From an uncultured Methylomonas sp. (GTDB taxonomy: Bacteria; Pseudomonadota; Gammaproteobacteria; Methylococcales; Methylomonadaceae): DNA of 64,000 nt. The notes under the pieces were generated by a model. It searched no databases. It saw only the letters and a list, made by a program, of their open reading frames with translations, and had not been told where the DNA came from. The stretch covers positions 1 through 64,000 of the forward strand of contig CAKZJE010000019.1 of NCBI GenBank assembly GCA_936941155.1, read 5' to 3'. Made by a program: the position numbers and the translations under genes. Positions 1-64,000 of the stretch are shown piece by piece. The first letter of the stretch is position 1. Every line of letters starts with the position of its first letter.

Positions 1-51
1 GGTTTTTTGTGTAGCGGGTTGTCTTATAATAGCTTGTTTTTGTTATGTTCG

Positions 52-270
52 TTAGCCACATGAAGTCCTAAAGAGCCCTGTTTTTTCTTCTAATAATTTT
101 TTCAGATGCAGATAATACAAAGCACCAATAATCGAGCCGCCCGACACGGTGGAAATCACCTCAACATGGCGCAACAAACCGTGCTCTGCCATTTGCGCCA
201 ATACCCCGATGTGATAAAAAGACGCGCGAAAACCGCCACCGGAAAATGCTAAACCTAATTTTTCTGTCAT
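52..270 (-). pseudogene. Patatin-like phospholipase, N-terminal remnant
   Basis: The 72-residue frame starts with the glycine-rich oxyanion loop of patatin-like lipases (GLAFSGGGFRAS). It continues to the nucleophile-elbow region STVSGGSIIGALYY, where the serine would be catalytic. Homology appears to stop right after LLEEKTG: the next residues (LFRTSCG) and the stop are unlike the family, which normally has a few hundred more residues with the catalytic Asp. The remaining 51 bases at the window edge show no obvious continuation, so I read this as a truncated gene. A frameshifted remainder beyond the window edge cannot be excluded. A purine-rich AAGGGGAA lies just upstream of the ATG. Confidence 0.6.
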
Positions 271-315
271 TTTATTCCCCTTGCTAAAAGTTACAAAAAA
301 CGCATTGCTTTATTT

Positions 316-427
316 TTGTCTGAATCAGGATTTTCAGGATTTATGGATTTTCAAGATGAAAATATTCAGACGTATTCTTAAAAACAATCCTGTTAATCCT
401 AAAATCTTGCAAATTCTGACTCAGACA
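316..427. repeat. Imperfect long inverted repeat
   Basis: The left arm begins GTCTGAATCAGGATTTTCAG. The right arm, read on the other strand, begins GTCTGAGTCAGAATTTGC and continues with AAGATTTTAGGATTAACAGG. The whole stretch could fold into one long imperfect hairpin. It is made of reiterated AATCCTG/CAGGATT words between the patatin remnant and recD. It may be a non-autonomous palindromic element; only one copy is seen here. Confidence 0.55.
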
Positions 428-471
428 AAGTGTCGCAAAAATCACCTAAAAAAACTATATTTTTCAAATTG

Positions 472-2136
472 TTATAGGACATTATTTTGCAGTTTTGCAG
501 CTAAGCCGCCATACCGCTGAATTCTTTTGCTCACTGCAAACGTAAAAATTTCTGCATCAGCAACCACTTTCACACACTGCTTGGCTCTGGTAATCGCGGT
601 ATAAATCAATTCTTTGGTTAAAATCGGATTCATTTTTTTCGGCAACACCATCAACACCTCGTTAAATTCTGAGCCTTGGCTTTTGTGAATCGTCATTGCA
701 AACACGGTTTCGCAAGGCGGCAAGCGCGTTGGCAAAACTTTTTTCACCGAGCCATCAGGACGCAAAAAAAACACCATCAAACGATTGTGCAATTCTTTGT
801 CCGGCATACAAATCCCAATATCACCGTTATACAGCTGCATGGCGGCGTTATTTTGCGTCATCATCACCGGACGACCGCTATACCAATGCCCCGACAAATG
901 CAGTTTCTTTTCAACTCGTTGATTAATATCATTAATCCCGTTTTCGCCTTGCCGATTGGAGCACAAGACTTGAAATTCATTAAACGCCGCAAAAACCTGT
1001 TTAAAATCCGCACCTTGTTTAATTAACGCTAAATACGGTTGCTGTTTTTGGGCAATGTAGGTAATTAAATCTTCTGTTAATAAATGAATTTGCTCGCCAC
1101 CTTTAACTAATAAATCCCACGCGATTTTCCCCTGCTGTTGATTCACCGCCACTGCCAATTTTTTGATTTCGCCATGAAAACGATGGGATTTTTGCAGCTC
1201 TACCGTGTGATTCGGCAAACTGCTGGTAAAGTCTGCTAACACTGCACCCGATTCAACTGAGGCGAGTTGATCTTTATCGCCTAGCAAAATCAAACGTGCG
1301 CCGTTTTTCAGTGCATCGACCAATTTACTCATCAATGCCAAATCCACCATCGACACTTCGTCGATGACCACCACGTCATAAGGCAGTGGTTTGTCCGCAT
1401 TGTGATGAAAATAAGGTGACGGCGGACGTGCGCCCAGCAAGCGATGCAGGGTTTTGACTTCTTGCGGAATTTGGCTTTTGATAGTTGCAGAACAGGATAA
1501 TTTTTCGATGCTCGCGCCGATGGATTCTTGCAAGCGCATTGCGGCTTTGCCAGTCGGTGCAGCAAGGGCAATATGGAGTGGTTGTTCTGCAAACTCTTGC
1601 AGCAAGGCTAAAATTTTCACCACTGTTGTGGTTTTGCCTGTGCCGGGCCCGCCGGTAACAATTGCAAACGCTTGAGTTAATGCCATTTTTGCCGCTGCGC
1701 GTTGCCAATCGGTTTCGTGGTTTGCCTGCGGGGGAAAATAATTGTCTAACGCGGTTTCCAGCGTTGCTATTTCATATTTCTGGGTTAAACGTTGTTTGAT
1801 TTGCTCGGCTAGGCGGGTTTCGTAAAACCAATAACGGTGCGTGTATAAACATTGATTTTGTAAAACTAACGGTTGTGTTTCGGTGATTTCCAAGCCTTGC
1901 GATAGTTCAATTGTTAAGGCTAAACCGGAGGCGAGAATTAGGTTTTGTTCGGTTTTTTCTAAAAAAATGCAGCTGTGTCCTTGGCTTTGTTCGTAGGATA
2001 AACGCGCAACAAGCGTGGTAAAGGCGGGAATTTGGGCTGGATTTAAAGCGGCGCGTTGCGCTAAGAAGTTTGCGAAGGCAAGGTCTAGGCGATTAAAAGC
2101 GGTTTCTGTGGGGTTAAGCACTGGTTTTCTCTGCAA
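472..2136 (-). CDS. recD: Exodeoxyribonuclease V alpha subunit (RecD)
   Basis: RecD is the 5'-3' helicase motor of the RecBCD complex, which resects DNA double-strand ends and handles Chi-regulated recombination. The protein has an N-terminal region of about 150 residues, then Walker A GGPGTGKTTTVVK near residue 165 and Walker B VVIDEVSMVDLALM. The superfamily 1 C-terminal motif AMTIHKSQGSEFNEVLMVLP and the end motif YTAITRAKQ follow. At 554 residues it is slightly shorter than typical RecD. The first codon given is TTG with no ribosome binding site; the GTG at 2121, behind AGAGAA, is a credible alternative giving MLNPTETAF. recB and recC are not in the window. Confidence 0.93.
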   Translation of the reverse strand: MQRKPVLNPTETAFNRLDLAFANFLAQRAALNPAQIPAFTTLVARLSYEQSQGHSCIFLEKTEQNLILASGLALTIELSQGLEITETQPLVLQNQCLYTHRYWFYETRLAEQIKQRLTQKYEIATLETALDNYFPPQANHETDWQRAAAKMALTQAFAIVTGGPGTGKTTTVVKILALLQEFAEQPLHIALAAPTGKAAMRLQESIGASIEKLSCSATIKSQIPQEVKTLHRLLGARPPSPYFHHNADKPLPYDVVVIDEVSMVDLALMSKLVDALKNGARLILLGDKDQLASVESGAVLADFTSSLPNHTVELQKSHRFHGEIKKLAVAVNQQQGKIAWDLLVKGGEQIHLLTEDLITYIAQKQQPYLALIKQGADFKQVFAAFNEFQVLCSNRQGENGINDINQRVEKKLHLSGHWYSGRPVMMTQNNAAMQLYNGDIGICMPDKELHNRLMVFFLRPDGSVKKVLPTRLPPCETVFAMTIHKSQGSEFNEVLMVLPKKMNPILTKELIYTAITRAKQCVKVVADAEIFTFAVSKRIQRYGGLAAKLQNNVL

Positions 2137-2291
2137 GCCGATTGAGTTTGCATTATAGCTTAGGTTTTTATCAGTTTTGGGTTTTCAATAATCAGGCAGA
2201 AATTTGAATCAATTGATGGTAAATCACTTTATTAGTTAGATATAATTAATTACAGGCAGTCATCATATATCTTTTAGGGTAGGTAGTTATT

Positions 2292-3515
2292 ATGCGATTT
2301 AAAATACTTTTTCTAGCTTGTATATCCAGCATTATCATTTCATGCGCTGATAATTCTTCTGTAAATAATGGCTTGCCTATCTCTGGAGAAAATATCCCTC
2401 CTCCTAAAGAAAACTCTGAGCCTACCAATTTAGTTTATTCTGGCGAATACGAGGTTGACGGACTCTTAGTTTCAGCAAACACTGTTAGTAAACAAGCACA
2501 AATTGTCCCTGATATGTATGACATAGCAACTTCGGTATACTTAAAGGTCACAAATAATAGTAATAAAGAGGCATCAATCGAATTAAATGAGAGTTTTTTT
2601 TCTGATTCTATAAATAAAAATAAAATATTAACATCTGAAGAAATAAAAAATAGACTTCAAAAGCTACCTACAACTTATGAAAAAATTTGTAATCCTTTCA
2701 TTAAGCTACTTGGGCATCTTTCTGGTATTGGGATAAATTTTGTGTCGATGGGATTAGCAAGCAGTCTTACACCTGATATTAAAACGTTTGTGGAAGAGCT
2801 TTCCAAAGCCTTGCTCGGCATTGAATCTGAGCAAGAGAAAACATACCATACTCAAGAGCAACTGAATAAGCTAATGGCATCTAACGCACACATTACAAAT
2901 AATAAATTAACCCTTAAAGCAGGCGAATCTGATTCTATACTCTTATTTTTTGATAAAGTAGGTTTGGCAAAAACTTTTTTTCTCACTACAGTCATCCAAG
3001 ACCCAAAAAAAACTATTCAAATTGAATTGTCACCCGAAGGTACACTTAAGCAAACCTCTAAGGCAGTGGAAAGAATTGAACCTACTCTTTCTACAGGCGA
3101 AAAACAGATCATACAGACAAATACTTCTGGTGAGGAAAAAACACCCATTCCCTCAGTTTCTTCAGTTCTTGTTCAAAAAACAACCAACATTCCAACGCCA
3201 CCTAATTTTTCTACAGATAAAAACCCGACTCCTTTGCCAGAAGAATCTATCCCTAATGGAAAGCCAACCATTTCCCCAGTTTTAGTTCCTGATGGAAAAC
3301 CAACCATATTTCCAACTCCACCAGATTTTTCTACAGGTGAAAAACCAAATACTTTGCCACAAGATACTCTTCCTGGTGAAAAGCCTAAGTTCCCTCCAAC
3401 TCTACCACCTGATATTTCTACAGGTGAAAAACAAAACACACAGCCGCCTCCGCAACTTGATATTCCTACTGGCGAAAAAGAGAACTCATTGCCGTCTCTA
3501 TCACCAGCCCAGTAG
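2292..3515 (+). CDS. Putative lipoprotein with Pro-rich tandem-repeat tail
   Basis: I do not recognise the family. The N-terminus is a lipoprotein signal (MRFKILFLACISSIIISC) with the lipobox ending in Cys18, so the mature protein should be lipid-anchored. Residues 40-230 form a moderately charged domain with a hydrophobic stretch near 135-155 (LGHLSGIGINFVSMGLASS). From about residue 255 to the end the sequence becomes a low-complexity array of variants of STGEK, P(N/D)GKPT and TPPDF. The array is rich in Pro, Thr and Ser and resembles a cell-surface stalk. GGGTAGGTAG lies before the ATG. No partner gene is adjacent. Confidence 0.6.
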   Translation: MRFKILFLACISSIIISCADNSSVNNGLPISGENIPPPKENSEPTNLVYSGEYEVDGLLVSANTVSKQAQIVPDMYDIATSVYLKVTNNSNKEASIELNESFFSDSINKNKILTSEEIKNRLQKLPTTYEKICNPFIKLLGHLSGIGINFVSMGLASSLTPDIKTFVEELSKALLGIESEQEKTYHTQEQLNKLMASNAHITNNKLTLKAGESDSILLFFDKVGLAKTFFLTTVIQDPKKTIQIELSPEGTLKQTSKAVERIEPTLSTGEKQIIQTNTSGEEKTPIPSVSSVLVQKTTNIPTPPNFSTDKNPTPLPEESIPNGKPTISPVLVPDGKPTIFPTPPDFSTGEKPNTLPQDTLPGEKPKFPPTLPPDISTGEKQNTQPPPQLDIPTGEKENSLPSLSPAQ

Positions 3516-3526
3516 CGCAGTAGCCC

Positions 3527-3662
3527 GGTAGGGTGGGCACGCTGTTTTGCCCACCGAAAACCACACAAACCTTGCCCACCTTTTCATCCGACCAAAATCA
3601 CATGAATTTCCCAAAAAAATTCGCGCCGTGCCGTTAAAATGGTGGGCAAAAAAGCGCGTAGG
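3527..3662. repeat. GGTGGGCA-type palindromic repeat cluster
   Basis: It starts with GGTAGGGTGGGCACGCTG followed by TTGCCCACC, which pair as a hairpin. A further CTTGCCCACC lies near 3571 and GGTGGGCAAAAAAGCG near 3641 in opposite orientation. The same building blocks recur after the large TPR glycosyltransferase gene at 22252-22328, so this is a dispersed REP-like family. Confidence 0.6.
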
Positions 3663-3688
3663 TTGGGGTGAATGAAATGAACCCCAAC
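3658..3688. repeat. RAYT-associated inverted repeat, left copy
   Basis: It begins GTAGGTTGGGGTGAATGAAA and is the exact reverse complement of 3773-3803, immediately upstream of the broken RAYT gene. Each 31-bp copy is itself partly palindromic (GTTGGGGT with ACCCCAAC). Confidence 0.75.
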
Positions 3689-3772
3689 AAAAAACGTACA
3701 TAAATCAACGAACCGCAATAACAATAAACATAAGCTTGCCCCCCCAACAAAAACAACTCTGTGCCGTAAAAT

Positions 3773-3803
3773 GTTGGGGTTCATTTCATTCACCCCAACC
3801 TAC
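3773..3803. repeat. RAYT-associated inverted repeat, right copy
   Basis: It starts GTTGGGGTTCATTTCATTCA, matches 3658-3688 in inverted orientation and ends 8 bp before the RAYT start codon. The two copies with about 84 bp between them look like a bipartite REP/BIME unit next to its transposase. Confidence 0.75.
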
Positions 3804-3811
3804 GAAACATC

Positions 3812-4173
3812 ATGCGTTATAGACGACTCAAAGTTTCTGGAGCAACCTACTTTTTCACCGTCAACTTGGCGGAGCGAAAAAGCCATTTGCTTGTCACTCA
3901 CATTGATTTGCTCAGAGCATCCGTCCGTCATGTTAAAAACACACATCCCTTTACCATTGATGCAATGGTCATTATGCCCAACCATCTTCACACGCTGTGG
4001 ACACTCCCCGAAAATGACAGCGATTACTCACCCGCTGGGGACTGATAAAAATCAACTTTTCCCGTCACATCACACCGACTGAACGCATCTCAACCAGCCG
4101 ACAAACCAAAGGTGAACGCGGTATTTGGCAACGCCGATTTTGGGAGCATCAAATCCACGACCCGTTAAACTAA
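3812..4173 (+). pseudogene. REP-associated tyrosine transposase (RAYT), frameshifted and truncated
   Basis: RAYTs are single-strand HUH/Y1 nucleases that move REP palindromes. The start MRYRRLKVSGATYFFTVNL and the metal-binding motif MPNHLHTLWTLPE are typical. The intact frame ends at 4045, but the family sequence resumes in the +1-shifted frame (TRWGLIKINFSRH...) at about 4030. It runs through GERGIWQRRFWEHQIHD and stops at 4171-4173. One base appears lost in TACTCACCCGC, where TCAACCCGC would restore the frame. The helix with the catalytic tyrosine (normally a YIHYNPVKHG-like segment after WEH) is missing. It should therefore be inactive, though the adjacent inverted repeats are its expected substrate type. 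Confidence 0.85.
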
Positions 4174-4261
4174 AAACAATAGGTTATAAAATAAATAATT
4201 TGTTAAATTTGAATACTTTTACAGTCTCTTTAGTGTAACCACATCATTTTAACTATTGGAT

Positions 4262-4294
4262 TTTTTCAAAACGATCAGTCGTCTTGAAAAATTT
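4262..4294. repeat. GACGACCAGTCGTC-type palindrome, copy 1
   Basis: TTTTTCAAAACGATCAGTCG continues with TCTTGAAAAATTT to form a near-perfect palindrome. Related copies are at 13481-13516, 27851-27890 and 58107-58145. Confidence 0.7.
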
Positions 4295-4335
4295 CGCTGC
4301 ACTTCTCTGAAAAACCGCTTAGATTCACTTATCCT

Positions 4336-4369
4336 AGACCTGTTCAGGTTTTAAAAACCTGACAGGTCT
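4336..4369. repeat. 33-bp palindrome family, copy 1 (34 bp)
   Basis: AGACCTGTTCAGGTTTTAAA followed by AACCTGACAGGTCT. This is the AGACCTGTCAGG subtype with one extra T in the left arm. It lies in the spacer downstream of the large membrane-protein gene and could also act as a hairpin at the end of that transcript. Confidence 0.8.
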
Positions 4370-4407
4370 TTTCAGCTTCCAATCCTTTGAGAACTTGTTT
4401 TTTTAAC

Positions 4408-7400
4408 TTACTTTTCTTCCGTGCTTTGCAAAATACGTTCTTTCTCTTTCCACAAACCACCCTCAGAAAAACATTGCCAGCCCCATTTCAACCAACTCAG
4501 CAACGCCATTGCCAACCACAACGACCAACCCAGCATCAGCAAGCGATACGCCATGATGGGCAATGAAATCACCGTCACAATCGGCAACTGCGCATCGTTT
4601 CTGTCCTGATACCAATTCAAATTAAATGGCGTAGATTGCGTTCCGGCAATCTGCATATCGGGTGAACCTAACAAACCTTGTTTCACCGCAACAAACAGCA
4701 GCAACAATGCCGTCATCGTCATCAGCACTAAACTAATTTGCAGCAGATTAAAATAGCGTCGGCTCAACGTTGCAAATTTCACCCGCTGTCCCAGCGCAAT
4801 TAACCACGCCACAACCAGCAATGCAGCCTCCAACGGAATTTGGCTTAATCCCACCAACAACAAAAACCACTGCCAATGTTTTAGCGGTGTGATGTCAATT
4901 TTTCCCAAACCCACAGCAACAATCGCAATCACAATCAGCACGCCCCAAAACAATACCGCTGGCGCAAATTTTGTTCCCCAAGTGGCAATCACCCAGCGGT
5001 CTTCACCTAACTGCATATTAATTTGGCTGTTCACGCTGTCGGTGCCTAAATCAATCGCAGGACTGCGCAAAAATACACTTTGTTCGGTCATTTGTTGCCA
5101 ATTCAACATGATTTGTTGCTCACCCGGTTTAATGGGTAACGTCACAGTTCTGCCTTTTTGTCGAATCGGCTGCACCTCGCTATCAACGAAGACTGTTTGT
5201 AAGCGGGCTTGTTCTGGCAACGTAATCGTTTGTTGCGTGCCTTTTGAGCTGCGAATTTTCAAGGTTAAACTGCCATCTTGCGAGCGTTTTCCTGATTTAA
5301 TTTGCAAATAACTGCTATCAATCGTCAATGTTCTTCCCACGACGGCATTAGGGCGCGTCATGTTTAAAGTCACTTTTTCACCCGCCCAAGGTCGCCATTC
5401 GGGTAGCCAAAAACCTTCTTGATTTTGATGATGCACCACTGAAATCCCGCTGCTTTCCAAATGCCAAATCGGACTGACATCGGCACGCCACGTTTCTGTC
5501 CATTGCGAAGTTTGCGCGGCGACCAATTGAATTTGCGGCGTTTTTTCTAAAACAGAAACCCATTCGATGCTATTTTGATTCGCAGGTAAACTGATTTGCA
5601 CTTTGCCATTTTTCACCCGAATATCCGGCGTGGTCACTGATTCGCCTTTTAACAGCGGCAATTCAATCACCGCCACTGCATCGGTTGCCATCACTCGATT
5701 AATCCGCGTGGTTAATCGCCAATCTAAACCCAATTCCAAACTGCGTTCAATATTGATAAATGCAGGTAACGCGCCTTGTTCTAAAGCTTGTTGCGCATTT
5801 GGTTTTTGCAAACTACTTTGCACACGATTAAATTGCAATTGCGTTTCTGCTTCGCCATTTTCATGCACACCTTCAATCAACCAGCCGCTCGCCTCGGTGC
5901 TGACATAATGCGGCTTCAGCGGCAATGGCAAAATAAACTTAGTTTGTTCAGGATTGTTGCCCGACATCACCACTTGATGTTGACCGGCTGGCAAATTGAG
6001 CCACAACGCGCCATTTTCATCACGCAACATTGCAGTGGCAATTTTTCCATCCACATCCACTTGATTAGGAAACCATTCTTTATACTGCGCTGGCAGCGGC
6101 AACGCCACGTTTTGCTGGGCATGAACTTGCAACGCCAAAGTCATTTTTTCAGGCGTAATCGTCACTTTCATGCTAGGAATTTCAGCGCAATTTGGCAAAC
6201 AATCCGGTGCTTCGGTGATGCGGTTTTTCAATTGCTCCAATATTTCTGCATTAGGAAAATCCGCATACGCTTTCTCAGTCGGCAAACACGTTAATGGCAA
6301 CACGCTTAACCAAATCAGCAACGGAAAAATCGCTTTCAGATTCAGTTTCTTTTCCCAACCAAACATCAGCAACGTTAAAACAAGCACCAAAATCACGCGA
6401 ATAAAATTAAGCAACATGCTCATGGTTGGACTGAGATACCAAAAATGCACCTGCTGCGCACTGTCCACCGTGCCATTCCACGATAATTGCACCTGATTCC
6501 ATTGCCATTGCGGAGAACCTAAACCGGTTTGCACATTTGCATTGGGATCAATCCGATTAAAATTAACCGTTTTTTGCGGGGCATAACTGCCGACGGCTTT
6601 ATCTTTATACGCTGACAAACTGCGCCGACTCATCAGGACTTTTTTTTCTGCATCTGCTTTTGCCATGAGATTAACCTCAGCTTTGGCTTTTAATTCCATC
6701 ATTTGTTCAGGTGCAGGTGCTGCTGGCATCACATTAGCGTCAACAGCAGGCGCGGCGGCATCCGCAGCAGGTGCAGCAACTTCAGCCATCGCTGTCATAT
6801 TTTCCTGAATGCCTGAATTCATTACTGCCAGCGGATTATTGGTAATCGCTTGCCAAGGTTTTTCCAATTGCGGATAAATGCCAATCCGAACCTGCGTAAC
6901 TAAAAACGGCAAGACAATCATCATCAACACCAGCCAACAAGCATTGCGATACATTTTCAGCCAATACAAAATTTTTCCCTCTGGCAAAACTCTAATCAAC
7001 GCTAAAGCCACCAAAATATGCAGCCAAATAAACTGCGGCGCGTCCGCTTCGTGCCAAATCAAAGCTAAACTAAGCAGGGCAAAACCGCCCCAATAATGAT
7101 TCCATAAATAGCCAATCGTTAAAGATGCGATTAATACCAAAAACAAATCCAACAGCGTCCAATTTGACAGCCAGCAATCAGGATCATTATCCACGCCTGT
7201 CACCGCTAACAATCGCCAACCGGGGGGCAAACGCAAAGTGGCAGTCACTTGATGAAAACTTTGCGCCCAACCCACCGCACTCAGTTTGCCAATATCGCCT
7301 AAAAAACGACTATCGGCTTTCATTGTCACTTCGCCTTTGCGCACTTCCACACCTTGCTGATTTGAACCGGCAATTTGGGTAATTAACTGATTTTCGCCAT

Positions 7401-8577
7401 TCAGATTCACTTGCCCTAATTGCGTTTCAGGCAAGGCATTAAGCCGCCAACCATTGGTGATTTTGCCGTTAATTTGGTCTTGAATCGTGTAACCATTTCC
7501 AGAAAAATCCAGCCACAATTGCCGATTTAATTCTAAATGATTCGGTTCAGGCTCAGGATCACCACGCCGAATCACATTAAATCCCATCACCTCGCCTTGT
7601 AGAATTTGATACGCAGGCAAGTTTTTCCATTCGGTGGGCAAATTCGTTTGACTCGGATCAATCGGCATTAAGTTTTGCACCTCCACCAAACGTTGGGCAG
7701 GCTGGGCACTAAACACCCAAATTTCAGACTCCGGCCACGTTTTATCTTTAAAATTTAAACTGAGTTTTATGACATTTTTAGGATGCCGCGCATACAGCTC
7801 AATATGCCAACGTCCAGGGCGCACTTGCAGCGATAACGCGCCATCCGCCTCAATTTTGGCAGGCAACGGACTTTGCAATTTAATCGGAATAAATTCTGCC
7901 AACAACGCATGAGGCAATTTAATTTCGCGTTGTTGCCCTGACACTTCCAGCTCTAAAAACGTGGTTAATTGCAACGGCACATCATCATTAACCTGCCGAA
8001 ACACTTGTAAATCCCAACGATTTTCCACCGCTGCCAACTTTTTTTGTCCCACATCACTTTCTTTTAACCAAATTGCACCGTCTTTAATCGCTGGAAATGC
8101 CACCACTTTGCCATTAATACTTAAATCGACAATGCCGCTGTCTTGTGGAATGGTTAAACTTTCAGGAATGCTGTCCCAAAAAAAACTACCTTTCAATTGA
8201 TAAACACCCGCAGCTAATTTCACCATCGGCATTCCTTGATGACTCACAACCAACACAGGCTTGTCGTTAGCAGTCACGGTTTGCGGCCAAAACTTATCGT
8301 TGCCGGGCAAGGTCAGCCATTCTTCTTTATAGACTTGCCAAGTGCTGGTGAAATTGCCTTGTTTAGCATTCAATTCCAAATGCAATTGCGCCGGCCAGCT
8401 ACAGCGTTTTTGCTCACTGTTGTAATACCAAAACGGACATTGATAATCTGCCTCATCGTGCAACGCCCAAGTGAGCCAAGGTTTTAAATCCTGCGGCACA
8501 TTTTCAGGCTTCAGTGGCTCAGCTTGAGCCGTTAAAGAAAAAATCATGAATAGAAACAAAGCGATAATTCGACACAT
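4408..8577 (-). CDS. Very large multi-domain inner-membrane/periplasmic protein, unknown function
   Basis: I do not recognise a named family. I place the start at the ATG at 8577 because AGGAG sits just upstream; an upstream TTG would add 11 residues. The product is about 1389 residues and opens with a signal peptide (MCRIIALFLFMIFSLTAQAE, likely cut after AQA). A beta-rich domain follows to about residue 460, then several membrane segments around 465-590 and an Ala/Pro linker near 595-620. Two more helices lie near 720-765, a second long soluble domain spans about 780-1190, and a final group of membrane helices (1195-1385) ends in a charged tail. It appears to be transcribed alone. Confidence 0.7.
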   Translation of the reverse strand: MCRIIALFLFMIFSLTAQAEPLKPENVPQDLKPWLTWALHDEADYQCPFWYYNSEQKRCSWPAQLHLELNAKQGNFTSTWQVYKEEWLTLPGNDKFWPQTVTANDKPVLVVSHQGMPMVKLAAGVYQLKGSFFWDSIPESLTIPQDSGIVDLSINGKVVAFPAIKDGAIWLKESDVGQKKLAAVENRWDLQVFRQVNDDVPLQLTTFLELEVSGQQREIKLPHALLAEFIPIKLQSPLPAKIEADGALSLQVRPGRWHIELYARHPKNVIKLSLNFKDKTWPESEIWVFSAQPAQRLVEVQNLMPIDPSQTNLPTEWKNLPAYQILQGEVMGFNVIRRGDPEPEPNHLELNRQLWLDFSGNGYTIQDQINGKITNGWRLNALPETQLGQVNLNGENQLITQIAGSNQQGVEVRKGEVTMKADSRFLGDIGKLSAVGWAQSFHQVTATLRLPPGWRLLAVTGVDNDPDCWLSNWTLLDLFLVLIASLTIGYLWNHYWGGFALLSLALIWHEADAPQFIWLHILVALALIRVLPEGKILYWLKMYRNACWLVLMMIVLPFLVTQVRIGIYPQLEKPWQAITNNPLAVMNSGIQENMTAMAEVAAPAADAAAPAVDANVMPAAPAPEQMMELKAKAEVNLMAKADAEKKVLMSRRSLSAYKDKAVGSYAPQKTVNFNRIDPNANVQTGLGSPQWQWNQVQLSWNGTVDSAQQVHFWYLSPTMSMLLNFIRVILVLVLTLLMFGWEKKLNLKAIFPLLIWLSVLPLTCLPTEKAYADFPNAEILEQLKNRITEAPDCLPNCAEIPSMKVTITPEKMTLALQVHAQQNVALPLPAQYKEWFPNQVDVDGKIATAMLRDENGALWLNLPAGQHQVVMSGNNPEQTKFILPLPLKPHYVSTEASGWLIEGVHENGEAETQLQFNRVQSSLQKPNAQQALEQGALPAFINIERSLELGLDWRLTTRINRVMATDAVAVIELPLLKGESVTTPDIRVKNGKVQISLPANQNSIEWVSVLEKTPQIQLVAAQTSQWTETWRADVSPIWHLESSGISVVHHQNQEGFWLPEWRPWAGEKVTLNMTRPNAVVGRTLTIDSSYLQIKSGKRSQDGSLTLKIRSSKGTQQTITLPEQARLQTVFVDSEVQPIRQKGRTVTLPIKPGEQQIMLNWQQMTEQSVFLRSPAIDLGTDSVNSQINMQLGEDRWVIATWGTKFAPAVLFWGVLIVIAIVAVGLGKIDITPLKHWQWFLLLVGLSQIPLEAALLVVAWLIALGQRVKFATLSRRYFNLLQISLVLMTMTALLLLFVAVKQGLLGSPDMQIAGTQSTPFNLNWYQDRNDAQLPIVTVISLPIMAYRLLMLGWSLWLAMALLSWLKWGWQCFSEGGLWKEKERILQSTEEK

Positions 8578-8702
8578 AACGCACTCCTGAACAAAACGGT
8601 GAATACGCAAAGTGTAGTCTTTCGCAACTTGAGTAGCTAGTTAAAATCTGCAAATCAGTTGCAGCTAAGTCACTCAGCGTAAGCCTCAAAGTGTTATATT
8701 TT

Positions 8703-8748
8703 TGTAGGTGCGACAAATTCGCATTGTTCGGATAAATCCGAACCTACA
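8703..8748. repeat. TGTAGGTGCG...CACCTACA repeat, copy 1
   Basis: Two nested palindromic halves begin TGTAGGTGCGACAAATTCGC and end GGATAAATCCGAACCTACA. It recurs at 28069-28114 and, inverted, at 34752-34797. It directly abuts MITE copy 1. Confidence 0.75.
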
Positions 8749-8879
8749 TAAACCACATCTAATTTGAGAAACGTAGTTTTTTGTTGAATCGTAGAGACGC
8801 AATATTTTGCGTCTCTACACATTTGCATAGCGTCTAACCATTTAAAAAAACTATGTATTTCTGAATGGATACGGTTTAT
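8748..8879. mobile_element. MITE of about 130 bp, copy 1
   Basis: The ends are imperfect terminal inverted repeats: ATAAACCACATCTAATTTGA at one end and, on the other strand, AAACCGTATCCATTCAG at the other. Both arms continue into TAGTTTTTT. The centre is a perfect hairpin of GTAGAGACGCAATAT with its complement. There is no coding capacity. Copies are at 14666-14796, 37712-37842 and, inverted and interrupted, 31872-32175. Together with the repeat before it, it fills most of the gap before the Rpn gene. Confidence 0.85.
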
Positions 8880-8973
8880 TGCTTAAAACTTTTGTTCAGA
8901 TACTTAATTAAGAGGCGTTTACGTTAAAATAAGCCTTCGCCACAAACTCACGTTAATTTTTTCGAGGAATGTC

Positions 8974-9846
8974 ATGTGTCAAATTAATCCGCGCGTTGAT
9001 TTTGCGTTTAAAAAACTATTCGGTACGGAAGAAAATAAGGATTTATTGATTTCATTGATTAACGCCATTGTTTCTGAACAAGATCAAGTTGCTGATTTAT
9101 ATTTAAAAAATCCGTATAACCTAGCCGAATATCGCAAAGGAAAATTGTCTATTTTAGATATTAAAGCCCAAAATACCTCAGGACATTGGTATAACGTGGA
9201 AATGCAGATTAGTGAAGATTTTCATTTCGACAAACGCGCAATTTATTACTGGGCGAAATTGGTGACGGAGCAACTTGAAGAAGGGATGATGTATAAAGAA
9301 TTGCAGAAAACCGTCAGTATTAATATTTTAGATTTTAATTTTATTTACAAGCGCGCAGAGTTTCATAATTGCTACAAAATTATCAATACAGCCACCGGCA
9401 CAGATGACCATCTGCATGATATGTTTGAGCTGCATTATGTGGAATTACGCAAGTTTCAAAAAAGTTTTGCGCAGCTAGTAACGGCGTTAGATCGCTGGAC
9501 AACGTTTTTAACCCGCGCCCATGAGTTGGATAAAAATCATATTCCAAAAGAGCTGGAAAACGACAAAGCGATTGTAAAAGCAATTTCTGCGGTTGATCGC
9601 ATGTTTGATGAAGAAGAGCGCGTGGTTTATCAAGTGCGTAGGCAAATTGCGATGGAAACCGACAGCAAAATTGCATCGGCTATTGATAAAGGGCTTGAAC
9701 AAGGGCGCGAAGAAGGTGAAGAAGTGGGTAAATTAAAAGCAACTCAAGCGATTGCGCAAGGGATGTTAGCCGAAGGTTTGCCTGTGGCAACCATTACAAA
9801 ACTAACCGGTTTATCTATGATTGAAATCAATGCGTTAGCTTCCTAA
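8974..9846 (+). CDS. Rpn family recombination-promoting nuclease / PD-(D/E)XK transposase-like protein
   Basis: The protein begins INPRVDFAFKKLFGTEENKD, the hallmark opening of Rpn/PDDEXK_2 proteins. The nuclease core follows with the acidic residue in LSILDIKAQNTSGHWYNVEMQ and the E-x-Q motif near residue 76. Residues 200-265 carry a charged coiled-coil/helical tail (GLEQGREEGEEVGKLKATQA), and the end IAQGMLAEGLPVATITKLTG is a short helix-turn-helix-like segment common in these proteins. Family members are DNA endonucleases linked to RecA-independent recombination, often multicopy. At 290 residues it is full length. GAGGAA lies before the ATG. Confidence 0.85.
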   Translation: MCQINPRVDFAFKKLFGTEENKDLLISLINAIVSEQDQVADLYLKNPYNLAEYRKGKLSILDIKAQNTSGHWYNVEMQISEDFHFDKRAIYYWAKLVTEQLEEGMMYKELQKTVSINILDFNFIYKRAEFHNCYKIINTATGTDDHLHDMFELHYVELRKFQKSFAQLVTALDRWTTFLTRAHELDKNHIPKELENDKAIVKAISAVDRMFDEEERVVYQVRRQIAMETDSKIASAIDKGLEQGREEGEEVGKLKATQAIAQGMLAEGLPVATITKLTGLSMIEINALAS

Positions 9847-9897
9847 ATCTATGTTTAATTCAGCGTAAACACGGTTTGATAAAAAATTTGCCAAGCC

Positions 9898-11301
9898 TTA
9901 AAAACTGGATAAATCGAAATACTCTACCTGCACAACTTTATTTCTGCCGGTTTCTTTTGCCTGATATAAAGCATCATCCGCTTGCTTATACAAATCATCC
10001 ATAGTTAAACCCACGCTTGCTGGCACGCTCACCAAACCGAAGGAAGCGGTGACAAACGGCGCGGTAGAACTAAACCGATGCTCTATTTGTGTATCCGCAA
10101 TTGCCTCTCTCACTCGCTCGGCAAAACACAACACCGCCTCATGATTAACGCAGGAAAAAATAATCCCAAATTCCTCACCGCCTAAGCGCAACGGAATATC
10201 ACTTGCTCGTTGACATTGCACTTTCAGCACGTCCCCGATTGTTTTCAGCACATCATCGCCTTTTTGATGTCCATAGTGATCGTTATATTGCTTAAAATGA
10301 TCTATATCAAAAATCAAAAATGAAATGGCTTGTTTTTCCCGCGCGGCGCGTTGAATTTCTTTTGGAAAAATCCGATTAAAATAGCGTCTGTTATAAAGCT
10401 GGGTTAATTCATCCGTAATCACCAACTTCTCTATAATGCTGATTTGCTGCTCCAGCTCCTCATTAACTAGCTCTAAAGCTTGTTGTTTTTCAAAAAGTTG
10501 CAAAGTTCTTTCCGCCACTTTTTGCTCCAGCGTTTTATTCAGCACATTCAGTTTATCGCGGCTAAATACAATTCTTTTAATTAAGTCGTTAAAAAAGAAT
10601 TCAATTCTGGAAAGCTCATAAGTGCCAAAAGTTTCTAGCTCTAAAGCACAGTTTTTTTGCTTATCAAGATCAACTTCTTCCATCGCCTGACAAAAAACAT
10701 CTAATTGTCGGGTTAAAAACCGATTAAATGCCCACAAAAACAGCAGCCATAATGCAATGGTTTTAATCACTGCATTAATAATAATCACTAAAAAACTTTG
10801 CTTAACTTTATTAAAAACGATTTGGTTACTGGAATATAACGTCACTTTGCCAATCGTATGCTTTTGATGAATCAGGGGAAAAACGTGTTTAAATAAAACC
10901 AAATACGATGAAACCATTTCTTTGCCCGTTTTAAAAAAAACCGGTCTGTTTTTCTGATTGAATCCTATGCCTTTTTGAATCACATAGCCTTCTTCAGTGG
11001 TGATTTCAATGCCGACAACCGTAGGTTGCTTGATGATGCCTTGCACTGTGGCTTCCATTGTTGGATAGTCAGCCGCCCATGCCGAGGCAATTAAGGATTC
11101 TTGGAAAATGTTTTGACTGATAATCAAGCTGTCTTTAACAAAATTTTCCTCAATTTCATATTCTTTGTACATCTGCACTAAGGTGACAACCACAGTGATG
11201 CACAAATAAATGGAGAAAACGACTTTCAAAAGCTGCAAAGCAAGCGATTTTTTCAAACTAGGTACATTTTTCATAAGCCAGCCCCAAATATAACGCGACA
11301 T
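9898..11301 (-). CDS. Membrane-bound diguanylate cyclase (GGDEF)
   Basis: Makes cyclic di-GMP from two GTP. Helix 1 (about residues 19-41) and helix 2 (about 166-190) bracket a periplasmic sensor region with no recognised motif. A coiled coil around 230-295 leads to the cyclase domain. The active site is RLGGEEFGIIFSC near residue 370. RASD five residues earlier fits the RxxD inhibitory site, so product inhibition is expected. The substrate motif FDIDHFKQYNDHYGHQKGDD is intact. The start may be the second Met, MKNVPSLKK, ten codons in. It stands alone and reads away from glnK. Confidence 0.9.
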   Translation of the reverse strand: MSRYIWGWLMKNVPSLKKSLALQLLKVVFSIYLCITVVVTLVQMYKEYEIEENFVKDSLIISQNIFQESLIASAWAADYPTMEATVQGIIKQPTVVGIEITTEEGYVIQKGIGFNQKNRPVFFKTGKEMVSSYLVLFKHVFPLIHQKHTIGKVTLYSSNQIVFNKVKQSFLVIIINAVIKTIALWLLFLWAFNRFLTRQLDVFCQAMEEVDLDKQKNCALELETFGTYELSRIEFFFNDLIKRIVFSRDKLNVLNKTLEQKVAERTLQLFEKQQALELVNEELEQQISIIEKLVITDELTQLYNRRYFNRIFPKEIQRAAREKQAISFLIFDIDHFKQYNDHYGHQKGDDVLKTIGDVLKVQCQRASDIPLRLGGEEFGIIFSCVNHEAVLCFAERVREAIADTQIEHRFSSTAPFVTASFGLVSVPASVGLTMDDLYKQADDALYQAKETGRNKVVQVEYFDLSSF

Positions 11302-11306
11302 TCTAG

Positions 11307-11942
<636 letters not shown>

Positions 11943-11985
11943 AAAGCCGCTAAACACTCAATAGCAAATATTTTAGGAGATAAAT

Positions 11986-13368
11986 ATGAAATCAATTTTT
12001 GTTTTGATAGCTCTGTTTGGGGCTAGCTACGGGGCTTTTGCTGCTGATGCGGCTGCTCCTGTCGTCAACAAGGGCGATACCGCGTGGATGTTGGTCTCAA
12101 CTCTGTTAGTTATTTTAATGATTATTCCAGGGTTGGCATTGTTTTATGGCGGCATGGTTCGCGCTAAAAACATGTTGTCTGTGTTAATGCAGGTTTTTGT
12201 GATTTTTGCTTTAACTGCGGTTCTGTGGGCAATTTACGGTTATAGCTTAGTCTTTACTGAAGGCAATGCGTTTATCGGTGGTTTTGACAAGATATTCTTA
12301 AAAGGCATTACACCCGATTCACTGGCAGCAACTTTTAGCAAAGGCGTGGCAATTCCTGAATATGTGTATGTGGTTTTCCAATTAACTTTTGCCTCAATTA
12401 CTCCTGCGTTGATTATTGGCGCGTTTGCAGAGCGGGTAAAGTTTAGTGCCGTGTTATTTTTCACAGTGTTATGGTTTACCTTCTCCTATTTACCGATTGC
12501 ACACATGGTTTGGTATTGGGCAGGCCCAGATGCTTACACCGATGCAAAAGCAGGTGAGGCAGCGGCTGCAACAGCAGGTTTCTTATTCCAAAAAGGCGCG
12601 TTAGATTTTGCCGGCGGTACAGTGGTACACATCAACGCAGGGATTGCAGGTTTAGTTGGCTGTATCTTAATCGGCAAACGAGTTGGTTTTGGAAAAGAAG
12701 CGTTAAAACCACACAGCGTGACTATGACAATGATTGGTACATCGTTATTGTGGGTTGGTTGGTTTGGTTTTAATGTCGGTTCAAACTTAGAAGCGAATGG
12801 TTTAGCGGCATTAGTTTTTGCAAATACTTTGTTAGCAACTGCGGCAGCAACCTTATCATGGGTGATTGCAGAATGGTTGATGCGTGACAAACCAAGCATG
12901 TTAGGTGCAGCATCAGGTGCGGTTGCAGGTTTGGTGGCAATTACTCCAGCGTGTGGTTTCGTAGGGCCAATGGGCGCAATCGTTTTAGGATTATTAGCTG
13001 GCGTATGTTGTTTCTACTCAGTCACTAGCTTAAAACATTGGTTAGGTTACGACGATTCGTTGGACGTATTCGGTGTGCATGGTGTGGGTGGTATTTTAGG
13101 CGCGATTGGCACAGGAATTTTCGCTTCCCCAGCATTAGGCGGCATTGGTGTTTATGATTATGTTGCGAATGCAGTGGCTAGTTACGATATGGTTGCACAA
13201 GTCACCAGCCAAGTACTAGGGGTTGTCATCACCATCGTTTGGTCTGGTTTAGTCTCATTCGGTTCTTTCAAATTGGTAGACGCAGTGATTGGCTTGCGTG
13301 TCTCAGAAGAAAGCGAGCGTGAAGGTTTAGACATCAGAGAACACGGCGAAACAGCGTATCATCTGTAA
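11986..13368 (+). CDS. amtB: Ammonium transporter AmtB
   Basis: Trimeric ammonium channel of the inner membrane, blocked by GlnK when nitrogen is plentiful. It has a cleavable signal peptide (ending GAFAADA) followed by eleven predicted helices. The signature region HINAGIAGLVG and the pore histidine motif GVHGVGGILGAIGTG are present. A cytoplasmic tail (EESEREGLDIREHGETAYHL) is typical of Amt proteins. At 460 residues it is full length. AGGAGA precedes the ATG. It is co-transcribed with glnK and followed by a strong terminator. Confidence 0.96.
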   Translation: MKSIFVLIALFGASYGAFAADAAAPVVNKGDTAWMLVSTLLVILMIIPGLALFYGGMVRAKNMLSVLMQVFVIFALTAVLWAIYGYSLVFTEGNAFIGGFDKIFLKGITPDSLAATFSKGVAIPEYVYVVFQLTFASITPALIIGAFAERVKFSAVLFFTVLWFTFSYLPIAHMVWYWAGPDAYTDAKAGEAAAATAGFLFQKGALDFAGGTVVHINAGIAGLVGCILIGKRVGFGKEALKPHSVTMTMIGTSLLWVGWFGFNVGSNLEANGLAALVFANTLLATAAATLSWVIAEWLMRDKPSMLGAASGAVAGLVAITPACGFVGPMGAIVLGLLAGVCCFYSVTSLKHWLGYDDSLDVFGVHGVGGILGAIGTGIFASPALGGIGVYDYVANAVASYDMVAQVTSQVLGVVITIVWSGLVSFGSFKLVDAVIGLRVSEESEREGLDIREHGETAYHL

Positions 13369-13381
13369 GTCTTAGTTCCAT

Positions 13382-13420
13382 AAAAAAGCCTGTCAGGTTT
13401 TCAATCTGACAGGCTTTTTT
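13382..13420 (+). terminator. Rho-independent terminator of glnK-amtB
   Basis: AAAAAAGCCTGTCAG pairs with CTGACAGGCTTTTTT across a short loop, about 13 bases after the amtB stop. The stem resembles the CCTGTCAGG arm of the 33-bp palindrome family, so a repeat may have been recruited as terminator. Confidence 0.9.
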
Positions 13421-13480
13421 GTTTTTGTAGATATTGAGAATCAAGCTTTGTGATTTTAAATTTTGTGAGAAGTTAGCGCG

Positions 13481-13516
13481 AAAATTTTCAAGACGATTGG
13501 TCGTCTTAAAAAATTT
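13481..13516. repeat. GACGACCAGTCGTC-type palindrome, copy 2
   Basis: AAAATTTTCAAGACGATTGG continues TCGTCTTAAAAAATTT. It lies between the convergent amtB and GspF-like genes. Confidence 0.7.
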
Positions 13517-13567
13517 CTCAAAAGATTTTTGCTAAAAGACCTGGAGGGTTTTTATATCCTTAGCTAT

Positions 13568-14533
13568 TTAAAAACCTATTAACGATTTGCCAATCCATAT
13601 CGCCACCGCCGCATAAATCAAACGTGGAATCCATTCCGCCAACATATCATCTTGCAAATGCAAATCTTCCGCTGCAAGCAAGGCAAAATGCTGCAATCCT
13701 TGTGCTAACCGCCCACTTTGTTCTGAACTATGAATAATTTGCAGCACCCGCGTGTTTTGAATCTTTGCAACGGTTGTTAAACCTTCTGTCACCGATTTTC
13801 CCGTGCTCGCCATTGCAATCGCGGCTTTAAACTGCTTGCGCAACGCTGCATTGTCAATGCCGGCAACAGCTTTTGGCAACGCTGTTGCGTATGGCAATCC
13901 CGCCGCCAATAACATGGTTAAATTCAGATAAAAATCATTCAATTGCCGTTTGACAATCCAATCCGCCACCCAAGGCAGTTGCAATTGCAGATGATGCACT
14001 GTGCTTGCTAATCCAAGCGTGTTTAAAACAGCAGGCAAACGCAGCAAAACATAAACCAATAACGCAATCGCGCTCAGTCTGCCTACTGTTAATTGCAAAT
14101 ATTCCAACTCACTCACAGATCCCGCCACTAACGCAGGCAACGGCTGAAGAAAAAATGAAATCGTCAGCAATATCGCCGGATAATAACTACGACTTTTAAT
14201 TTTGCGTAAGCGTTTCGCCCGCGCAGTGTAATAATCGGCTAACTGCTTATACACAACGCCTAATGTTCCGCCACTTTCAGCCGCAGCAAGCATTGCGCGT
14301 TGCATTTCATTGAAAATTCCCACCCTAAAACCGGTTTCCGCAATCGCCTTGCCCGCTTCCAGTTGACTTTGCAACTTGCGCAAGCGTGTGCTTAACTCTG
14401 AATCAGTGTTGTCGGCAATTAAACCAAAGGCTATTTCAGCAGGCAGCCCTGCGGTTTCCATTTGCGCTAATTGCAAAAACAAATCGCCTAATTTTTCAGC
14501 ACTCAATTTTTTGTAAGAAAAAGTTGTTTTCAT
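13568..14533 (-). CDS. Type II secretion/type IV pilus inner-membrane protein, GspF/PilC-like
   Basis: A 321-residue member of the T2SF domain family, with two copies of the helical cytoplasmic domain. The first copy is around residues 15-110 (LFLQLAQMETAGLPAEIAFG, later MLAAAESGGTLGVVYKQLADY) and the second around 195-300 (NLTMLLAAGLPYATALPKAV, later HSSEQSGRLAQGLQHFALLA). Membrane segments lie near 120-170 and at the C-terminus. True PilC/GspF proteins are about 400 residues, so this is a short form. No ATPase or pilin gene is adjacent. It may serve a dispersed pilus or secretion machine; the substrate cannot be told. Confidence 0.75.
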   Translation of the reverse strand: MKTTFSYKKLSAEKLGDLFLQLAQMETAGLPAEIAFGLIADNTDSELSTRLRKLQSQLEAGKAIAETGFRVGIFNEMQRAMLAAAESGGTLGVVYKQLADYYTARAKRLRKIKSRSYYPAILLTISFFLQPLPALVAGSVSELEYLQLTVGRLSAIALLVYVLLRLPAVLNTLGLASTVHHLQLQLPWVADWIVKRQLNDFYLNLTMLLAAGLPYATALPKAVAGIDNAALRKQFKAAIAMASTGKSVTEGLTTVAKIQNTRVLQIIHSSEQSGRLAQGLQHFALLAAEDLHLQDDMLAEWIPRLIYAAVAIWIGKSLIGF

Positions 14534-14590
14534 AAAATAATCTGTTAATTTTTTTCAAGGCTAACTATCTGAACAAAAGTTTTATCACCC

Positions 14591-14623
14591 AAACCATTCA
14601 GGTCTCGAAGACTTGGAAGGTTT
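14591..14623. repeat. 33-bp palindrome family, copy 2
   Basis: AAACCATTCAGGTCTCGAAG followed by ACTTGGAAGGTTT. The core is CGAAG/CTTCG rather than TTTTAAAA. It is the same subtype as 31831-31863, and both lie close to a MITE copy. Confidence 0.7.
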
Positions 14624-14665
14624 TTATACCTCAAAACTTTTCGGTGTCTACTTAAGCAATCATAA

Positions 14666-14796
14666 ATAAACCACATCTAATTTGAGAAACGTAGTTTTTT
14701 GTTGAATCGTAGAGACGCAATATTTTGCGTCTCTACACGTTTGCATAGCGTCTAACCATTTAAAAAACTATGTATTTCTGAATGGATGCGGTTTAA
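14666..14796. mobile_element. MITE of about 130 bp, copy 2
   Basis: Same element as 8748-8879, almost base for base, with TAAACC/GGTTTA ends. It sits in the 534-bp gap between the GspF-like gene and rnfA. The rest of that gap (14797-15067) holds only a short inverted repeat, CTGGCAG...CTGCCAG, at 14941-14960. Confidence 0.85.
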
Positions 14797-15067
14797 TGCA
14801 AATTCCAGTCAGTTATCTGCACATAAGTTTTTCTTTGTATTATTATGGCTGTTTTACGCAATTGCTTTTTTAATTTATCACCGCGCAGCACGCTAGTTTC
14901 GTAACGCGTCAAGCAGATTAGAAACGAGCATAAAATAACTCTGGCAGCATAACGACTGCCAGTCGTGACATCCGACGATTAGAGTAACCCACTTGAAGAA
15001 GTTGTTTTGTGCATATTCCTTATTTGCATCAAATTTAAAAAAACCACAGGATAACGTCGTTATTGAT

Positions 15068-15649
15068 ATGAAAGAAATAGGTTTGATTTTGCTAAGCACC
15101 ATTTTGGTGAACAACTTTGTGTTGAGCAAATTTTTAGGATTATGCCCGTTTATGGGCGTGTCGCGAAAACTAGAAACCGCGCTCGGCATGGGATTGGCGA
15201 CTACATTTGTGCTTACGTTAGCGTCAGTATGCAGTTATTTACTCAATCATTATTTGCTGATTCCGTACCATCTGGAATATCTTCGCACCCTCAGTTTTAT
15301 TGTGGTTATCGCTTGCACGGTGCAATTTACGGAATTGGTGGTACAAAAAACCAGCCCCATTTTGTATCAAGTGTTAGGGCTATTTCTTCCTTTAATAACA
15401 ACCAATTGCGCAGTTTTAGGTGTGGCATTATTAAATGCGCAAGCACAGCATAATTTTATGCAATCGGCTTTGTATGGATTTGGGGCGGCGGTTGGTTTTT
15501 CGTTAGTTTTGATTCTGTTTGCAGGCTTACGCGAGCGCGTTGATGTCGCTGATGTGCCAAAACCGTTTCAAGGCAGTGCGATTGCTTTGGTCACAGCGGG
15601 TTTAATGTCGATGGCGTTTATGGGCTTTGCAGGATTGGTAAAAGGATGA
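15068..15649 (+). CDS. rnfA: Rnf electron transport complex subunit A
   Basis: Integral membrane subunit of the Rnf/Rsx ion-translocating ferredoxin:NAD+ oxidoreductase. The start is set at [20 protein letters not shown], the conserved N-terminus, giving 193 residues, the normal length; an upstream ATG would add 25 non-conserved residues. Six membrane helices are visible. The family motifs [11 protein letters not shown] and [15 protein letters not shown] each contain a membrane cysteine thought to ligate an Fe-S centre. It is followed by rnfB, 73 bp away, with a 33-bp palindrome in the spacer. rnfC, rnfD, rnfG and rnfE do not follow. Confidence 0.93.
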
Positions 15650-15666
15650 TTCCAGAGTTTGAATTC

Positions 15667-15699
15667 AGACCTGTCAGGTTTTTAAAACCTGACAGGTCT
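15667..15699. repeat. 33-bp palindrome family, copy 3
   Basis: AGACCTGTCAGGTTTTTAAA followed by ACCTGACAGGTCT, a perfect palindrome in the rnfA-rnfB spacer. Confidence 0.85.
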
Positions 15700-15722
15700 A
15701 GCGCGGCGCAGGTTTTTTAGCC

Positions 15723-16628
15723 ATGTTGTTGATTTGTTTATTGTTTGCAGGATTTGGCTTATTGCTCGGCTATGCTGCACAATTTTTAAAAGTACAGGGC
15801 GAGCCTTTAGTTGAAAAAATTGATAGTTTATTGCCACAAACTCAATGCGCACAATGCGGTTTTCCGGGCTGCAAACCTTACGCAGTTGCCATTGCGAAAA
15901 ACGAAGCGGATATTAATCAATGTCCTCCGGGGGGTGAAGAAACCGTTATCGCTTTGGCAAATTTATTAGGCAAACAGCCAAAACCGTTAAATACGCAGTT
16001 TGGCGAAACCAAGCCGAAAAGCGTCGCGGTGATTATTGAAGCAGATTGCATCGGTTGTGTGAAATGTATCCCCGCGTGTCCTGTCGATGCCATTTTAGGC
16101 GCGTCCAAATTTATGCACACGGTAATTGCCTCTGAATGCACGGGCTGCGAATTGTGCATTGCGCCCTGCCCAGTAGATTGTATTGTGATGCAGCCCGTTC
16201 CAGAAATGCCCACGCCAATTGCGACTCGTTTTGAAAGCAATCTTGACAGAGCCGCCCAGCCTTGTATTCGTTGTGGCGAATGCGCTAACGTCTGTCCTAT
16301 GCAATTATTACCGCAGGAACTTTATTGGCACAGCCAAGCTGAGAACTTGCCTAAACTTCAAGCCTACAATTTATTTTCCTGCATTGAATGTGGCAAATGT
16401 GATGTGGTTTGTCCTAGCGAGATTCCATTAGTGCATCATTTTCGGCTGGCAAAAGGTAAAATTGCTCTGAAAAATCAACAAACAGAAGAGGCTGCGTTAG
16501 CGAAGTATCGTTATGAAAATCAGCAGCAGCGGCAACAACGGTTATTGGCAGAACAGGCAGAAAAAGTTCGCAAGCAAAAACAAGCCTTAGAAGACATGAA
16601 AGCGAAATTAGGAATGCGCACGAAATAA
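15723..16628 (+). CDS. rnfB: Rnf subunit B with RnfC-like ferredoxin extension
   Basis: Electron-carrying Fe-S subunit of the Rnf complex. An N-terminal membrane anchor ([20 protein letters not shown]) is followed by the RnfB cluster motif CAQCGFPGC with a further Cys at INQCPPGG. Two [4Fe-4S] ferredoxin motifs come next, [14 protein letters not shown] near residue 112 and [14 protein letters not shown] near 140. Typical gammaproteobacterial RnfB ends soon after. Here a second pair follows, [20 protein letters not shown] near 180 and [20 protein letters not shown] near 219, which resembles the ferredoxin domain of RnfC. A basic coiled-coil tail ends the protein. The last codons lie inside a dispersed repeat (16612-16718). 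Confidence 0.88.
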
Positions 16629-16718
16629 ACACGGCAACTTTACGACTGGCAGTCCTTAAAGGACTGCCAGTCGTGACCTCAGCGATTTTAAGAATAAACG
16701 TGCCTAAGTTGATTTGTA
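16612..16718. repeat. 107-bp dispersed repeat with ACGACTGGCAGTCC hairpin, copy 1
   Basis: It shares nearly its full length with 29586-29692, including GAATGCGCACGAAATAAAC at the left end, the hairpin ACGACTGGCAGTCC/GGACTGCCAGTCGT in the middle, and CTAAGTTGATTTGTA at the right end. The left end codes for the final residues and stop of rnfB. Confidence 0.85.
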
Positions 16719-16776
16719 AACGTTTCTTAGCTGCTAAAAAAAATTAATTCTGATTATTTAAGGAATCTTTTCAAAA

Positions 16777-19700
16777 ATGGCATTCAAAAAAATCGGTCGC
16801 AACGAACCTTGTCCCTGCGGGAGCGGAAAAAAATATAAAGTCTGTTGTCAGCAGCAAACACAAAAACCAGAAAGTCATGCGACTGAGGAAACCACTGTTT
16901 CCACCACAGAATTATTTGCACAAGGCTTGCAACATCACAAATTAAATGAAGTTGCTCAAGCGCAAGCATTTTATGAGCAAATTCTGCAAATTGATCCGGC
17001 TCATGCTGACGCGCTTCATCATTTAGGCTTAATCCTTCATCATGGCGGAAATAACGCTCAAGCTCTTGCTTTAATTCAGAAAGCCATTGCCATTCAACCC
17101 ACTTTTGCAATCTACAATAATGTAGCCAATATCTTAAAAACGGAAGGTAGAATCGCCGAGGCGATTGAAAACTTTCACAAAGCGATTGCACTTAAACCCG
17201 ACTATGCAGAAGCTTACAATAATTTAGGCGTGCTTTATAAAGATCAAAAAAATTCAGATCATGCCATAGCACATTTTCAAAAAGCGATCGCGCTTAATCC
17301 TGATTTTGCCGGAGCTTACCTCAACTTAGGCACGGCGTTAAAAGAAGGCAATAACTTAGAAGCCTCGGTTGCCTGCTATCAAAAAGCCATTGCCATTCAA
17401 CCTGACTATGCTGAGGCTTATAATGGTTTAGCCTCTTCTTTAAATAAACAGCATAAAATTGCAGAAGCGATTGCAACGTATCAAAAAGCGATTGCATTAA
17501 ATCCAAAATCGACCGAAACCCTGAACAATTTAGGCAATATTTTCAGTAAACAAAAAAATTTATCCGCCGCAATTGCTTGTTATGAAAAAGCTCTCGCGCT
17601 TAATCCTCAAAATGCAGAAGCGTTAGGCGGTTTATTTCATTCACGCCAACATTGTTGCGATTGGACAGATTTTGATAGCAATCAACAACGGGTTGTCAAA
17701 GCGATTCTTACCGGACAAGAAGGTTTTAAACCGCTGTCATTTTTGGCTGTTTCAGATTCAGGGCAAGCGCAAAAACAATGTGCTTTCACCTTTGCGAAAA
17801 AAAACTATCCTGCCGCCAAACCAAAGCAAGCAAAAACCTATCAACATTCTAAAATTCGCATTGCTTATGTTTCCGGTGATTTGCGTGAACATGCCGTTGC
17901 TATTTTAATGACGGAATTATTTGAATTGCATGATAAAAATCGCTTTGAAGTCTTTGCCATTTCTTTGCAACCAGAAACAAGCTCAAGCTTGGGGCAACGG
18001 GTTAAAAATGCTTTTACGCAATTTATTGATGTAACTGATAAAAGTGATGTTGAAGTTGCGCAGTTGATTGAACGTTTAGAAATTGATATTGCAGTGGATC
18101 TAATGGGATTTACTGCAAACAGCCGAACTGCTATTTTTTCCTATCGCCCAGCCCCGATTCAAATCAATTACTTAGGTTATCCTGGCACAATGGGAGTGGA
18201 TTATATTGATTATATTGTCGCCGATGAGTATTTAATTCCGGCTGATTTGCAAAAACATTACTGCGAGAAAATCATTTATCTGCCCGATTGTTTTCAGGTG
18301 AATGATAGTAAACGTTTTGTTCCTAGCAAAACCCCGACTCGTTCAGAATTAGGTTTGCCGGCGACTGGTTTTGTTTTTTGTGCTTTTAATGGCAGTTACA
18401 AATTTACGCCGCCGTTTTTTGATGCGTGGATGAACATCTTAACAGCCGTGCCCAACAGCGTGTTATGGTTGTTTGCGGATAATTCGATGGTTGAAGAAAA
18501 TCTGCGTCGTGAGGCAATCAATCGCGGCGTGGCAGTGGAGCGTTTGATTTTTTCCAAAAAAGTGGTTTACCAACTCTATTTAGCTCAGTATCCGTTGGCA
18601 GATTTATTTTTAGACACTTTGCCTTTTAATGGCGGCACAACCGTGAGCGATGCCTTGTGGATGGGCTTGCCGGTTTTAACTTATTCAGGTGAAGCTTTTG
18701 CGGCGCGTATGGCGGGCAGTTTGCTGAACGCGCTGGGGTTGCCGGAATTAATCACAGATAATTTGCGCGATTATGAAAATAAAGCGATTCAATTAGCGAC
18801 TACGCCCACTTTGTTAGCGGAAATTCGGGCAAAATTGGCAGAACATAAAAAAACCTATCCGTTGTTTAATCCTAGCGTTTTTTGTAAGCATCTTGAATCT
18901 GCCTACACCACCACTTGGGAACGTCATCAGCGTGGTGAATCACCAGTGACTTTTAAGGTAGAGAACTTTTCTACACCTGCCTCTTTACTTGAAACAGCAC
19001 TTAATCATCATCATGCAGGACAATTTGTAGAAGCAGAAAGGCTTTATCGGCAAATCCTACAAATAGAACCGAATAATCCAGACGCTTTTCATTTTTTAGG
19101 ATTAATAGCCCATAAAGTAGAAAAAGAAAATATTGCAAAAGAACTAATTAGAAAGTCAATCGAAATTAATCCTAACAACTATGTTTATTATAGTAACTTA
19201 GGAGTCATACTTCGCAAACAAGGTGAATCAGAAAAAGCTCTTGAAGCTTATCAAAAAGCTTTATCTTTAAAGCAAGATGACACTGAAACACTCTACAACT
19301 TAGGTTTATTATTGCTTTTATTGGGTCAATTTAATAAAGGATGGCAGTATTGCGAATATCGTTATCATCCGACAAGAATATCTAACGCTGGCACTGTTAT
19401 TCCCAACTTACACTTCCAACAATGGCGAGGCGAATCACTCGTTAATAAATCTATTGTTATCTGGTATGAACAAGGTCTTGGAGATCAAATCCAATTTTGC
19501 CGTTACGCTCCTATTCTTAAAGAATTGGGAGCGATAGTTGTAAGCATAGTTTGTTCAAAACCTTTAAAACCACTTTTTGAGACAATTTTAGAAGTTGATT
19601 ATGTTTTAGCAGAAGATGAAACACATTTATTAAAAGAGCATGATTATTGGGTTTTCCCTCTCAGCATTCCACTGCATTGCCATACAACAGTTGAAACAAT

Positions 19701-22245
19701 TCCTTGTAAATCCAGTTATTTATCAGCAATTCCTGAAAGAGTAGTCAAATGGAAATCAAAAATACCGGATGCAAAATTAATTGTCGGTTTAGTTTGGAAA
19801 GGTTCAACTATTCATCCTAATGATGCTAATCGCTCTCTAGCAAGTTTACAGATATTATCGCCTTTGTGGGATATTGCAGAAGTTGCTTTTATCAGCTTAC
19901 AAAGAGGGAAAAGTGAGGATGAAGTGCTTAAATTTCCTTTTATAGCATCTTTAGCATCAGAAATTGAAGACTTTGCCGATAGTGCAGCTATTATTTCTCA
20001 ATTAGATTTAGTTATTTGTGTGGATACTGCGATAGCCCATTTAGCGGGCGCATTAGGAAAACCTGTGTGGCTACTGCTGCCTTTTGTGCCAGATTGGAGA
20101 TGGATGATTAATCGAGAAGATACTCCTTGGTATCCAAACACACGGTTGTTTCGGCAATCTCAGAAAGGTAACTGGAATGAGGTTGTTATTCGCGTAAAAC
20201 AAGCATTGATAAGTGAGGTCAACAACAAACTAAAAAACAATCAATCCGTTAATCCTGCTTTTTCTATTCCAGAGTTATTTAACACGGCACAACAACAGCG
20301 CAACGCTGGAAACTTTCCACAAGCGGAAGCGATTTTTCAACACATCTTGACGCAACAACCTAATCACGCTGAAGCTTTGCATTGGTTAGGCATCACTTAT
20401 TATCAAACAGGTAACAATCTTGCCGCCGCTGAATTGATTAAAAAATCTATCGCTTTAAATCCCGACAGTTCAATTTATTATTGTAATTTTGGCGTAGTGT
20501 TAAGTGCGCAAAAACAAATTGCCGCCGCGATTGCCGCTTATCAACAAGCTCTGCGTTTAAAACCAGACAATAGCAGCGCACTTTATAATCTAGGAAATGC
20601 TTACACAGACGTGGGGCAATTTGATAACGCCATTCAATCTTACTTGCAAGGATTGAGTTTTAATCCAAACAGCATAACCACTTGCCTTAATTTAGGAGAG
20701 GCTTATCGCTTGTCTGGCAAACTAGAGCAAGCGATTGATTGTTATCAGCAAGTTTTAGCCGCCCAACCTCAGCATATTGATACTTTGTTTAATTTAGCTT
20801 TTGCTTTAGAAACTCAAGGCAAAGAAACGCAAGCAAAAGTTTATTATGAAAAAGTATTAGCTCTTAATCCACATTATGCAAAAGCACTAGACGCGCTGTT
20901 TTCTATGGATCATCAACGCTGTGAATGGACAGCTTACGATGAACGTGTCAAACGAATCATATACGTCACCAAAGAAGCTAAACATCATTATCGCCCGTTT
21001 GGTTTTTTGCATGTTTCAGATAATGCCGCTTTGCAATATCAAGGTACGCAAACCTACACGCAACATCGTTATCCTGCCGCGCCAGCATTATGGAAAGGTG
21101 ATATTTATCAACACCCTAAAATTCGGCTTGCCTACTTATCAGGCGATTTTTGCGATCATGCGGTCTCGCGGTTGCTGGTCAGTTTGTGGGAAGAACACGA
21201 TAGAAATCGTTTTGAAGTGTTCGCGCTCTCCTTTTTTCCTGTGCATAACAGCTCTGCATTAGGATTGCGCGTTGCGGCTGCTTTTGATCACTTCATTGAT
21301 ATTTCAAACAAAAAAGATGAAGAAGTCGCAAGATTAATTCGGCAATTAGAAATTGATATTGCAATCGATTTAACCGGATTTACTATTAATAATAGAACCG
21401 ATATTTTTAGCTTTAAACCCGCACCGATTCAAATCAATTACTTAGGCTATCCCGCCACAATGGGCGCGAACTATATTGATTATATTTTTGCCGATCCGTA
21501 TTTAATTCCAAGCGAGTATCAACAATATTACGCTGAAAAAATTGTGTATTTGCCCGAATGTTTTCAAGCGAATGATAGCAAACGCCTTGTCCCAGACATC
21601 AAAACCACACGCGCAGAGCTTGGCTTGCCTGAAGCTGGTTTTGTATTCTGTTCGTTCAATAGCAGTTACAAATTCACCCCGCCTTTTTTTCAAGTGTGGA
21701 TGAATTTATTAAAAGCCGTTCCTGACAGTGTACTATGGTTGTTTGCTGGCAATGAGATTGTGCAAAATAATTTGCAGCGAGAAGCAGTGCGATATGGTGT
21801 TGCGCCTGAGCGGTTAATTTTCACCAAAAAAGTTAGCTATGATGCCTATTTAGCCAATTATCGGCTGGCAGATTTGTTTTTAGATACATTGCCTTTTAAT
21901 GGCGGCACAACTGTCAGCGATGCGTTGTGGATGGAATTACCGGTTTTAACTTGTTCAGGTGAGGCGTTTGCCGCGCGAATGGCGGGCAGTTTGCTGAATG
22001 CGATTGGATTGCCTGAATTGATTAGTCAGAATTTGCTGGATTATCAAGAAAAAGCGATAAAATTGGCGACAACGCCGAGTTTATTGGCTGAAGTTCGGGA
22101 AAAACTCATCCGCAATCGTAAAACCTACCCGTTATTTAATGCAGAGCGTTTTCGCCGCCATATTGAATCGGCTTATGTCACAATGTGGGAAAAACAGCAG
22201 CGTGGTGAAGCAGCGCAAAGTTTTCGTGTAAATCCAGTTCCTTAA
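16777..22245 (+). CDS. Giant SEC-C/TPR protein with two OGT-type (GT41) and one GT9-like glycosyltransferase modules
   Basis: An 1822-residue protein. Residues 10-27 form a SEC-C zinc motif (EPCPCGSGKKYKVCC). TPR repeats follow to about residue 275. A SPINDLY/O-GlcNAc-transferase-like GT41 domain spans about 290-720, with IRIAYVSGDLREHAV, INYLGYPGTMGVDYIDY and NGGTTVSDALWMGLPVLTYS. A second TPR block (about 740-870) leads to a heptosyltransferase-like GT9 domain (about 885-1145: IVIWYEQGLGDQIQFCRYAP, CVDTAIAHLAGALGKPVWLL). A third TPR block (about 1165-1380) leads to a second, closely similar GT41 domain to the end. It lacks a signal peptide, so it is probably a cytoplasmic protein glycosyltransferase. 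AAGGA precedes the start. Confidence 0.9.
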   Translation: MAFKKIGRNEPCPCGSGKKYKVCCQQQTQKPESHATEETTVSTTELFAQGLQHHKLNEVAQAQAFYEQILQIDPAHADALHHLGLILHHGGNNAQALALIQKAIAIQPTFAIYNNVANILKTEGRIAEAIENFHKAIALKPDYAEAYNNLGVLYKDQKNSDHAIAHFQKAIALNPDFAGAYLNLGTALKEGNNLEASVACYQKAIAIQPDYAEAYNGLASSLNKQHKIAEAIATYQKAIALNPKSTETLNNLGNIFSKQKNLSAAIACYEKALALNPQNAEALGGLFHSRQHCCDWTDFDSNQQRVVKAILTGQEGFKPLSFLAVSDSGQAQKQCAFTFAKKNYPAAKPKQAKTYQHSKIRIAYVSGDLREHAVAILMTELFELHDKNRFEVFAISLQPETSSSLGQRVKNAFTQFIDVTDKSDVEVAQLIERLEIDIAVDLMGFTANSRTAIFSYRPAPIQINYLGYPGTMGVDYIDYIVADEYLIPADLQKHYCEKIIYLPDCFQVNDSKRFVPSKTPTRSELGLPATGFVFCAFNGSYKFTPPFFDAWMNILTAVPNSVLWLFADNSMVEENLRREAINRGVAVERLIFSKKVVYQLYLAQYPLADLFLDTLPFNGGTTVSDALWMGLPVLTYSGEAFAARMAGSLLNALGLPELITDNLRDYENKAIQLATTPTLLAEIRAKLAEHKKTYPLFNPSVFCKHLESAYTTTWERHQRGESPVTFKVENFSTPASLLETALNHHHAGQFVEAERLYRQILQIEPNNPDAFHFLGLIAHKVEKENIAKELIRKSIEINPNNYVYYSNLGVILRKQGESEKALEAYQKALSLKQDDTETLYNLGLLLLLLGQFNKGWQYCEYRYHPTRISNAGTVIPNLHFQQWRGESLVNKSIVIWYEQGLGDQIQFCRYAPILKELGAIVVSIVCSKPLKPLFETILEVDYVLAEDETHLLKEHDYWVFPLSIPLHCHTTVETIPCKSSYLSAIPERVVKWKSKIPDAKLIVGLVWKGSTIHPNDANRSLASLQILSPLWDIAEVAFISLQRGKSEDEVLKFPFIASLASEIEDFADSAAIISQLDLVICVDTAIAHLAGALGKPVWLLLPFVPDWRWMINREDTPWYPNTRLFRQSQKGNWNEVVIRVKQALISEVNNKLKNNQSVNPAFSIPELFNTAQQQRNAGNFPQAEAIFQHILTQQPNHAEALHWLGITYYQTGNNLAAAELIKKSIALNPDSSIYYCNFGVVLSAQKQIAAAIAAYQQALRLKPDNSSALYNLGNAYTDVGQFDNAIQSYLQGLSFNPNSITTCLNLGEAYRLSGKLEQAIDCYQQVLAAQPQHIDTLFNLAFALETQGKETQAKVYYEKVLALNPHYAKALDALFSMDHQRCEWTAYDERVKRIIYVTKEAKHHYRPFGFLHVSDNAALQYQGTQTYTQHRYPAAPALWKGDIYQHPKIRLAYLSGDFCDHAVSRLLVSLWEEHDRNRFEVFALSFFPVHNSSALGLRVAAAFDHFIDISNKKDEEVARLIRQLEIDIAIDLTGFTINNRTDIFSFKPAPIQINYLGYPATMGANYIDYIFADPYLIPSEYQQYYAEKIVYLPECFQANDSKRLVPDIKTTRAELGLPEAGFVFCSFNSSYKFTPPFFQVWMNLLKAVPDSVLWLFAGNEIVQNNLQREAVRYGVAPERLIFTKKVSYDAYLANYRLADLFLDTLPFNGGTTVSDALWMELPVLTCSGEAFAARMAGSLLNAIGLPELISQNLLDYQEKAIKLATTPSLLAEVREKLIRNRKTYPLFNAERFRRHIESAYVTMWEKQQRGEAAQSFRVNPVP

Positions 22246-22251
22246 AAAAAC

Positions 22252-22328
22252 TGTAGGGTGGGCACGCTGTTCATGCCCACCTGATTTATCCGGTGCGCAT
22301 AAGGTGGGCAAAAAAGCTTGCCCACCTT
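22252..22328. repeat. GGTGGGCA-type palindromic repeat
   Basis: TGTAGGGTGGGCACGCTGTT, then ATGCCCACC, then GGTGGGCAAAAAAGCTTGCC. Two hairpins in tandem after the giant glycosyltransferase gene; it could also stop transcription. Same family as 3527-3662. Confidence 0.7.
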
Positions 22329-22400
22329 TGTATCTACGAAATCAATCTAATTTAGCAAATTTTTCAATTTAAAACTGGCAACAAAAATCAGGAAACATTC

Positions 22401-22919
22401 ATGGCTCGATGGCTACTTTTTATCCCTTTATTATTATTTATTGGCTTAGGTGTATTTTTATATCGCGGTTTAAGCCTAAACCCCACTGAATTGCCTTCTG
22501 CATTGATTAATAAACCCTTTCCAGAGTTTAAAATCAGTGACTTAAAACAACCTGAAATAATCCGCACCAAAGCCGATTTTCTTGGTAAACCGGTGTTGGT
22601 GAATGTTTGGGCAACGTGGTGTCCATCCTGTCGTGAAGAACATCAACAGCTATTGAAGATGGCGCAAGAACATAAAATTGCCATGATTGGTTTAAATTAT
22701 AAAGACGATGGTAATTTGGCGTTGCAATGGCTGCAAACGCTGGGCGATCCGTATCAATTTGTGATTTATGACAAAGCCGGAATGCTCGGTTTAGATTTAG
22801 GTGTGTATGGTGCGCCCGAAACGTATTTAGTCGATGCTAAAGGCATTGTAAAACATCGGCATGTTGGTGTGATTACCGAGCAAGATTGGCAAAAATTACA
22901 GGGGATGATTCGTGGTTAA
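22401..22919 (+). CDS. ccmG: Cytochrome c maturation thioredoxin CcmG/DsbE
   Basis: Membrane-anchored periplasmic thioredoxin that keeps apocytochrome c haem-binding cysteines reduced. An N-terminal anchor (WLLFIPLLLFIGLGVFLY) precedes a thioredoxin fold with the active site WATWCPSCREEH. The acidic family segment and the cis-proline loop GVYGAPETYLVD are present. At 172 residues it is the usual length. AGGAAA precedes the ATG. It overlaps ccmH by 8 bases, so the two are translationally coupled. ccmA-ccmF are not in the window. Confidence 0.94.
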   Translation: MARWLLFIPLLLFIGLGVFLYRGLSLNPTELPSALINKPFPEFKISDLKQPEIIRTKADFLGKPVLVNVWATWCPSCREEHQQLLKMAQEHKIAMIGLNYKDDGNLALQWLQTLGDPYQFVIYDKAGMLGLDLGVYGAPETYLVDAKGIVKHRHVGVITEQDWQKLQGMIRG

Positions 22920-23415
22920 ATCAGGATATAAAAACAGCTTAAATTTATTGGCTGGCTTGCTATTGGCATTAAGTTCATGGACTGTGTTTGCAGCCATTGA
23001 TACCTACCAATTTAGCGATATAGATAAACAAGTGCGTTTTCAAAAATTGACCAATGAATTGCGTTGTCCAAAATGTCAAAATCAAAACTTGGCAGATTCT
23101 AATGCGGAAATTGCCAGCGATTTACGCGCGAAAATTCATTTGATGTTAGAAGAAAACCAATCCGACCAAGATATTATTAATTATATGTTGGAGCGATACG
23201 GCGATTTTGTGTTGTATCAACCACGCTTGTCGAAACAAACATGGGTGTTATGGTATGCGCCAGCCTTGTTATTCTGCTTTGGTGTGATTGCAATTTTTTT
23301 AATTGTGCGCTTAAGAACAAAAGCTGCGCGTTTAACAACTGAAATAGAAAATGCCGATTTAGCCGCCGAACAACAAGAAAAATTGGCACAATTATTACAA
23401 ACAAAATCAGAATAA
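22912..23415 (+). CDS. ccmH: Cytochrome c maturation protein CcmH
   Basis: Periplasmic thiol oxidoreductase of the haem-ligation step. A signal/anchor at the N-terminus is followed by the hallmark LRCPKCQNQNLADSNA redox motif. A three-helix domain follows (DLRAKIHLMLEENQSDQDII, YMLERYGDFVLYQP), then a membrane helix (WYAPALLFCFGVIAIFLIV) and a short cytoplasmic tail. The start is GTG behind GGGGA, inside the end of ccmG. At 167 residues it corresponds to the short CcmH form, with CcmI encoded separately downstream. Confidence 0.93.
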   Translation: MVKSGYKNSLNLLAGLLLALSSWTVFAAIDTYQFSDIDKQVRFQKLTNELRCPKCQNQNLADSNAEIASDLRAKIHLMLEENQSDQDIINYMLERYGDFVLYQPRLSKQTWVLWYAPALLFCFGVIAIFLIVRLRTKAARLTTEIENADLAAEQQEKLAQLLQTKSE

Positions 23416-23518
23416 AAAGATTCATAACTTAACGACTGGCAGTCCTTTGAGGCATAGGAATGTACACAAGACAGCTTGACAGTTTTTATATCAAAATTAT
23501 TGATAATAAATAGGTTTT

Positions 23519-23645
23519 TGTAGGTTGGGTTAGCATTATTGAGCGAAGCGAGATAAGCGTAACCCAACATACAGCGTTAAAATAAACGCACTTTGTTGGG
23601 TTACGCTCTTTTTTCTGACGAAAAAAGCAGCTAACCCAACCTACA
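23519..23645. repeat. TGTAGGTTGGGTTAGC palindromic unit
   Basis: The outer arms TGTAGGTTGGGTTAGC and GCTAACCCAACCTACA are exact reverse complements at the two ends. Inner arms GCGTAACCCAACATA and TTGTTGGGTTACGC add a second nested hairpin. It occupies most of the ccmH-ccmI spacer. The stretch before it (23430-23445) carries a half copy of the ACGACTGGCAGTCC repeat. Confidence 0.8.
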
Positions 23646-23752
23646 TATTTCAATATCCCATTGATATATAAATATTTTTTCAAACTAAAGATGTGTAGAT
23701 AGCTATGCCTTTGAGAACTACCAGTTGTACTCTTTACATTTTTCAGACTTAC

Positions 23753-23784
23753 AGACCCGTCAGTTTTTAAAACCAGACAGGTCT
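23753..23784. repeat. 33-bp palindrome family, copy 4 (degenerate)
   Basis: AGACCCGTCAGTTTTTAAAA followed by CCAGACAGGTCT. It ends about 20 bases before the ccmI start codon. Confidence 0.7.
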
Positions 23785-23805
23785 TCTCCACACAGGAAAC
23801 TCACC

Positions 23806-25071
23806 ATGACCGCCTTATGGCTCAGTATCATCGGCTTACTATTCACTGCTATTTTTATCGTTTTTTTACCCCTGTTTTTGGGGCGCAAATCTGCCGTGAC
23901 CGTCAGCGATCAACAGCAACAAAATATCGCTATTTTTAAAGACCGCTTAAGCGAATTAGAACAAGAAAAAAACCAAGGCAACACCAGCGAAACTGTTTTT
24001 TTACAACTCAAAACAGAATTAGAAAAATCGTTGTTAGCTGACGTAGACGGCACAATCACCGCCACTTTTACGCCTGTGACTATCAGCACAAAACATTGGT
24101 TAATCAGTGTTGCGATGGCATTTTTTGTGATGATGGTGAGTTTGGCAATGTATGCCGACTTAGGCAGCAGTGAAAATTATGGCAAATATTTAGTGCAACA
24201 AGCGCAAATAAAAGTTGAAGAAAAAAATGCGCAAAAAGGTCGTGAGCAATTAGTCAAACTGATGGACGCGCTGAAAGCGAAATTAAAACAAAATCCCAAT
24301 GACGTGAATGCTTGGCAGTTATTAGCCAGCAGTTATGCAACGATGGGAGCATATCAACAAGCCGCAGATGTTGAACTTGCAGCAATGGAGCGTCTTGGCA
24401 AATCGCATCCTAGTTATGCGGCTCTCAAAGGTTCTTATGCGCAAATGTTATTTCAAGCGGCTGGAGAACGAATCACGCCCCCTGCTATCCAAGCGATGAA
24501 AGAGGCTTTAGCCATTGATCCATTAGAATCTTCCGCGCTGATTTTGGCAGGGATTGAGGCTTTCACTTTAGGTGATTTAAAACAAGCCTTAGTTTTTTGG
24601 GAAAAAGCAAAAATCAAAGCGAATGAAAGTGTAGTGGCAACGTTTCTTGAGCCTGTTATTGCGCAAACACAAGCACAATTGGCACAAGCCATGCCGCAAA
24701 CGCAGCAAGCACCAGCGAATGTGAGCAACGCAAAAATTAGCATTCACTTGGATATAGACCCTGTTTTAAAAGCCAAAGTAAGCCCTGAATTATCAGTGTT
24801 TGTGTTTGCCCGACCTGTCGGTGGCAAAATGCCTTTAGCTGCTGAAAAATTATTCGTGAAAGATTTACCCACAACAATTGTGTTAGATGACAGCAAATCG
24901 CCGATGCCAACTGCAAATTTATCTTCTGTTGCAGAAGTGGATGTGACGGCAAGAGTTGCCTTGTCTGGTCAGCCAAAAGCCAATAAAGGTGATTTGTTTG
25001 TCACAGTTGAGAAAGTTAAAGTCAACGACGGCAAAGTTCTGGAGATGATGATTAACAAAGAAGTGGAATAA
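23806..25071 (+). CDS. ccmI: Cytochrome c maturation protein CcmI
   Basis: TPR chaperone that presents apocytochrome c to the CcmF/CcmH haem lyase. The start is set at MTALWLSIIGLLFTAIFIVF behind AGGAAA; the frame is open 27 codons further upstream through repeat DNA. The anchor helix and the segment RLSELEQEKNQGNTS match CcmI. A second membrane helix lies near residues 100-120, then TPR repeats from about 150 to 290. The C-terminal domain (ISIHLDIDPVLKAKVSPELS, FVFARPVGGKMPLA) is the family's periplasmic beta domain. At 421 residues it is full length. Confidence 0.9.
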   Translation: MTALWLSIIGLLFTAIFIVFLPLFLGRKSAVTVSDQQQQNIAIFKDRLSELEQEKNQGNTSETVFLQLKTELEKSLLADVDGTITATFTPVTISTKHWLISVAMAFFVMMVSLAMYADLGSSENYGKYLVQQAQIKVEEKNAQKGREQLVKLMDALKAKLKQNPNDVNAWQLLASSYATMGAYQQAADVELAAMERLGKSHPSYAALKGSYAQMLFQAAGERITPPAIQAMKEALAIDPLESSALILAGIEAFTLGDLKQALVFWEKAKIKANESVVATFLEPVIAQTQAQLAQAMPQTQQAPANVSNAKISIHLDIDPVLKAKVSPELSVFVFARPVGGKMPLAAEKLFVKDLPTTIVLDDSKSPMPTANLSSVAEVDVTARVALSGQPKANKGDLFVTVEKVKVNDGKVLEMMINKEVE

Positions 25072-25317
25072 CAAAAAAATATTTTCAGCCAATTCGCGTA
25101 AATAACTTCAATAGTTTTCGCTACTTAGTTGAATTTATTTATATTTTTTTAGATTTTTTTTCAGCATCAGCACTAAAATAGCTGAACAGAACCTTAAAAA
25201 AAGGCTTTATTTGAAAAAATTTATTGTTTGACAATGAAAGTCTTACAGCGTAAATTTTTCCACAGGGAGTAGCTAAAACGCTCTCAATTTTGTTTAAAAC
25301 CTTTTTAGGAGATCTTT

Positions 25318-25656
25318 ATGAATTTTAAATCTACTTTGTTAGTCGCTGGCTTATTCGCTTCAGTATCTGCATTTGCAGCACAAGACCCAGCAGCATTTCA
25401 AGCTGCAAAAGATGTACACGTTGCAAACATTCAAGAAAGATTACAAATTATCCAAACAAACTTATCTTGCACCCAAGCAGCAGCAGATGCAGCTGCTATG
25501 AAAGCTTGTCATAAAACAGCTGAAGCTGCTCACAAAGCTTTAGGTGCAAAATTAAAAGCGCAATTAGCGGATAGAAAAGCAATGAAAGCAGCAAGCAAAG
25601 CAGCTGCAGCAGCTCCTGCTGCTGCACCAGCAGCACCAGTTCCAACAGCTCCTTAA
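25318..25656 (+). CDS. Small secreted Ala/Lys-rich protein, unknown
   Basis: A 112-residue protein with a clear Sec signal (MNFKSTLLVAGLFASVSAFA, cut before AQDP). The mature part is mostly predicted helix and contains exactly two cysteines 19 residues apart (NLSCTQAAAD and KACHKTAEA), which could form a disulfide or metal pair. The tail is Lys-rich and then a low-complexity Ala/Pro run (APAAAPAAPVP). It has an excellent ribosome site (TAGGAGATCTTT) and its own strong terminator, so it is probably well expressed. The 246 bp upstream are A+T-rich with no other feature seen. I do not recognise the family. Confidence 0.75.
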   Translation: MNFKSTLLVAGLFASVSAFAAQDPAAFQAAKDVHVANIQERLQIIQTNLSCTQAAADAAAMKACHKTAEAAHKALGAKLKAQLADRKAMKAASKAAAAAPAAAPAAPVPTAP

Positions 25657-25664
25657 GCTGAATA

Positions 25665-25698
25665 AAACACCTGTCGTTTGTGCGGCAGGTGTTTTTTT
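25665..25698 (+). terminator. Rho-independent terminator
   Basis: AACACCTGTCG pairs with CGGCAGGTGTT and is followed by a T run, directly after the small secreted-protein gene. It faces the end of convergent cysZ. Confidence 0.9.
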
Positions 25699-25714
25699 AA
25701 CGCGCCTCTTCCCC

Positions 25715-26473
25715 TCAATTCGTTACTTTTGCCAATTCGTCAATTTCATACACATACAGCGTTGCTGCTATCACCGCAGCCGGCGCAACCAGTAAATTGA
25801 TAAACGGCAACCCCAACCCTAACAGCACAACTCCGCCAAAACTTAACGAGCCAAAACGCACGTCCGCAATAAACTCTTTTTGCTCAGGAAACAATAAGCT
25901 TTTGTTTTCTAACGCATAGCCAAAAAATTCAAAAGCACAGCCCCACGCGCCAAAAATTGCCCATAGCAGCGGTGCAAGCATGTTTAATCCGGGTATCATG
26001 GAAATAATTCCTAACAAAACCATCCATTTCAGCAAATAACGAATTCTGCGCAATTCTACTAACATCGCATGAAGCCAAGTCGGTTCTGCCACAGCATTCG
26101 CTGCATTTTCTTGAGGTTCTGGCGACGGCTGATTTTGCTTAATTATTTTTAAAGTTCGCGCCGATAATTTTCCATAAAAAGGCGATGCAATCAAATTCGC
26201 CAACATCGTAAAACTAAAAAAACCGATAATGGCAATGCAAAAAAAATACAACGGCCACAGCAGCCATAATAGCCAATGCAGTTTTTCGGGAATTAAATAC
26301 GCAATCACATCGTTGATATAAAAAATTCCCAGCCCTAGCGCAATCGCGTAAATCACAAAATTAATCAAAATCGGCATGATTAAAAATTTCCGCAGCGGCT
26401 GTTTGCCTAGCCACATCAAGCCTTTGATTAAACAATGCAGCGCGAACACTGGATTATTGACTTTATTAATCAT
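25715..26473 (-). CDS. cysZ: Sulfate transporter CysZ (EI24 family)
   Basis: Inner-membrane protein that brings in sulfate for cysteine synthesis. The N-terminus (GLMWLGKQPLRKFLIMPILI) and the paired hydrophobic hairpins are typical, as are NLIASPFYGKLSART, SMIPGLNMLAPLLWAIFGAW and the C-terminal LGLGLPFINLLVAPAAVI. At 252 residues it is the family length. AGGAG lies before the ATG. The start overlaps the mtnA stop by four bases (ATGA), so it is translated together with the methionine-salvage gene, a sulfur-themed pair. Confidence 0.88.
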   Translation of the reverse strand: MINKVNNPVFALHCLIKGLMWLGKQPLRKFLIMPILINFVIYAIALGLGIFYINDVIAYLIPEKLHWLLWLLWPLYFFCIAIIGFFSFTMLANLIASPFYGKLSARTLKIIKQNQPSPEPQENAANAVAEPTWLHAMLVELRRIRYLLKWMVLLGIISMIPGLNMLAPLLWAIFGAWGCAFEFFGYALENKSLLFPEQKEFIADVRFGSLSFGGVVLLGLGLPFINLLVAPAAVIAATLYVYEIDELAKVTN

Positions 26474-27504
26474 AACAAGCTCCTCACGCCGTCTTTATCA
26501 GGATTTAATACCACACCACGTTCTGTGACAATGGCAGAAATTAAATGCGCCGGTGTCACGTCAAAAACCGGATTCCACGCATCCACTAAAGCGTTTTCAA
26601 CGTTATAACAACTCGGCAATAATTCAGATTGCAAACGTTGTTCAATCTTGATTTCTGCACCATTGGCAATTGAGCCATCCAGCGTTGAGGTTGGCGCAAC
26701 GACCATCATTTTCACGCCATGCTGCCGCGCTAATACCGCTAGTGAATAAGTGCCAATTTTATTTGCGACATCACCATTTGCCGCAATTCTGTCTGCGCCG
26801 ACCACAATCCATTCAATTGCGCCCGAAGCCATCAGCCATGCGGCAGCAGAATCTGCAATTAATGTCGCAGGAATCGCATCTTGTGCCAATTCCCACACCG
26901 TAAGACGTGCGCCTTGCAACCAAGGTCGGGTTTCTCCGGCGTAGATTTTGGTGCTGCCACGTTGATAAACACTGCGAATCACGCCTAATGCTGTGCCATA
27001 ACCGCCCGTTGCCAACGCTCCGGCATTGCAATGCGTCATAATGCCTTTGGTGTTGCCAATAATATCCGCACCTAATTCGCCCATTGTGTGATTGGCAGCA
27101 ATATCATCTGCATGAATTTTTTCCGCTAACGTTTGTAAAGCAGAAATTGGATTGCCTGTTTGCTGTGCGATTGCTTTTTGCATTAAATCCAACGCCCAAA
27201 ACAAATTCACCGCTGTTGGGCGTGATTGCGCTAACAATTCTATATCCTCTGCAATTTGTTTTTGCCATGCAGAATTTGTTTGCGCATAGTGTTGCTTTGC
27301 CGATAACACCACCGCATACGCCGCTGCAATGCCAATCGCTGGCGCACCCCGCACCCGCATACTACGAATGGCTTCTGCCACACGTTTTGCGTCTGTGTAT
27401 TCGTCGTAAATAATGTGTTCGGGCAATTGCCGCTGGTCTAACACCTTTAGACAGTTTCCATTCCATGCCAATGCGGAAACAGTTAATTGTTGAGTTGAAT
27501 TCAT
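26470..27504 (-). CDS. mtnA: S-methyl-5-thioribose-1-phosphate isomerase
   Basis: Converts methylthioribose-1-phosphate to methylthioribulose-1-phosphate in the methionine salvage pathway. The motifs MRVRGAPAIGIAAAYAVVLS, THCNAGALATGGYGTALGVI, ETRPWLQGARLTVWEL and VGADRIAANGDVANKIGTY contain the expected catalytic Cys and Asp. At 344 residues it is full length. The related eIF2B-type isomerases share the fold, but the CNAGALA and RPWLQG segments are MtnA-like. It is coupled to cysZ. Confidence 0.95.
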   Translation of the reverse strand: MNSTQQLTVSALAWNGNCLKVLDQRQLPEHIIYDEYTDAKRVAEAIRSMRVRGAPAIGIAAAYAVVLSAKQHYAQTNSAWQKQIAEDIELLAQSRPTAVNLFWALDLMQKAIAQQTGNPISALQTLAEKIHADDIAANHTMGELGADIIGNTKGIMTHCNAGALATGGYGTALGVIRSVYQRGSTKIYAGETRPWLQGARLTVWELAQDAIPATLIADSAAAWLMASGAIEWIVVGADRIAANGDVANKIGTYSLAVLARQHGVKMMVVAPTSTLDGSIANGAEIKIEQRLQSELLPSCYNVENALVDAWNPVFDVTPAHLISAIVTERGVVLNPDKDGVRSLL

Positions 27505-27850
27505 GGTTAATTTAAGCCAAGGTAAAAAAGAATTACTTTACGCTGTCTGGTTTAAATAAGGCAAATTAGGTTGCTGAAAGAGTGCGTGGCAATTCAAAAG
27601 TATTAAACAAAAGTTTTTCGGTATGCCGGAGTGCAAGCTTTACTTGCAATGTCAGGCAAAGCCTGACCTCCCGTATTTCATAATGCCTTGAAACTTATTC
27701 TCACTTAACAAATTTTACGCCCCGCTTCTGTGCGCATGTTGAAAAGCAATCATTTTACAAGCGGCAATTTTTAAATCCGATAAGCGTTTAAATCATTTTT
27801 TCATCTACAAAACCCACTTTTGCAAAGCCGATTTTAAATCTACGTTAGCG

Positions 27851-27890
27851 CAAAATTTTTTAAGACAACCAGTCGTCTTGAAAAATTTTG
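27851..27890. repeat. GACGACCAGTCGTC-type palindrome, copy 3
   Basis: CAAAATTTTTTAAGACAACC followed by AGTCGTCTTGAAAAATTTTG. Confidence 0.75.
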
Positions 27891-28068
27891 TAGAAATTTA
27901 ACGCGATAAGGTGCGTTAATTGTTATTTTATAGAAAGCGCATCGCTAACGTTTGATGCGCCTCCCTTCGTTCAGCACATCCTATTTTGAATTGTTTTTTA
28001 AAATTCATTGTTATAGAAAACAACTCTATTTCATTAAAATTAAGCGCATTTTATCGGGCTCGACAACT

Positions 28069-28114
28069 GTAGGAGCGAATTCATTCGCACAATGCGGATA
28101 AATCCGCACCTACA
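28069..28114. repeat. TGTAGGTGCG...CACCTACA repeat, copy 2
   Basis: TGTAGGAGCGAATTCATTCG then GGATAAATCCGCACCTACA. The flank CGACAAC just outside is shared with copy 3, suggesting the unit is slightly longer than the palindrome. Confidence 0.8.
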
Positions 28115-28172
28115 TCAAATAGACTTGTTTTAACAAAGTATTCTTCTATATCAAAGTGTTATAGTTCAAAAA

Positions 28173-28202
28173 CTGGAGTACAAAACATGTTTTGTACTCC
28201 AG
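28173..28202. repeat. Perfect 30-bp palindrome
   Basis: CTGGAGTACAAAACA followed at once by its exact complement with no loop. It lies about 130 bp downstream of the porin stop; possibly a terminator-like hairpin or a protein-binding site. Confidence 0.6.
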
Positions 28203-28333
28203 CAGATAATAAAATCAACAGTTTAAAAGAATACTTTTTAAATTGATTTTTTTATAACTGATTGATTAGTAAAGTTAAAACAAGTCTAATAGACTTGCAT
28301 AAATTGTTTCATGCGCATTCCTAACGCAACCCG

Positions 28334-29566
28334 TTAGAATACAAAATCTAAATTGACAGAAACTAACGTTTCAATAGAAGGATTGTTTAAATTGTAGCGA
28401 AGCGGGTCGTTATTGGTATATGGCCCATAACTGCCTTTATCAGGAGCTATCCAGTCCACTTGGCATTTGAGCAATATATTTTCCATCACAGGATAAGAAG
28501 CCCCGACAGAACCCGTCCACTGGCTATAGTTTTGGGCTGCAAATATTTGTTGAATAATCAAGTTTGCGATTGGATGATTGCTTGAAGCCCGATAGCCAAG
28601 ACTGTCGCGCCTGCCTACTGTTGCATAAATCAATGCTTCGTCAAAATGACGACCCAACGTAACATAAGCTCCCCAAGCCGATGCCAGCCCAGAATCTGAA
28701 TCACGTCTTGCCCATTCTGCCATCATCAGCCAATCACTGCCTTCATAAGTCATGCCCAAAGAAGCAAGCGAAATAGGTGCACGGTTCATAGCAAGCTGTT
28801 GTGCGGCAATAGGATCAAACCAATTCATGGCGGTTAATGCTGCTTTAATAGACGGACTGGTGTAAGTCAATTCTGTGCGAGCCCATGTGAAGTGTGCCAG
28901 CCACAAGCCATATTGCCACTTTAATCCCAAATAAACCCCATTGCGCCCTTTTAAAGCATCTGTGCCGCCTTCATTACTGCGTGAAGCTTTCGTATCATAC
29001 GCACTCACACCTACCCAGCTAGTAAAAACCCCATATTCAGTTTCAAGGGGATAACGCACTTCAATTGCTTCCTGAGCCACTAAAGGAAACAATCCGTAAA
29101 CCGTTTCAGGTGTTCGTACCCAAGGATTAGCAAAATTAGCCAGACGATATTCAGCCGCAAGATAAGAAGCCGGTTGCAACCTGCCCAGTCGAACTGCCAA
29201 GCCATTTTCAAACTCATAACGCAAGCTAGCAAGGCTTAAATAAGGGGTCATGGTTTTGTCAGGATTGCGTTCACTCACCGCTTGTGCAGTCAGTCTGATG
29301 TTTTCAGTGAGATCAACATCCAGTTGCACACCCAATCGCGAATCAACACCCCAATCAAATTCATTAGTCCGTCCAACTCCAGTAGGCTGTGTATTAGTGG
29401 CAAAATCAGCAGTGGAACTGCTCAACCAACTGCCACCTATTGTGCCAAATCCTGAAAAACGCCAGCTATTTTCAGCAGCTTGTGCCACTGAAAAAAACTG
29501 TCCCGCGATTATCAATAACAGCAGAGGTTTTTCTGTCGATTTGCGAATAGTTGATTGCATTTTCAT
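28334..29566 (-). CDS. Outer-membrane porin-like beta-barrel protein
   Basis: A 410-residue protein with a signal peptide (LLLLIIAGQFFSVAQA, then AENSWRFSG). The mature sequence is made of alternating amphipathic strands with aromatic girdles. It ends in LVSVNLDFVF, with the C-terminal Phe that marks outer-membrane barrels for BAM insertion. It contains VRLGRLQPASYLAAEYRLAN, reminiscent of uncharacterised gammaproteobacterial porins. The substrate is unknown. It lies downstream of a PstS-like/sensor-kinase pair on the same strand, separated by a 107-bp repeat, and may be functionally linked to it. Confidence 0.75.
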   Translation of the reverse strand: MKMQSTIRKSTEKPLLLLIIAGQFFSVAQAAENSWRFSGFGTIGGSWLSSSTADFATNTQPTGVGRTNEFDWGVDSRLGVQLDVDLTENIRLTAQAVSERNPDKTMTPYLSLASLRYEFENGLAVRLGRLQPASYLAAEYRLANFANPWVRTPETVYGLFPLVAQEAIEVRYPLETEYGVFTSWVGVSAYDTKASRSNEGGTDALKGRNGVYLGLKWQYGLWLAHFTWARTELTYTSPSIKAALTAMNWFDPIAAQQLAMNRAPISLASLGMTYEGSDWLMMAEWARRDSDSGLASAWGAYVTLGRHFDEALIYATVGRRDSLGYRASSNHPIANLIIQQIFAAQNYSQWTGSVGASYPVMENILLKCQVDWIAPDKGSYGPYTNNDPLRYNLNNPSIETLVSVNLDFVF

Positions 29567-29585
29567 AACTAAACATCACGGTTAA

Positions 29586-29692
29586 GAATGCGCATGAAAT
29601 AAACTCGGCAACTTTACGACTGGCAGTCTTAAAGAACTGCCAGTCGTGACCTCAGCGATTTTAAGAATAAACTTGCCTAAGTTGATTTGTAC
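29586..29692. repeat. 107-bp dispersed repeat with ACGACTGGCAGTC hairpin, copy 2
   Basis: Near-identical to 16612-16718 from GAATGCGCATGAAATAAACT through the hairpin to CTAAGTTGATTTGTA. Here it is wholly intergenic, which shows the repeat has its own boundaries. Confidence 0.85.
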
Positions 29693-29714
29693 ACATTACT
29701 AAAGAATTGAAAAT

Positions 29715-31325
29715 TTACTCTTCATTAGGTGCAGATAAAGGTAAATCGAAACTAAATCTTGTTCCCTGTTCTAAAACTGATTTGACTTGCGCACGCCCAC
29801 CTAGCACCGCTTCTACAATATTATGCACAATACTTAACCCTAAACCACTGCCACCGCTGCCCAGTCGTGTTGTAAAAAAGGGGTCAAAAATATGTTTTAA
29901 ATGTTCCGGTGCAATGCCCATGCCGTCATCACTAAACTCCAGCATCACGCGATGCTCAACAGATTGATAAGCATAAAAGCGCATACAACCTGCACGACCA
30001 TCGCTAAAAGCGTGTATGAGTGCATTGGTAATAAGGTTTGTGATAACTTGCCCTAATGCCCCCGGATAACTATCCATCATAATTTCTTCAGGAATCTCAA
30101 TTTCCAGCGTAATCGGGCTATTTTTAAAAGTGTGCCGTAATGTATCAGAGACTTCACACACAACTTGCCGCAATCTAAATTCGCGCCGCACTGAGCTGGA
30201 CTGATCCACAGCCACATGCTTAAAGCTGGTGATAAGCTCAGTTGCACGATACAGATTACGGGTAATCAATGGACAAGAAGCCCCAACTAAGCCCAAATAT
30301 TTATCCAGTGCCGAGCGTTTTAAGCCTTTTTCAACTTCCAGCATAAATTCATGGCTGCGCTCTTCCAGTGTGCTTGCTGCCATTAACGCATTGCCAATCG
30401 GCGTATTTAACTCATGGGCAATGCCAGCCACTAATGAGCCGAGACTTGCCAATTTTTCTGAATAAATTAAAGATTCTTGCGTTTGCTTTAAATTGACAAT
30501 CGTTTCTTCAAGTGTGCGATTAACCCGCGCCAGTTGTTGGGTGCGCTCTTCAACTCGCCATTCTAACTCTTGATTGAGCACACAAAAGTCAACACGACTT
30601 TCCTCTAAAGCCAAAATACGCTGCCGAATCGCATTCGACATAATATTAAAGTAATGCGCTAAGCGAGCAATTTCATCAGAGCCATCTTCGGGTGCAACTT
30701 GTTGATAATCGCCTTTTGATAGAGCTTCACTGGCTCTTATCAACAAACTAATTCTATTCACAACCGGAATGCCTAATAACAGAATTAACACTGTGCCTAT
30801 CAACAAACTTATCCCTATCAGCAATGCTCCTTGTTTTAAAGATCGCTGTGCCGCATTGCGCAGCAATTCCACAGACAGCCCATATTGCAAATAGCCCACG
30901 CTATTATCAGACAACAAAATAGGCTGGCGCACATGCACTAAACCGTGACTCATCGCCAAGGCAATATTTTTTGTGTCATCGGCTGGCGGAACTGCACTTC
31001 CGGCTGGCAATCCTACTTTTAGCAACAGCGTATGATCTTCTTTGGCAACAATAATGTAGGTTAAGCCCTGATGCTCTCTTTCTTGGACAATCAATTCAGA
31101 CAAATAAACATTCAGCTCTGCCAATTGATTGGTGAGCGCGGACGGTGAAACGGCTAAATTCAAAATCTGCGAAGTGTGTTTAACCGTTGCTAGCCCATTT
31201 TCAACCATCGCTTGCTGAATCACACGATAGCCGTTAAAAAGTACGGTAACGCCCAGCACGACCAGCATCCCTAATGTTAGTGCTAAAAAACGAAACCGTA
31301 GCGAGTGAAATAACAAAGCTTTCAT
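29715..31325 (-). CDS. Membrane sensor histidine kinase (HAMP-HisKA-HATPase)
   Basis: Two-component sensor. The first helix (LALTLGMLVVLGVTVLFNGY) and the second (GISLLIGTVLILLLGIPVVN) bracket a periplasmic domain of about 130 residues. HAMP follows (ALSKGDYQQVAPEDGSDEIA), then a coiled coil. The phospho-acceptor box is GSLVAGIAHELNTPIGNAL. ATP-binding boxes are VITNLITNALIHAF (N), SDDGMGIAPEHL (G1) and GSGGSGLGLSIV (G2). The start lies four bases after the PstS-like gene's stop, so the periplasmic protein probably supplies its ligand. The phosphodiesterase response regulator encoded upstream is the likeliest partner. Confidence 0.9.
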   Translation of the reverse strand: MKALLFHSLRFRFLALTLGMLVVLGVTVLFNGYRVIQQAMVENGLATVKHTSQILNLAVSPSALTNQLAELNVYLSELIVQEREHQGLTYIIVAKEDHTLLLKVGLPAGSAVPPADDTKNIALAMSHGLVHVRQPILLSDNSVGYLQYGLSVELLRNAAQRSLKQGALLIGISLLIGTVLILLLGIPVVNRISLLIRASEALSKGDYQQVAPEDGSDEIARLAHYFNIMSNAIRQRILALEESRVDFCVLNQELEWRVEERTQQLARVNRTLEETIVNLKQTQESLIYSEKLASLGSLVAGIAHELNTPIGNALMAASTLEERSHEFMLEVEKGLKRSALDKYLGLVGASCPLITRNLYRATELITSFKHVAVDQSSSVRREFRLRQVVCEVSDTLRHTFKNSPITLEIEIPEEIMMDSYPGALGQVITNLITNALIHAFSDGRAGCMRFYAYQSVEHRVMLEFSDDGMGIAPEHLKHIFDPFFTTRLGSGGSGLGLSIVHNIVEAVLGGRAQVKSVLEQGTRFSFDLPLSAPNEE

Positions 31326-31329
31326 AACG

Positions 31330-31770
31330 TTATGGCAAACTCAGCAAAATTTTGAAGCCATCATGTTTGGCATCCGGCGCGTAAGTGACTGTGCCGGGTT
31401 GTGATTGCAGAAAAAACTTGACCTCATCCAATGGCAATTTGCGCGGAGGTTTTCCTTGTGCGGAAAACACAATTCTTGCCCAATAAGCACTCACCCGCAC
31501 CGCACTCATATCTGCAACAGCCTGATAAAACGAGTCGCGGAGCTTATCGTCACTCACATCCAAAGGAATTAAAGCGTGTCCATCAATGCTGATTTTACGT
31601 TTACCCAAAAACAAATCTGCAACCTCCTCACGAGTGAGAGAACTCACCACATTGCCATTTGCGGTAATCACGCTCAAAGGCTCAGCACGCGTAGGAGAAA
31701 TAAACGCCCAAAAGGTGGTTGAAAATAACAAGCCGTGCAAAATCACAGTGTTTACTAAAGAGTTTTTCAT
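31330..31770 (-). CDS. PstS-like periplasmic phosphate-binding-type protein
   Basis: A 146-residue exported protein. The start is set at MKNSLVNTVILHGLLFSTTF, which opens a signal peptide ending PTRAEP; the open frame upstream runs through repeats. The mature part, with SLTREEVADLFLGKRKISID, RDSFYQAVADMSAVRVSAYW and FFLQSQPGTVTYAPDAKHDG, matches the short PstS-like domain often encoded next to sensor kinases. These lack the full two-lobe transporter protein, so sensing rather than uptake is inferred. Confidence 0.75.
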   Translation of the reverse strand: MKNSLVNTVILHGLLFSTTFWAFISPTRAEPLSVITANGNVVSSLTREEVADLFLGKRKISIDGHALIPLDVSDDKLRDSFYQAVADMSAVRVSAYWARIVFSAQGKPPRKLPLDEVKFFLQSQPGTVTYAPDAKHDGFKILLSLP

Positions 31771-31830
31771 AAAAAGGCTATTTGATTGTCTGAATCCAAA
31801 TGCAAATTGAACATAAGTTTTCAGGTATAA

Positions 31831-31863
31831 AAACCTTTCAGGTCTTCGAGACCTGAAAGGTTT
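31831..31863. repeat. 33-bp palindrome family, copy 5
   Basis: AAACCTTTCAGGTCTTCGAG followed by ACCTGAAAGGTTT, a perfect palindrome just outside the end of the interrupted MITE copy. Confidence 0.8.
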
Positions 31864-31871
31864 GGGTGACA

Positions 31872-32175
31872 ATAAACCGCATCCATTCAGAAATACATAG
31901 TTTTTCTTGATTAGAAAGATACCACAGCTAACACCGTCATACTGGCATGGATGCCAGTATCCAGTCACAAGGATGTGATAGTTTGATTAAAACTCACCAT
32001 CCCTGGCACTGGATACCCGCATCCTTGCGGGTATGACGTTTTAGCTGAGACATATTGCTAATCAGGTAGTTTTTTAAAATGGTTAGATGCTATGTAAACG
32101 TGTAGAGACGCAAAATATTGCGTCTCTACGGTTCAACAAAAAACTACGTTTCTCAAATTAGATGAGGTTTAAATC
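31872..32175. mobile_element. MITE copy 3, inverted and interrupted
   Basis: Reverse complement of the MITE at 8748, 14666 and 37712. The left part (31872-31905, ATAAACCGCATCCATTCAGA...) and the right part (32067-32175, ending CTCAAATTAGATGAGGTTTA) are split by an unrelated 161-bp element. This fills the 412-bp gap between the PstS-like gene and the phosphodiesterase gene. Confidence 0.85.
31906..32066. mobile_element. 161-bp palindromic element nested inside the MITE
   Basis: The ends are inverted: CTTGATTAG on the left and CTAATCAGG on the right. Inner arms ATACTGGCATGGATGCCAGT and ATACCCGCATCCTTGCGGGT make further hairpins, with TATCCAG and CTGGATA facing each other. The 8-bp sequence TAGTTTTT is present on both sides (31898-31905 and 32067-32074) and once in uninterrupted MITE copies, as expected of a target-site duplication. 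Confidence 0.8.
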
Positions 32176-32182
32176 AAAATTG

Positions 32183-34438
32183 TTACAGCGAGTGCTTGAT
32201 TTTCCAATCTAGCAGCCAAGTTTTCAATTCCGCAGCAGGCATGGGTCGCGCATAAAAATAACCTTGCGCTTCGCTACAGCCCATTGCTAATAATCGCTCC
32301 GCTTGTTCTTGATGCTCAACGCCTTCGGCAATCACTCGCAATCCTAAACTGCGTCCTAGTTGAATAATCATGTCTGTAATCCGACCAGAATCTGCATTTT
32401 CACAAATACTCGTCACAAAAGACCGGTCGATTTTTAGACGATCTAACGGCAATCTATCCAGATAGGACAACGATGAAAAACCAGTGCCAAAATCATCAAT
32501 CGCAATCGCAATCCCCATCGCTCTAATTTTTCGCAAGGTTGTTTCCACCAAGTTTTGCCCCATCATTGCCACAGATTCCGTGATTTCAAGCTCTAGCATT
32601 TTGGGGTTCGCTTGTGTGTCATGCAGTGCTGCTTGCAAAATATCTAAAAAATCAGTTTTGCGAAACTGCACAGCCGATACATTCACTGACATGGTTAAAT
32701 CGTGCCAACCTTCTAATTCCAGTTGCCGAATAAAATGCAGCGAATCGCGTAAAATCCATGTTCCCATTCCTATAATCAATCCTGATTGCTCGGCAAGGGG
32801 AATAAATTTATCCGGTGGAATTAATTCATTTTGTTCATTGCGCCAACGCATTAACGCTTCAAAACCCAAGAGTTTGCCAGTTAGCAAATCAACTTGCGGC
32901 TGAAAAGCAGGGTGCAAACGCCCGTTTCCAAAAGCACCATGCAAGTGTTGCAAAAGATGCGTGCGTTCTTTGGCATCAGAACTCATTTCTGGCGCGTAAA
33001 AAACCTCGCTGCCTGAGCCTGCTTGTTTTGATAACTTGCGAGCAATGTTGGCATCCTTCAACACCGCTTGCCCTTTACCATGAGAGTCTTTTAGCCGCAC
33101 AATCCCCATACTAAAAGAAACAGAGTGTTCTACAGTGTCTCCAATCGCAAACGGACGTTGAATAGCCGCGCGTATTTGTGCAGGAATTAATGTTGCAGAT
33201 TTGCCCAACATGCCAAACGCATCACCGGATAAACGCGCAATTAAACTGTCTATGCCAAAACTTTCTTCCAAGCGTTTCGCACATTCAACCAATAATTCAT
33301 CGCCGTAACTGTGTCCAAACGCATTATTAATTTCGGCAAATCGGTCAACGTCTATTAATACCACACTGTATTCGCTAAAAAGATTATTGTTAATACAGTT
33401 ATCAATTGCATCAATAAAAGCCGCACGATTCGGCAATCCTACTAATTTATCAAGATAAGCCGAGTCTTTCAGATGACTAATTAAATTAATATTGTCAGCA
33501 CAAATTGAAACATTTTTGCAAAAAACCTCCAGCAAATTGCGATCAATATCCGATGGCAACTGACGTGATTTAACATAAACCGCAAATTGTTTATTACCGC
33601 GTAGCGCAAAATTCAGCACGGCATAATGTTTTTCAAACAAATGTGAGCGTTTTTGAAAACAGAGTTTTAGACTTTCTCGAATTTGCACGTCGTCAATTTC
33701 ATCAAGCTGATGTTGAATCAATCCTTGATAACGCCCTGCCGCTGCAATCACAATGTATTCATTGCTCGCACAATCATGGTCTAAATCGGCTTGCGCACAC
33801 AGTACGCCCTCAGGGTCAACGCCAAGCACCGCCGACAATTGCTGAATCACCCCCGAAGAAAAGGCCTGCAATCCAGTTTGCACCATCAAATCAGACGAGC
33901 CTTGCACAATTTGTTCCAGTCCTTGACGATAAATCTCCATGCGCATCATTTGGTCATAAGCACGAATCGCCGTCAGCACCGCAGTAAACAATTTGTTGCG
34001 GGTTAAATCGTTTTTAGTTTTGTAATCGTTAATATCGTATTTACGAATCGCATCCAGCTCAGGCGCATAACCGGGCTGTCCGGTGCGTAAAATAATTCGA
34101 GGTATCGTTAATTTAAGTTCATGGCGAATTTGATCGACTAATTTAAGCCCCGCATCCTGCGTTTCCATCACCACATCAAGCAAAATAACAGCTATGTTAG
34201 GTGTGTTTTTTAAAATCGCTAAGCCTTCCACAGCAGAATAAGCGTGCAAAAATTCAGGCATTCTGCCTAATAAATCAACACCTGCCAGCGCGTGTTCTGT
34301 AGCAAGATGCACATCCGCATCATCGTCAACAACCAGAATCCGCCAAACCGCTTGACTATCATCAGCCTCATCGTTGTCCTCAATAAACTGCATCTCTGCT
34401 TCATCTTCAAACATAAAATCGTTAGAACCTTGACTCAT
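32183..34438 (-). CDS. Response regulator c-di-GMP phosphodiesterase: REC-DUF3369-GGDEF(degenerate)-EAL
   Basis: The 751 residues start with an acidic leader, then a receiver domain (about 33-155: ILVVDDDADVHLA, phospho-Asp in VILLDVVMETQDAG). A DUF3369 sensor region (about 165-320) follows. The GGDEF-type domain (about 330-490) has an active-site motif reading RLSGDAFGML, so cyclase activity is not expected. The EAL domain (about 505-745) looks active: GFEALMRW, SVNVSAVQF, LELEITESVA, AIDDFGTGFSSLSYL and IAEGVEHQEQA are all intact. It should hydrolyse c-di-GMP on phosphorylation cues, probably from the neighbouring PstS-like/histidine-kinase pair. Confidence 0.92.
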   Translation of the reverse strand: MSQGSNDFMFEDEAEMQFIEDNDEADDSQAVWRILVVDDDADVHLATEHALAGVDLLGRMPEFLHAYSAVEGLAILKNTPNIAVILLDVVMETQDAGLKLVDQIRHELKLTIPRIILRTGQPGYAPELDAIRKYDINDYKTKNDLTRNKLFTAVLTAIRAYDQMMRMEIYRQGLEQIVQGSSDLMVQTGLQAFSSGVIQQLSAVLGVDPEGVLCAQADLDHDCASNEYIVIAAAGRYQGLIQHQLDEIDDVQIRESLKLCFQKRSHLFEKHYAVLNFALRGNKQFAVYVKSRQLPSDIDRNLLEVFCKNVSICADNINLISHLKDSAYLDKLVGLPNRAAFIDAIDNCINNNLFSEYSVVLIDVDRFAEINNAFGHSYGDELLVECAKRLEESFGIDSLIARLSGDAFGMLGKSATLIPAQIRAAIQRPFAIGDTVEHSVSFSMGIVRLKDSHGKGQAVLKDANIARKLSKQAGSGSEVFYAPEMSSDAKERTHLLQHLHGAFGNGRLHPAFQPQVDLLTGKLLGFEALMRWRNEQNELIPPDKFIPLAEQSGLIIGMGTWILRDSLHFIRQLELEGWHDLTMSVNVSAVQFRKTDFLDILQAALHDTQANPKMLELEITESVAMMGQNLVETTLRKIRAMGIAIAIDDFGTGFSSLSYLDRLPLDRLKIDRSFVTSICENADSGRITDMIIQLGRSLGLRVIAEGVEHQEQAERLLAMGCSEAQGYFYARPMPAAELKTWLLDWKIKHSL

Positions 34439-34947
34439 ATATTTGCAACTCTAAATTTTTTTAACTCTCAAGGTGCAACTAGCAATTGCTGTATTGCCCT
34501 AATACATAACATTGTTCAAAAATATTATGATGTTAGCTCTGTGAAAGTATGATGAAAAACTATTTTTTATTTTTAAATTTGATGTGACACAAAACAAATG
34601 AATTATCATCGAAAAGCACCTGAAATCTTATATTAAAAGTGTGGGTAACTACTCAAAAATAGTGTTGCTAATCTTTATTTTGCTAGCGACCTAATTAATC
34701 TCGTTTTCACGCATTAAAAAAATCAGCCTTTGAAGGCGAAAAGAAAATAAAGTAGGTGCGGATTTATCCGCACAGTGCGAATGAATTTGCACCTACAGTT
34801 GTCGAACTTGTTTTATGCACGTTCCTTATCAACACAGCGAGAATTGTTCAGCTATCGCGCCGCCATGCTATCATTTCTCAGCATTCAGAACCGTAGTGCG
34901 CATTGTTTGGCACTCTCAATTCATCACACAAAAATCAGCCTACACAC
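34439..34947. other. Divergent promoter region between the phosphodiesterase and ubiD
   Basis: About 500 bp, A+T-rich, with no credible gene. It contains the inverted CACCTACA repeat at 34752-34797 and otherwise no structure I can support. Promoters for both flanking genes must lie here, but I could not pick out convincing -35/-10 pairs. Confidence 0.5.
34752..34797. repeat. TGTAGGTGCG...CACCTACA repeat, copy 3 (inverted)
   Basis: GTAGGTGCGGATTTATCCGC, then GCGAATGAATTTGCACCTAC. It is followed by AGTTGTCG, the complement of the flank of copy 2. Confidence 0.8.
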
Positions 34948-36411
34948 ATGAAATACCACGACCTGCGCGATTTTATTCATCAACTGGAAAAACAAGGCGA
35001 ATTAAAACGCATCACTATTGAAGTTGATCCCTATTTGGAAATGACAGAAATTTGTGATCGCACCTTAAAACAAGGAGGCCCCGCCTTGCTGTTTGAAAAT
35101 GTTAAAGGCGCGAATATTCCGGTTTTAGCCAATCTGTTTGGTACACCGCGCCGCGTGGCAATGGGAATGGGCGCAGATTCTGTGACTGAATTGCGTGGCA
35201 TTGGCGAATTGTTGGCGTATTTAAAAGAGCCTGAACCGCCCAAAGGCATTAGAGACGCATTTGAAAAAATTCCAGTGTTTAAACAAGTGTTGAACATGCC
35301 GGTGAAAGTGGTGAAAAATCCGCCGTGTCAGGAGCTGATTCGCAATGCCGATGAAGTGGATTTAAGCGTTTATCCGATTCAAACTTGTTGGCCAGAAGAT
35401 GCAGCGCCGTTGATTACTTGGCCGCTAGTCGTCACGCGCGGGCCCAATAAAGAACGGCAAAATTTAGGGATTTATCGCTTGCAAGTGATTGCCAAAAACA
35501 AAGTGATTATGCGTTGGTTGGCGCATCGCGGTGGCGCGTTGGATTTTCGCGAATTTCAAGAAAAATATCCCGGCAAACCTTATCCTGTCGCCGTTGCTTT
35601 AGGCGCAGACCCCGCCACTATTTTAGGTGCGGTCACGCCCGTGCCCGATTCTTTATCTGAATATGCGTTTGCAGGTTTATTGCGCGGTAGCAAAACGGAA
35701 GTTGCACAATGTTTGCTTAGTGATTTACAAGTGCCCGCCAGTGCAGAAATTGTGCTGGAAGGTTTTATTTATCCCAATGAGTTTGCCCCCGAAGGGCCAT
35801 TTGGCGATCACACCGGATATTATAATGAAGTGGGTGAATTTCCGGTTTTCACCATTGAAAAAATCACCCAACGCCAAGCTCCCATTTATCACAGCACTTA
35901 TACCGGTCGTCCACCCGATGAACCGGCAATTTTAGGCGTGGCGTTAAATGAAGTATTTGTGCCGATTTTGCAAAAACAATTCCCTGAAATTATCGACTTT
36001 TATTTGCCACCGGAAGGTTGTTCCTATCGAATGGCGGTGATTTCCATGAAAAAACAATACGCAGGACACGCCAAACGAGTGATGCTGGGAACGTGGTCAT
36101 TTTTGCGCCAATTTATGTACACCAAATTTGTGATTGTAGTGGATGAAGATGTGGACGTGCGTAATTGGCAAGATGTAATTTGGGCAATTACCACGCGCAT
36201 GGATCCGGCTCGCGATTTAACCATTTTAGAAAACACGCCGATTGATTATTTAGATTTTGCCTCGCCTGTTTCTGGTTTAGGTTCAAAAGTGGGGTTTGAT
36301 GCCACCAATAAATGGCCGGGCGAAACCACGCGCGAATGGGGGCGCACCATTAAAATGTCAGATGAAGTGGTAAAAAAAGTCGATAAAATGTGGGATAGTT
36401 TAGGAATTTAA
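34948..36411 (+). CDS. ubiD: 4-hydroxy-3-polyprenylbenzoate decarboxylase UbiD
   Basis: Prenylated-FMN-dependent decarboxylase of ubiquinone biosynthesis; it needs UbiX, not seen here. The start is set at [20 protein letters not shown], the family N-terminus, giving 487 residues; an upstream ATG adds 15 unrelated residues. Motifs include [12 protein letters not shown], the prFMN/metal region [20 protein letters not shown], the catalytic Glu region [17 protein letters not shown], and [15 protein letters not shown] near the end. It lies just upstream of the division cluster on the same strand. Confidence 0.95.
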
Positions 36412-36515
36412 CAGTAACACTTGAAAATTCTGCTGAAAAATGATGCTCGCTTGACTATCAAAGGTTTATTGTTATAGTGGAGCGATTTGCTTTGGCGTAA
36501 GGTTGATTGCGGTTT

Positions 36516-37442
36516 ATGGAACATTTACCAGTGATGTATGCAGAATCTCTGCAAGCATTAAATATAAAAGCCGATGGCATTTATTTGGATGGCACGTTTG
36601 GTCGTGGCGGTCATAGTGGCGGGATTTTAGAACAACTCGGTGCAGAAGGACGTTTATTAGCCTTTGACCGCGACTTGGAAGCAATTCATTCTGAAGTTGC
36701 GCAAAAACTGCAAACGGATTCTCGTTTTGAATTGCGCCACAGCCCGTTTTCACAATTAGAAATTGCCGTAAAAGAAAAAGGCTGGGAAGGATCGGTCGAT
36801 GGCATTTTGCTGGATTTGGGCGTGTCTTCGCCACAGTTGGATAATCCAGAACGCGGCTTTAGTTTTCTGCGTGATGGTGCTTTAGACATGCGCATGGATA
36901 GTCAAACGGGCTTGTCAGCAGCGCAATGGCTGGCACAAGTGGATGAACGGGAATTGATGATGGCGTTATTTGATTATGGCGAAGAACGTTTTGCCAGACG
37001 GATTGCCAAAACGATTGTCAGCACTCGCGCTGAAACACCGATTACTTCAACTTTGCAGTTGGCGAAATTAATTGAAAGCGCGGTGCCGGTGCGCGAAAAG
37101 CATAAACATCCTGCGACGCGCAGTTTTCAAGCGATTAGAATTGTCGTTAATCAAGAGCTTGAAGAAATAAAAACTGTTTTGCAACAAGCAACGAACGTAT
37201 TAAAACCGAGCGGACGCTTAGTGGTGATTTCGTTTCATTCTTTAGAAGACAGAATTGTAAAACGCTTTATCCGTGCTGAATCGGGCGCAAAACACAATCC
37301 AGGCAAATTGCCGATTAAAGAAGCGGATATTGAGCGCGGCTTATTAAAACCCGTTGGCAAAGCTGTTTCTGCGTCAAAACAAGAAGTTGAAATAAACCCA
37401 CGCGCGCGCAGTGCCATGATGCGAATTGCTGAAAAAAACTAG
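36516..37442 (+). CDS. rsmH: 16S rRNA m4C1402 methyltransferase RsmH (MraW)
   Basis: SAM-dependent methyltransferase that modifies C1402 of 16S rRNA and is usually the first or second gene of the division and cell-wall cluster. The start is the ATG giving MEHLPVMYAESLQALN; a TTG at 36507 has a better-spaced AAGG and would add three residues. The SAM motif DGTFGRGGHSGGIL, ILLDLGVSSPQLDNPERGFS, KHKHPATRSFQAIRIVVN and ISFHSLEDRIVKRF are all typical. mraZ, which often precedes it, is absent. The ftsL start follows within ten bases. Confidence 0.95.
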   Translation: MEHLPVMYAESLQALNIKADGIYLDGTFGRGGHSGGILEQLGAEGRLLAFDRDLEAIHSEVAQKLQTDSRFELRHSPFSQLEIAVKEKGWEGSVDGILLDLGVSSPQLDNPERGFSFLRDGALDMRMDSQTGLSAAQWLAQVDERELMMALFDYGEERFARRIAKTIVSTRAETPITSTLQLAKLIESAVPVREKHKHPATRSFQAIRIVVNQELEEIKTVLQQATNVLKPSGRLVVISFHSLEDRIVKRFIRAESGAKHNPGKLPIKEADIERGLLKPVGKAVSASKQEVEINPRARSAMMRIAEKN

Positions 37443-37451
37443 GAGTTTGTG

Positions 37452-37715
37452 GTGAAGTTTTTTGTCTGGTCAGTATTAATATTTAGCTTGTTAGGTTCAG
37501 CATTAGCAGTTATTTATTGCAAATACAGCACTCGTCTTTTATTTATTGAAATTCAAAAGCAAGAACGCGAACTGGATAAAGAAGCCATCACATGGGGACA
37601 ATTGCAATTGGAAATTACCACTTTAACAGCTGAAAATAGAGTGGAGATAGAAGCAAGTAATCAATTGAAAATGTTTTTACCGAATCGAGGCAAAATTATT
37701 TATATAAAACCATAA
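37452..37715 (+). CDS. ftsL: Cell division protein FtsL
   Basis: Small bitopic protein of the FtsQLB divisome complex. A short N-terminus, one membrane helix (FVWSVLIFSLLGSALAVIY), then a periplasmic coiled coil (KQERELDKEAITWGQLQLEI) and a short tail. The position after rsmH and before ftsI confirms the call in spite of low sequence conservation. AGGAG is six bases before the second of two tandem GTG codons, chosen here; the first (37449) is possible. The TAA stop falls inside the end of a MITE (37712-37842), so the last residues may have been reset by its insertion. Confidence 0.88.
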   Translation: MKFFVWSVLIFSLLGSALAVIYCKYSTRLLFIEIQKQERELDKEAITWGQLQLEITTLTAENRVEIEASNQLKMFLPNRGKIIYIKP

Positions 37716-37842
37716 ACCACATCTAATTTGAGAAACGTAGTTTTTTGTTGAATCGTAGAGACGCAATATTTTGCGTCTCTACACGTTTGCATAGCGTCTA
37801 ACCATTTAAAAAACTATGTATTTCTGAATGGATGCGATTTAA
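37712..37842. mobile_element. MITE of about 130 bp, copy 4, inside the division cluster
   Basis: Same element and orientation as 14666-14796. Its first bases (ATAAACC) contain the ftsL stop codon. It opens a 532-bp gap between ftsL and ftsI, which are normally nearly contiguous. Confidence 0.88.
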
Positions 37843-38247
37843 CTTCTGTTTTTTTTAATTCTGACATCAATCATTCAAATCCTCTGAATAAATAATGCTT
37901 ATTGTTCAGAAGGCAAAATAGCTCGCTGATTATGCAAAAAAATTTGCGGGAAACTTTTCCTGAGAAGGATTACCCACTTGGGTAGTGATTTCTTTGTTTT
38001 TATCATGTAATATCGCAAAAAATATCTAAAAATGTGAAGTCGATAGCATTTATAAATGATGTAATAATTTTATAGTTCTCTCACAGTTTAAATAAAACCT
38101 CTCATTTAGTTTAAATCAGTTATCACGAATAACATTTGTTTGAAGGAGTGCTCTTGTCAGACTTGTTTAATCCTTAAGTCATTTAAAACTTCTGAAAACT
38201 TAGGTTTAGCTTTTTAACACTTGACGCTGCCACTCCCTTAATTCTTC
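37843..38247. other. 405-bp spacer between MITE and ftsI
   Basis: No credible gene in any frame. It is A+T-rich, with a short imperfect palindrome (TACCCACTTGGGTAGTG near 37970). A promoter for ftsI and downstream genes is expected here if the MITE stops read-through from rsmH-ftsL, but no clear consensus site is seen. Confidence 0.45.
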
Positions 38248-39993
38248 ATGTCTCTTATTTTTAATAAGCCCAAACAACCCCACAAGCCTGTCGCGACTAC
38301 TTTTGGAAGCCGCAGGATAGGGCTGCTCGGCTTTATTATGTGCAGCATGGTGTTGTTAATTGTTCGCGCCGTTGATTTGCAAGTTGTGAATAAACAGTTT
38401 TTGCAAACACAAGGCGCAAAACGCCATATCAGTGTTGTGCCTGTAGCAACCTATCGTGGCAAAATTTTTGATCGTGATGGCGAAGTGATGGCAATTAGCT
38501 CGCCCGTGCAATCGGTTTGGGTCAATCCACAAGAACTGGATGCTACGCAGAAAGCTAAATTAAAACAAATGATTGCGCTGCTGGAATTACCTAAAGACAA
38601 AATCAAAGTTTTAGCCAATCCAGACCCTAAACAACGCTTTGTGTATTTAAAACGCAGAATTAGTCCTGAATTAGCCGAAAAAGTAAAACTTTTGCAAATT
38701 AGCGGCATTTATTTTGAACGCGAATTTAAACGTTTTTATCCAGCAGGGCCTATGGCAGCACACATTGTTGGCTTTACCAATGCGGATGATCTGGGGCAAG
38801 AAGGCATGGAACGCGCCTTTGAAGAAAATTTAGCCGGCACAGCAGGCAGCAAACGGGTGATTCGCGATGGAAAACGCCGCATTATTGAAGATGTGGAAAA
38901 TATTAAAGAACCCGTGCCCGGACAAGATTTAACCTTGAGTATTGATCGGCGCATTCAATATTTAGCCTATCGAGAATTGCAAGCTGCTTTTATTGCACAT
39001 CAAGCAAAATCAGCGTCCTTAGTGGTATTAAATGCCAAAACGGGGGAAATATTAGCCGCCGTAACACAACCTGCGTTTAATCCGAATAGTCGAAAAAATT
39101 TAACTGAAAATGTGTATCGCAATCGCGCCATCACCGATGTTTATGAACCCGGCTCTTCAGTAAAACCTTTTGTGGTTGCCGCCGCATTAGATCGCAACTA
39201 TATCCCTGAAAATGCTAAATTTATTAGCGATGGCGCAATTCAAATCGGGCGAAACTTAGTCAAAGACGGGCACAATTATGGCGTGTTAGATTTGGCGGGA
39301 GTATTAAAAAAATCCAGTAATATCGGCGCGGCACAAATCTCATTAAAAATGCCCAGCCATTATTTTTGGAATGTTTACAATCAGTTAGGATTTGGTACAT
39401 CACCTGGCACAGGTTTTCCCGGAGAAGCCAGCGGCTCTTTGTTGAGTGTAAATCGCGTGCATGGTTTTTCACAAGCGGCGTTGTCGTTTGGTTATGGTTT
39501 ATCCGTATCAACTTTGCAATTAGCAAGAGCCTATACCGCATTGGCTGATAATGGTGTTTTACATTCATTAAGCTTGTTAAAAAGAGACCACGATGTGGAT
39601 GCGAAAAGAATTTTCAAAAAAAGCACGGCAAAAAAAGTGCGCAAAATGATGGAGCAAGTTATAGAAGTGGATGGAACAGCTTATGAAGCGCGGGTGGATG
39701 GCTATCGCGTTGCAGGCAAAACCGGAACGGTCAGAAAAGCGACGCATGGCGGCTATTCCGATAAAAAATATTTTGCGGTATTTGCGGGAATGGCACCTGC
39801 TAGCAATCCACGCTTTGTGATTGTGGTGATGATTGACGAGCCTAGCGAAGAACAATATTACGGTGGATTGGTGTCTGCACCGATTTTTTCCAAAGTGATG
39901 ACAGGCGCATTACGAATTTACGGAGTTGAATCCGATGGTGACAATACCGTGCCGATTTTATTAACCAAAAAGAACATCCATGAAGCTGAATGA
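38248..39993 (+). CDS. ftsI: Septal peptidoglycan transpeptidase FtsI (PBP3)
   Basis: Class B penicillin-binding protein that cross-links septal peptidoglycan with FtsW. A short cytoplasmic tail and a membrane helix (IGLLGFIMCSMVLLIVRAVD) precede the pedestal domain (YRGKIFDRDGEVMAISSPVQ). The transpeptidase domain has the catalytic serine in YEPGSSVKPF, the SxN motif in LKKSSNIGAAQ and the KTG motif in RVAGKTGTVRK. At 581 residues it is a normal length. No strong ribosome site is seen before the ATG. It overlaps murE by 14 bases. Confidence 0.96.
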   Translation: MSLIFNKPKQPHKPVATTFGSRRIGLLGFIMCSMVLLIVRAVDLQVVNKQFLQTQGAKRHISVVPVATYRGKIFDRDGEVMAISSPVQSVWVNPQELDATQKAKLKQMIALLELPKDKIKVLANPDPKQRFVYLKRRISPELAEKVKLLQISGIYFEREFKRFYPAGPMAAHIVGFTNADDLGQEGMERAFEENLAGTAGSKRVIRDGKRRIIEDVENIKEPVPGQDLTLSIDRRIQYLAYRELQAAFIAHQAKSASLVVLNAKTGEILAAVTQPAFNPNSRKNLTENVYRNRAITDVYEPGSSVKPFVVAAALDRNYIPENAKFISDGAIQIGRNLVKDGHNYGVLDLAGVLKKSSNIGAAQISLKMPSHYFWNVYNQLGFGTSPGTGFPGEASGSLLSVNRVHGFSQAALSFGYGLSVSTLQLARAYTALADNGVLHSLSLLKRDHDVDAKRIFKKSTAKKVRKMMEQVIEVDGTAYEARVDGYRVAGKTGTVRKATHGGYSDKKYFAVFAGMAPASNPRFVIVVMIDEPSEEQYYGGLVSAPIFSKVMTGALRIYGVESDGDNTVPILLTKKNIHEAE

Positions 39994-41455
39994 GTTATTA
40001 GCAGAATTTGCGCAAGTTGATGCGACGATAGAAATCACCGGAATTGCAACAGATAGCCGCGAAGTTGCAACAGGCTATGCGTTTATTGCGTTGCTCGGTG
40101 CTGAAAAATATATTGCGCAAGCTATCCAATCTGGCGCAACTGTGATTATTTTTGATGCACAAGTAAACCTGTCAAGTCTTAAAGACCTGACAGGTTTGGA
40201 TTCTGTAACCTGCGTTGAAATACCGAATTTAGCTGAAAAAATCGCCGATATTGCCGCTCGATATTATGACTATCCTAGCCAAAAACTAGAGATTATTGGC
40301 ATCACAGGCACTAACGGCAAAACCAGTTGCAGCCAATTTTTAGCACAACTTTTACCGGATTCAATGGTGATAGGCACATTAGGCTGGGGAACGTGGGGAA
40401 GCGTTGAAATGACAGGCTACACCACGCCCGATGTTTTAACGTTGCAAAAAATATTAGCCAAAACAGTCGCAGCCAAGAAAAAAATGGTGGTGATGGAAGT
40501 TTCATCGCATGGTGTGCAAGAAAAACGCATTGCCAATACTTTTTTTAAAGGCGCGGTGTTTACCAATTTAAGTCGCGACCATTTGGATTATCACGGCACG
40601 ATGGAAGAATATTTCCAAGCAAAATTAGGATTATTTAAACGCACTGAATTAGAGTTTGCAGTTATTAATCGTGATGATGAATACGGGCGAAGAATTATTG
40701 CAGAACTTGCGCCGTCCATAGCATTGTGGACATTCAGCGTAAACCTTCCAGGTTTTAAAAACCTGGAAGGTTTGGGGGTACGAGATATTCAAGCCAAAAA
40801 CATTCAGTGTTCGATTAATGGCATTGAGTTTGAAGTTTCTTGTGGTAATGAATCAACCGTAATTAACAGCCGTTTATATGGCGAATTTAATGTTGAAAAT
40901 ATGCTGGCGGTTTTAACAACGCTCTTAGCATTGGGATTTTCTTTAAATGAAGCTGCCGCAAAAGTTTCTGCATTGCAATCTGTGCCCGGGCGGATGGAAT
41001 ATTTTGGTGGCGATAACCAACCTGTTGTCTTTGTTGATTTTGCGCATACCCCCGATGCACTGGAAAAAGTATTGCAAAGCGTCAAACATCACAACCCTAA
41101 CACTTTGACTGTAGTCTTTGGTTGTGGCGGCAATCGTGATGCAGGAAAACGCCCTTTGATGGGAAGTATTGCGGAAAAGTTAGCCGACAAAATCATCATC
41201 ACCGATGACAACCCGCGCTTTGAAGAAGGTGATGTGATTGTCGCGGATATTTTAACAGGCTGCGCAAACAAAAATCTTACGGTGATTCGAGACAGAGCCT
41301 TAGCGATTGAAACTGCCATTTTGCAAGCAAAAACAGGCGATTGCATTGTGATTGCAGGGAAAGGGCATGAGGATTATCAAGAAATCAAAGGCATAAAAAC
41401 ATCCTTCAGCGATCAAATAATTGTGAAAAATATTTTAGAAAACCGGAAAAAATAG
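39980..41455 (+). CDS. murE: UDP-MurNAc-tripeptide synthetase MurE, with two in-frame palindrome insertions
   Basis: Adds the third residue of the peptidoglycan stem peptide. The ATP loop is GITGTNGKTSCSQFLA, and VMEVSSHGVQEKRI and FTNLSRDHLDYHG are typical. The signature TDDNPRFEEG indicates meso-diaminopimelate as substrate. Two short peptides coincide with 33-bp palindromes: NLSSLKDLTGL (40165-40197) and NLPGFKNLEGL (40741-40773). Compared with E. coli MurE from memory, both lie in variable stretches, one between the N-terminal beta strands and one in the central domain. They are probably tolerated loops. All catalytic motifs are present, so the enzyme should work. Confidence 0.95.
   Translation: MKLNELLAEFAQVDATIEITGIATDSREVATGYAFIALLGAEKYIAQAIQSGATVIIFDAQVNLSSLKDLTGLDSVTCVEIPNLAEKIADIAARYYDYPSQKLEIIGITGTNGKTSCSQFLAQLLPDSMVIGTLGWGTWGSVEMTGYTTPDVLTLQKILAKTVAAKKKMVVMEVSSHGVQEKRIANTFFKGAVFTNLSRDHLDYHGTMEEYFQAKLGLFKRTELEFAVINRDDEYGRRIIAELAPSIALWTFSVNLPGFKNLEGLGVRDIQAKNIQCSINGIEFEVSCGNESTVINSRLYGEFNVENMLAVLTTLLALGFSLNEAAAKVSALQSVPGRMEYFGGDNQPVVFVDFAHTPDALEKVLQSVKHHNPNTLTVVFGCGGNRDAGKRPLMGSIAEKLADKIIITDDNPRFEEGDVIVADILTGCANKNLTVIRDRALAIETAILQAKTGDCIVIAGKGHEDYQEIKGIKTSFSDQIIVKNILENRKK
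40165..40197. repeat. 33-bp palindrome inside murE, copy 6
   Basis: AAACCTGTCAAGTCTTAAAG followed by ACCTGACAGGTTT. It lies wholly within the murE reading frame and encodes NLSSLKDLTGL. Confidence 0.9.
40741..40773. repeat. 33-bp palindrome inside murE, copy 7
   Basis: AAACCTTCCAGGTTTTAAAA followed by ACCTGGAAGGTTT, a perfect or near-perfect palindrome. It encodes NLPGFKNLEGL in the same phase as copy 6. Confidence 0.92.
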
Positions 41456-41457
41456 CG

Positions 41458-42819
41458 ATGGAATTAAATTTAAAAGAAATTGCAGCGGCTTTATTAGGGC
41501 AACTCATTGGCGACAACATAAACGTTTCCAAGGTCAGTATTGATACTCGCACCTTGCAAATCGGTGATTTATACGTTGCGATTAATGGCAAAAACTTTGA
41601 TGGGCATGATTTTATCCCACAAGCAGAATTTGCTGGGGCAGCGGCGTTATTGGTTGACCATCTTGTTGATACGGATTTGCCACAAATTATTGTTGCCGAC
41701 ACACGGATTGGATTAGCGGAACTGGCTCGATTAGCGCGGCAAAAGTCTAACGCGCAAATTGTTGCTGTCACTGGCAGCAATGGCAAAACCACCGTGAAAG
41801 AAATGCTGTCGGCAATTTTATCGGTAAATGTGCCTGTGTTAGCGACAAAAGGCAATTTAAACAATGATATAGGCGTACCTTTAACTTTATTGAGATTGGA
41901 AGAGCAACATCGTTATGCAGTGATTGAAATGGGCGCAAATCACGCTGGAGAAATCGCCTATAGCAGTCGTTATGCGTTAGCGGATGTGGCAATTCTCAAC
42001 AATGTCGGCGCGGCGCATTTAGAAGGATTTGGCAGTTTAGAGGGCACGGCACACGCAAAAGGCGAAATTATCAGCGGTTTATCGCCACAAGGGACAGCGA
42101 TTTTAAATAAAGATGATGTTTTTTATCCGTTGTGGCAAACATTAGCCGAGACGCGAAAAATCATCAGTTTTGGTTTTGCCAGCGACGCTGATGTTTCTGC
42201 GAGCGATATAATTAGCCGGATTGAAGACAATCAATTTGTCACCGCGTTTAATTTGATAACCGCAGAACAATCTACGCCTATTTATTTAAAACTGGCAGGA
42301 CACCATAACGTTAAAAACGCTTTAGCCGCCGCCGCTGCCTGTTTAGCGTTTGGAATTTCCTTGGCACAAATCAAACAAGGTTTGGAAAATTTATTCCCTG
42401 TCACCGGACGCTTGCAACCTTATATCGGTCGTTTAGGCAATGTCATTATTGATGATAGCTACAACGCAAATCCGTCTTCATTAAAAGTCGCTTTAGATGT
42501 GTTAAGCCAATGTACAGGCGAAACATGGATGATTCTGGGGGCTTTTGGCGAATTAGGCACAGATAGCATTGCGATTCACCGCGAGATGGGGGAAATGATT
42601 AAAGCTTATCAAGTGAAACGCCTGTTTGCCGTAGGTGAGAATGCTCGTTACAGCGTAGAAAGCTTTAACGTAGGAGCTGAGTTTTTTACCACTCAAGAAG
42701 AATTAATTGCACGTTTATCATCAGAACTGACAGGCAACGAAACCTTATTAATCAAAGGTTCAAGAGCACAGAAAATGGAAAACGTTGCTGCAAGTTTAAT
42801 AGACAATTTTAGGATATAA
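41458..42819 (+). CDS. murF: UDP-MurNAc-tripeptide:D-Ala-D-Ala ligase MurF
   Basis: Adds D-Ala-D-Ala to complete the UDP-MurNAc-pentapeptide. The N-terminal domain has VSIDTRTLQIGDLYVAINGK, the ATP loop is VTGSNGKTTVKEML, and central motifs VIEMGANHAGEIAY and DDSYNANPSSLKVAL are intact. At 453 residues it is full length. It starts two bases after the murE stop. Confidence 0.96.
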   Translation: MELNLKEIAAALLGQLIGDNINVSKVSIDTRTLQIGDLYVAINGKNFDGHDFIPQAEFAGAAALLVDHLVDTDLPQIIVADTRIGLAELARLARQKSNAQIVAVTGSNGKTTVKEMLSAILSVNVPVLATKGNLNNDIGVPLTLLRLEEQHRYAVIEMGANHAGEIAYSSRYALADVAILNNVGAAHLEGFGSLEGTAHAKGEIISGLSPQGTAILNKDDVFYPLWQTLAETRKIISFGFASDADVSASDIISRIEDNQFVTAFNLITAEQSTPIYLKLAGHHNVKNALAAAAACLAFGISLAQIKQGLENLFPVTGRLQPYIGRLGNVIIDDSYNANPSSLKVALDVLSQCTGETWMILGAFGELGTDSIAIHREMGEMIKAYQVKRLFAVGENARYSVESFNVGAEFFTTQEELIARLSSELTGNETLLIKGSRAQKMENVAASLIDNFRI

Positions 42820-42822
42820 CTG

Positions 42823-43926
42823 ATGTTGCTTTTTTTGACCGATTATTTAATGCAGTTCGACCCCAGCTTTCGGGTGTTTCAATATTTAACCTTGAGAGCC
42901 ATTTTAGGAGCGTTGACTGCGTTAATTATCTCTTTTATGGTCGGCCCTTGGATGATCCACAAATTACGGCGCGAAAAAATTGGTGATGTGGGTCGCGATT
43001 ATGTGCCAGACGAAAGCAAAAAAGGCACGCCAACGATGGGCGGCACACTAATTTTAGTCGCCATCTCAGTCAGCACACTGTTATGGGCAAATTTGCACAA
43101 TCGCTATATTTGGGTGATTTTAATCGTCACTTTAGGCTACGGCATCATCGGTTTTGTGGATGATTATCGCAAAGTCATGCAAGGCAATAGCGATGGCTTG
43201 TCAGCACGCGCAAAAATGTTTTGGCAATCCGTTATCGGTATGGGGGCGGCGATTTTTTTGTATTACACCGCGCAATTAGAAGTGTTGGCGAATGTGCCAG
43301 ACGCTGCTGAGCAAATCCAATATATTATTCCATTTTTTAAAGGCGTGGTTTTAGATATTGGCTGGGGCTATATCATTCTGACCTATTTGGTGATTGTCGG
43401 CACAAGCAATGCAGTGAATTTAACCGATGGTTTGGATGGCTTGGCGATTATGCCAACTGTCATGGTCGCCGCTGGCTTGGGGATTTTTGCTTATTTATCA
43501 GGTCATAGCACTTTTTCGCATTATTTGGCGATTCCACATTTGGCGAAAAGCGGTGAATTAATTGTATTTTGCGCGGCTTTAGTAGGTGCGGGTTTAGGAT
43601 TTTTATGGTTTAACGCTTACCCTGCTATGGTATTTATGGGCGATGTCGGCGCGTTAGCTTTAGGCGGTGCGTTGGGCGTGCTGGCAGTATTAGTGCGGCA
43701 AGAAATTGTTTTAGTCATTATGGGCGGCGTGTTTGTCATGGAAACGCTGTCGGTGATTATTCAAGTCTGGTCGTTTAAAACGCGCGGCAAACGGGTGTTT
43801 AAAATGGCTCCAATTCATCATCATTTTGAGTTAAAAGGCTGGCCTGAGCCGCGTATTATTGTGCGTTTTTGGATTATTACGTTTATTTTGGTGTTGGTTG
43901 GTTTAGCAACGTTGAAATTAAGATAA
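42823..43926 (+). CDS. mraY: Phospho-MurNAc-pentapeptide translocase MraY
   Basis: Integral membrane enzyme that moves phospho-MurNAc-pentapeptide onto undecaprenyl phosphate, forming lipid I. About ten membrane helices are visible. Catalytic motifs are [29 protein letters not shown] and [15 protein letters not shown], with the conserved aspartates and histidine triad. At 367 residues it is standard. AGGAT precedes the ATG. The expected next gene, murD, is replaced by an accessory insert. Confidence 0.96.
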
Positions 43927-43951
43927 CTTTAGTTTTCATTCGAGAAAAATC

Positions 43952-44554
43952 ATGGCGGTCATTACAGAGCTTTCGCAGTTAGATTTAAACGGTACTTATA
44001 GTTATGCTGATTATTTGTTATGGCAATTTGAGGAGCGCGTTGAATTAATTAAAGGCAAAATAATGTTAATGGCGGCACCGAATGTGCAGCATCAACGTTA
44101 TTCAAAAAGACTGGCTTTAGACATTGGTAATTTTTTTCGTAATCAACAATGTGAATTATTTATTGCGCCCTTTGATGTGAAGCTATACGACAGCCAAAAA
44201 TCAAAACTTGCAGATAAAGAAGTGTTTACTGTTGTGCAACCCGATTTATGCGTGATTTGTGATAAGGATAAATTGACTGAGCAAGGCTGCGATGGTGCGC
44301 CGGATTGGATTATCGAAATTTTATCGAAAGGCAATTCTAAAAAAGAAACTCGTTTTAAATATCAGTTGTATGAAGAAAATGGGGTGCGTGAATATTGGTT
44401 AGTTTATCCCTATGAACAAGCTGTTCATCAATTTGTGTTGAATGAAAAAACGCAAAAATATGAATTGGCAGCGATGTTTCCAGGGGATGAAGTTGCAAGT
44501 CCTATTCTTTTTCCTGATTTGAAAATTGATTTGGCGGAAGTGTTTGCTGAATAA
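43952..44554 (+). CDS. Uma2 family (DUF820) restriction-endonuclease-fold protein
   Basis: A 200-residue protein with the Uma2/DUF820 pattern: YSYADYLLWQFEERVELIKG, APNVQHQRYSKRLALDIGNF, VVQPDLCVICDKDKLTEQGC and PDWIIEILSKGNSKKETRFK. These carry the PD-(D/E)XK-type acidic residues (the D in QPDL, the E in IEILS, then Lys). The family is widespread and multicopy in cyanobacteria and filamentous bacteria; its role is unclear, possibly a mobile or conflict nuclease. It lies between mraY and the ATPase pair, on the same strand. Confidence 0.85.
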   Translation: MAVITELSQLDLNGTYSYADYLLWQFEERVELIKGKIMLMAAPNVQHQRYSKRLALDIGNFFRNQQCELFIAPFDVKLYDSQKSKLADKEVFTVVQPDLCVICDKDKLTEQGCDGAPDWIIEILSKGNSKKETRFKYQLYEENGVREYWLVYPYEQAVHQFVLNEKTQKYELAAMFPGDEVASPILFPDLKIDLAEVFAE

Positions 44555-44568
44555 TAGAGTTGATAGTT

Positions 44569-45642
44569 ATGTTAAAAAAAGTCCGTATTAAGAATTTTTT
44601 ATCTTGTGAAGATACTGAAATAGAATTTGATAATGTTACGGCGTTGATTGGGCGGAATGCGGCAGGGAAAACAAATATTTTAAAAACGATTCAGGCAGTG
44701 GCTTCGTTTATTTTGGGAAACAGGCTTTTTTACAAAGAAGATTTATTAAGAGCAGAAATTTCACTTGATTTTTTATTTGAGGAAAATATATGTAGCTATA
44801 GTCTTAGTCTGTCTGAAAATGTAGAAATTAAGGAAGTTTTTTTATGCAATAACGAAGTCATTACTGAGAGAGTAGGAGAACATGCTATTTATTTAAAAAA
44901 AGAATTCCAAATTAATGAGCTTACCTCTATTGTAGAATCAATCCTTTCTCTTTTTCCAAAAAATGAAATAAATTTATCTCTTAAATTCTTTGCAGACTGC
45001 TGTAAAACAGTGAGATATTATATATTGGATATTAATTTAAAAGAGGAGTTGGAGAATATTCCTCTTTTTGAGTATAAAAAGTGGTTTAGTAATAAAAGAT
45101 ACTTTGTAACACATTCTGTAACAATGAGATTATTGTATTTATGGAAAGAAGATAAAGAGCTATTTAATGAGTTACAGGAGTTACTTGGAAGAAATGGATT
45201 GGGACTAATTGAAAAAATTAACATTGGAGAGTTTCAATCTTTTTATCTCATCAGATTTTGCGTAAAGAATGGGGAAGTCGGTTATTCTGAACTTTCGTTT
45301 GGTACACAGCGTGTTTTAATAATATTGCTCGCTCTTTTATATGATAAAAGCACTACATTATTAATTGAACAACCCGAAGATGGCATTCATTTAGGTTTGT
45401 TGCGAAAAGTATTATCTATTTGTTTTACCTATGCAGAAGCTTACAATAAACAATTAATTATCAGCACTCATTCGCCAAAAGTTATCAATATGTTTCCTGC
45501 AAAAAGTATTCGTTTTGTAAAAATGACAGAGCAGGGAACAAAAGTAACGCAATTATCTGAAAAAGAATTGGCTATCATTCCTGAGTATTTAAATAATGAG
45601 GGAACACTCTCTGATTTTATTGAAGCTATGGATGATGAATAA
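44569..45642 (+). CDS. OLD/ABC-type AAA ATPase of a two-gene conflict module
   Basis: An ATPase of the AAA_21/OLD-like class. The N-terminus VRIKNFLSCEDTEIEFDNVT leads into Walker A LIGRNAAGKTNILK. The ABC signature is YSELSFGTQRVLI, Walker B TTLLIEQPEDGIHLGL and the switch His is in IISTHSPKVINMF. A divergent helical insert of about 170 residues lies between. The ATG at 44569 is preferred over an upstream TTG. Stop and start of the next gene overlap in TAATG, so the two products are coupled. Such ATPases usually work with a nuclease or TOPRIM partner in phage defence. Codon and base usage looks more A+T-rich than in the flanking mur genes. Confidence 0.82.
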   Translation: MLKKVRIKNFLSCEDTEIEFDNVTALIGRNAAGKTNILKTIQAVASFILGNRLFYKEDLLRAEISLDFLFEENICSYSLSLSENVEIKEVFLCNNEVITERVGEHAIYLKKEFQINELTSIVESILSLFPKNEINLSLKFFADCCKTVRYYILDINLKEELENIPLFEYKKWFSNKRYFVTHSVTMRLLYLWKEDKELFNELQELLGRNGLGLIEKINIGEFQSFYLIRFCVKNGEVGYSELSFGTQRVLIILLALLYDKSTTLLIEQPEDGIHLGLLRKVLSICFTYAEAYNKQLIISTHSPKVINMFPAKSIRFVKMTEQGTKVTQLSEKELAIIPEYLNNEGTLSDFIEAMDDE

Positions 45643-46238
45643 TGTATTCTATTGTGGCAGAAGATGATAGCGACGTTAATTGCCTGAAAGTTTTAATCAA
45701 AAGACTCATTGATAAGCCTTCTTTTAAATCGAGAGGAAAAGGTTATGACGGCAGTGGTAAATTATTACAAGATGGCTGGAAAGAATTTAAGGCGGCTGAC
45801 CAATTAGGATTTACACGCTTTATTGTTTGCTATGACCAAGATAACTCAGCTAAACAAGCGCGTTATGAGGAAGTTATCAGTAAAATTATTAAACCCTCTG
45901 GTGTTAAAAAAGAAAAAAATAAAATTTGTATTCTCATTCCAAAACAAGAAATGGAAGCGTGGATATTAGCGGATATAGAAGCAGTTACAAAGATTATTCC
46001 CTCTTGGAAGCCTTCTGAACGATTTTCATCACCTGAGTTAGTTGAAAGTCCAAAGGAAAAGCTGGAGAAATTAAGTCGCATTAAATCATCTAAACCGCTT
46101 TATGTTCATGCTACGCATAATCAACAAGTTTTTGAACATATTGACTTAGAGATTTTGAAAAAGAAATGCCCTTCTTTCGCCGAATTACACGAATTTGTAA
46201 AAAATGATATTGCCAATTATCCAAAAAATATACTTTAA
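45642..46238 (+). CDS. DUF4276-like (TOPRIM-type) partner of the ATPase
   Basis: A 198-residue protein starting MYSIVAEDDSDVNCLKVLIK, with an acidic cluster at the first strand. A DxD motif follows (FIVCYDQDNSAKQ near residue 66), then ILIPKQEMEAWILADIEAV near residue 105. This order (acidic start, DxD, EMEAWxLAD) is the TOPRIM-like pattern of DUF4276 proteins, which are commonly encoded after AAA ATPases. A nuclease or nucleic-acid-binding role is inferred, not shown. Translation is coupled to the ATPase. The gene ends 96 bp before ftsW. Confidence 0.7.
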   Translation: MYSIVAEDDSDVNCLKVLIKRLIDKPSFKSRGKGYDGSGKLLQDGWKEFKAADQLGFTRFIVCYDQDNSAKQARYEEVISKIIKPSGVKKEKNKICILIPKQEMEAWILADIEAVTKIIPSWKPSERFSSPELVESPKEKLEKLSRIKSSKPLYVHATHNQQVFEHIDLEILKKKCPSFAELHEFVKNDIANYPKNIL

Positions 46239-46334
46239 AAAACTAAATGCTCAACTTCACTTTTACCAATTTATTAATTGAACCAATCCTCAAATTGTCA
46301 TTTACGGTAACAGTTCAAACATTGGAAAAATCTA

Positions 46335-47504
46335 ATGGCAGCAATTAAATCAGTACCCGGCTCATTTCATATCGACTGGCTATTGTTTTTTATTGCCTTT
46401 AGCTTACTCGGCTTAGGCTATGTGATGGTTGTATCTGCATCTTTGCACTTAGGCGCAAAAATGAACGGCAACAGCATGTATTACCCACTCAGACAATTGC
46501 TACACATCATTGCAGGTCTGGTTGCAGGATTTGCAATCACAGCAACACCGTTGAAAGTTTGGGAAAAACACGGCCCTATTTTGTTCTTATTCGGTTTGTT
46601 TTTATTGGTATTAGTCTTAATTCCCGGTGTCGGAATTAGAGTCAACGGCAGTAGTCGTTGGATTTCATTAATGGGCGTACGAATCCAAGCCTCTGAATTA
46701 ATGAAGTTAGTTTCTGTGATTTACATTGCAGGTTATGTTGATAGAAATAAAAAAATTGTACAACAAGCGTTATTCAGCTTAGTTAAACCGTTAGTTTTAT
46801 TTGCAGGAGCTTGTGCTTTATTATTGCTAGAACCCGATTTTGGATCCTCTGTTGTTATTATTACCATTGTTATGGGAGTCATGTATTTAGCAGGAGCAAG
46901 ACTTGGACAATTTGTCATATTAATCGCTTTGGTCTCAGTTTTAGCCAGAGAATTAATTTATTCTTCACCTTACCGTTTAGCGCGAGTCACAAGCTTTGTG
47001 AATCCTTGGGCGGATGCGCAAGACACTGGCTTTCAATTAGTGCAAGCCTTAATCGCATTTGGTCGCGGCGAGGTGTATGGCGTAGGTTTAGGAAGTGGCG
47101 TACAAAAAATCTTTTATTTACCCGAAGCACATACGGATTTTTTATTTTCAGTATTAGCCGAAGAACTCGGTTTAATCGGTGTCTTAGGAATTATATTTTT
47201 ATTCGGTGGATTTATTTTGCGTGCTTTTTATATTGGCATGAAAGCAGAAGAAGTCGGTTTACGCTTTGCCGCATTTATCGCTTACGGATTAGGAATTTGG
47301 TTTGGCTTTCAAGCCTTTATTAATATGGGTGTTAATATGGGAATGTTGCCAACGAAAGGCCTGACCCTGCCATTGATGAGTTATGGTGGCGGGAGTATGA
47401 TTATTATGTGTGTAGCGGTGGCATTGCTATTTCGCGTGTATAGCGAAGTCACTGAACAGATTAAAAGTGTCCCTAAAGGAAAACAGGAATGGATAAAAGA
47501 ATAA
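46335..47504 (+). CDS. ftsW: Septal peptidoglycan glycosyltransferase FtsW
   Basis: SEDS-family polymerase that works with FtsI on lipid II at the septum. Ten membrane helices are predicted. RVNGSSRWISLMGVRIQASE, the catalytic-loop Asp region PYRLARVTSFVNPWADAQDT, and INMGVNMGMLPTKGLTLPLM followed by SYGGGSMII are diagnostic. At 389 residues it is full length. It overlaps murG by 16 bases. Confidence 0.96.
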   Translation: MAAIKSVPGSFHIDWLLFFIAFSLLGLGYVMVVSASLHLGAKMNGNSMYYPLRQLLHIIAGLVAGFAITATPLKVWEKHGPILFLFGLFLLVLVLIPGVGIRVNGSSRWISLMGVRIQASELMKLVSVIYIAGYVDRNKKIVQQALFSLVKPLVLFAGACALLLLEPDFGSSVVIITIVMGVMYLAGARLGQFVILIALVSVLARELIYSSPYRLARVTSFVNPWADAQDTGFQLVQALIAFGRGEVYGVGLGSGVQKIFYLPEAHTDFLFSVLAEELGLIGVLGIIFLFGGFILRAFYIGMKAEEVGLRFAAFIAYGLGIWFGFQAFINMGVNMGMLPTKGLTLPLMSYGGGSMIIMCVAVALLFRVYSEVTEQIKSVPKGKQEWIKE

Positions 47505-48547
47505 TGATTATGGCAGGTGGCACAGGTGGTCATGTGTTTCCAGCATTAGCTGTAGCTGAAAACTTGCGAGCACAAGGCTGGACAGTCTCTTGGCTAGGCA
47601 CAGAAAAAGGCTTGGAAAACCGCGTTGTTCCTGCACATAACATTGAAATTGATTATTTATCGGTTGCTGGATTACGCGGCAAAGGTTTTTTCACCAAATT
47701 AAAAAGCATGTTTTTAGTATTTAAAGCCTGTCTTCAAGCGCGAAACTATTTACGAACACGCAAACCGAATGTGGTATTAGGAATGGGGGGATTTGTCGCA
47801 GGCCCCGGTGGTTTAATGGCAAAAGTATTAGGAATTCCTTTAGTCATACATGAACAAAATCGTGTGGTTGGAACAACAAATCGTTTGCTGGCAAGAATGG
47901 CAAATCAAGCTTTGGAAGCATTTCCTAATAGTTTTCCTGCCAAACAAAAAGCAATTTGCACAGGAAATCCATTACGAAAAGATTTTTTATTGTTACCTGA
48001 AAAAATGTTTTGGGATAAAGCAGTGCGACCTCTACACATTTTAGTCGTGGGAGGCAGTCAGGGCGCACAAATCTTAAATGAAACCGTGCCGCAAGCCATT
48101 GCCGAATTAGAAAATATTCAAGTAAAACATCAAACTGGCGAGGCAATGTTCGATATTGTGAATTCCGCTTATCAACATTTAAACGTATCCGCCGAAGTTT
48201 TAAAGTTTATTGAAGACATGCCAGCAGCTTATCAATGGGCGGATTTATTGATTTGTCGCTCCGGTGCTATGACAGTCAGCGAAGTTGCCGCAGCTGGATT
48301 ACCTGCGATTTTCGTTCCGTTACCGAATGCAATTGATGATCATCAAACCGCTAATGCTCGTTATTTAACAGATGAAAACGCAGGCATCATGATGCTACAA
48401 AAAGAATTAACAGCTCAGCAATTGGCTAGCGCAATTAAACAAAATCTAAACGAGTTAAATGGAATGGGAAAAGCCGCAAAAAATAAAGCCCGCCTAGACG
48501 CAACCGAAATGGTTTGCGCTTGTTGCATTACGGAGGCAAAAGCATGA
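47489..48547 (+). CDS. murG: Lipid II synthase MurG
   Basis: Adds GlcNAc to lipid I at the inner face of the membrane. The N-terminal G-loop [17 protein letters not shown], then [51 protein letters not shown] and the UDP-GlcNAc site [19 protein letters not shown] are intact. At 352 residues it is normal. The start lies inside ftsW, and its stop overlaps the murC start. Confidence 0.96.
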
Positions 48548-49980
48548 GTCATTTGCAACTGCCACTTCCGGCAAAAGCCTTAGGCAAAGTTAAACAAATT
48601 CATTTCGTCGGTATTGGCGGCACAGGCATGAATGGTATTGCCGAAGTGTTATTTAACTTAGGCTACGAAGTTTCCGGCTCTGATATTAAAGAAAGTGCGG
48701 TCACAAATCGCCTACAAGCTTTAGGCATTGTGATTTATATCGGACATCGTGCTGAAAATGTCAGCAATGCCGATGTGGTCGTAGTTTCCACAGCAATTGA
48801 TAAAACTAATCCTGAAATCGCTGCGGCTTATCAACAACGCACGCCAGTGATTCCTAGAGCAGAAATGTTGGCAGAGTTAATGCGCTTCCGGTTTGGTATT
48901 GCAGTGGCAGGAACACACGGCAAAACCACAACAACCAGCTTAGTCACCAGTATGCTGGCAGAAGGTGGATTAGACCCCACGTTTGTGATTGGCGGACGCT
49001 TAAACAGTGCAGGTACAAATGCCAAATTAGGCTCAGGCAATTATTTAGTTGCCGAAGCGGATGAAAGTGATGCCTCATTTTTGTATTTGCAACCGATGGT
49101 CGCAGTCGTGACCAATATTGACCAAGACCACATGGAAACCTACGGTGGTTGTTATCAAAAATTAAAAGACACATTTATTGAATTTTTGCATCACCTGCCC
49201 TTTTATGGTTTAGCGGTGCTGTGTTTGGATGACGCTGGCGTTAAAGAAATTTTGCCGCAACTCTCAAAACCCGTAAAAACCTACGGTGTTAGCGAAAAAG
49301 CTGATGTGCGAGCTGTTGAGATAAAACAAGAAGGAATGCACACCACTTTTACTGTCTTGCGCGGTGAGCATTATCAACCTTTGCAAGTCACTCTGAATAT
49401 GCCAGGCTGGCACAATATGTTGAACTCTCTGGCAGCGATTACCATTGCGACGCATTTGGAAGTAGATGACGCTGCAATTATCAAAAGTTTAGCGGCATTC
49501 AAAGGTATCGGACGGCGTTTTTCTGTACACGGCGATGTCTCTATGCCAAACGGCAAACTAACGTTAGTAGATGATTACGGACATCATCCGCGTGAAATTG
49601 CTGCTACTTTGGAAGCATTACGGCAAGCTTGGCCAGACAGACGTTCTGTAGTGATTTTTCAACCGCATCGTTATTCACGCACCCGCGACTTATTTGAAGA
49701 CTTTGTACAGATTTTATCAACGGTTGATGTGTTGATTTTGATGGATATTTATGCAGCTGGCGAGGCCGTGATTGCAGGTGCAGAAGGCAAAACGCTGTGT
49801 CGCGCAATTCGGATGCGGGGACAAGTTGATCCGGTTTTTGTGCAAGATAACGATGATTTAGTACAAATTTTGGCAGGCATCGTTACAGAAAACGATGTGA
49901 TTTTAACGTTAGGGGCTGGCAATGTGGGACAAATTGCTGCGGAATTACCCGAAAAACTGGCGGCAGCGTTAAACAAATGA
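48544..49980 (+). CDS. murC: UDP-MurNAc:L-alanine ligase MurC
   Basis: Attaches the first amino acid of the stem peptide. The start is the ATG overlapping the murG stop (ATGA) behind GGAGG; a longer frame exists but would run into murG. Motifs: [23 protein letters not shown] loop [46 protein letters not shown] and [13 protein letters not shown]. At 478 residues it is standard. It overlaps murB by four bases. Confidence 0.96.
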
Positions 49981-50867
49981 CTCAAGTTTTAACCACCACA
50001 GGAAAACTGTTGCTCAATGAAAAAATGTCCAAATACACCAGTTGGCGTGTAGGCGGCATAGCGGACGCAATGTATTTGCCAACCGATAAACAAGATTTGA
50101 TTAACTTCATTAAAAACAATCCAGCAGACACGCCTTTGTTTTGGTTGGGATTAGGAAGTAATCTCTTAGTGCTTGACGGTGGCATTCGCGGTGTTGTGAT
50201 TAATACACGCGGGCGTTTGAAAGAAATGTTTCTAACTGAAAGCGGCACTGTTTATGTCGAAGCTGGCGTTCCTTGTGCACATGTCGCTCGCTTTTCCGCA
50301 GAACAAGGCTTAACAGGAGCGGAGTTTTTGGCAGGTATTCCGGGCACAATGGGCGGTGCGTTGAAAATGAATGCAGGTGCATTTGGCGGCGAAACGTGGA
50401 CAATTGTAAAAACTGTCGAAATGATTGACAGCACAGGTCTTCTCACACAACGTCAAGCCAATGAATTTGAAGTGAGTTATCGCTCAGTAAAACAACAGCA
50501 TTGTGAATGGTTTCTAGCTACAGAGTTACAGCTCAACGCTGGCGATACTAAGCAAGGTCAAGAAAAAATTAAAGCCTTGCTAGAAAGGCGCAATTTAACT
50601 CAACCGACTAATCAACCGACTTGCGGTTCAGTGTTTAAAAACCCAGCGGGGGATTATGCAGCAAGATTGATTGAGCTTAGCGGTTTAAAAGGCTATACAA
50701 TAGGTGGAGCTTGTGTATCAGAGAAACACGCTAATTTTATTGTCAATACTGGACAGGCAACTGCCGCCGATATTGAGGCTCTCATAGAACATATTCAAAC
50801 CCAAGTTCAGTTACAACATGGCGTTTGTTTGCAAACAGAAGTATGTAAGGTAGGTGTTGAGTTATGA
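49977..50867 (+). CDS. murB: UDP-N-acetylenolpyruvoylglucosamine reductase MurB
   Basis: FAD enzyme that reduces the enolpyruvyl group to form UDP-MurNAc. [18 protein letters not shown] and [19 protein letters not shown] bind [23 protein letters not shown], the catalytic serine in [19 protein letters not shown] and [10 protein letters not shown] are present. At 296 residues it is the short, type II form. It is coupled by four-base overlaps to both neighbours. Confidence 0.95.
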
Positions 50868-51796
50868 AACCTTTAAAGGTTGACAAAGCAGAGGATTTCG
50901 GGCGTGTTGCAGTGCTCATGGGAGGAGCTGCCGCTGAGCGCGAAGTTTCATTGAATAGCGGAATGGCAGTGTTTAATGCCTTGAAACGTAAAAACATTGA
51001 TGCGATTGCAGTAGATATAGCGGATAATCCTATTTTAGCTTTGGAAAATAAACAGATAGACCGCGTTTTCAATATTGTGCATGGACGCGGTGGCGAAGAT
51101 GGCGTGTTGCAATCGGTACTAGGAGTGATGAAAATTCCTTATACAGGTAGCGGCGTTACTGCTTCTGCATTAAGCATGGACAAGTTAAAAACAAAACTCT
51201 GCTGGCAAGGTCAAGGATTAGTCACTCCAACATGGTTTTTATTAAGACACCCCGAAGATGTCGATGCTTGCATAGAAAAACTCGGTTTTCCTGTGATTGT
51301 AAAACCTGCCAACGAAGGCTCTAGCATTGGGATGAGCAAAGCAATTAATAAAGAACAATTGCAAGTTGCCTTTGCGGAAGCGGCAAAATATCGCTGTGCA
51401 GTTTACGCAGAAAGCTGGGTAGAAGGCAATGAATACACCGTTGGTGTGTTAAATGGCGAGCCCTTACCTGTGATTCGTTTGCAAGTGGCTAATGCGTTTT
51501 ATGATTACGATGCCAAATATAAAGCCACTACCACCCAATATCATTGTCCTTGTGGGTTAGAGCCAGAACAAGAAGCCGCGTTACAGCAACTTGCATTACA
51601 CGCGTGTGATTGTATTGGTGTTGAAGGTTGGGGACGAGTCGATGTGTTTATAGATAACAAAGGGCAAGCTCAACTTATTGAAGTAAATACTGTTCCGGGT
51701 ATGACAGATCATAGTCTTGTGCCAATGGCAGCAGCAAAGTTAGGGATGGACTTTGATGAATTGGTGTGGAGGATTTTGGAAACCAGTATGAAATAA
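50864..51796 (+). CDS. ddlB: D-alanine--D-alanine ligase
   Basis: Makes the D-Ala-D-Ala dipeptide used by MurF. An ATP-grasp enzyme: VLMGGAAAEREVSLNSGMAV, VHGRGGEDGVLQSVLGVMKI, PVIVKPANEGSSIGMSKA, WGRVDVFIDNKGQAQLIEVN and NTVPGMTDHSLVPMAA. At 310 residues it has the normal length. It shares single-base to four-base overlaps with murB and ftsQ. Confidence 0.96.
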   Translation: MKPLKVDKAEDFGRVAVLMGGAAAEREVSLNSGMAVFNALKRKNIDAIAVDIADNPILALENKQIDRVFNIVHGRGGEDGVLQSVLGVMKIPYTGSGVTASALSMDKLKTKLCWQGQGLVTPTWFLLRHPEDVDACIEKLGFPVIVKPANEGSSIGMSKAINKEQLQVAFAEAAKYRCAVYAESWVEGNEYTVGVLNGEPLPVIRLQVANAFYDYDAKYKATTTQYHCPCGLEPEQEAALQQLALHACDCIGVEGWGRVDVFIDNKGQAQLIEVNTVPGMTDHSLVPMAAAKLGMDFDELVWRILETSMK

Positions 51797-52548
51797 TGAA
51801 AAACTCAGGTCTAATAAAGTGGCTATTGATTAGTTCTCTCGTAGTAGTCGGAGTTTGGGATGGATGGCGAGAACTTAAAGCGCAAGGAGCGGACTTATTA
51901 CCAATTAGATATATAAGAATAGAAGGCGTTTTTCAATATATTACCAAGGATGAAATTAAAGACGCATTATTAAGCCAAGTAATGACCGGTTTTTTAAATG
52001 CGGATATGCACTCAATACGCCAGTCGCTACTCAATTTGCCTTGGATTGCCCAAGTTAAAGTCAAACGAGTATGGCCAGATGCGATAGAAATAAAAGTTTA
52101 TGAACAATACCCAATAGCACGCTGGAGTACTATTGGTTTATTAAATGAGCAAGGTGATTTATTTACCCCAGCCAATTTAGACAACTTTAACAAACTCCCC
52201 TTGTTACAAGGACCTTTAGGACAAGAAAAAAAGCTGATGGAAATCATGAAACAGTTGCAAGCAGAATTAGCGACCCACTCGATGGGATTAGCAGCTTTTG
52301 AAGTGAATGAACGGCGTGCGTGGACGGTATTATTATCCAATGAATTAACCTTAAAACTGGGGCGCAGAGAGCCGCTTCATCAATTTCACCAGTTTTTATC
52401 CACAGTACCAATACTAGGTAAGGAAAGGCTTGCGACTATGGCTGTGGTCGATTTGCGATATTCTAACGGTTTTGCCATCACTCAAAAGCAAGGAATAATG
52501 CAGGTTGATTTGAAAAACAGTAATCCACCCGATGAATCAACACAATAA
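51796..52548 (+). CDS. ftsQ: Cell division protein FtsQ
   Basis: Bitopic divisome protein bridging early and late assembly. The start is the ATG overlapping the ddlB stop (TAATG); a longer frame starting inside ddlB is less likely. A membrane helix (LIKWLLISSLVVVGVWDGW) precedes the POTRA domain (IRYIRIEGVFQYITKDEIKD) and the FtsQ beta domain (WIAQVKVKRVWPDAIEIKVY, then EQYPIARWS). At 250 residues it is typical. Confidence 0.93.
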   Translation: MKNSGLIKWLLISSLVVVGVWDGWRELKAQGADLLPIRYIRIEGVFQYITKDEIKDALLSQVMTGFLNADMHSIRQSLLNLPWIAQVKVKRVWPDAIEIKVYEQYPIARWSTIGLLNEQGDLFTPANLDNFNKLPLLQGPLGQEKKLMEIMKQLQAELATHSMGLAAFEVNERRAWTVLLSNELTLKLGRREPLHQFHQFLSTVPILGKERLATMAVVDLRYSNGFAITQKQGIMQVDLKNSNPPDESTQ

Positions 52549-52578
52549 AGAATAATAACTGCTTAACGAGTAGGCAAA

Positions 52579-53805
52579 ATGGCGAAGAAACTAGAGCGTA
52601 ATTTAATAGTAGGATTAGACATAGGTACATCAAAAGTCGCTGCTATTGTCGGAGAATATACTCACGGAGGGGAGTTAGAGATTATTGGTATAGGAACAGC
52701 ACCTTCGCGCGGCTTAAAAAAAGGAGTGGTCGTTAATTTAGAGTCGACAGTTCATTCTATTCAACGCGCAGTTGAAGAAGCAGAGTTAATGGCAGGCTGC
52801 CAAATTCAATCTGTTTATGCAGGCATAGCCGGAAGCCATATCAAAAGCCTTAACTCACATGGGATTGTCGCGATTAAAGATAAAGAAGTTCGGCAATATG
52901 ACATAGACAGAGTGATTGATTCGGCTAGAGCCGTTGCCATTCCTGCGGATCAAAAAATCCTGCATATTCTGCCGCAGGAATTTGTCATAGACCAACAAGA
53001 TGGCATTAAAGAGCCGATAGGCATGTCAGGCATTCGCTTAGAAGCAAAAGTCCACATGGTGACAGGCAGCGTTAGTGCCGCACAAAATATTGTGAAATGT
53101 ATTCGTCGTTGCGGATTAGATGTTGAAGATATTGTGTTAGAACAATTAGCATCCTGCACTTCTGTGTTAACTGAAGATGAAAAAGATTTAGGTGTATTGC
53201 TGTGTGATATTGGCGGAGGCACAACAGATATTGCAATTTTCTCAAAAGGTGCGATTAAACATACCGCAGTAATTCCAATAGCCGGCGATCAAGTCACCAA
53301 TGATATTGCAGTGGCATTGCGCACACCGACAAAAAATGCCGAAGAAATAAAATGTAAATATGCTTGCGCGTTGACACAATTAGCCAGCGATGAAGATATG
53401 ATTGAAATCCCTAGCATAGGCGAAAGATCGCCTAGAAAAATCTCCATGCAAAATTTGTCAGAAATTATTGAGCCTCGCTACGAAGAATTAATGCTGTTAG
53501 TGCAAGGTGAATTAAGACGCAGTGGCTTTGAAGATTTGATCGCAGGTGGAATTGTATTGACTGGTGGCAGCTCTAAAGTCAAAGGGCTGATTGAATTAGC
53601 AGAAGAAATATTTCATGTGCCAGTGAGAATTGGCTTTCCACAGCATGTCGCAGGACTTACCGATGTAGTGCAAAACCCCATCTATTCAACAGGGGTCGGT
53701 TTATTACTGTATGGCAGAGAACATCATGGTGGTCTGACCACAGTACGGGAAAGTTCCCCAGATTTGCTGTCGGTTATAAAGAATTGGTTTCAAGGTAATT
53801 TCTAA
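52579..53805 (+). CDS. ftsA: Cell division protein FtsA
   Basis: Actin-like protein that tethers FtsZ filaments to the membrane. Nucleotide-binding motifs are GLDIGTSKVAAIVGEY, LCDIGGGTTDIAIF and GIVLTGGSSKVKGLIELAEE. The SHS2 (1C) domain lies around residues 85-165. The C-terminal amphipathic helix VIKNWFQGNF is the membrane anchor. At 408 residues it is standard. ftsZ follows within about 30 bases. Confidence 0.96.
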   Translation: MAKKLERNLIVGLDIGTSKVAAIVGEYTHGGELEIIGIGTAPSRGLKKGVVVNLESTVHSIQRAVEEAELMAGCQIQSVYAGIAGSHIKSLNSHGIVAIKDKEVRQYDIDRVIDSARAVAIPADQKILHILPQEFVIDQQDGIKEPIGMSGIRLEAKVHMVTGSVSAAQNIVKCIRRCGLDVEDIVLEQLASCTSVLTEDEKDLGVLLCDIGGGTTDIAIFSKGAIKHTAVIPIAGDQVTNDIAVALRTPTKNAEEIKCKYACALTQLASDEDMIEIPSIGERSPRKISMQNLSEIIEPRYEELMLLVQGELRRSGFEDLIAGGIVLTGGSSKVKGLIELAEEIFHVPVRIGFPQHVAGLTDVVQNPIYSTGVGLLLYGREHHGGLTTVRESSPDLLSVIKNWFQGNF

Positions 53806-53837
53806 AATTATATAAAGGTTTATAGGGGGTGGTTGAA

Positions 53838-55004
53838 ATGATGAAATATGAATTGGTAGATTCTTGTAGCGAAAATGCTGTCATTAAAGTGATTGGAATC
53901 GGTGGCGGCGGTGGCAATGCTGTTAATCACATGGTTGATAAGCACATTGAAGGCGTACAATTTATTTGCGCAAATACCGATGCTCAAGCATTGCGTCGTC
54001 TAAGCGTTGATACCATCGTACAACTAGGCGTAGAACTCACCAAAGGTTTAGGTGCAGGTACTCGTCCTGAAGTAGGTAAACAAGCTGCCGAAGAGAATAA
54101 AGACCGCATTCGAGAAGTCATTGAAGGCGCGGACATGGTTTTTTTAACCGCAGGCATGGGCGGTGGTACGGGCACTGGCGCAATCGCAGTGATTGCACAG
54201 ATCGCCAAAGAACTCGGCGTGCTAACCGTTGCAGTTGTCACAAAACCTTTTGACTTTGAAGGCAAAAAGAAAATTGCAGTGGCTGAAGCAGGCATTAGAG
54301 AATTAGAAAAATATGTCGATTCTCTGATTGTCATTCCTAATCAAAAATTACTCCCAGTTTTAGGCAACAATCTTTCCTTGATGAATGCGTTTAAAGCGGC
54401 AAATGATGTTTTATTAGACGCAGTGCAAGGGATTACCGAGTTAATTACTCACCCCGGTTTAATTAACGTCGACTTTGCGGATGTTGTAACCGTCATGTCA
54501 AACATGGGTGCAGCAATTATGGGAACAGGCACTGCTTCTGGTGAAAATCGGGCGCGAGTTGCTGCTGAAAAAGCCATTTCTTGCCCATTATTAGAAGATA
54601 TTAGCTTGCAAGGTGCAAAAGGCATTTTGGTTAATATCACTGCGGCAGATATGGACTTAACCGAGTTCAACGAAGTCGGCAACATTATGCACGCTTTTGC
54701 CTCAGAATTTGCTGACATGAAAATTGGTACAGCAATTAATCCAGACTTAGGCGATGAAATTAAAGTCACGGTTGTGGCAACTGGAATGGGACAGCCCTCA
54801 CAAGCGGCAATCGCACCGGTTAAATTAGTGCCAAAATCTAGCGCGGGCGAAGTTAATTATGAAGCGTTAGAAAAACCGACCGTCATTCGGAAAAACAAAG
54901 TAGAGCCTAGAGAAACTCGTTTTGGTGTACAACCTAAAAAAGACGGCAGTATGGACTTAGACTATCTTGATATTCCTGCTTTTTTACGTCGGCAAGCGGA
55001 CTAA
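53838..55004 (+). CDS. ftsZ: Cell division protein FtsZ
   Basis: Tubulin-like GTPase that forms the division ring. The start is the ATG at 53838 behind AGGGGG; the GTG inside that purine run is unlikely. GTP motifs are IGIGGGGGNAVNHMV and the tubulin signature MGGGTGTGAIAVIA. The T7 loop NVDFADVVTVMSNMGAAIMG and the C-terminal peptide DYLDIPAFLRRQAD, which binds FtsA and ZipA, are intact. lpxC, the usual next gene, is absent. Confidence 0.97.
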   Translation: MMKYELVDSCSENAVIKVIGIGGGGGNAVNHMVDKHIEGVQFICANTDAQALRRLSVDTIVQLGVELTKGLGAGTRPEVGKQAAEENKDRIREVIEGADMVFLTAGMGGGTGTGAIAVIAQIAKELGVLTVAVVTKPFDFEGKKKIAVAEAGIRELEKYVDSLIVIPNQKLLPVLGNNLSLMNAFKAANDVLLDAVQGITELITHPGLINVDFADVVTVMSNMGAAIMGTGTASGENRARVAAEKAISCPLLEDISLQGAKGILVNITAADMDLTEFNEVGNIMHAFASEFADMKIGTAINPDLGDEIKVTVVATGMGQPSQAAIAPVKLVPKSSAGEVNYEALEKPTVIRKNKVEPRETRFGVQPKKDGSMDLDYLDIPAFLRRQAD

Positions 55005-55031
55005 ATCATAAAGCTTAAAAACGTGTTTTGT

Positions 55032-55066
55032 GTGCGGTAAAAAACAGTATTTTGTTTTTCCGCCAC
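55032..55066 (+). terminator. Hairpin after ftsZ
   Basis: GTGCGGTAAAAAACA pairs with TGTTTTTCCGCCAC approximately. It is a likely end point of the division operon, although the T run is inside the stem. Confidence 0.5.
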
Positions 55067-55084
55067 GTTGCCCAATAGCAAGAT

Positions 55085-55113
55085 AAGCTGGCTGCCTTCG
55101 GGACAGCCTGCTT
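55085..55113. terminator. TTCG-loop hairpin between ftsZ and the response regulator gene
   Basis: AAGCTGGCTGCC-TTCG-GGACAGCCTGCTT is a stem with a stable TTCG tetraloop. It lies between convergent genes and could end transcription from either side. Confidence 0.55.
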
Positions 55114-55143
55114 AAAAGCTTAAATTATGGCTGTTTTCGCAAA

Positions 55144-56538
55144 TCATTCGGAAACTTTCAGCTGATATTTTCGCACTCGATAACGTAACGTTTCGCGAGT
55201 TGTCCCTAAAGCCCGCGCCGCCGCCGCTAAATTATTATCAGCTCGTTCCAGAGCGGTTTTAATAATAAAACTATCCATATCATCCAGAGCCATACTCCCA
55301 TCTAATGGCAACTGAATCACCTCTTTATTTTCAGACGCAGCGTTGTTGGGCTGTTGTGATTGTTCCTCGCGTAATTGCAACCATTGCACCGGCAAATGTT
55401 TATCTTCAGCAAACAACACACACCGCTCAATCACATTGCGCAACTCACGCACATTGCCCGGCCAATCATGCTGTTTTAACTTTTCCCACGCTTCGGTTGA
55501 AATTTTACTCACCTGTCTATTCGCTTTCGCATTGTATTCTGCAACAATCTGCGGCACTAACTCTTCTAAATCTTCTTTAGCACTGCGCAATGAAGGCAAG
55601 GAAATTTTAAATACACTCAGGCGATGATATAAATCATTGCGAAACTCACCTTCTGCACTCATTTTTTCCAAATCGCGATGACTGGCGGCAATAATTTGAA
55701 TATCCACAGAAATTTCTTTTTCACCGCCTAAGCGTCGAAATTTATGATCTTCAATCACTTTCAGCAATTTTGCCTGTAAATCGAGCGGCATTTCGGCGAT
55801 TTCATCCATAAATAATGTGCCGCCGTCCGCCTGTTCTAATAAACCACGATGCCGCCCTGTTGCGCCCGTAAACGCACCCGGTTCATGCCCAAACAATTCA
55901 GACTCCAACAACTCACGCGGCAATGCTGCACAATTAACCTCTACCAGCGGTTGCGCTGCTCGATTGCCGCCGTAATGCAGAATTTTTGCCACCAAACCTT
56001 TACCTGTGCCTGTTTCCCCGCCAATAATCAACGCACTAAAAGGCACTTGCGTTAAGCGGGTTAATAACTGGCGAATCTGCCGCGCTTGTTCACTTTGTCC
56101 AATGTAAGCTTGTGGAGAATAACGCCGGTATCCTTGTTGCGTTTGGTCTATCACCCGCCGTTGAATAGAGGCACTACGAAACGCACTACTAACAACTAAA
56201 TCCAGCCGCTCCAAATCACACGGTTTTTCCAGAAAATCATAAGCTCCCAAGCGCAACGCTTTCACCGAATCTGGCACGCTGCCGTAGCCGGTTAAAAACA
56301 GCCACTCAGCGTATGTCATATTTGGCTTAATGTTTTCCATAAAATCCAAGCCATTACCATCGGGCAAATTCATATCCGATAAAATCAGCAATGGCTCTAA
56401 GCGTTGCGTGATAAGTTGCTCTTTCGCTTCTGCCAAACTTGCTGCTAACACCACCTCCCAACCCAATTGCCGATAATGGCGCGATAATTCAGAACCAAGC
56501 AATTTTTCATCTTCAATAATTAATAACGTTTTAATCAT
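55144..56538 (-). CDS. NtrC-type sigma-54-dependent response regulator
   Basis: A 464-residue activator. The receiver domain has IEDEKLLG and the phospho-Asp in [13 protein letters not shown]. The AAA+ domain (about 145-380) has Walker [15 protein letters not shown], the sigma-54 contact [12 protein letters not shown], Walker [14 protein letters not shown] and [15 protein letters not shown]. The C-terminal Fis-type helix-turn-helix is [20 protein letters not shown]. It overlaps the sensor kinase gene by four bases. Targets are unknown; the only sigma-54-type promoter noticed here is that of glnK, but nothing ties the two. Confidence 0.94.
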
Positions 56539-57986
56539 AATCTTTTAGGAGTTAAACATTCAGGAGGGAAAATAAGACTAACCGTTGCACCATGTGGTGC
56601 TTGATTACTTAATTTAAGACTGCCACCAATACTTTTTACAAATCGTTGCACCATCGCCAAACCAATCCCTGTACCACGTTGCCGACTACTACGAAAGGGA
56701 CGAATTCCGTATTCCAGCATTTCATGTGGAAAACCACTGCCATCATCACTCACATTAATCATCAACTGCTGTGAATGACTGATCACTGAAAGCGAAATTT
56801 TTCCGCTTTGTTGTCCTATTGCATCGGCAGCATTCAGCAACAAATTCAGCAAAGCTTGCCGCACCATACTCTCAGGCAAATGCACCATCACTTCAGCCAC
56901 AGCAATTACTTCCAAACTAATTTCTGGATTAATTTGATAACGCGCTAAGGTCACTAAATCACGCAATAACGTCACCATATTAAAATCCGCAGCCGCTTCA
57001 GGATGATGACGACTTTGATCCAGCATATCATTTAACAAAACCGCAACGCGCTTGAGTTCACCATTAATCATATCCAAGCGTTCCAATTGTTCAGGTTCTG
57101 CAATTTCTCGGCGAAAATTAGCAAACGCCATTTGAATGCCAGCCAGCGGATTGCGAATTTCATGCGCCAATTCAGCCGCCACCTCGCCCACTGCTGCCAG
57201 CCGTTCCGCACGCGCTAAACTCGCTTGTTGTTCTAGCAACGCATGAGTCGCAAGGCGCACTTCATATTGCAATGATTGTGCATGTAAGCGTTTCGCCTCT
57301 TCCAATTCCGCCAGTCGCTTGACCATATCGTTATAACTATTAAAAACAGGCAGTAATAACGGGTCTAAATGTTCAGTGGTAAACGGGGTAAATCGCTCTT
57401 CTGCTAAATGCTCTAATAGGCGGCGCAAATCATGCAGAGGATGCAAAATGCGATGTTTTAAAAAAAATAGTGCCAATAAAATCAACACTGCAAAAATAGC
57501 TGATGTCATAATCAATTCAGTGCGCATGGTTTTACTAATATCTTGCAACAAATCCTCACGTTGCATTGCCTCATCGTCCAGATTTTTACTCATCACTTCT
57601 AACGCACGGATTAATCGCGTGTTTTTCTCCACTTGATCCACATTTTCTATATCCGCTAACAGTTGATTCACCGTTTTTAGGCTTTTGCGAATGTTTTTCG
57701 ATAAATACGCCTTATCCGTCGTCAACATATCCATTTCCAACATGGTTTTATGAAAATCATGGATAGGAAAAGCCGCTTTAGGTTCGGTCAAATGTTCAAT
57801 TAAAATTTGTTGCAGACTAATGGAGAGATTTTGAATGCGGTGCGAATAGTTGATGTAAGACAAAACGGATTCAAAACGATGTAAATTCCACCACATCATG
57901 CCGCTTAATACGCCTAAAGCGAGCAATAACAAACCTAAAAAAGCCAGTCCGCGTAGTTTAACGGGACGATAAAAAACTGTTCTCAT
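56535..57986 (-). CDS. Membrane sensor histidine kinase, partner of the NtrC-type regulator
   Basis: A 483-residue kinase. Two membrane helices (GLAFLGLLLLALGVLSGMMW and LIMTSAIFAVLILLALFFLK) flank a mostly helical periplasmic domain of about 125 residues. A HAMP-like segment and a coiled coil (RLAELEEAKRLHAQSLQYEV) follow. The phosphoacceptor box is VGEVAAELAHEIRNPLAGIQ. N box LLNLLLNAADAIG, G1 SDDGSGFPHE and G2 RGTGIGLAMVQRF are complete. The pair forms a short operon reading toward ftsZ. Confidence 0.93.
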   Translation of the reverse strand: MRTVFYRPVKLRGLAFLGLLLLALGVLSGMMWWNLHRFESVLSYINYSHRIQNLSISLQQILIEHLTEPKAAFPIHDFHKTMLEMDMLTTDKAYLSKNIRKSLKTVNQLLADIENVDQVEKNTRLIRALEVMSKNLDDEAMQREDLLQDISKTMRTELIMTSAIFAVLILLALFFLKHRILHPLHDLRRLLEHLAEERFTPFTTEHLDPLLLPVFNSYNDMVKRLAELEEAKRLHAQSLQYEVRLATHALLEQQASLARAERLAAVGEVAAELAHEIRNPLAGIQMAFANFRREIAEPEQLERLDMINGELKRVAVLLNDMLDQSRHHPEAAADFNMVTLLRDLVTLARYQINPEISLEVIAVAEVMVHLPESMVRQALLNLLLNAADAIGQQSGKISLSVISHSQQLMINVSDDGSGFPHEMLEYGIRPFRSSRQRGTGIGLAMVQRFVKSIGGSLKLSNQAPHGATVSLIFPPECLTPKRL

Positions 57987-58106
57987 AAGGAAAGTACCTA
58001 AATAAAAGTTTTAAGCTAACAAGATAAGTATTCATAATAGATGTTATCCAGTGTACACGGAAAACACTCAGCCTTCCCACGAAAGCTATTCAGATGTAAA
58101 TAATGG

Positions 58107-58145
58107 AAAATTTTTAAAGACGACTGGTCGTATTTAAAAATTTTA
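58107..58145. repeat. GACGACCAGTCGTC-type palindrome, copy 4
   Basis: AAAATTTTTAAAGACGACTG followed by GTCGTATTTAAAAATTTTA, upstream of the sensor kinase gene. Confidence 0.7.
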
Positions 58146-58212
58146 CTCTATCTTCTTTGTGTAGAGATAATTCCTCATGATTGCCCCACCCTGATTTTCT
58201 TAATAACTCATG

Positions 58213-58366
58213 TTACGCAATTACCCATTTTGGATTGGGCGTGGCTTCGTAGGTTCTTAATAACGCGGTTTGCATGTGGCGCGAAACCACGCCCGTCACC
58301 AATAACACGCCCGCATGACGTGGCGAGGCAACAAAGTGAATCCCGAATCGTTCAACGTCATAAAAA
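58213..58366 (-). pseudogene. Fragment of a NuoB/[NiFe]-hydrogenase-small-subunit-like gene
   Basis: The minus strand reads DVERFGIHFVASPRHAGVLL, then VTGVVSRHMQTALLRTYEAT and PNPKWVIA followed by TAA. This is the central conserved block of NuoB-like Fe-S subunits, which usually read PRHADVLLVTGPVT..R....AL.RTYEA.P.PKWV.A.G. There is no start codon, the N-terminal Cys pair is missing, and the sequence stops just before the next conserved Gly-Cys region. About 50 codons remain with no frameshift, suggesting a recent deletion. Which complex it came from (complex I or a group 4 hydrogenase) cannot be settled; RTYEATPNPKWVIA leans to the hydrogenase/formate-hydrogenlyase type. Confidence 0.7.
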
Positions 58367-58475
58367 GGATTATATTAAACGCTAGAAAAACAAGTAAACG
58401 CAGTTAAATGCTTTGTAGTCTTACGATTCCGTTATGATGGTAAAATTCCGCTTTTTACTGTAAAAAACAACCTTT

Positions 58476-58685
58476 ATGACCACCACGCCCCAGCTTCAAA
58501 CCATTCTCAAAGATTCTGCTTATAAACTGACGCAATTTAGTCCCGCACAAATTCAAACATTAGAAAATAGCATTATTATCAAACAACTACGCGACAAAGC
58601 CACGCCTTAGGTTATGTGTTTAGTGCGGGGTAAAGAAATCAAACTCACGCCAGAAGAAGCCGTGCGGCAGTTGTATTTGCTTTAA
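58476..58685 (+). pseudogene. Remnant of a type I restriction/N6-methylase protein, N-terminus (HsdR_N-like)
   Basis: Reads MTTTPQLQTILKDSAYKLTQ, FSPAQIQTLENSIIIKQLRD, then KATP, a TAG stop, and VMCLVRGKEIKLTPEEAVRQ followed by LYLL and TAA. The segment after the stop is the conserved beginning of HsdR_N domains in type I restriction or N-6 methylase proteins (KEIxLTPEExVRQxxL). The in-frame stop and the loss of everything after LYLL show decay. It ends 49 bp before the ABC-3C cassette. Confidence 0.6.
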
Positions 58686-58734
58686 CATAACTTTGAAATT
58701 ATCATCCTCTGTCAAAATTTAACAGGCGTAGCAC

Positions 58735-59733
58735 ATGATTCATGAAACAAAATTAGCGTTTGATAATATCAGTAGAATGCTGGCAATTACGCGCTACGAC
58801 ATTGAACATCACCAAGTAATCAACGATCAATCGCTTAATATTCATGGGCAAAACTACTTTCGAGATGTATTTAATTTTGTTTATGGTTGTAATTTTGTAA
58901 GTGCTGATTTTGAAACTAAAAATGCACCATGTATTGATTTGATTGATAAATCTAGGAAATTAGCTTATCAAATCACCACCACTAGAACTAAAGAAAAAAT
59001 AGAAAAAACATTAATTGCGCTTGAAAAGATAAAGTATTCCGGTTATGAAATTAAGATATTTTATCTTTTGAATAAAGCCAAGCCTGATGAAAAAACCAGA
59101 GTTGATCTTGAAAATCGTTTTAGGATTAACTTGTCAGAATCTTTATGTGATTACACAGATTTAATTAAAAGTATAGAAAACCTAGAAGAAAATAGGCTTA
59201 TTGAGTTAGATAAAAAATATTTTAGAGGAATAGGTTACAAATACACTGATGATATTGTTTTAAATCTTATTTTTAAACACCTTATTTCTGAAAAAAAATT
59301 TGTGAAAAAACGTTATGACGATGATTTTGGCACTATAGATACTGATGAAAAAATCACACTTAATAACATTAATAGCAGGATAGCTGCGGATATTAATAAA
59401 GGACTTGATTACACAAAAATCATTGAAGATATAGATAGCGAAGATAATTTATTAACTGACTTGCGTGCTTTAATAATAGATGATTTATATAAAGAAATTT
59501 TGATTGAAAATTTAAAATCAAAAGTTTCAAAAAATCAACTCGATAGTAGAACAGTTATTGATTTACATGGCTTGGCTAATGAGCACAATCTTAATTTCAA
59601 TAAAATAATCAGTAATCTACATGAGACTATAGAAGATAACACAGAAATTAATGATTTCAACACTATGAATATAGCATGGGTTATAGTTGCGTACTTTTTT
59701 GAAATTTGCGATATTGGAGTGCATCAGTCATGA
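58735..59733 (+). CDS. SMEK-domain protein, predicted effector of an ABC-3C conflict system
   Basis: A 332-residue protein. The first 110 residues fit the SMEK domain pattern: NISRMLAITRYDIEHHQVIN, LNIHGQNYFRDVFNFVYGCN, NAPCIDLIDKSRKLAYQITT. The last is an I-D-L...A-x-Q-(I/V)-T core like that of restriction-type nuclease folds. The C-terminal two-thirds is a charged, mostly helical region that would be the ABC-3C partner-binding domain. No signal peptide. The stop overlaps the next start in ATGA. Function is inferred from family and context; the base composition is clearly more A+T-rich than that of the mur genes. Confidence 0.65.
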   Translation: MIHETKLAFDNISRMLAITRYDIEHHQVINDQSLNIHGQNYFRDVFNFVYGCNFVSADFETKNAPCIDLIDKSRKLAYQITTTRTKEKIEKTLIALEKIKYSGYEIKIFYLLNKAKPDEKTRVDLENRFRINLSESLCDYTDLIKSIENLEENRLIELDKKYFRGIGYKYTDDIVLNLIFKHLISEKKFVKKRYDDDFGTIDTDEKITLNNINSRIAADINKGLDYTKIIEDIDSEDNLLTDLRALIIDDLYKEILIENLKSKVSKNQLDSRTVIDLHGLANEHNLNFNKIISNLHETIEDNTEINDFNTMNIAWVIVAYFFEICDIGVHQS

Positions 59734-59963
59734 TTATGCCAACTAAGATAGTAAAGCCTGTTGATTGCTTAGTAAGTATCTCATCGGCTATTTTAAAAGT
59801 TATCCAAAAAACAGATATTTCTATTGATGACTTGTTGGAAGAAGTCAATAAGATTTACTACAAAAAAATAACGATAGATAAGTTATTGCTTTGTTTAAAT
59901 TTCCTTTATTTAATAGATAAAATAGAAGAAGATAATGAAACTATTAAGTTTAAGCTCAACTAA
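59730..59963 (+). CDS. ABC-3C middle component (MC6-like)
   Basis: A 77-residue protein, MIMPTKIVKPVDCLVSISSA to LYLIDKIEEDNETIKFKLN. The opening MPTK-x-x-KP and the LCLNFLYLIDKI segment (winged-helix-like) match small middle components of ABC-three-component systems. These link effector and ATPase. The start is the ATG overlapping the upstream stop; it overlaps the ATPase gene by 29 bases. Confidence 0.6.
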   Translation: MIMPTKIVKPVDCLVSISSAILKVIQKTDISIDDLLEEVNKIYYKKITIDKLLLCLNFLYLIDKIEEDNETIKFKLN

Positions 59964-61638
59964 CCCTAAATTTAGACCTTTAATTTTTAATGACAATGAT
60001 GGTCTAAATATTGTTGCTGGCTTGCAAAAAACTAATGAGCAGAAAAAGTCTATTAATAGTGTAGGCAAAAGCTTGTCTCTTAAATTAGTTCATTACATGC
60101 TAGGCGCAAAACTTGAAGAAAAAAAGCTAAAAGAGTATTTAGCAGGTTATGGCTTATTTTCGCTTAAAATTTTACATAATGATAAAGAGTACAATATAGA
60201 AAAAGATTTTTCTAAGACAGATTTTTATATCAACAGTGAGAAAATAAATCAAACATCATATCCTAATAAATTAAATGAAATTTTTTTACCAAAAGAATTT
60301 AAAATTGGTTTTAGACAAGTATTTAATTGTTTCGCGCGAAGATATGGTGGCACATATTATGCGGATGTATTAACCCAACAAGGGTTATCAATCCATGATT
60401 ATGAACAACGCTTTTCAAATTTGTTTTTGCTCGGAATAGATACATCGTTGGTTGAAGAAAATTTTAAAATAAAAGAAGAAACATCTAAACTGGATAATGC
60501 TTCAAAACTTATAAAAGAGTATGAAAAAGAACTGGATAAAGGTAATTTAAAAGACCTACAGGATGAACTTATTGCTTTGAAAGAAAAAAAAGACAAATTT
60601 ATTATTGCAGAAACTTATGACCAACTAAAAAAACAAGCCGATAACTTAACATCTGAATTAAATGGTTTACGAAATAGTAAGTTTTCTATTGAACAACGAT
60701 TAGAAAAAAAAGAAACTGCGCTTAAAAGCATAGATAATATTAATGTAGATGTTGAACAAATTGAATCCATTTATAATGAGGCTAAATTCTTTTTTGACAA
60801 AGAAATTACTAAAAGACTTTCCGATGCTCAGTCTTTTCATAATTCACTCATAGCTAATAGAAAGAAACGACTTGTTTTAGAAGTAAAAGAGCTAAAAATA
60901 GAAATACAGAATATCTCAGATAAAATTGAACATCTTTCAAAAGCAAGGGATGCTATTTTAAAAAATTTAGATAACCAAGGTGCGCTTGAGGAATACAACT
61001 CAATTTCCGAAAGAATAAAGTCATTGGAACTTGAAGTACAAAGTTTAAAAAAATATGAAATTCTTTTACATGAATTTAAAATAGAAAAAAGTAGTTTAAA
61101 TACTAAAAGCACTCAAATTAAAGAACAAAGTATTTTATATTTAGACCAACAAAAAGAATATTTAAATACTATCGAAGATAAGTTTAGAGAGCTGGTAAAA
61201 CGATTTTATGACAATCATGGTGGTTCTCTTGAGATAAAAGATACCAAAGATGCCAAATACTTATTTAATATTTTAGTAAATATTCCTAAAGGTGCAGGAC
61301 AAGCATTTGGTGAAGTAAAAATATTTTGTTATGACGTTTTATTATACTTATTAAATCAACAATTATTAGGATTTATGGCACATGATGGCTGTATATTTTC
61401 TGGAATGGATGCAAGGCAATCATCAACTATTTTAAAAATCATCTTAGAACTTACAGCTAATAACGATTTTCAATATTTTTTAAATATAGGGCAAAATACG
61501 TTAAATGAAATTTTAGACGTTGAAAATAAAATAAATATTTTATCCTTAGAAGAAAAGCAAAAAATAGAAAGTTCGATTATCTTAAAACTTTCTGATGAAA
61601 ATCCTAAAAACTGGTTATTTGGTGAAAGTTTTAATTAA
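59935..61638 (+). CDS. DUF2326-type SMC/Rad50-like ABC ATPase of the ABC-3C system
   Basis: A 567-residue ATPase. The modified Walker A is KSINSVGKSLSLKLVHYMLG near residue 40. A conserved FRQVFNCFARRYGGTYYADV segment follows. Residues 180-420 form a long coiled coil (repeated E/K/L heptads such as KLIKEYEKELDKGNLKDLQD). The C-terminal lobe has NIPKGAGQAFGEVKIFCYDV and FMAHDGCIFSGMDARQSSTI, the latter corresponding to Walker B and the HD.IF.G.D.RQ signature of DUF2326. Expected to sense DNA or phage cues and control the SMEK effector. Confidence 0.75.
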   Translation: MKLLSLSSTNPKFRPLIFNDNDGLNIVAGLQKTNEQKKSINSVGKSLSLKLVHYMLGAKLEEKKLKEYLAGYGLFSLKILHNDKEYNIEKDFSKTDFYINSEKINQTSYPNKLNEIFLPKEFKIGFRQVFNCFARRYGGTYYADVLTQQGLSIHDYEQRFSNLFLLGIDTSLVEENFKIKEETSKLDNASKLIKEYEKELDKGNLKDLQDELIALKEKKDKFIIAETYDQLKKQADNLTSELNGLRNSKFSIEQRLEKKETALKSIDNINVDVEQIESIYNEAKFFFDKEITKRLSDAQSFHNSLIANRKKRLVLEVKELKIEIQNISDKIEHLSKARDAILKNLDNQGALEEYNSISERIKSLELEVQSLKKYEILLHEFKIEKSSLNTKSTQIKEQSILYLDQQKEYLNTIEDKFRELVKRFYDNHGGSLEIKDTKDAKYLFNILVNIPKGAGQAFGEVKIFCYDVLLYLLNQQLLGFMAHDGCIFSGMDARQSSTILKIILELTANNDFQYFLNIGQNTLNEILDVENKINILSLEEKQKIESSIILKLSDENPKNWLFGESFN

Positions 61639-61665
61639 AATCAAGATTAACTTTAGTCTTCGTTA

Positions 61666-61815
61666 AAAAAAATTGCCGACTTAATCCAACAAAGTTTTCC
61701 TTTAAAATCAACCAGCGAACATTTATTAGAAACCGCCAAACGCGCATGTGAAATCGCCATTGAAACGGATGAACAAACCGCAATGGAATATATTAATTCA
61801 CAAATTGGAGAATAA
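61666..61815 (+). pseudogene. C-terminal fragment resembling a type I specificity subunit (HsdS-like)
   Basis: An open frame without a usable start reads KIADLIQQSFPLKSTSEHLL, ETAKRACEIAIETDEQTAME, YINSQIGE then TAA. The KIA-x-LIQQS...LLE-x-AKR-x-(V/C)E-x-AIE pattern resembles the C-terminal helix of HsdS proteins. It directly follows the ABC-3C ATPase. Together with the fragment at 58476 it would make the two ends of a type I locus. Confidence 0.45.
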
Positions 61816-61817
61816 TT

Positions 61818-62042
61818 ATGCAACCACAAAAATTAACCAACTTACAATTAGAACTCTTAAAAGTTTTTAGTTATCAACTCAATCAACAACAATTAAGTGA
61901 TATAAAAAACTTGCTGGCTAATTACTTTGCGCAACAAGCCACGCAAGAAATGGATAAACTTTGGGAAGAAAATAATTGGGATGACAACACCATGAAAAGT
62001 TGGGCTAATGAACATTTAAGAACAACTTATAATCCATCATGA
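61818..62042 (+). CDS. Antitoxin-like small protein upstream of PIN toxin
   Basis: A 74-residue acidic, mostly helical protein (KLTNLQLELLKVFSYQLNQQ, DKLWEENNWDDNTMKSWANE). Its size, GGAG ribosome site and ATGA overlap with a PIN-domain frame fit a type II antitoxin. The WxxNNWdxxTMxxWxxEHLRTxY ending is often seen in such antitoxins. The partner is truncated, so the antitoxin is probably an orphan. Confidence 0.7.
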   Translation: MQPQKLTNLQLELLKVFSYQLNQQQLSDIKNLLANYFAQQATQEMDKLWEENNWDDNTMKSWANEHLRTTYNPS

Positions 62043-62158
62043 AAGTTGTTTTAGATACCAATATTCTGTTAGTTTCAATTCCTAAAAAATCACCTTATCG
62101 AATTATTTTTGATGCGGTATTAGCTGGTAAATTTGAACTTATTATCAGCAAGCGTTGA
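62039..62158 (+). pseudogene. PIN-domain toxin, N-terminal remnant
   Basis: MKVVLDTNILLVSIPKKSPY then RIIFDAVLAGKFELIISKR and a stop. The first catalytic Asp (VLDTN) is present, but the rest of the PIN fold, with the other acidic residues, is gone. It breaks at the point where a minus-strand gene start also breaks. Confidence 0.85.
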
Positions 62159-62226
62159 TTCGTGAGCAGTGCAAGCACTCCTGATGCAAGGCTTAACAAC
62201 ACTGCGAGATAAGCAAAAAATAACAT
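62095..62226 (-). pseudogene. Truncated 5' end of a membrane-protein gene
   Basis: The minus strand has GAGGATTCACC then an ATG giving MLFFAYLAVLLSLASGVLAL followed by LTNQRLLI, a convincing membrane start. After about 25-30 codons it runs into the antisense of the PIN fragment and stops. It lies 79 bp downstream of the SulP gene on the same strand and was probably its operon partner. The identity is unknown; a SulP-linked membrane subunit is a guess. Confidence 0.45.
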
Positions 62227-62246
62227 GGTGAATCCTCTTTTGATTT

Positions 62247-62279
62247 AGACCTTCCATGTTTTTAAAACCTGGAAGGTCT
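62247..62279. repeat. 33-bp palindrome family, copy 8
   Basis: AGACCTTCCATGTTTTTAAA followed by ACCTGGAAGGTCT, just downstream of the SulP stop. Confidence 0.8.
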
Positions 62280-62304
62280 GGTGAGGTGAGAACGAGAAAA
62301 TAAA

Positions 62305-63954
62305 TTATTTCTGGGGTCTGCCCGCCATAATTCGTGCGGCTAACGCATGTCCAGAAAAGGGGATAATCGGTGCGCCTTCTTGTTGGCAATGTCCACCAGC
62401 AGCTTCGTAGTTGTGCATAAAATCATGCAAAAATTCCATTACCGTGTGGTCAATTAAAAAACCTTCTGATAAATCAAGAATCACAGTTTTTCCATTTTCT
62501 AATTCGCTTAAAGCTTTTTTCATCGGCAAAAAATTTGAGAAAATTGCCGAGCCTTCCAGTTTCAGCGTGTAGGTTTGCGCATCGGTTTTTTGCAACTCAA
62601 AATGAATTTTGAACAAATTATTCAACGGCACACCGCGAATAATATGAATCGCCAGTTCTATTAAAATGCCGATGAACACTCCGACCAATAAATCCGTTCC
62701 CAAAACACCTATAATGGTAATCACGAATAACGCAAACTGGTCTGTACCGACGCTTAACACATGTTTAAACGATTGCGGTGAAGCAAGCCGATAGCCGGTA
62801 AAAACCAAGAGTGCTGCTAATGCCGCTAATGGAATGCTGTGAATTAGTTTGGGAAAGAAAGCCACGAAAATCAGCAAAAACATGCCGTGAAAAAAGTTCG
62901 CCCAACTGGTTTTTGCACCGTTATTCACATTGGCAGAACTCCGCACGATTTCAGCAATCATCGGCAAACCACCGATACAACCTGCCAAAAAGTTACCAAA
63001 ACCCACTGCCGCCAAATCGCGGTCTAAATTGGAATGACGTTTATACGGGTCTAATTTGTCCACCGCTGTTGCACTGAGCAAACTTTCCAAACTGCCCACT
63101 AAACTAATCGTAACAACTGATTCCCAAAACTCTAACGTGCCAACTTTGCCAAAATCAGGTAAATAAAAACTGGACATAAAATTTTCAGAAATGGCGACCA
63201 AAAATTTAGGGCCTACGGTTTCTTCATGGTGGGGTAAAAAATGCGCATCCGGCAAAAATAAATACATGTGCTCATGGTCAAGATCAAAGTATTTCGCGAA
63301 TGCTATCCCGACTAACACCACAACTAACGGTGCGGGAATCATTTTTAAGGTTTTGTTTTTTATCACCGCCCACACAATCAAAATCGCTAAACCACTAAAA
63401 CCGATAATCGCAATTTCATGATTGAGATTCATCAAGCTATGCGGAATCTGCGCCATGCTCTCAAATAATGAGCCTTTCACACTCACGCCTAGCATCACAT
63501 GGATTTGCTTGGTCATAATAATGATGCCAATCGCAGCCAACATGCCGTGTACAACGGAGGCGGGAAAAAAAGAGCTTAACGAACCGGCTTTGAATAAGCC
63601 TAATAAAATTTGAATCACGCTGGCAACCACAATCGCGGCTAAGGTGTAGCGATAACCCGCCATTGCATCGCCTTGACCTAATTCTTGTACAGCACTTAAA
63701 ACAACGACAATTAAACCAGCGGCGGGGCCGTTAATCGTGATGAAAGAACCGCTAATCCGTGACACCACCAAGCCGCCGATAATGGCGGTGATAATACCCG
63801 CAGAAGGCGGAAAACCCGATGCCATTGCAATACCAAGGCATAACGGCAAAGCGATTAAAAATACTAAAAAACCGGACAGTAAATCAGACTGCCAGTTTTC
63901 TTTTAAACCGGCGAATCCGGTTTTGGGTAAAGAAGATAAATTTTGTTGTGACAT
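62305..63954 (-). CDS. SulP family anion transporter with STAS domain
   Basis: A 549-residue SulP/SLC26-type permease. The membrane domain starts WQSDLLSGFLVFLIALPLCL and contains the signature SFITINGPAAGLIVVVLSAV; about a dozen helices follow. The C-terminal STAS domain (about 440-545) includes SNFLPMKKALSELENGKTVI and LDLSEGFLIDHTVMEFLHDF. The substrate may be sulfate or bicarbonate. DLLSGFLVFLIALPLCLGIA is the type often annotated as a bicarbonate-transporting SulP, but this is not decisive. GAGAAA precedes the ATG. Confidence 0.9.
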   Translation of the reverse strand: MSQQNLSSLPKTGFAGLKENWQSDLLSGFLVFLIALPLCLGIAMASGFPPSAGIITAIIGGLVVSRISGSFITINGPAAGLIVVVLSAVQELGQGDAMAGYRYTLAAIVVASVIQILLGLFKAGSLSSFFPASVVHGMLAAIGIIIMTKQIHVMLGVSVKGSLFESMAQIPHSLMNLNHEIAIIGFSGLAILIVWAVIKNKTLKMIPAPLVVVLVGIAFAKYFDLDHEHMYLFLPDAHFLPHHEETVGPKFLVAISENFMSSFYLPDFGKVGTLEFWESVVTISLVGSLESLLSATAVDKLDPYKRHSNLDRDLAAVGFGNFLAGCIGGLPMIAEIVRSSANVNNGAKTSWANFFHGMFLLIFVAFFPKLIHSIPLAALAALLVFTGYRLASPQSFKHVLSVGTDQFALFVITIIGVLGTDLLVGVFIGILIELAIHIIRGVPLNNLFKIHFELQKTDAQTYTLKLEGSAIFSNFLPMKKALSELENGKTVILDLSEGFLIDHTVMEFLHDFMHNYEAAGGHCQQEGAPIIPFSGHALAARIMAGRPQK

Positions 63955-64000
63955 TATTTTCTCGAATTTACTGACTAAAGATGTAAGGATTAGAGCTAAT

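What the first reader, a model, noticed from the sequence alone, without database searches (positions are those of the whole stretch)
40165..40773. Two 33-bp palindromes inserted in frame within murE
Copies at 40165-40197 and 40741-40773 belong to the same dispersed 33-bp palindrome found in intergenic DNA at 4336, 14591, 15667, 23753, 31831 and 62247. In murE both are read in the same phase and give similar peptides, NLSSLKDLTGL and NLPGFKNLEGL. 33 bp equals 11 codons with no stop in this phase, so insertion keeps the frame. This resembles Rickettsia palindromic elements inside genes, but in an essential cell-wall enzyme and a different lineage.
Basis: partly seen in the sequence, partly recalled or inferred. 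Interest (0 to 1): 0.85.

Follow-up and report, generated by a model that had tools for sequence, protein, structure and literature searches.

The report
In-frame mobile palindromes inside bacterial genes
A tiny 33-base palindrome, apparently spread by a relative of known bacterial transposases, sits inside the essential cell-wall gene murE twice and inside many other genes of this bacterial genus, nearly always read so that it adds the same harmless-looking loop peptide.

Summary
40165-40197 and 40741-40773 are copies of a dispersed 33-bp (16-1-16) palindrome with 208 sites in this 4.26-Mb genome, control 0. In 1.18 Mb examined, 64 of 86 copies are intergenic; 19 lie inside 18 called genes, all in one reading phase giving [DN]LPGFKNLEGL or a close variant. 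Eight in-gene copies of two congeners share it: 27 of 27, or 27 of 29 with two terminal copies I set aside. A target-preference model predicts 31%. Orthologues of several genes lack the segment; MurE itself gained only about 2 and 5 residues, so native loop residues were lost too. A Y1 (HUH) transposase related to RAYTs is bracketed by the palindrome here and in relatives, and in two genera carries in-frame copies itself. Best reading: a minimal REPIN-like element, spread by a RAYT-type transposase, tolerated in genes only where it encodes a benign loop. Rickettsia palindromic elements and intragenic REPs are close precedents; the shared phase and the copies inside the transposase gene make this a new variant. 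Mobilisation is inferred; in six copy-rich relatives no bracketed transposase was found.

The parts
39980..41455 (+). murE, 491 codons, uninterrupted; only murE match in the genome at E <= 1e-60
   Evidence: 1 match in G000; Mur_ligase_M and Mur_ligase_C above cut-off; N-terminal Mur_ligase 20.5 bits, cut-off 21; matches E. coli MurE chain 1e8c
40165..40197 (+). 33-bp palindrome copy 1 in murE, read NLSSLKDLTGL (residues 63-73), between strands 53-59 and 77-81 of the model
40741..40773 (+). 33-bp palindrome copy 2 in murE, perfect, read NLPGFKNLEGL (residues 255-265), between strands 248-253 and 267-278 of the model
4336..4369 (.). copy of the same family with one extra base (34 bp)
14591..14623 (.). 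imperfect copy, intergenic
15667..15699 (.). perfect copy, intergenic
23753..23784 (.). imperfect copy with one base missing (32 bp)
31831..31863 (.). copy, probably intergenic (inside a low-scoring ORF)
62247..62279 (.). copy with one unpaired position, intergenic

Best explanation
The 33-mer is a miniature, non-autonomous mobile palindrome of the REP/REPIN type. It is made of two nested mini-hairpins (AAACCT-NNN-AGGTTT) facing each other across one central base. It was most likely spread by a RAYT-like single-strand (HUH/Y1) transposase whose gene is bracketed by the same palindrome. Copies land throughout the genome, and those that damage genes are lost. An in-gene copy survives where it sits in a loop or linker and is read in the one phase that gives the mild peptide [DN]LPGFKNLEGL; being 33 bp it never shifts the frame. 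The two murE copies are such survivors, and around each of them native loop residues were also lost. Shown: family membership, the shared phase, net gains against relatives at several genes, position between strands in the MurE model, and the bracketed transposase in several genomes. Inferred: that this transposase moves the element, that selection causes the shared phase, that the other hosts took it in loops or linkers, and that loss of native loop followed insertion.
For: Family: 208 genome sites, control 0. Location: 64 of 86 copies intergenic although 86% of the sampled DNA is coding; among 60 intergenic copies with both neighbours called, 4 lie between divergent and 20 between convergent genes, against 24% and 17% of intergenic space. 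Phase: 19 of 19 full internal in-gene copies here, 5 of 5 in G001 (11 of 11 copies examined), 3 of 3 in G002 (13 of 25 examined); the target-preference model gives a 31% share, P about 2.6e-14. Net gain against the orthologues aligned: PgeF +16 in 5 of 5, CoaX +18 in 2 of 2, kinase +12 in 2 of 2, transglutaminase-like +18 to +21 in 3 of 3, uracil-DNA glycosylase +13 to +18 in 4 of 4, HI0933-like +8 to +10 in 3 of 3. Transposase: P0002 (contig C32:276-854) has copies at C32:80-112 and 859-891. Of 25 transposase genes matched, all 7 of at least 36% identity, its own included, have 33-bp palindromes next to them, and none of the 18 more distant ones has: the 75% relative in G001 is bracketed (TCC type; one flank mixed TCC/GTC) with one in-frame copy inside; the 53% relative in G074 is bracketed by the ACG type; the G061 fragment has an ACG-type copy beside it, the commonest type among the listed G061 places; G017 has two copies upstream and two in frame inside; G002 (41%) and G080 (36%) are bracketed by a different 33-bp palindrome. 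Structure: MurE model pLDDT 91.5, both blocks between strands, and no invariant column of 27 sequences falls in them.
Against: Six copy-rich relatives (G073, G075, G089, G028, G024, G011) have 33 Y1 matches; of the 30 with loci none is bracketed by the palindrome, and 3 have one copy roughly 0.7-1.5 kb away on one side. No target-site duplication or empty site was seen at DNA level. At MurE site 1, PepN, TilS and asparaginase the net length change is between -3 and +2 residues against most orthologues, so simple insertion does not describe those sites. In TilS and asparaginase, G002 (and for TilS perhaps G001) has what looks like a decayed copy while the copy here is nearly perfect, which needs re-insertion or homogenisation. 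The phase is not absolute: here a signal-peptide copy is read RPSRFLKPGRS and a C-terminal copy supplies a stop, which would make it 27 of 29; on viral contigs one copy (seen on two contigs) is read RPDRFSKPVRS and one TSEVLKTSEVS deep in open frames of 683-761 codons.
Confidence: 0.75

Rival explanations
1. The palindrome spreads by recombination or gene conversion among existing copies, or by template switching that perfects near-palindromes, with no transposase; the transposase gene is just another neighbour.
For: Near-zero net length at several sites; G001's YgiQ copy differs from ours by a matched pair of changes and stays a perfect palindrome; in six copy-rich genomes no bracketed transposase was found.
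Against: Whole segments are absent from all orthologues aligned at PgeF, CoaX, kinase and glycosylase genes. Transposase genes in five genomes are bracketed on both sides, and palindrome type follows transposase similarity. Flanks look unrelated at most sites here, by inspection, though a subset shares flanks.
Confidence: 0.15
2. The single phase comes from where the element likes to insert, not from selection on the peptide.
For: Flanks are not random: A is 61% at -4 and C is 0 of 64 at +2.
Against: A flank model built from 51 intergenic copies predicts the observed phase for only 31% of stop-free in-gene insertions; 27 of 27 then has P about 2.6e-14.
Confidence: 0.05
3. The peptide is useful, for example as a shared binding or regulatory tag in many proteins.
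For: The same 11-residue peptide or a variant in 18 different proteins; the YgiQ site is kept in G001.
Against: Many orthologues in relatives do without it; the hosts identified share no function; two copies sit at C-termini; 0 of 35 copies sampled from other genera are in genes, although G017's transposase, outside that sample, has two.
Confidence: 0.05
4. The murE segments are ordinary protein sequence that is palindromic by chance.
For: At site 1 the orthologues have segments of nearly the same length.
Against: Full match to a family with 208 sites and control 0; same phase and like peptide as in 17 other genes.
Confidence: 0.01

Closest known systems
REP / REPIN elements with RAYT transposases (Bertels and Rainey 2011, PMC3116915, passages seen; Nunvar 2010, PMC2817692, passages seen)
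   Same: Short dispersed palindromes in many copies, mostly extragenic; two facing hairpin units that can also form one long hairpin; bracketed HUH/Y1 transposase gene that varies together with the palindrome type.
   Different: Only 33 bp for both halves together, with a one-base centre; no GTAG tag; a transposase that scores below NCBIfam's RAYT cut-off; about a fifth of the copies here lie in genes, in one phase.
TIRtrons / TIRYTs (Di Nocera 2013, PMC3733652, section 16 and passages read)
   Same: RAYT-like gene bracketed by repeats unrelated to GTAG REPs, some of them self-complementary and forming repeat families.
   Different: The parts read describe no in-frame, single-phase protein insertions for that class.
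Rickettsia palindromic elements (described in PMC2229807, PMC3733652 and PMC6649704, passages seen; original papers not seen)
   Same: Palindromic repeats inserted in frame in many protein genes that stay functional. PMC3733652 equates RPE-4 and RPE-6 with short CGTC repeats, so short in-frame elements are not new.
   Different: Unrelated lineage; RPEs are given as 105-146 bp in PMC2229807 and the short ones carry a CGTC tag, absent here. PMC3733652 found no transposase linked to CGTC repeats; here a candidate is linked.
Intragenic GTAG and CGTC REPs (Di Nocera 2013, PMC3733652, passages seen)
   Same: REPs entirely inside ORFs in several species, some genes hit twice; GTAG REPs also have RAYTs.
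   Different: Different tags and sequences; the passages read do not report one phase shared by all copies. Its additional files, which list the encoded residues, were not seen.

Membership tests
REPIN/RAYT system | Transposase with HUH motif and catalytic tyrosine, Y1_Tnp family | tested here: met
   PF01797 at 23 bits, cut-off 23, so only just; HFH and SYIHRNP present in P0002 (motif meaning from PMC2817692 passages)
REPIN/RAYT system | RAYT equivalog score | tested here: not met
   NF047646 57.6 bits, cut-off 80
REPIN/RAYT system | RAYT motif NP(L/V)(R/K)xG | tested here: inconclusive
   P0002 has NPQKHG: Q in place of L/V, the rest fits
REPIN/RAYT system | Gene bracketed by inverted REPs | tested here: met
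   Own genome, G001 and G074 on both sides; G002 and G080 by another 33-mer; G017 and the G061 fragment on one side only; 18 distant Y1 genes not
REPIN/RAYT system | GTAG tag at one end of the repeat | tested here: not met
   No GTAG in the 33-mer consensus
REPIN/RAYT system | Two facing REPs able to fold alone or as one hairpin | tested here: met
   Full 33-mer folds into one 15-bp hairpin, -21.1 and -23.8 kcal/mol for two variants; a half folds alone into 6 bp, -3.1
TIRtron / TIRYT | RAYT-like gene bracketed by non-GTAG repeats that form a repeat family | tested here: met
Rickettsia palindromic element (RPE) | Palindromic repeat in frame inside conserved protein genes | tested here: met
   19 copies in 18 called genes; genes identified
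Rickettsia palindromic element (RPE) | RPE type: 105-146 bp, or short with a CGTC tag | tested here: not met
   33 bp and no CGTC in the consensus; RPE descriptions. RPE sequences themselves were not compared
MITE of a DDE transposase | Target-site duplication | tested here: inconclusive
   None evident in the listed flanks; no empty DNA site available

The most novel reading that the evidence does not exclude
The element has been shaped by selection to be translated: its 33-bp length (11 codons) and its sequence are tuned so that one phase always yields a mild loop peptide, which lets it colonise coding DNA. Its transposase carries the same in-frame peptide in two genera, so each round of spread would start from a copy already proven harmless in a protein. 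That 33 bp recurs in unrelated palindromes beside related transposases fits this.
Probability: 0.25. Interest if true: 0.8.

Novelty: new variant of a known kind. Interest (0 to 1): 0.55.

Why it matters
Protein-coding palindromes are known from Rickettsia and from intragenic REPs, but for the CGTC/RPE kind no transposase was found (PMC3733652, section 16). Here many in-frame insertions, a shared phase and a candidate transposase occur together in apparently environmental genomes, so how such elements enter proteins and how proteins tolerate them become directly testable. It also shows a route by which essential enzymes acquire loops from mobile DNA.

Tried and rejected
The first genome pattern was mis-spaced (five places, each on both strands, with 1-3 mismatches) and was replaced by the right spacing. 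The named-genome MurE scan returned mostly distant orthologues; it served only to place the lineage (L051 Methylococcales, L059 a methanotrophic symbiont) and to build the alignment for the structure model. The wider Pseudomonadota scan, exact pattern only, matched 1 of 299 genomes, the window's own; a Bacteroidota scan could not be started. Literature strings for the DNA and the peptides found 0 papers, as did Methylobacter with dispersed palindromic repeats; a RAYT/REPIN/methanotroph search listed 15 papers, none on this element by title and start of abstract. PADLOC gave nothing for the transposase. I considered and rejected chance and target preference alone.

Limits and dropped rows. The gene calls are from my own codon-model ORF picker, not a standard gene finder; one called gene (DNA polymerase I) is cut by the end of the fetched stretch and one (the LRR GTPase) is named from recall. 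Of 22 copies placed in ORFs, 3 were dropped from the phase count: C19:31831 (ORF score 13, probably spurious), C8:12533 (copy supplies the stop at the C-terminus), C34:10050 (start region of a signal peptide, another phase). With the last two counted, this genome has 19 of 21 and the genus 27 of 29. In G002, L358 (same phase, at the start of an ORF with a non-coding upstream part) was also left out, and 12 of 25 copies were not looked at for phase. The 86 copies here include 10 beyond 2 mismatches, whereas the congeners' lists stop at 2. The 35 copies from other genera are 3 each from five genomes plus 15 from G011 and 5 from G061; many of the G011 and G061 copies share flanks, so they are not independent. 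One search listed 79 matches; I aligned those with loci or fetched stretches, 50. Of 17 in-gene sites in that query 14 were compared; for the other three (C31:19294, 128063, 245319) matches were listed but not fetched.

I also scanned all 26 transposase loci and 30 murE loci.

Full report
WHAT IS THERE. The window lies on contig C19 of a 4,255,482-base genome. Its nearest named MurE relatives include a Methylococcales MAG (50% identity) and a methanotrophic Bathymodiolus symbiont (47%), so the lineage is placed near methanotrophic Gammaproteobacteria; the genus is not named. murE (39980-41455) is uninterrupted, 491 codons, and the only murE match in the genome. It holds two 33-bp palindromes, 40165-40197 and 40741-40773. 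The family pattern ACCTNNCAGGTNNTNANNACCTGNNAGGT with up to 3 mismatches has 208 sites, and the reversed control 0.

ANATOMY. The element is 16 bases, one central base, 16 bases, with sharp ends. Ends are AGA...TCT or AAA...TTT in 76 of 83 copies tabulated, that is 86 less the three dropped in-gene ones. Each half is itself a small inverted repeat, AAACCT-NNN-AGGTTT. The whole folds as one 15-bp hairpin (-21.1 and -23.8 kcal/mol for two variants), and a half alone as a 6-bp hairpin at -3.1. The NNN differs between genomes and mostly changes in both halves together, by inspection: TCC, GAC, TTC and GTC types here, mostly ACG among the listed places of genus g10.

CENSUS. In 1,178,576 bases of this genome my ORF picker called 1,010 genes covering 86% of the DNA. 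Of 86 copies 64 were intergenic and 22 in called ORFs. Three of the 22 were set aside (see Tried and rejected). The other 19 lie in 18 genes and all start at the third codon position, reading [DN]LPGFKNLEGL or a close variant. Genes: MurE (twice), PepN, a transglutaminase-like protein, an RND adaptor, an asparaginase-family protein (below the type I cut-off), an AmpG-type transporter, YgiQ, PgeF, an FGE-sulfatase-domain protein, a kinase with an FGE domain, an HI0933-like flavoprotein, SucB, a type ISP restriction-modification enzyme, type III pantothenate kinase (CoaX), TilS, DNA polymerase I (partial in the fetched stretch) and a family-4 uracil-DNA glycosylase. One more is a leucine-rich-repeat GTPase, named from recall of its sequence only.

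PHASE. Of six frame/orientation choices four are free of stops. In the congener G001, 5 of 11 copies are in genes (all 11 examined); in G002, 3 of 13 examined of 25. All 8 are in the same phase, so the genus total is 27 of 27; the YgiQ site is counted in two species. An insertion-preference model from the flanks of 51 intergenic copies gives that phase a 31% share among stop-free choices, P about 2.6e-14 for 27 of 27. The favoured peptide has hydropathy -0.24 and charge -1; the alternatives are strongly basic (+4) or aromatic-rich (+2). Selection against the alternatives is therefore the likely cause, an inference. In other genera sampled 0 of 35 copies were in genes; 27 of 110 against 0 of 35 gives Fisher P 0.0003, though many of the 35 are not independent and G017's transposase, outside that sample, has two. 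Two other-phase copies here were set aside, and among 55 copies on viral contigs two open frames of 683-761 codons (one seen on two contigs) hold copies in other phases (not tested as genes). The rule is strong in this genus, not universal.

INSERTION OR REPLACEMENT. Seventeen in-gene sites were searched in G001, G002, G010, G003 and G029; 50 of 79 matches were aligned, covering 14 sites. Clear gains over the orthologues aligned: PgeF +16 (5 of 5), CoaX +18 (2 of 2), kinase +12 (2 of 2), transglutaminase-like +18 to +21 (3 of 3), uracil-DNA glycosylase +13 to +18 (4 of 4), HI0933-like +8 to +10 (3 of 3), SucB +4 to +11 (5 of 5), FGE protein +5 and +11 (2 of 2). Near zero or variable: PepN (0, +2), TilS (0 to +2), asparaginase (-3 to +2), DNA polymerase I (-1 to +9) and the restriction enzyme (-1). 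YgiQ equals G001, which has a copy at the same place, a perfect palindrome changed by a matched pair of substitutions, and gains 4 to 6 over the other four. For MurE, 29 orthologues give +2 at site 1 and +5 at site 2 against the medians; none of the 29 loci holds a copy, and the G002 segment at site 1 pairs at 5 of 16 positions. So murE did not simply grow by 22 residues; native loop residues went too. In the AlphaFold2 model (pLDDT 91.5) both blocks lie between strands, and no invariant column of the 27-sequence alignment falls in them. Whether loss of native loop was simultaneous with insertion or later is unexplained.

AGE. In TilS and asparaginase, G002 has a segment resembling a decayed copy at the same place (7 and 8 of 16 pairs), while the copies here are nearly perfect. 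Either copies were renewed here, or insertion recurred at the same loop. In the restriction enzyme, G001 has a different GC-rich repeat-like segment where this genome has the 33-mer.

TRANSPOSASE. The genome has two PF01797 (Y1) matches. One, P0002 (192 aa, C32:276-854), has 33-mers at C32:80-112 and 859-891, and a second-family 33-mer at 221-253; the other has a copy about 1.2 kb away on one side. One search matched 25 transposase genes in 22 of 97 genomes. The seven of at least 36% identity, P0002 included, all have 33-bp palindromes next to them, and none of the 18 more distant ones has. G001 (75%): bracketed, with one in-frame copy inside the gene, PKLDLPGFKNLEGLTPRN. G017 (68-78%): two copies upstream, none seen downstream, two in frame inside. 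G074 (53%): bracketed by the ACG type, read as peptide at both ends of the open frame. G061 (61%, fragment at a contig end): an ACG-type copy beside it. G002 (41%) and G080 (36%): bracketed by AGAGATAACATCCCTTTAAGGGATGTTATCTCT-type 33-mers. So palindrome type follows transposase similarity, and the 33-bp 16-1-16 form holds for unrelated sequences. Against this, in six copy-rich genomes none of the 30 Y1 loci examined of 33 matches was bracketed, so the link is not universal. Earlier loss of the gene, or its absence from the assembly, is one explanation, untested.

DISTRIBUTION. With up to 2 mismatches, 26 of 121 genomes searched, the window's own included, have the palindrome, in 14 of 44 genera and all in the same family, with 1 to 186 copies. 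Of 299 Pseudomonadota genomes drawn, only the window's own matched exactly. Forty-five stretches of viral contigs carry it, with many NNN types and GC from 34 to 65%, so the architecture reaches beyond this family.

PLACE AMONG KNOWN THINGS. It works like a REPIN with its RAYT, and closest to Di Nocera's TIRtrons: a RAYT-like gene bracketed by non-GTAG, sometimes self-complementary repeats. It is not a GTAG REP, and P0002 falls below the RAYT equivalog cut-off (57.6 against 80). In-frame palindromes inside genes are known as RPEs and as intragenic REPs, some of them as short as this. What I did not find in the passages read is a single phase for all copies, or copies inside the transposase gene itself. 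Sequence-string searches found no paper; papers outside the held library, the original RPE papers and supplementary files, which list REP-encoded residues, were not seen.

Noticed in passing
window 16642-16674: A second 33-bp (16-1-16) palindrome family, ACGACTGGCAGTCCTTAAAGGACTGCCAGTCGT; 22 copies in 1.18 Mb, 2 in called ORFs, one also just upstream of the transposase gene.
   Followed up: partly
window 23519-23640: Cluster of inverted repeats beginning GTAGGTTGGGTTAGC, which looks like a classical GTAG-tagged REP.
   Followed up: no
window 28173-28202: Perfect 30-bp palindrome CTGGAGTACAAAACATGTTTTGTACTCCAG.
   Followed up: no
window 31935-32038: Long inverted repeat, 41-nt arms, 22-nt spacer, about 70 bp after a 33-mer copy.
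   Followed up: no
window 27851-27890 and 58100-58151: AT-rich inverted repeats that resemble each other, perhaps another small repeat family.
   Followed up: no
L151:7176-10082 (own genome C34): Four 33-mers about 1 kb apart with similar downstream sequence (TTGTTGCT..), at or upstream of gene starts; in one the copy is read as the basic part of a signal peptide.
   Followed up: partly
L275 (G001 type ISP restriction enzyme): A GC-rich repeat-like segment, read SPLPPFNKGGI, sits where this genome has the 33-mer peptide.
   Followed up: partly
own genome, e.g. C32:20092, C34:89755, C34:125317: A subset of intergenic 33-mers has conserved flanks (GTTTTATCGCCC...TTATACCTGAAA or the reverse), perhaps a longer composite unit with a third half-repeat.
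   Followed up: no
L185, L212 and L193 (viral contigs): 33-mers of this architecture deep in open frames of 683-761 codons, read RPDRFSKPVRS or TSEVLKTSEVS, phases not used by the internal in-gene copies counted in this genus.
   Followed up: no
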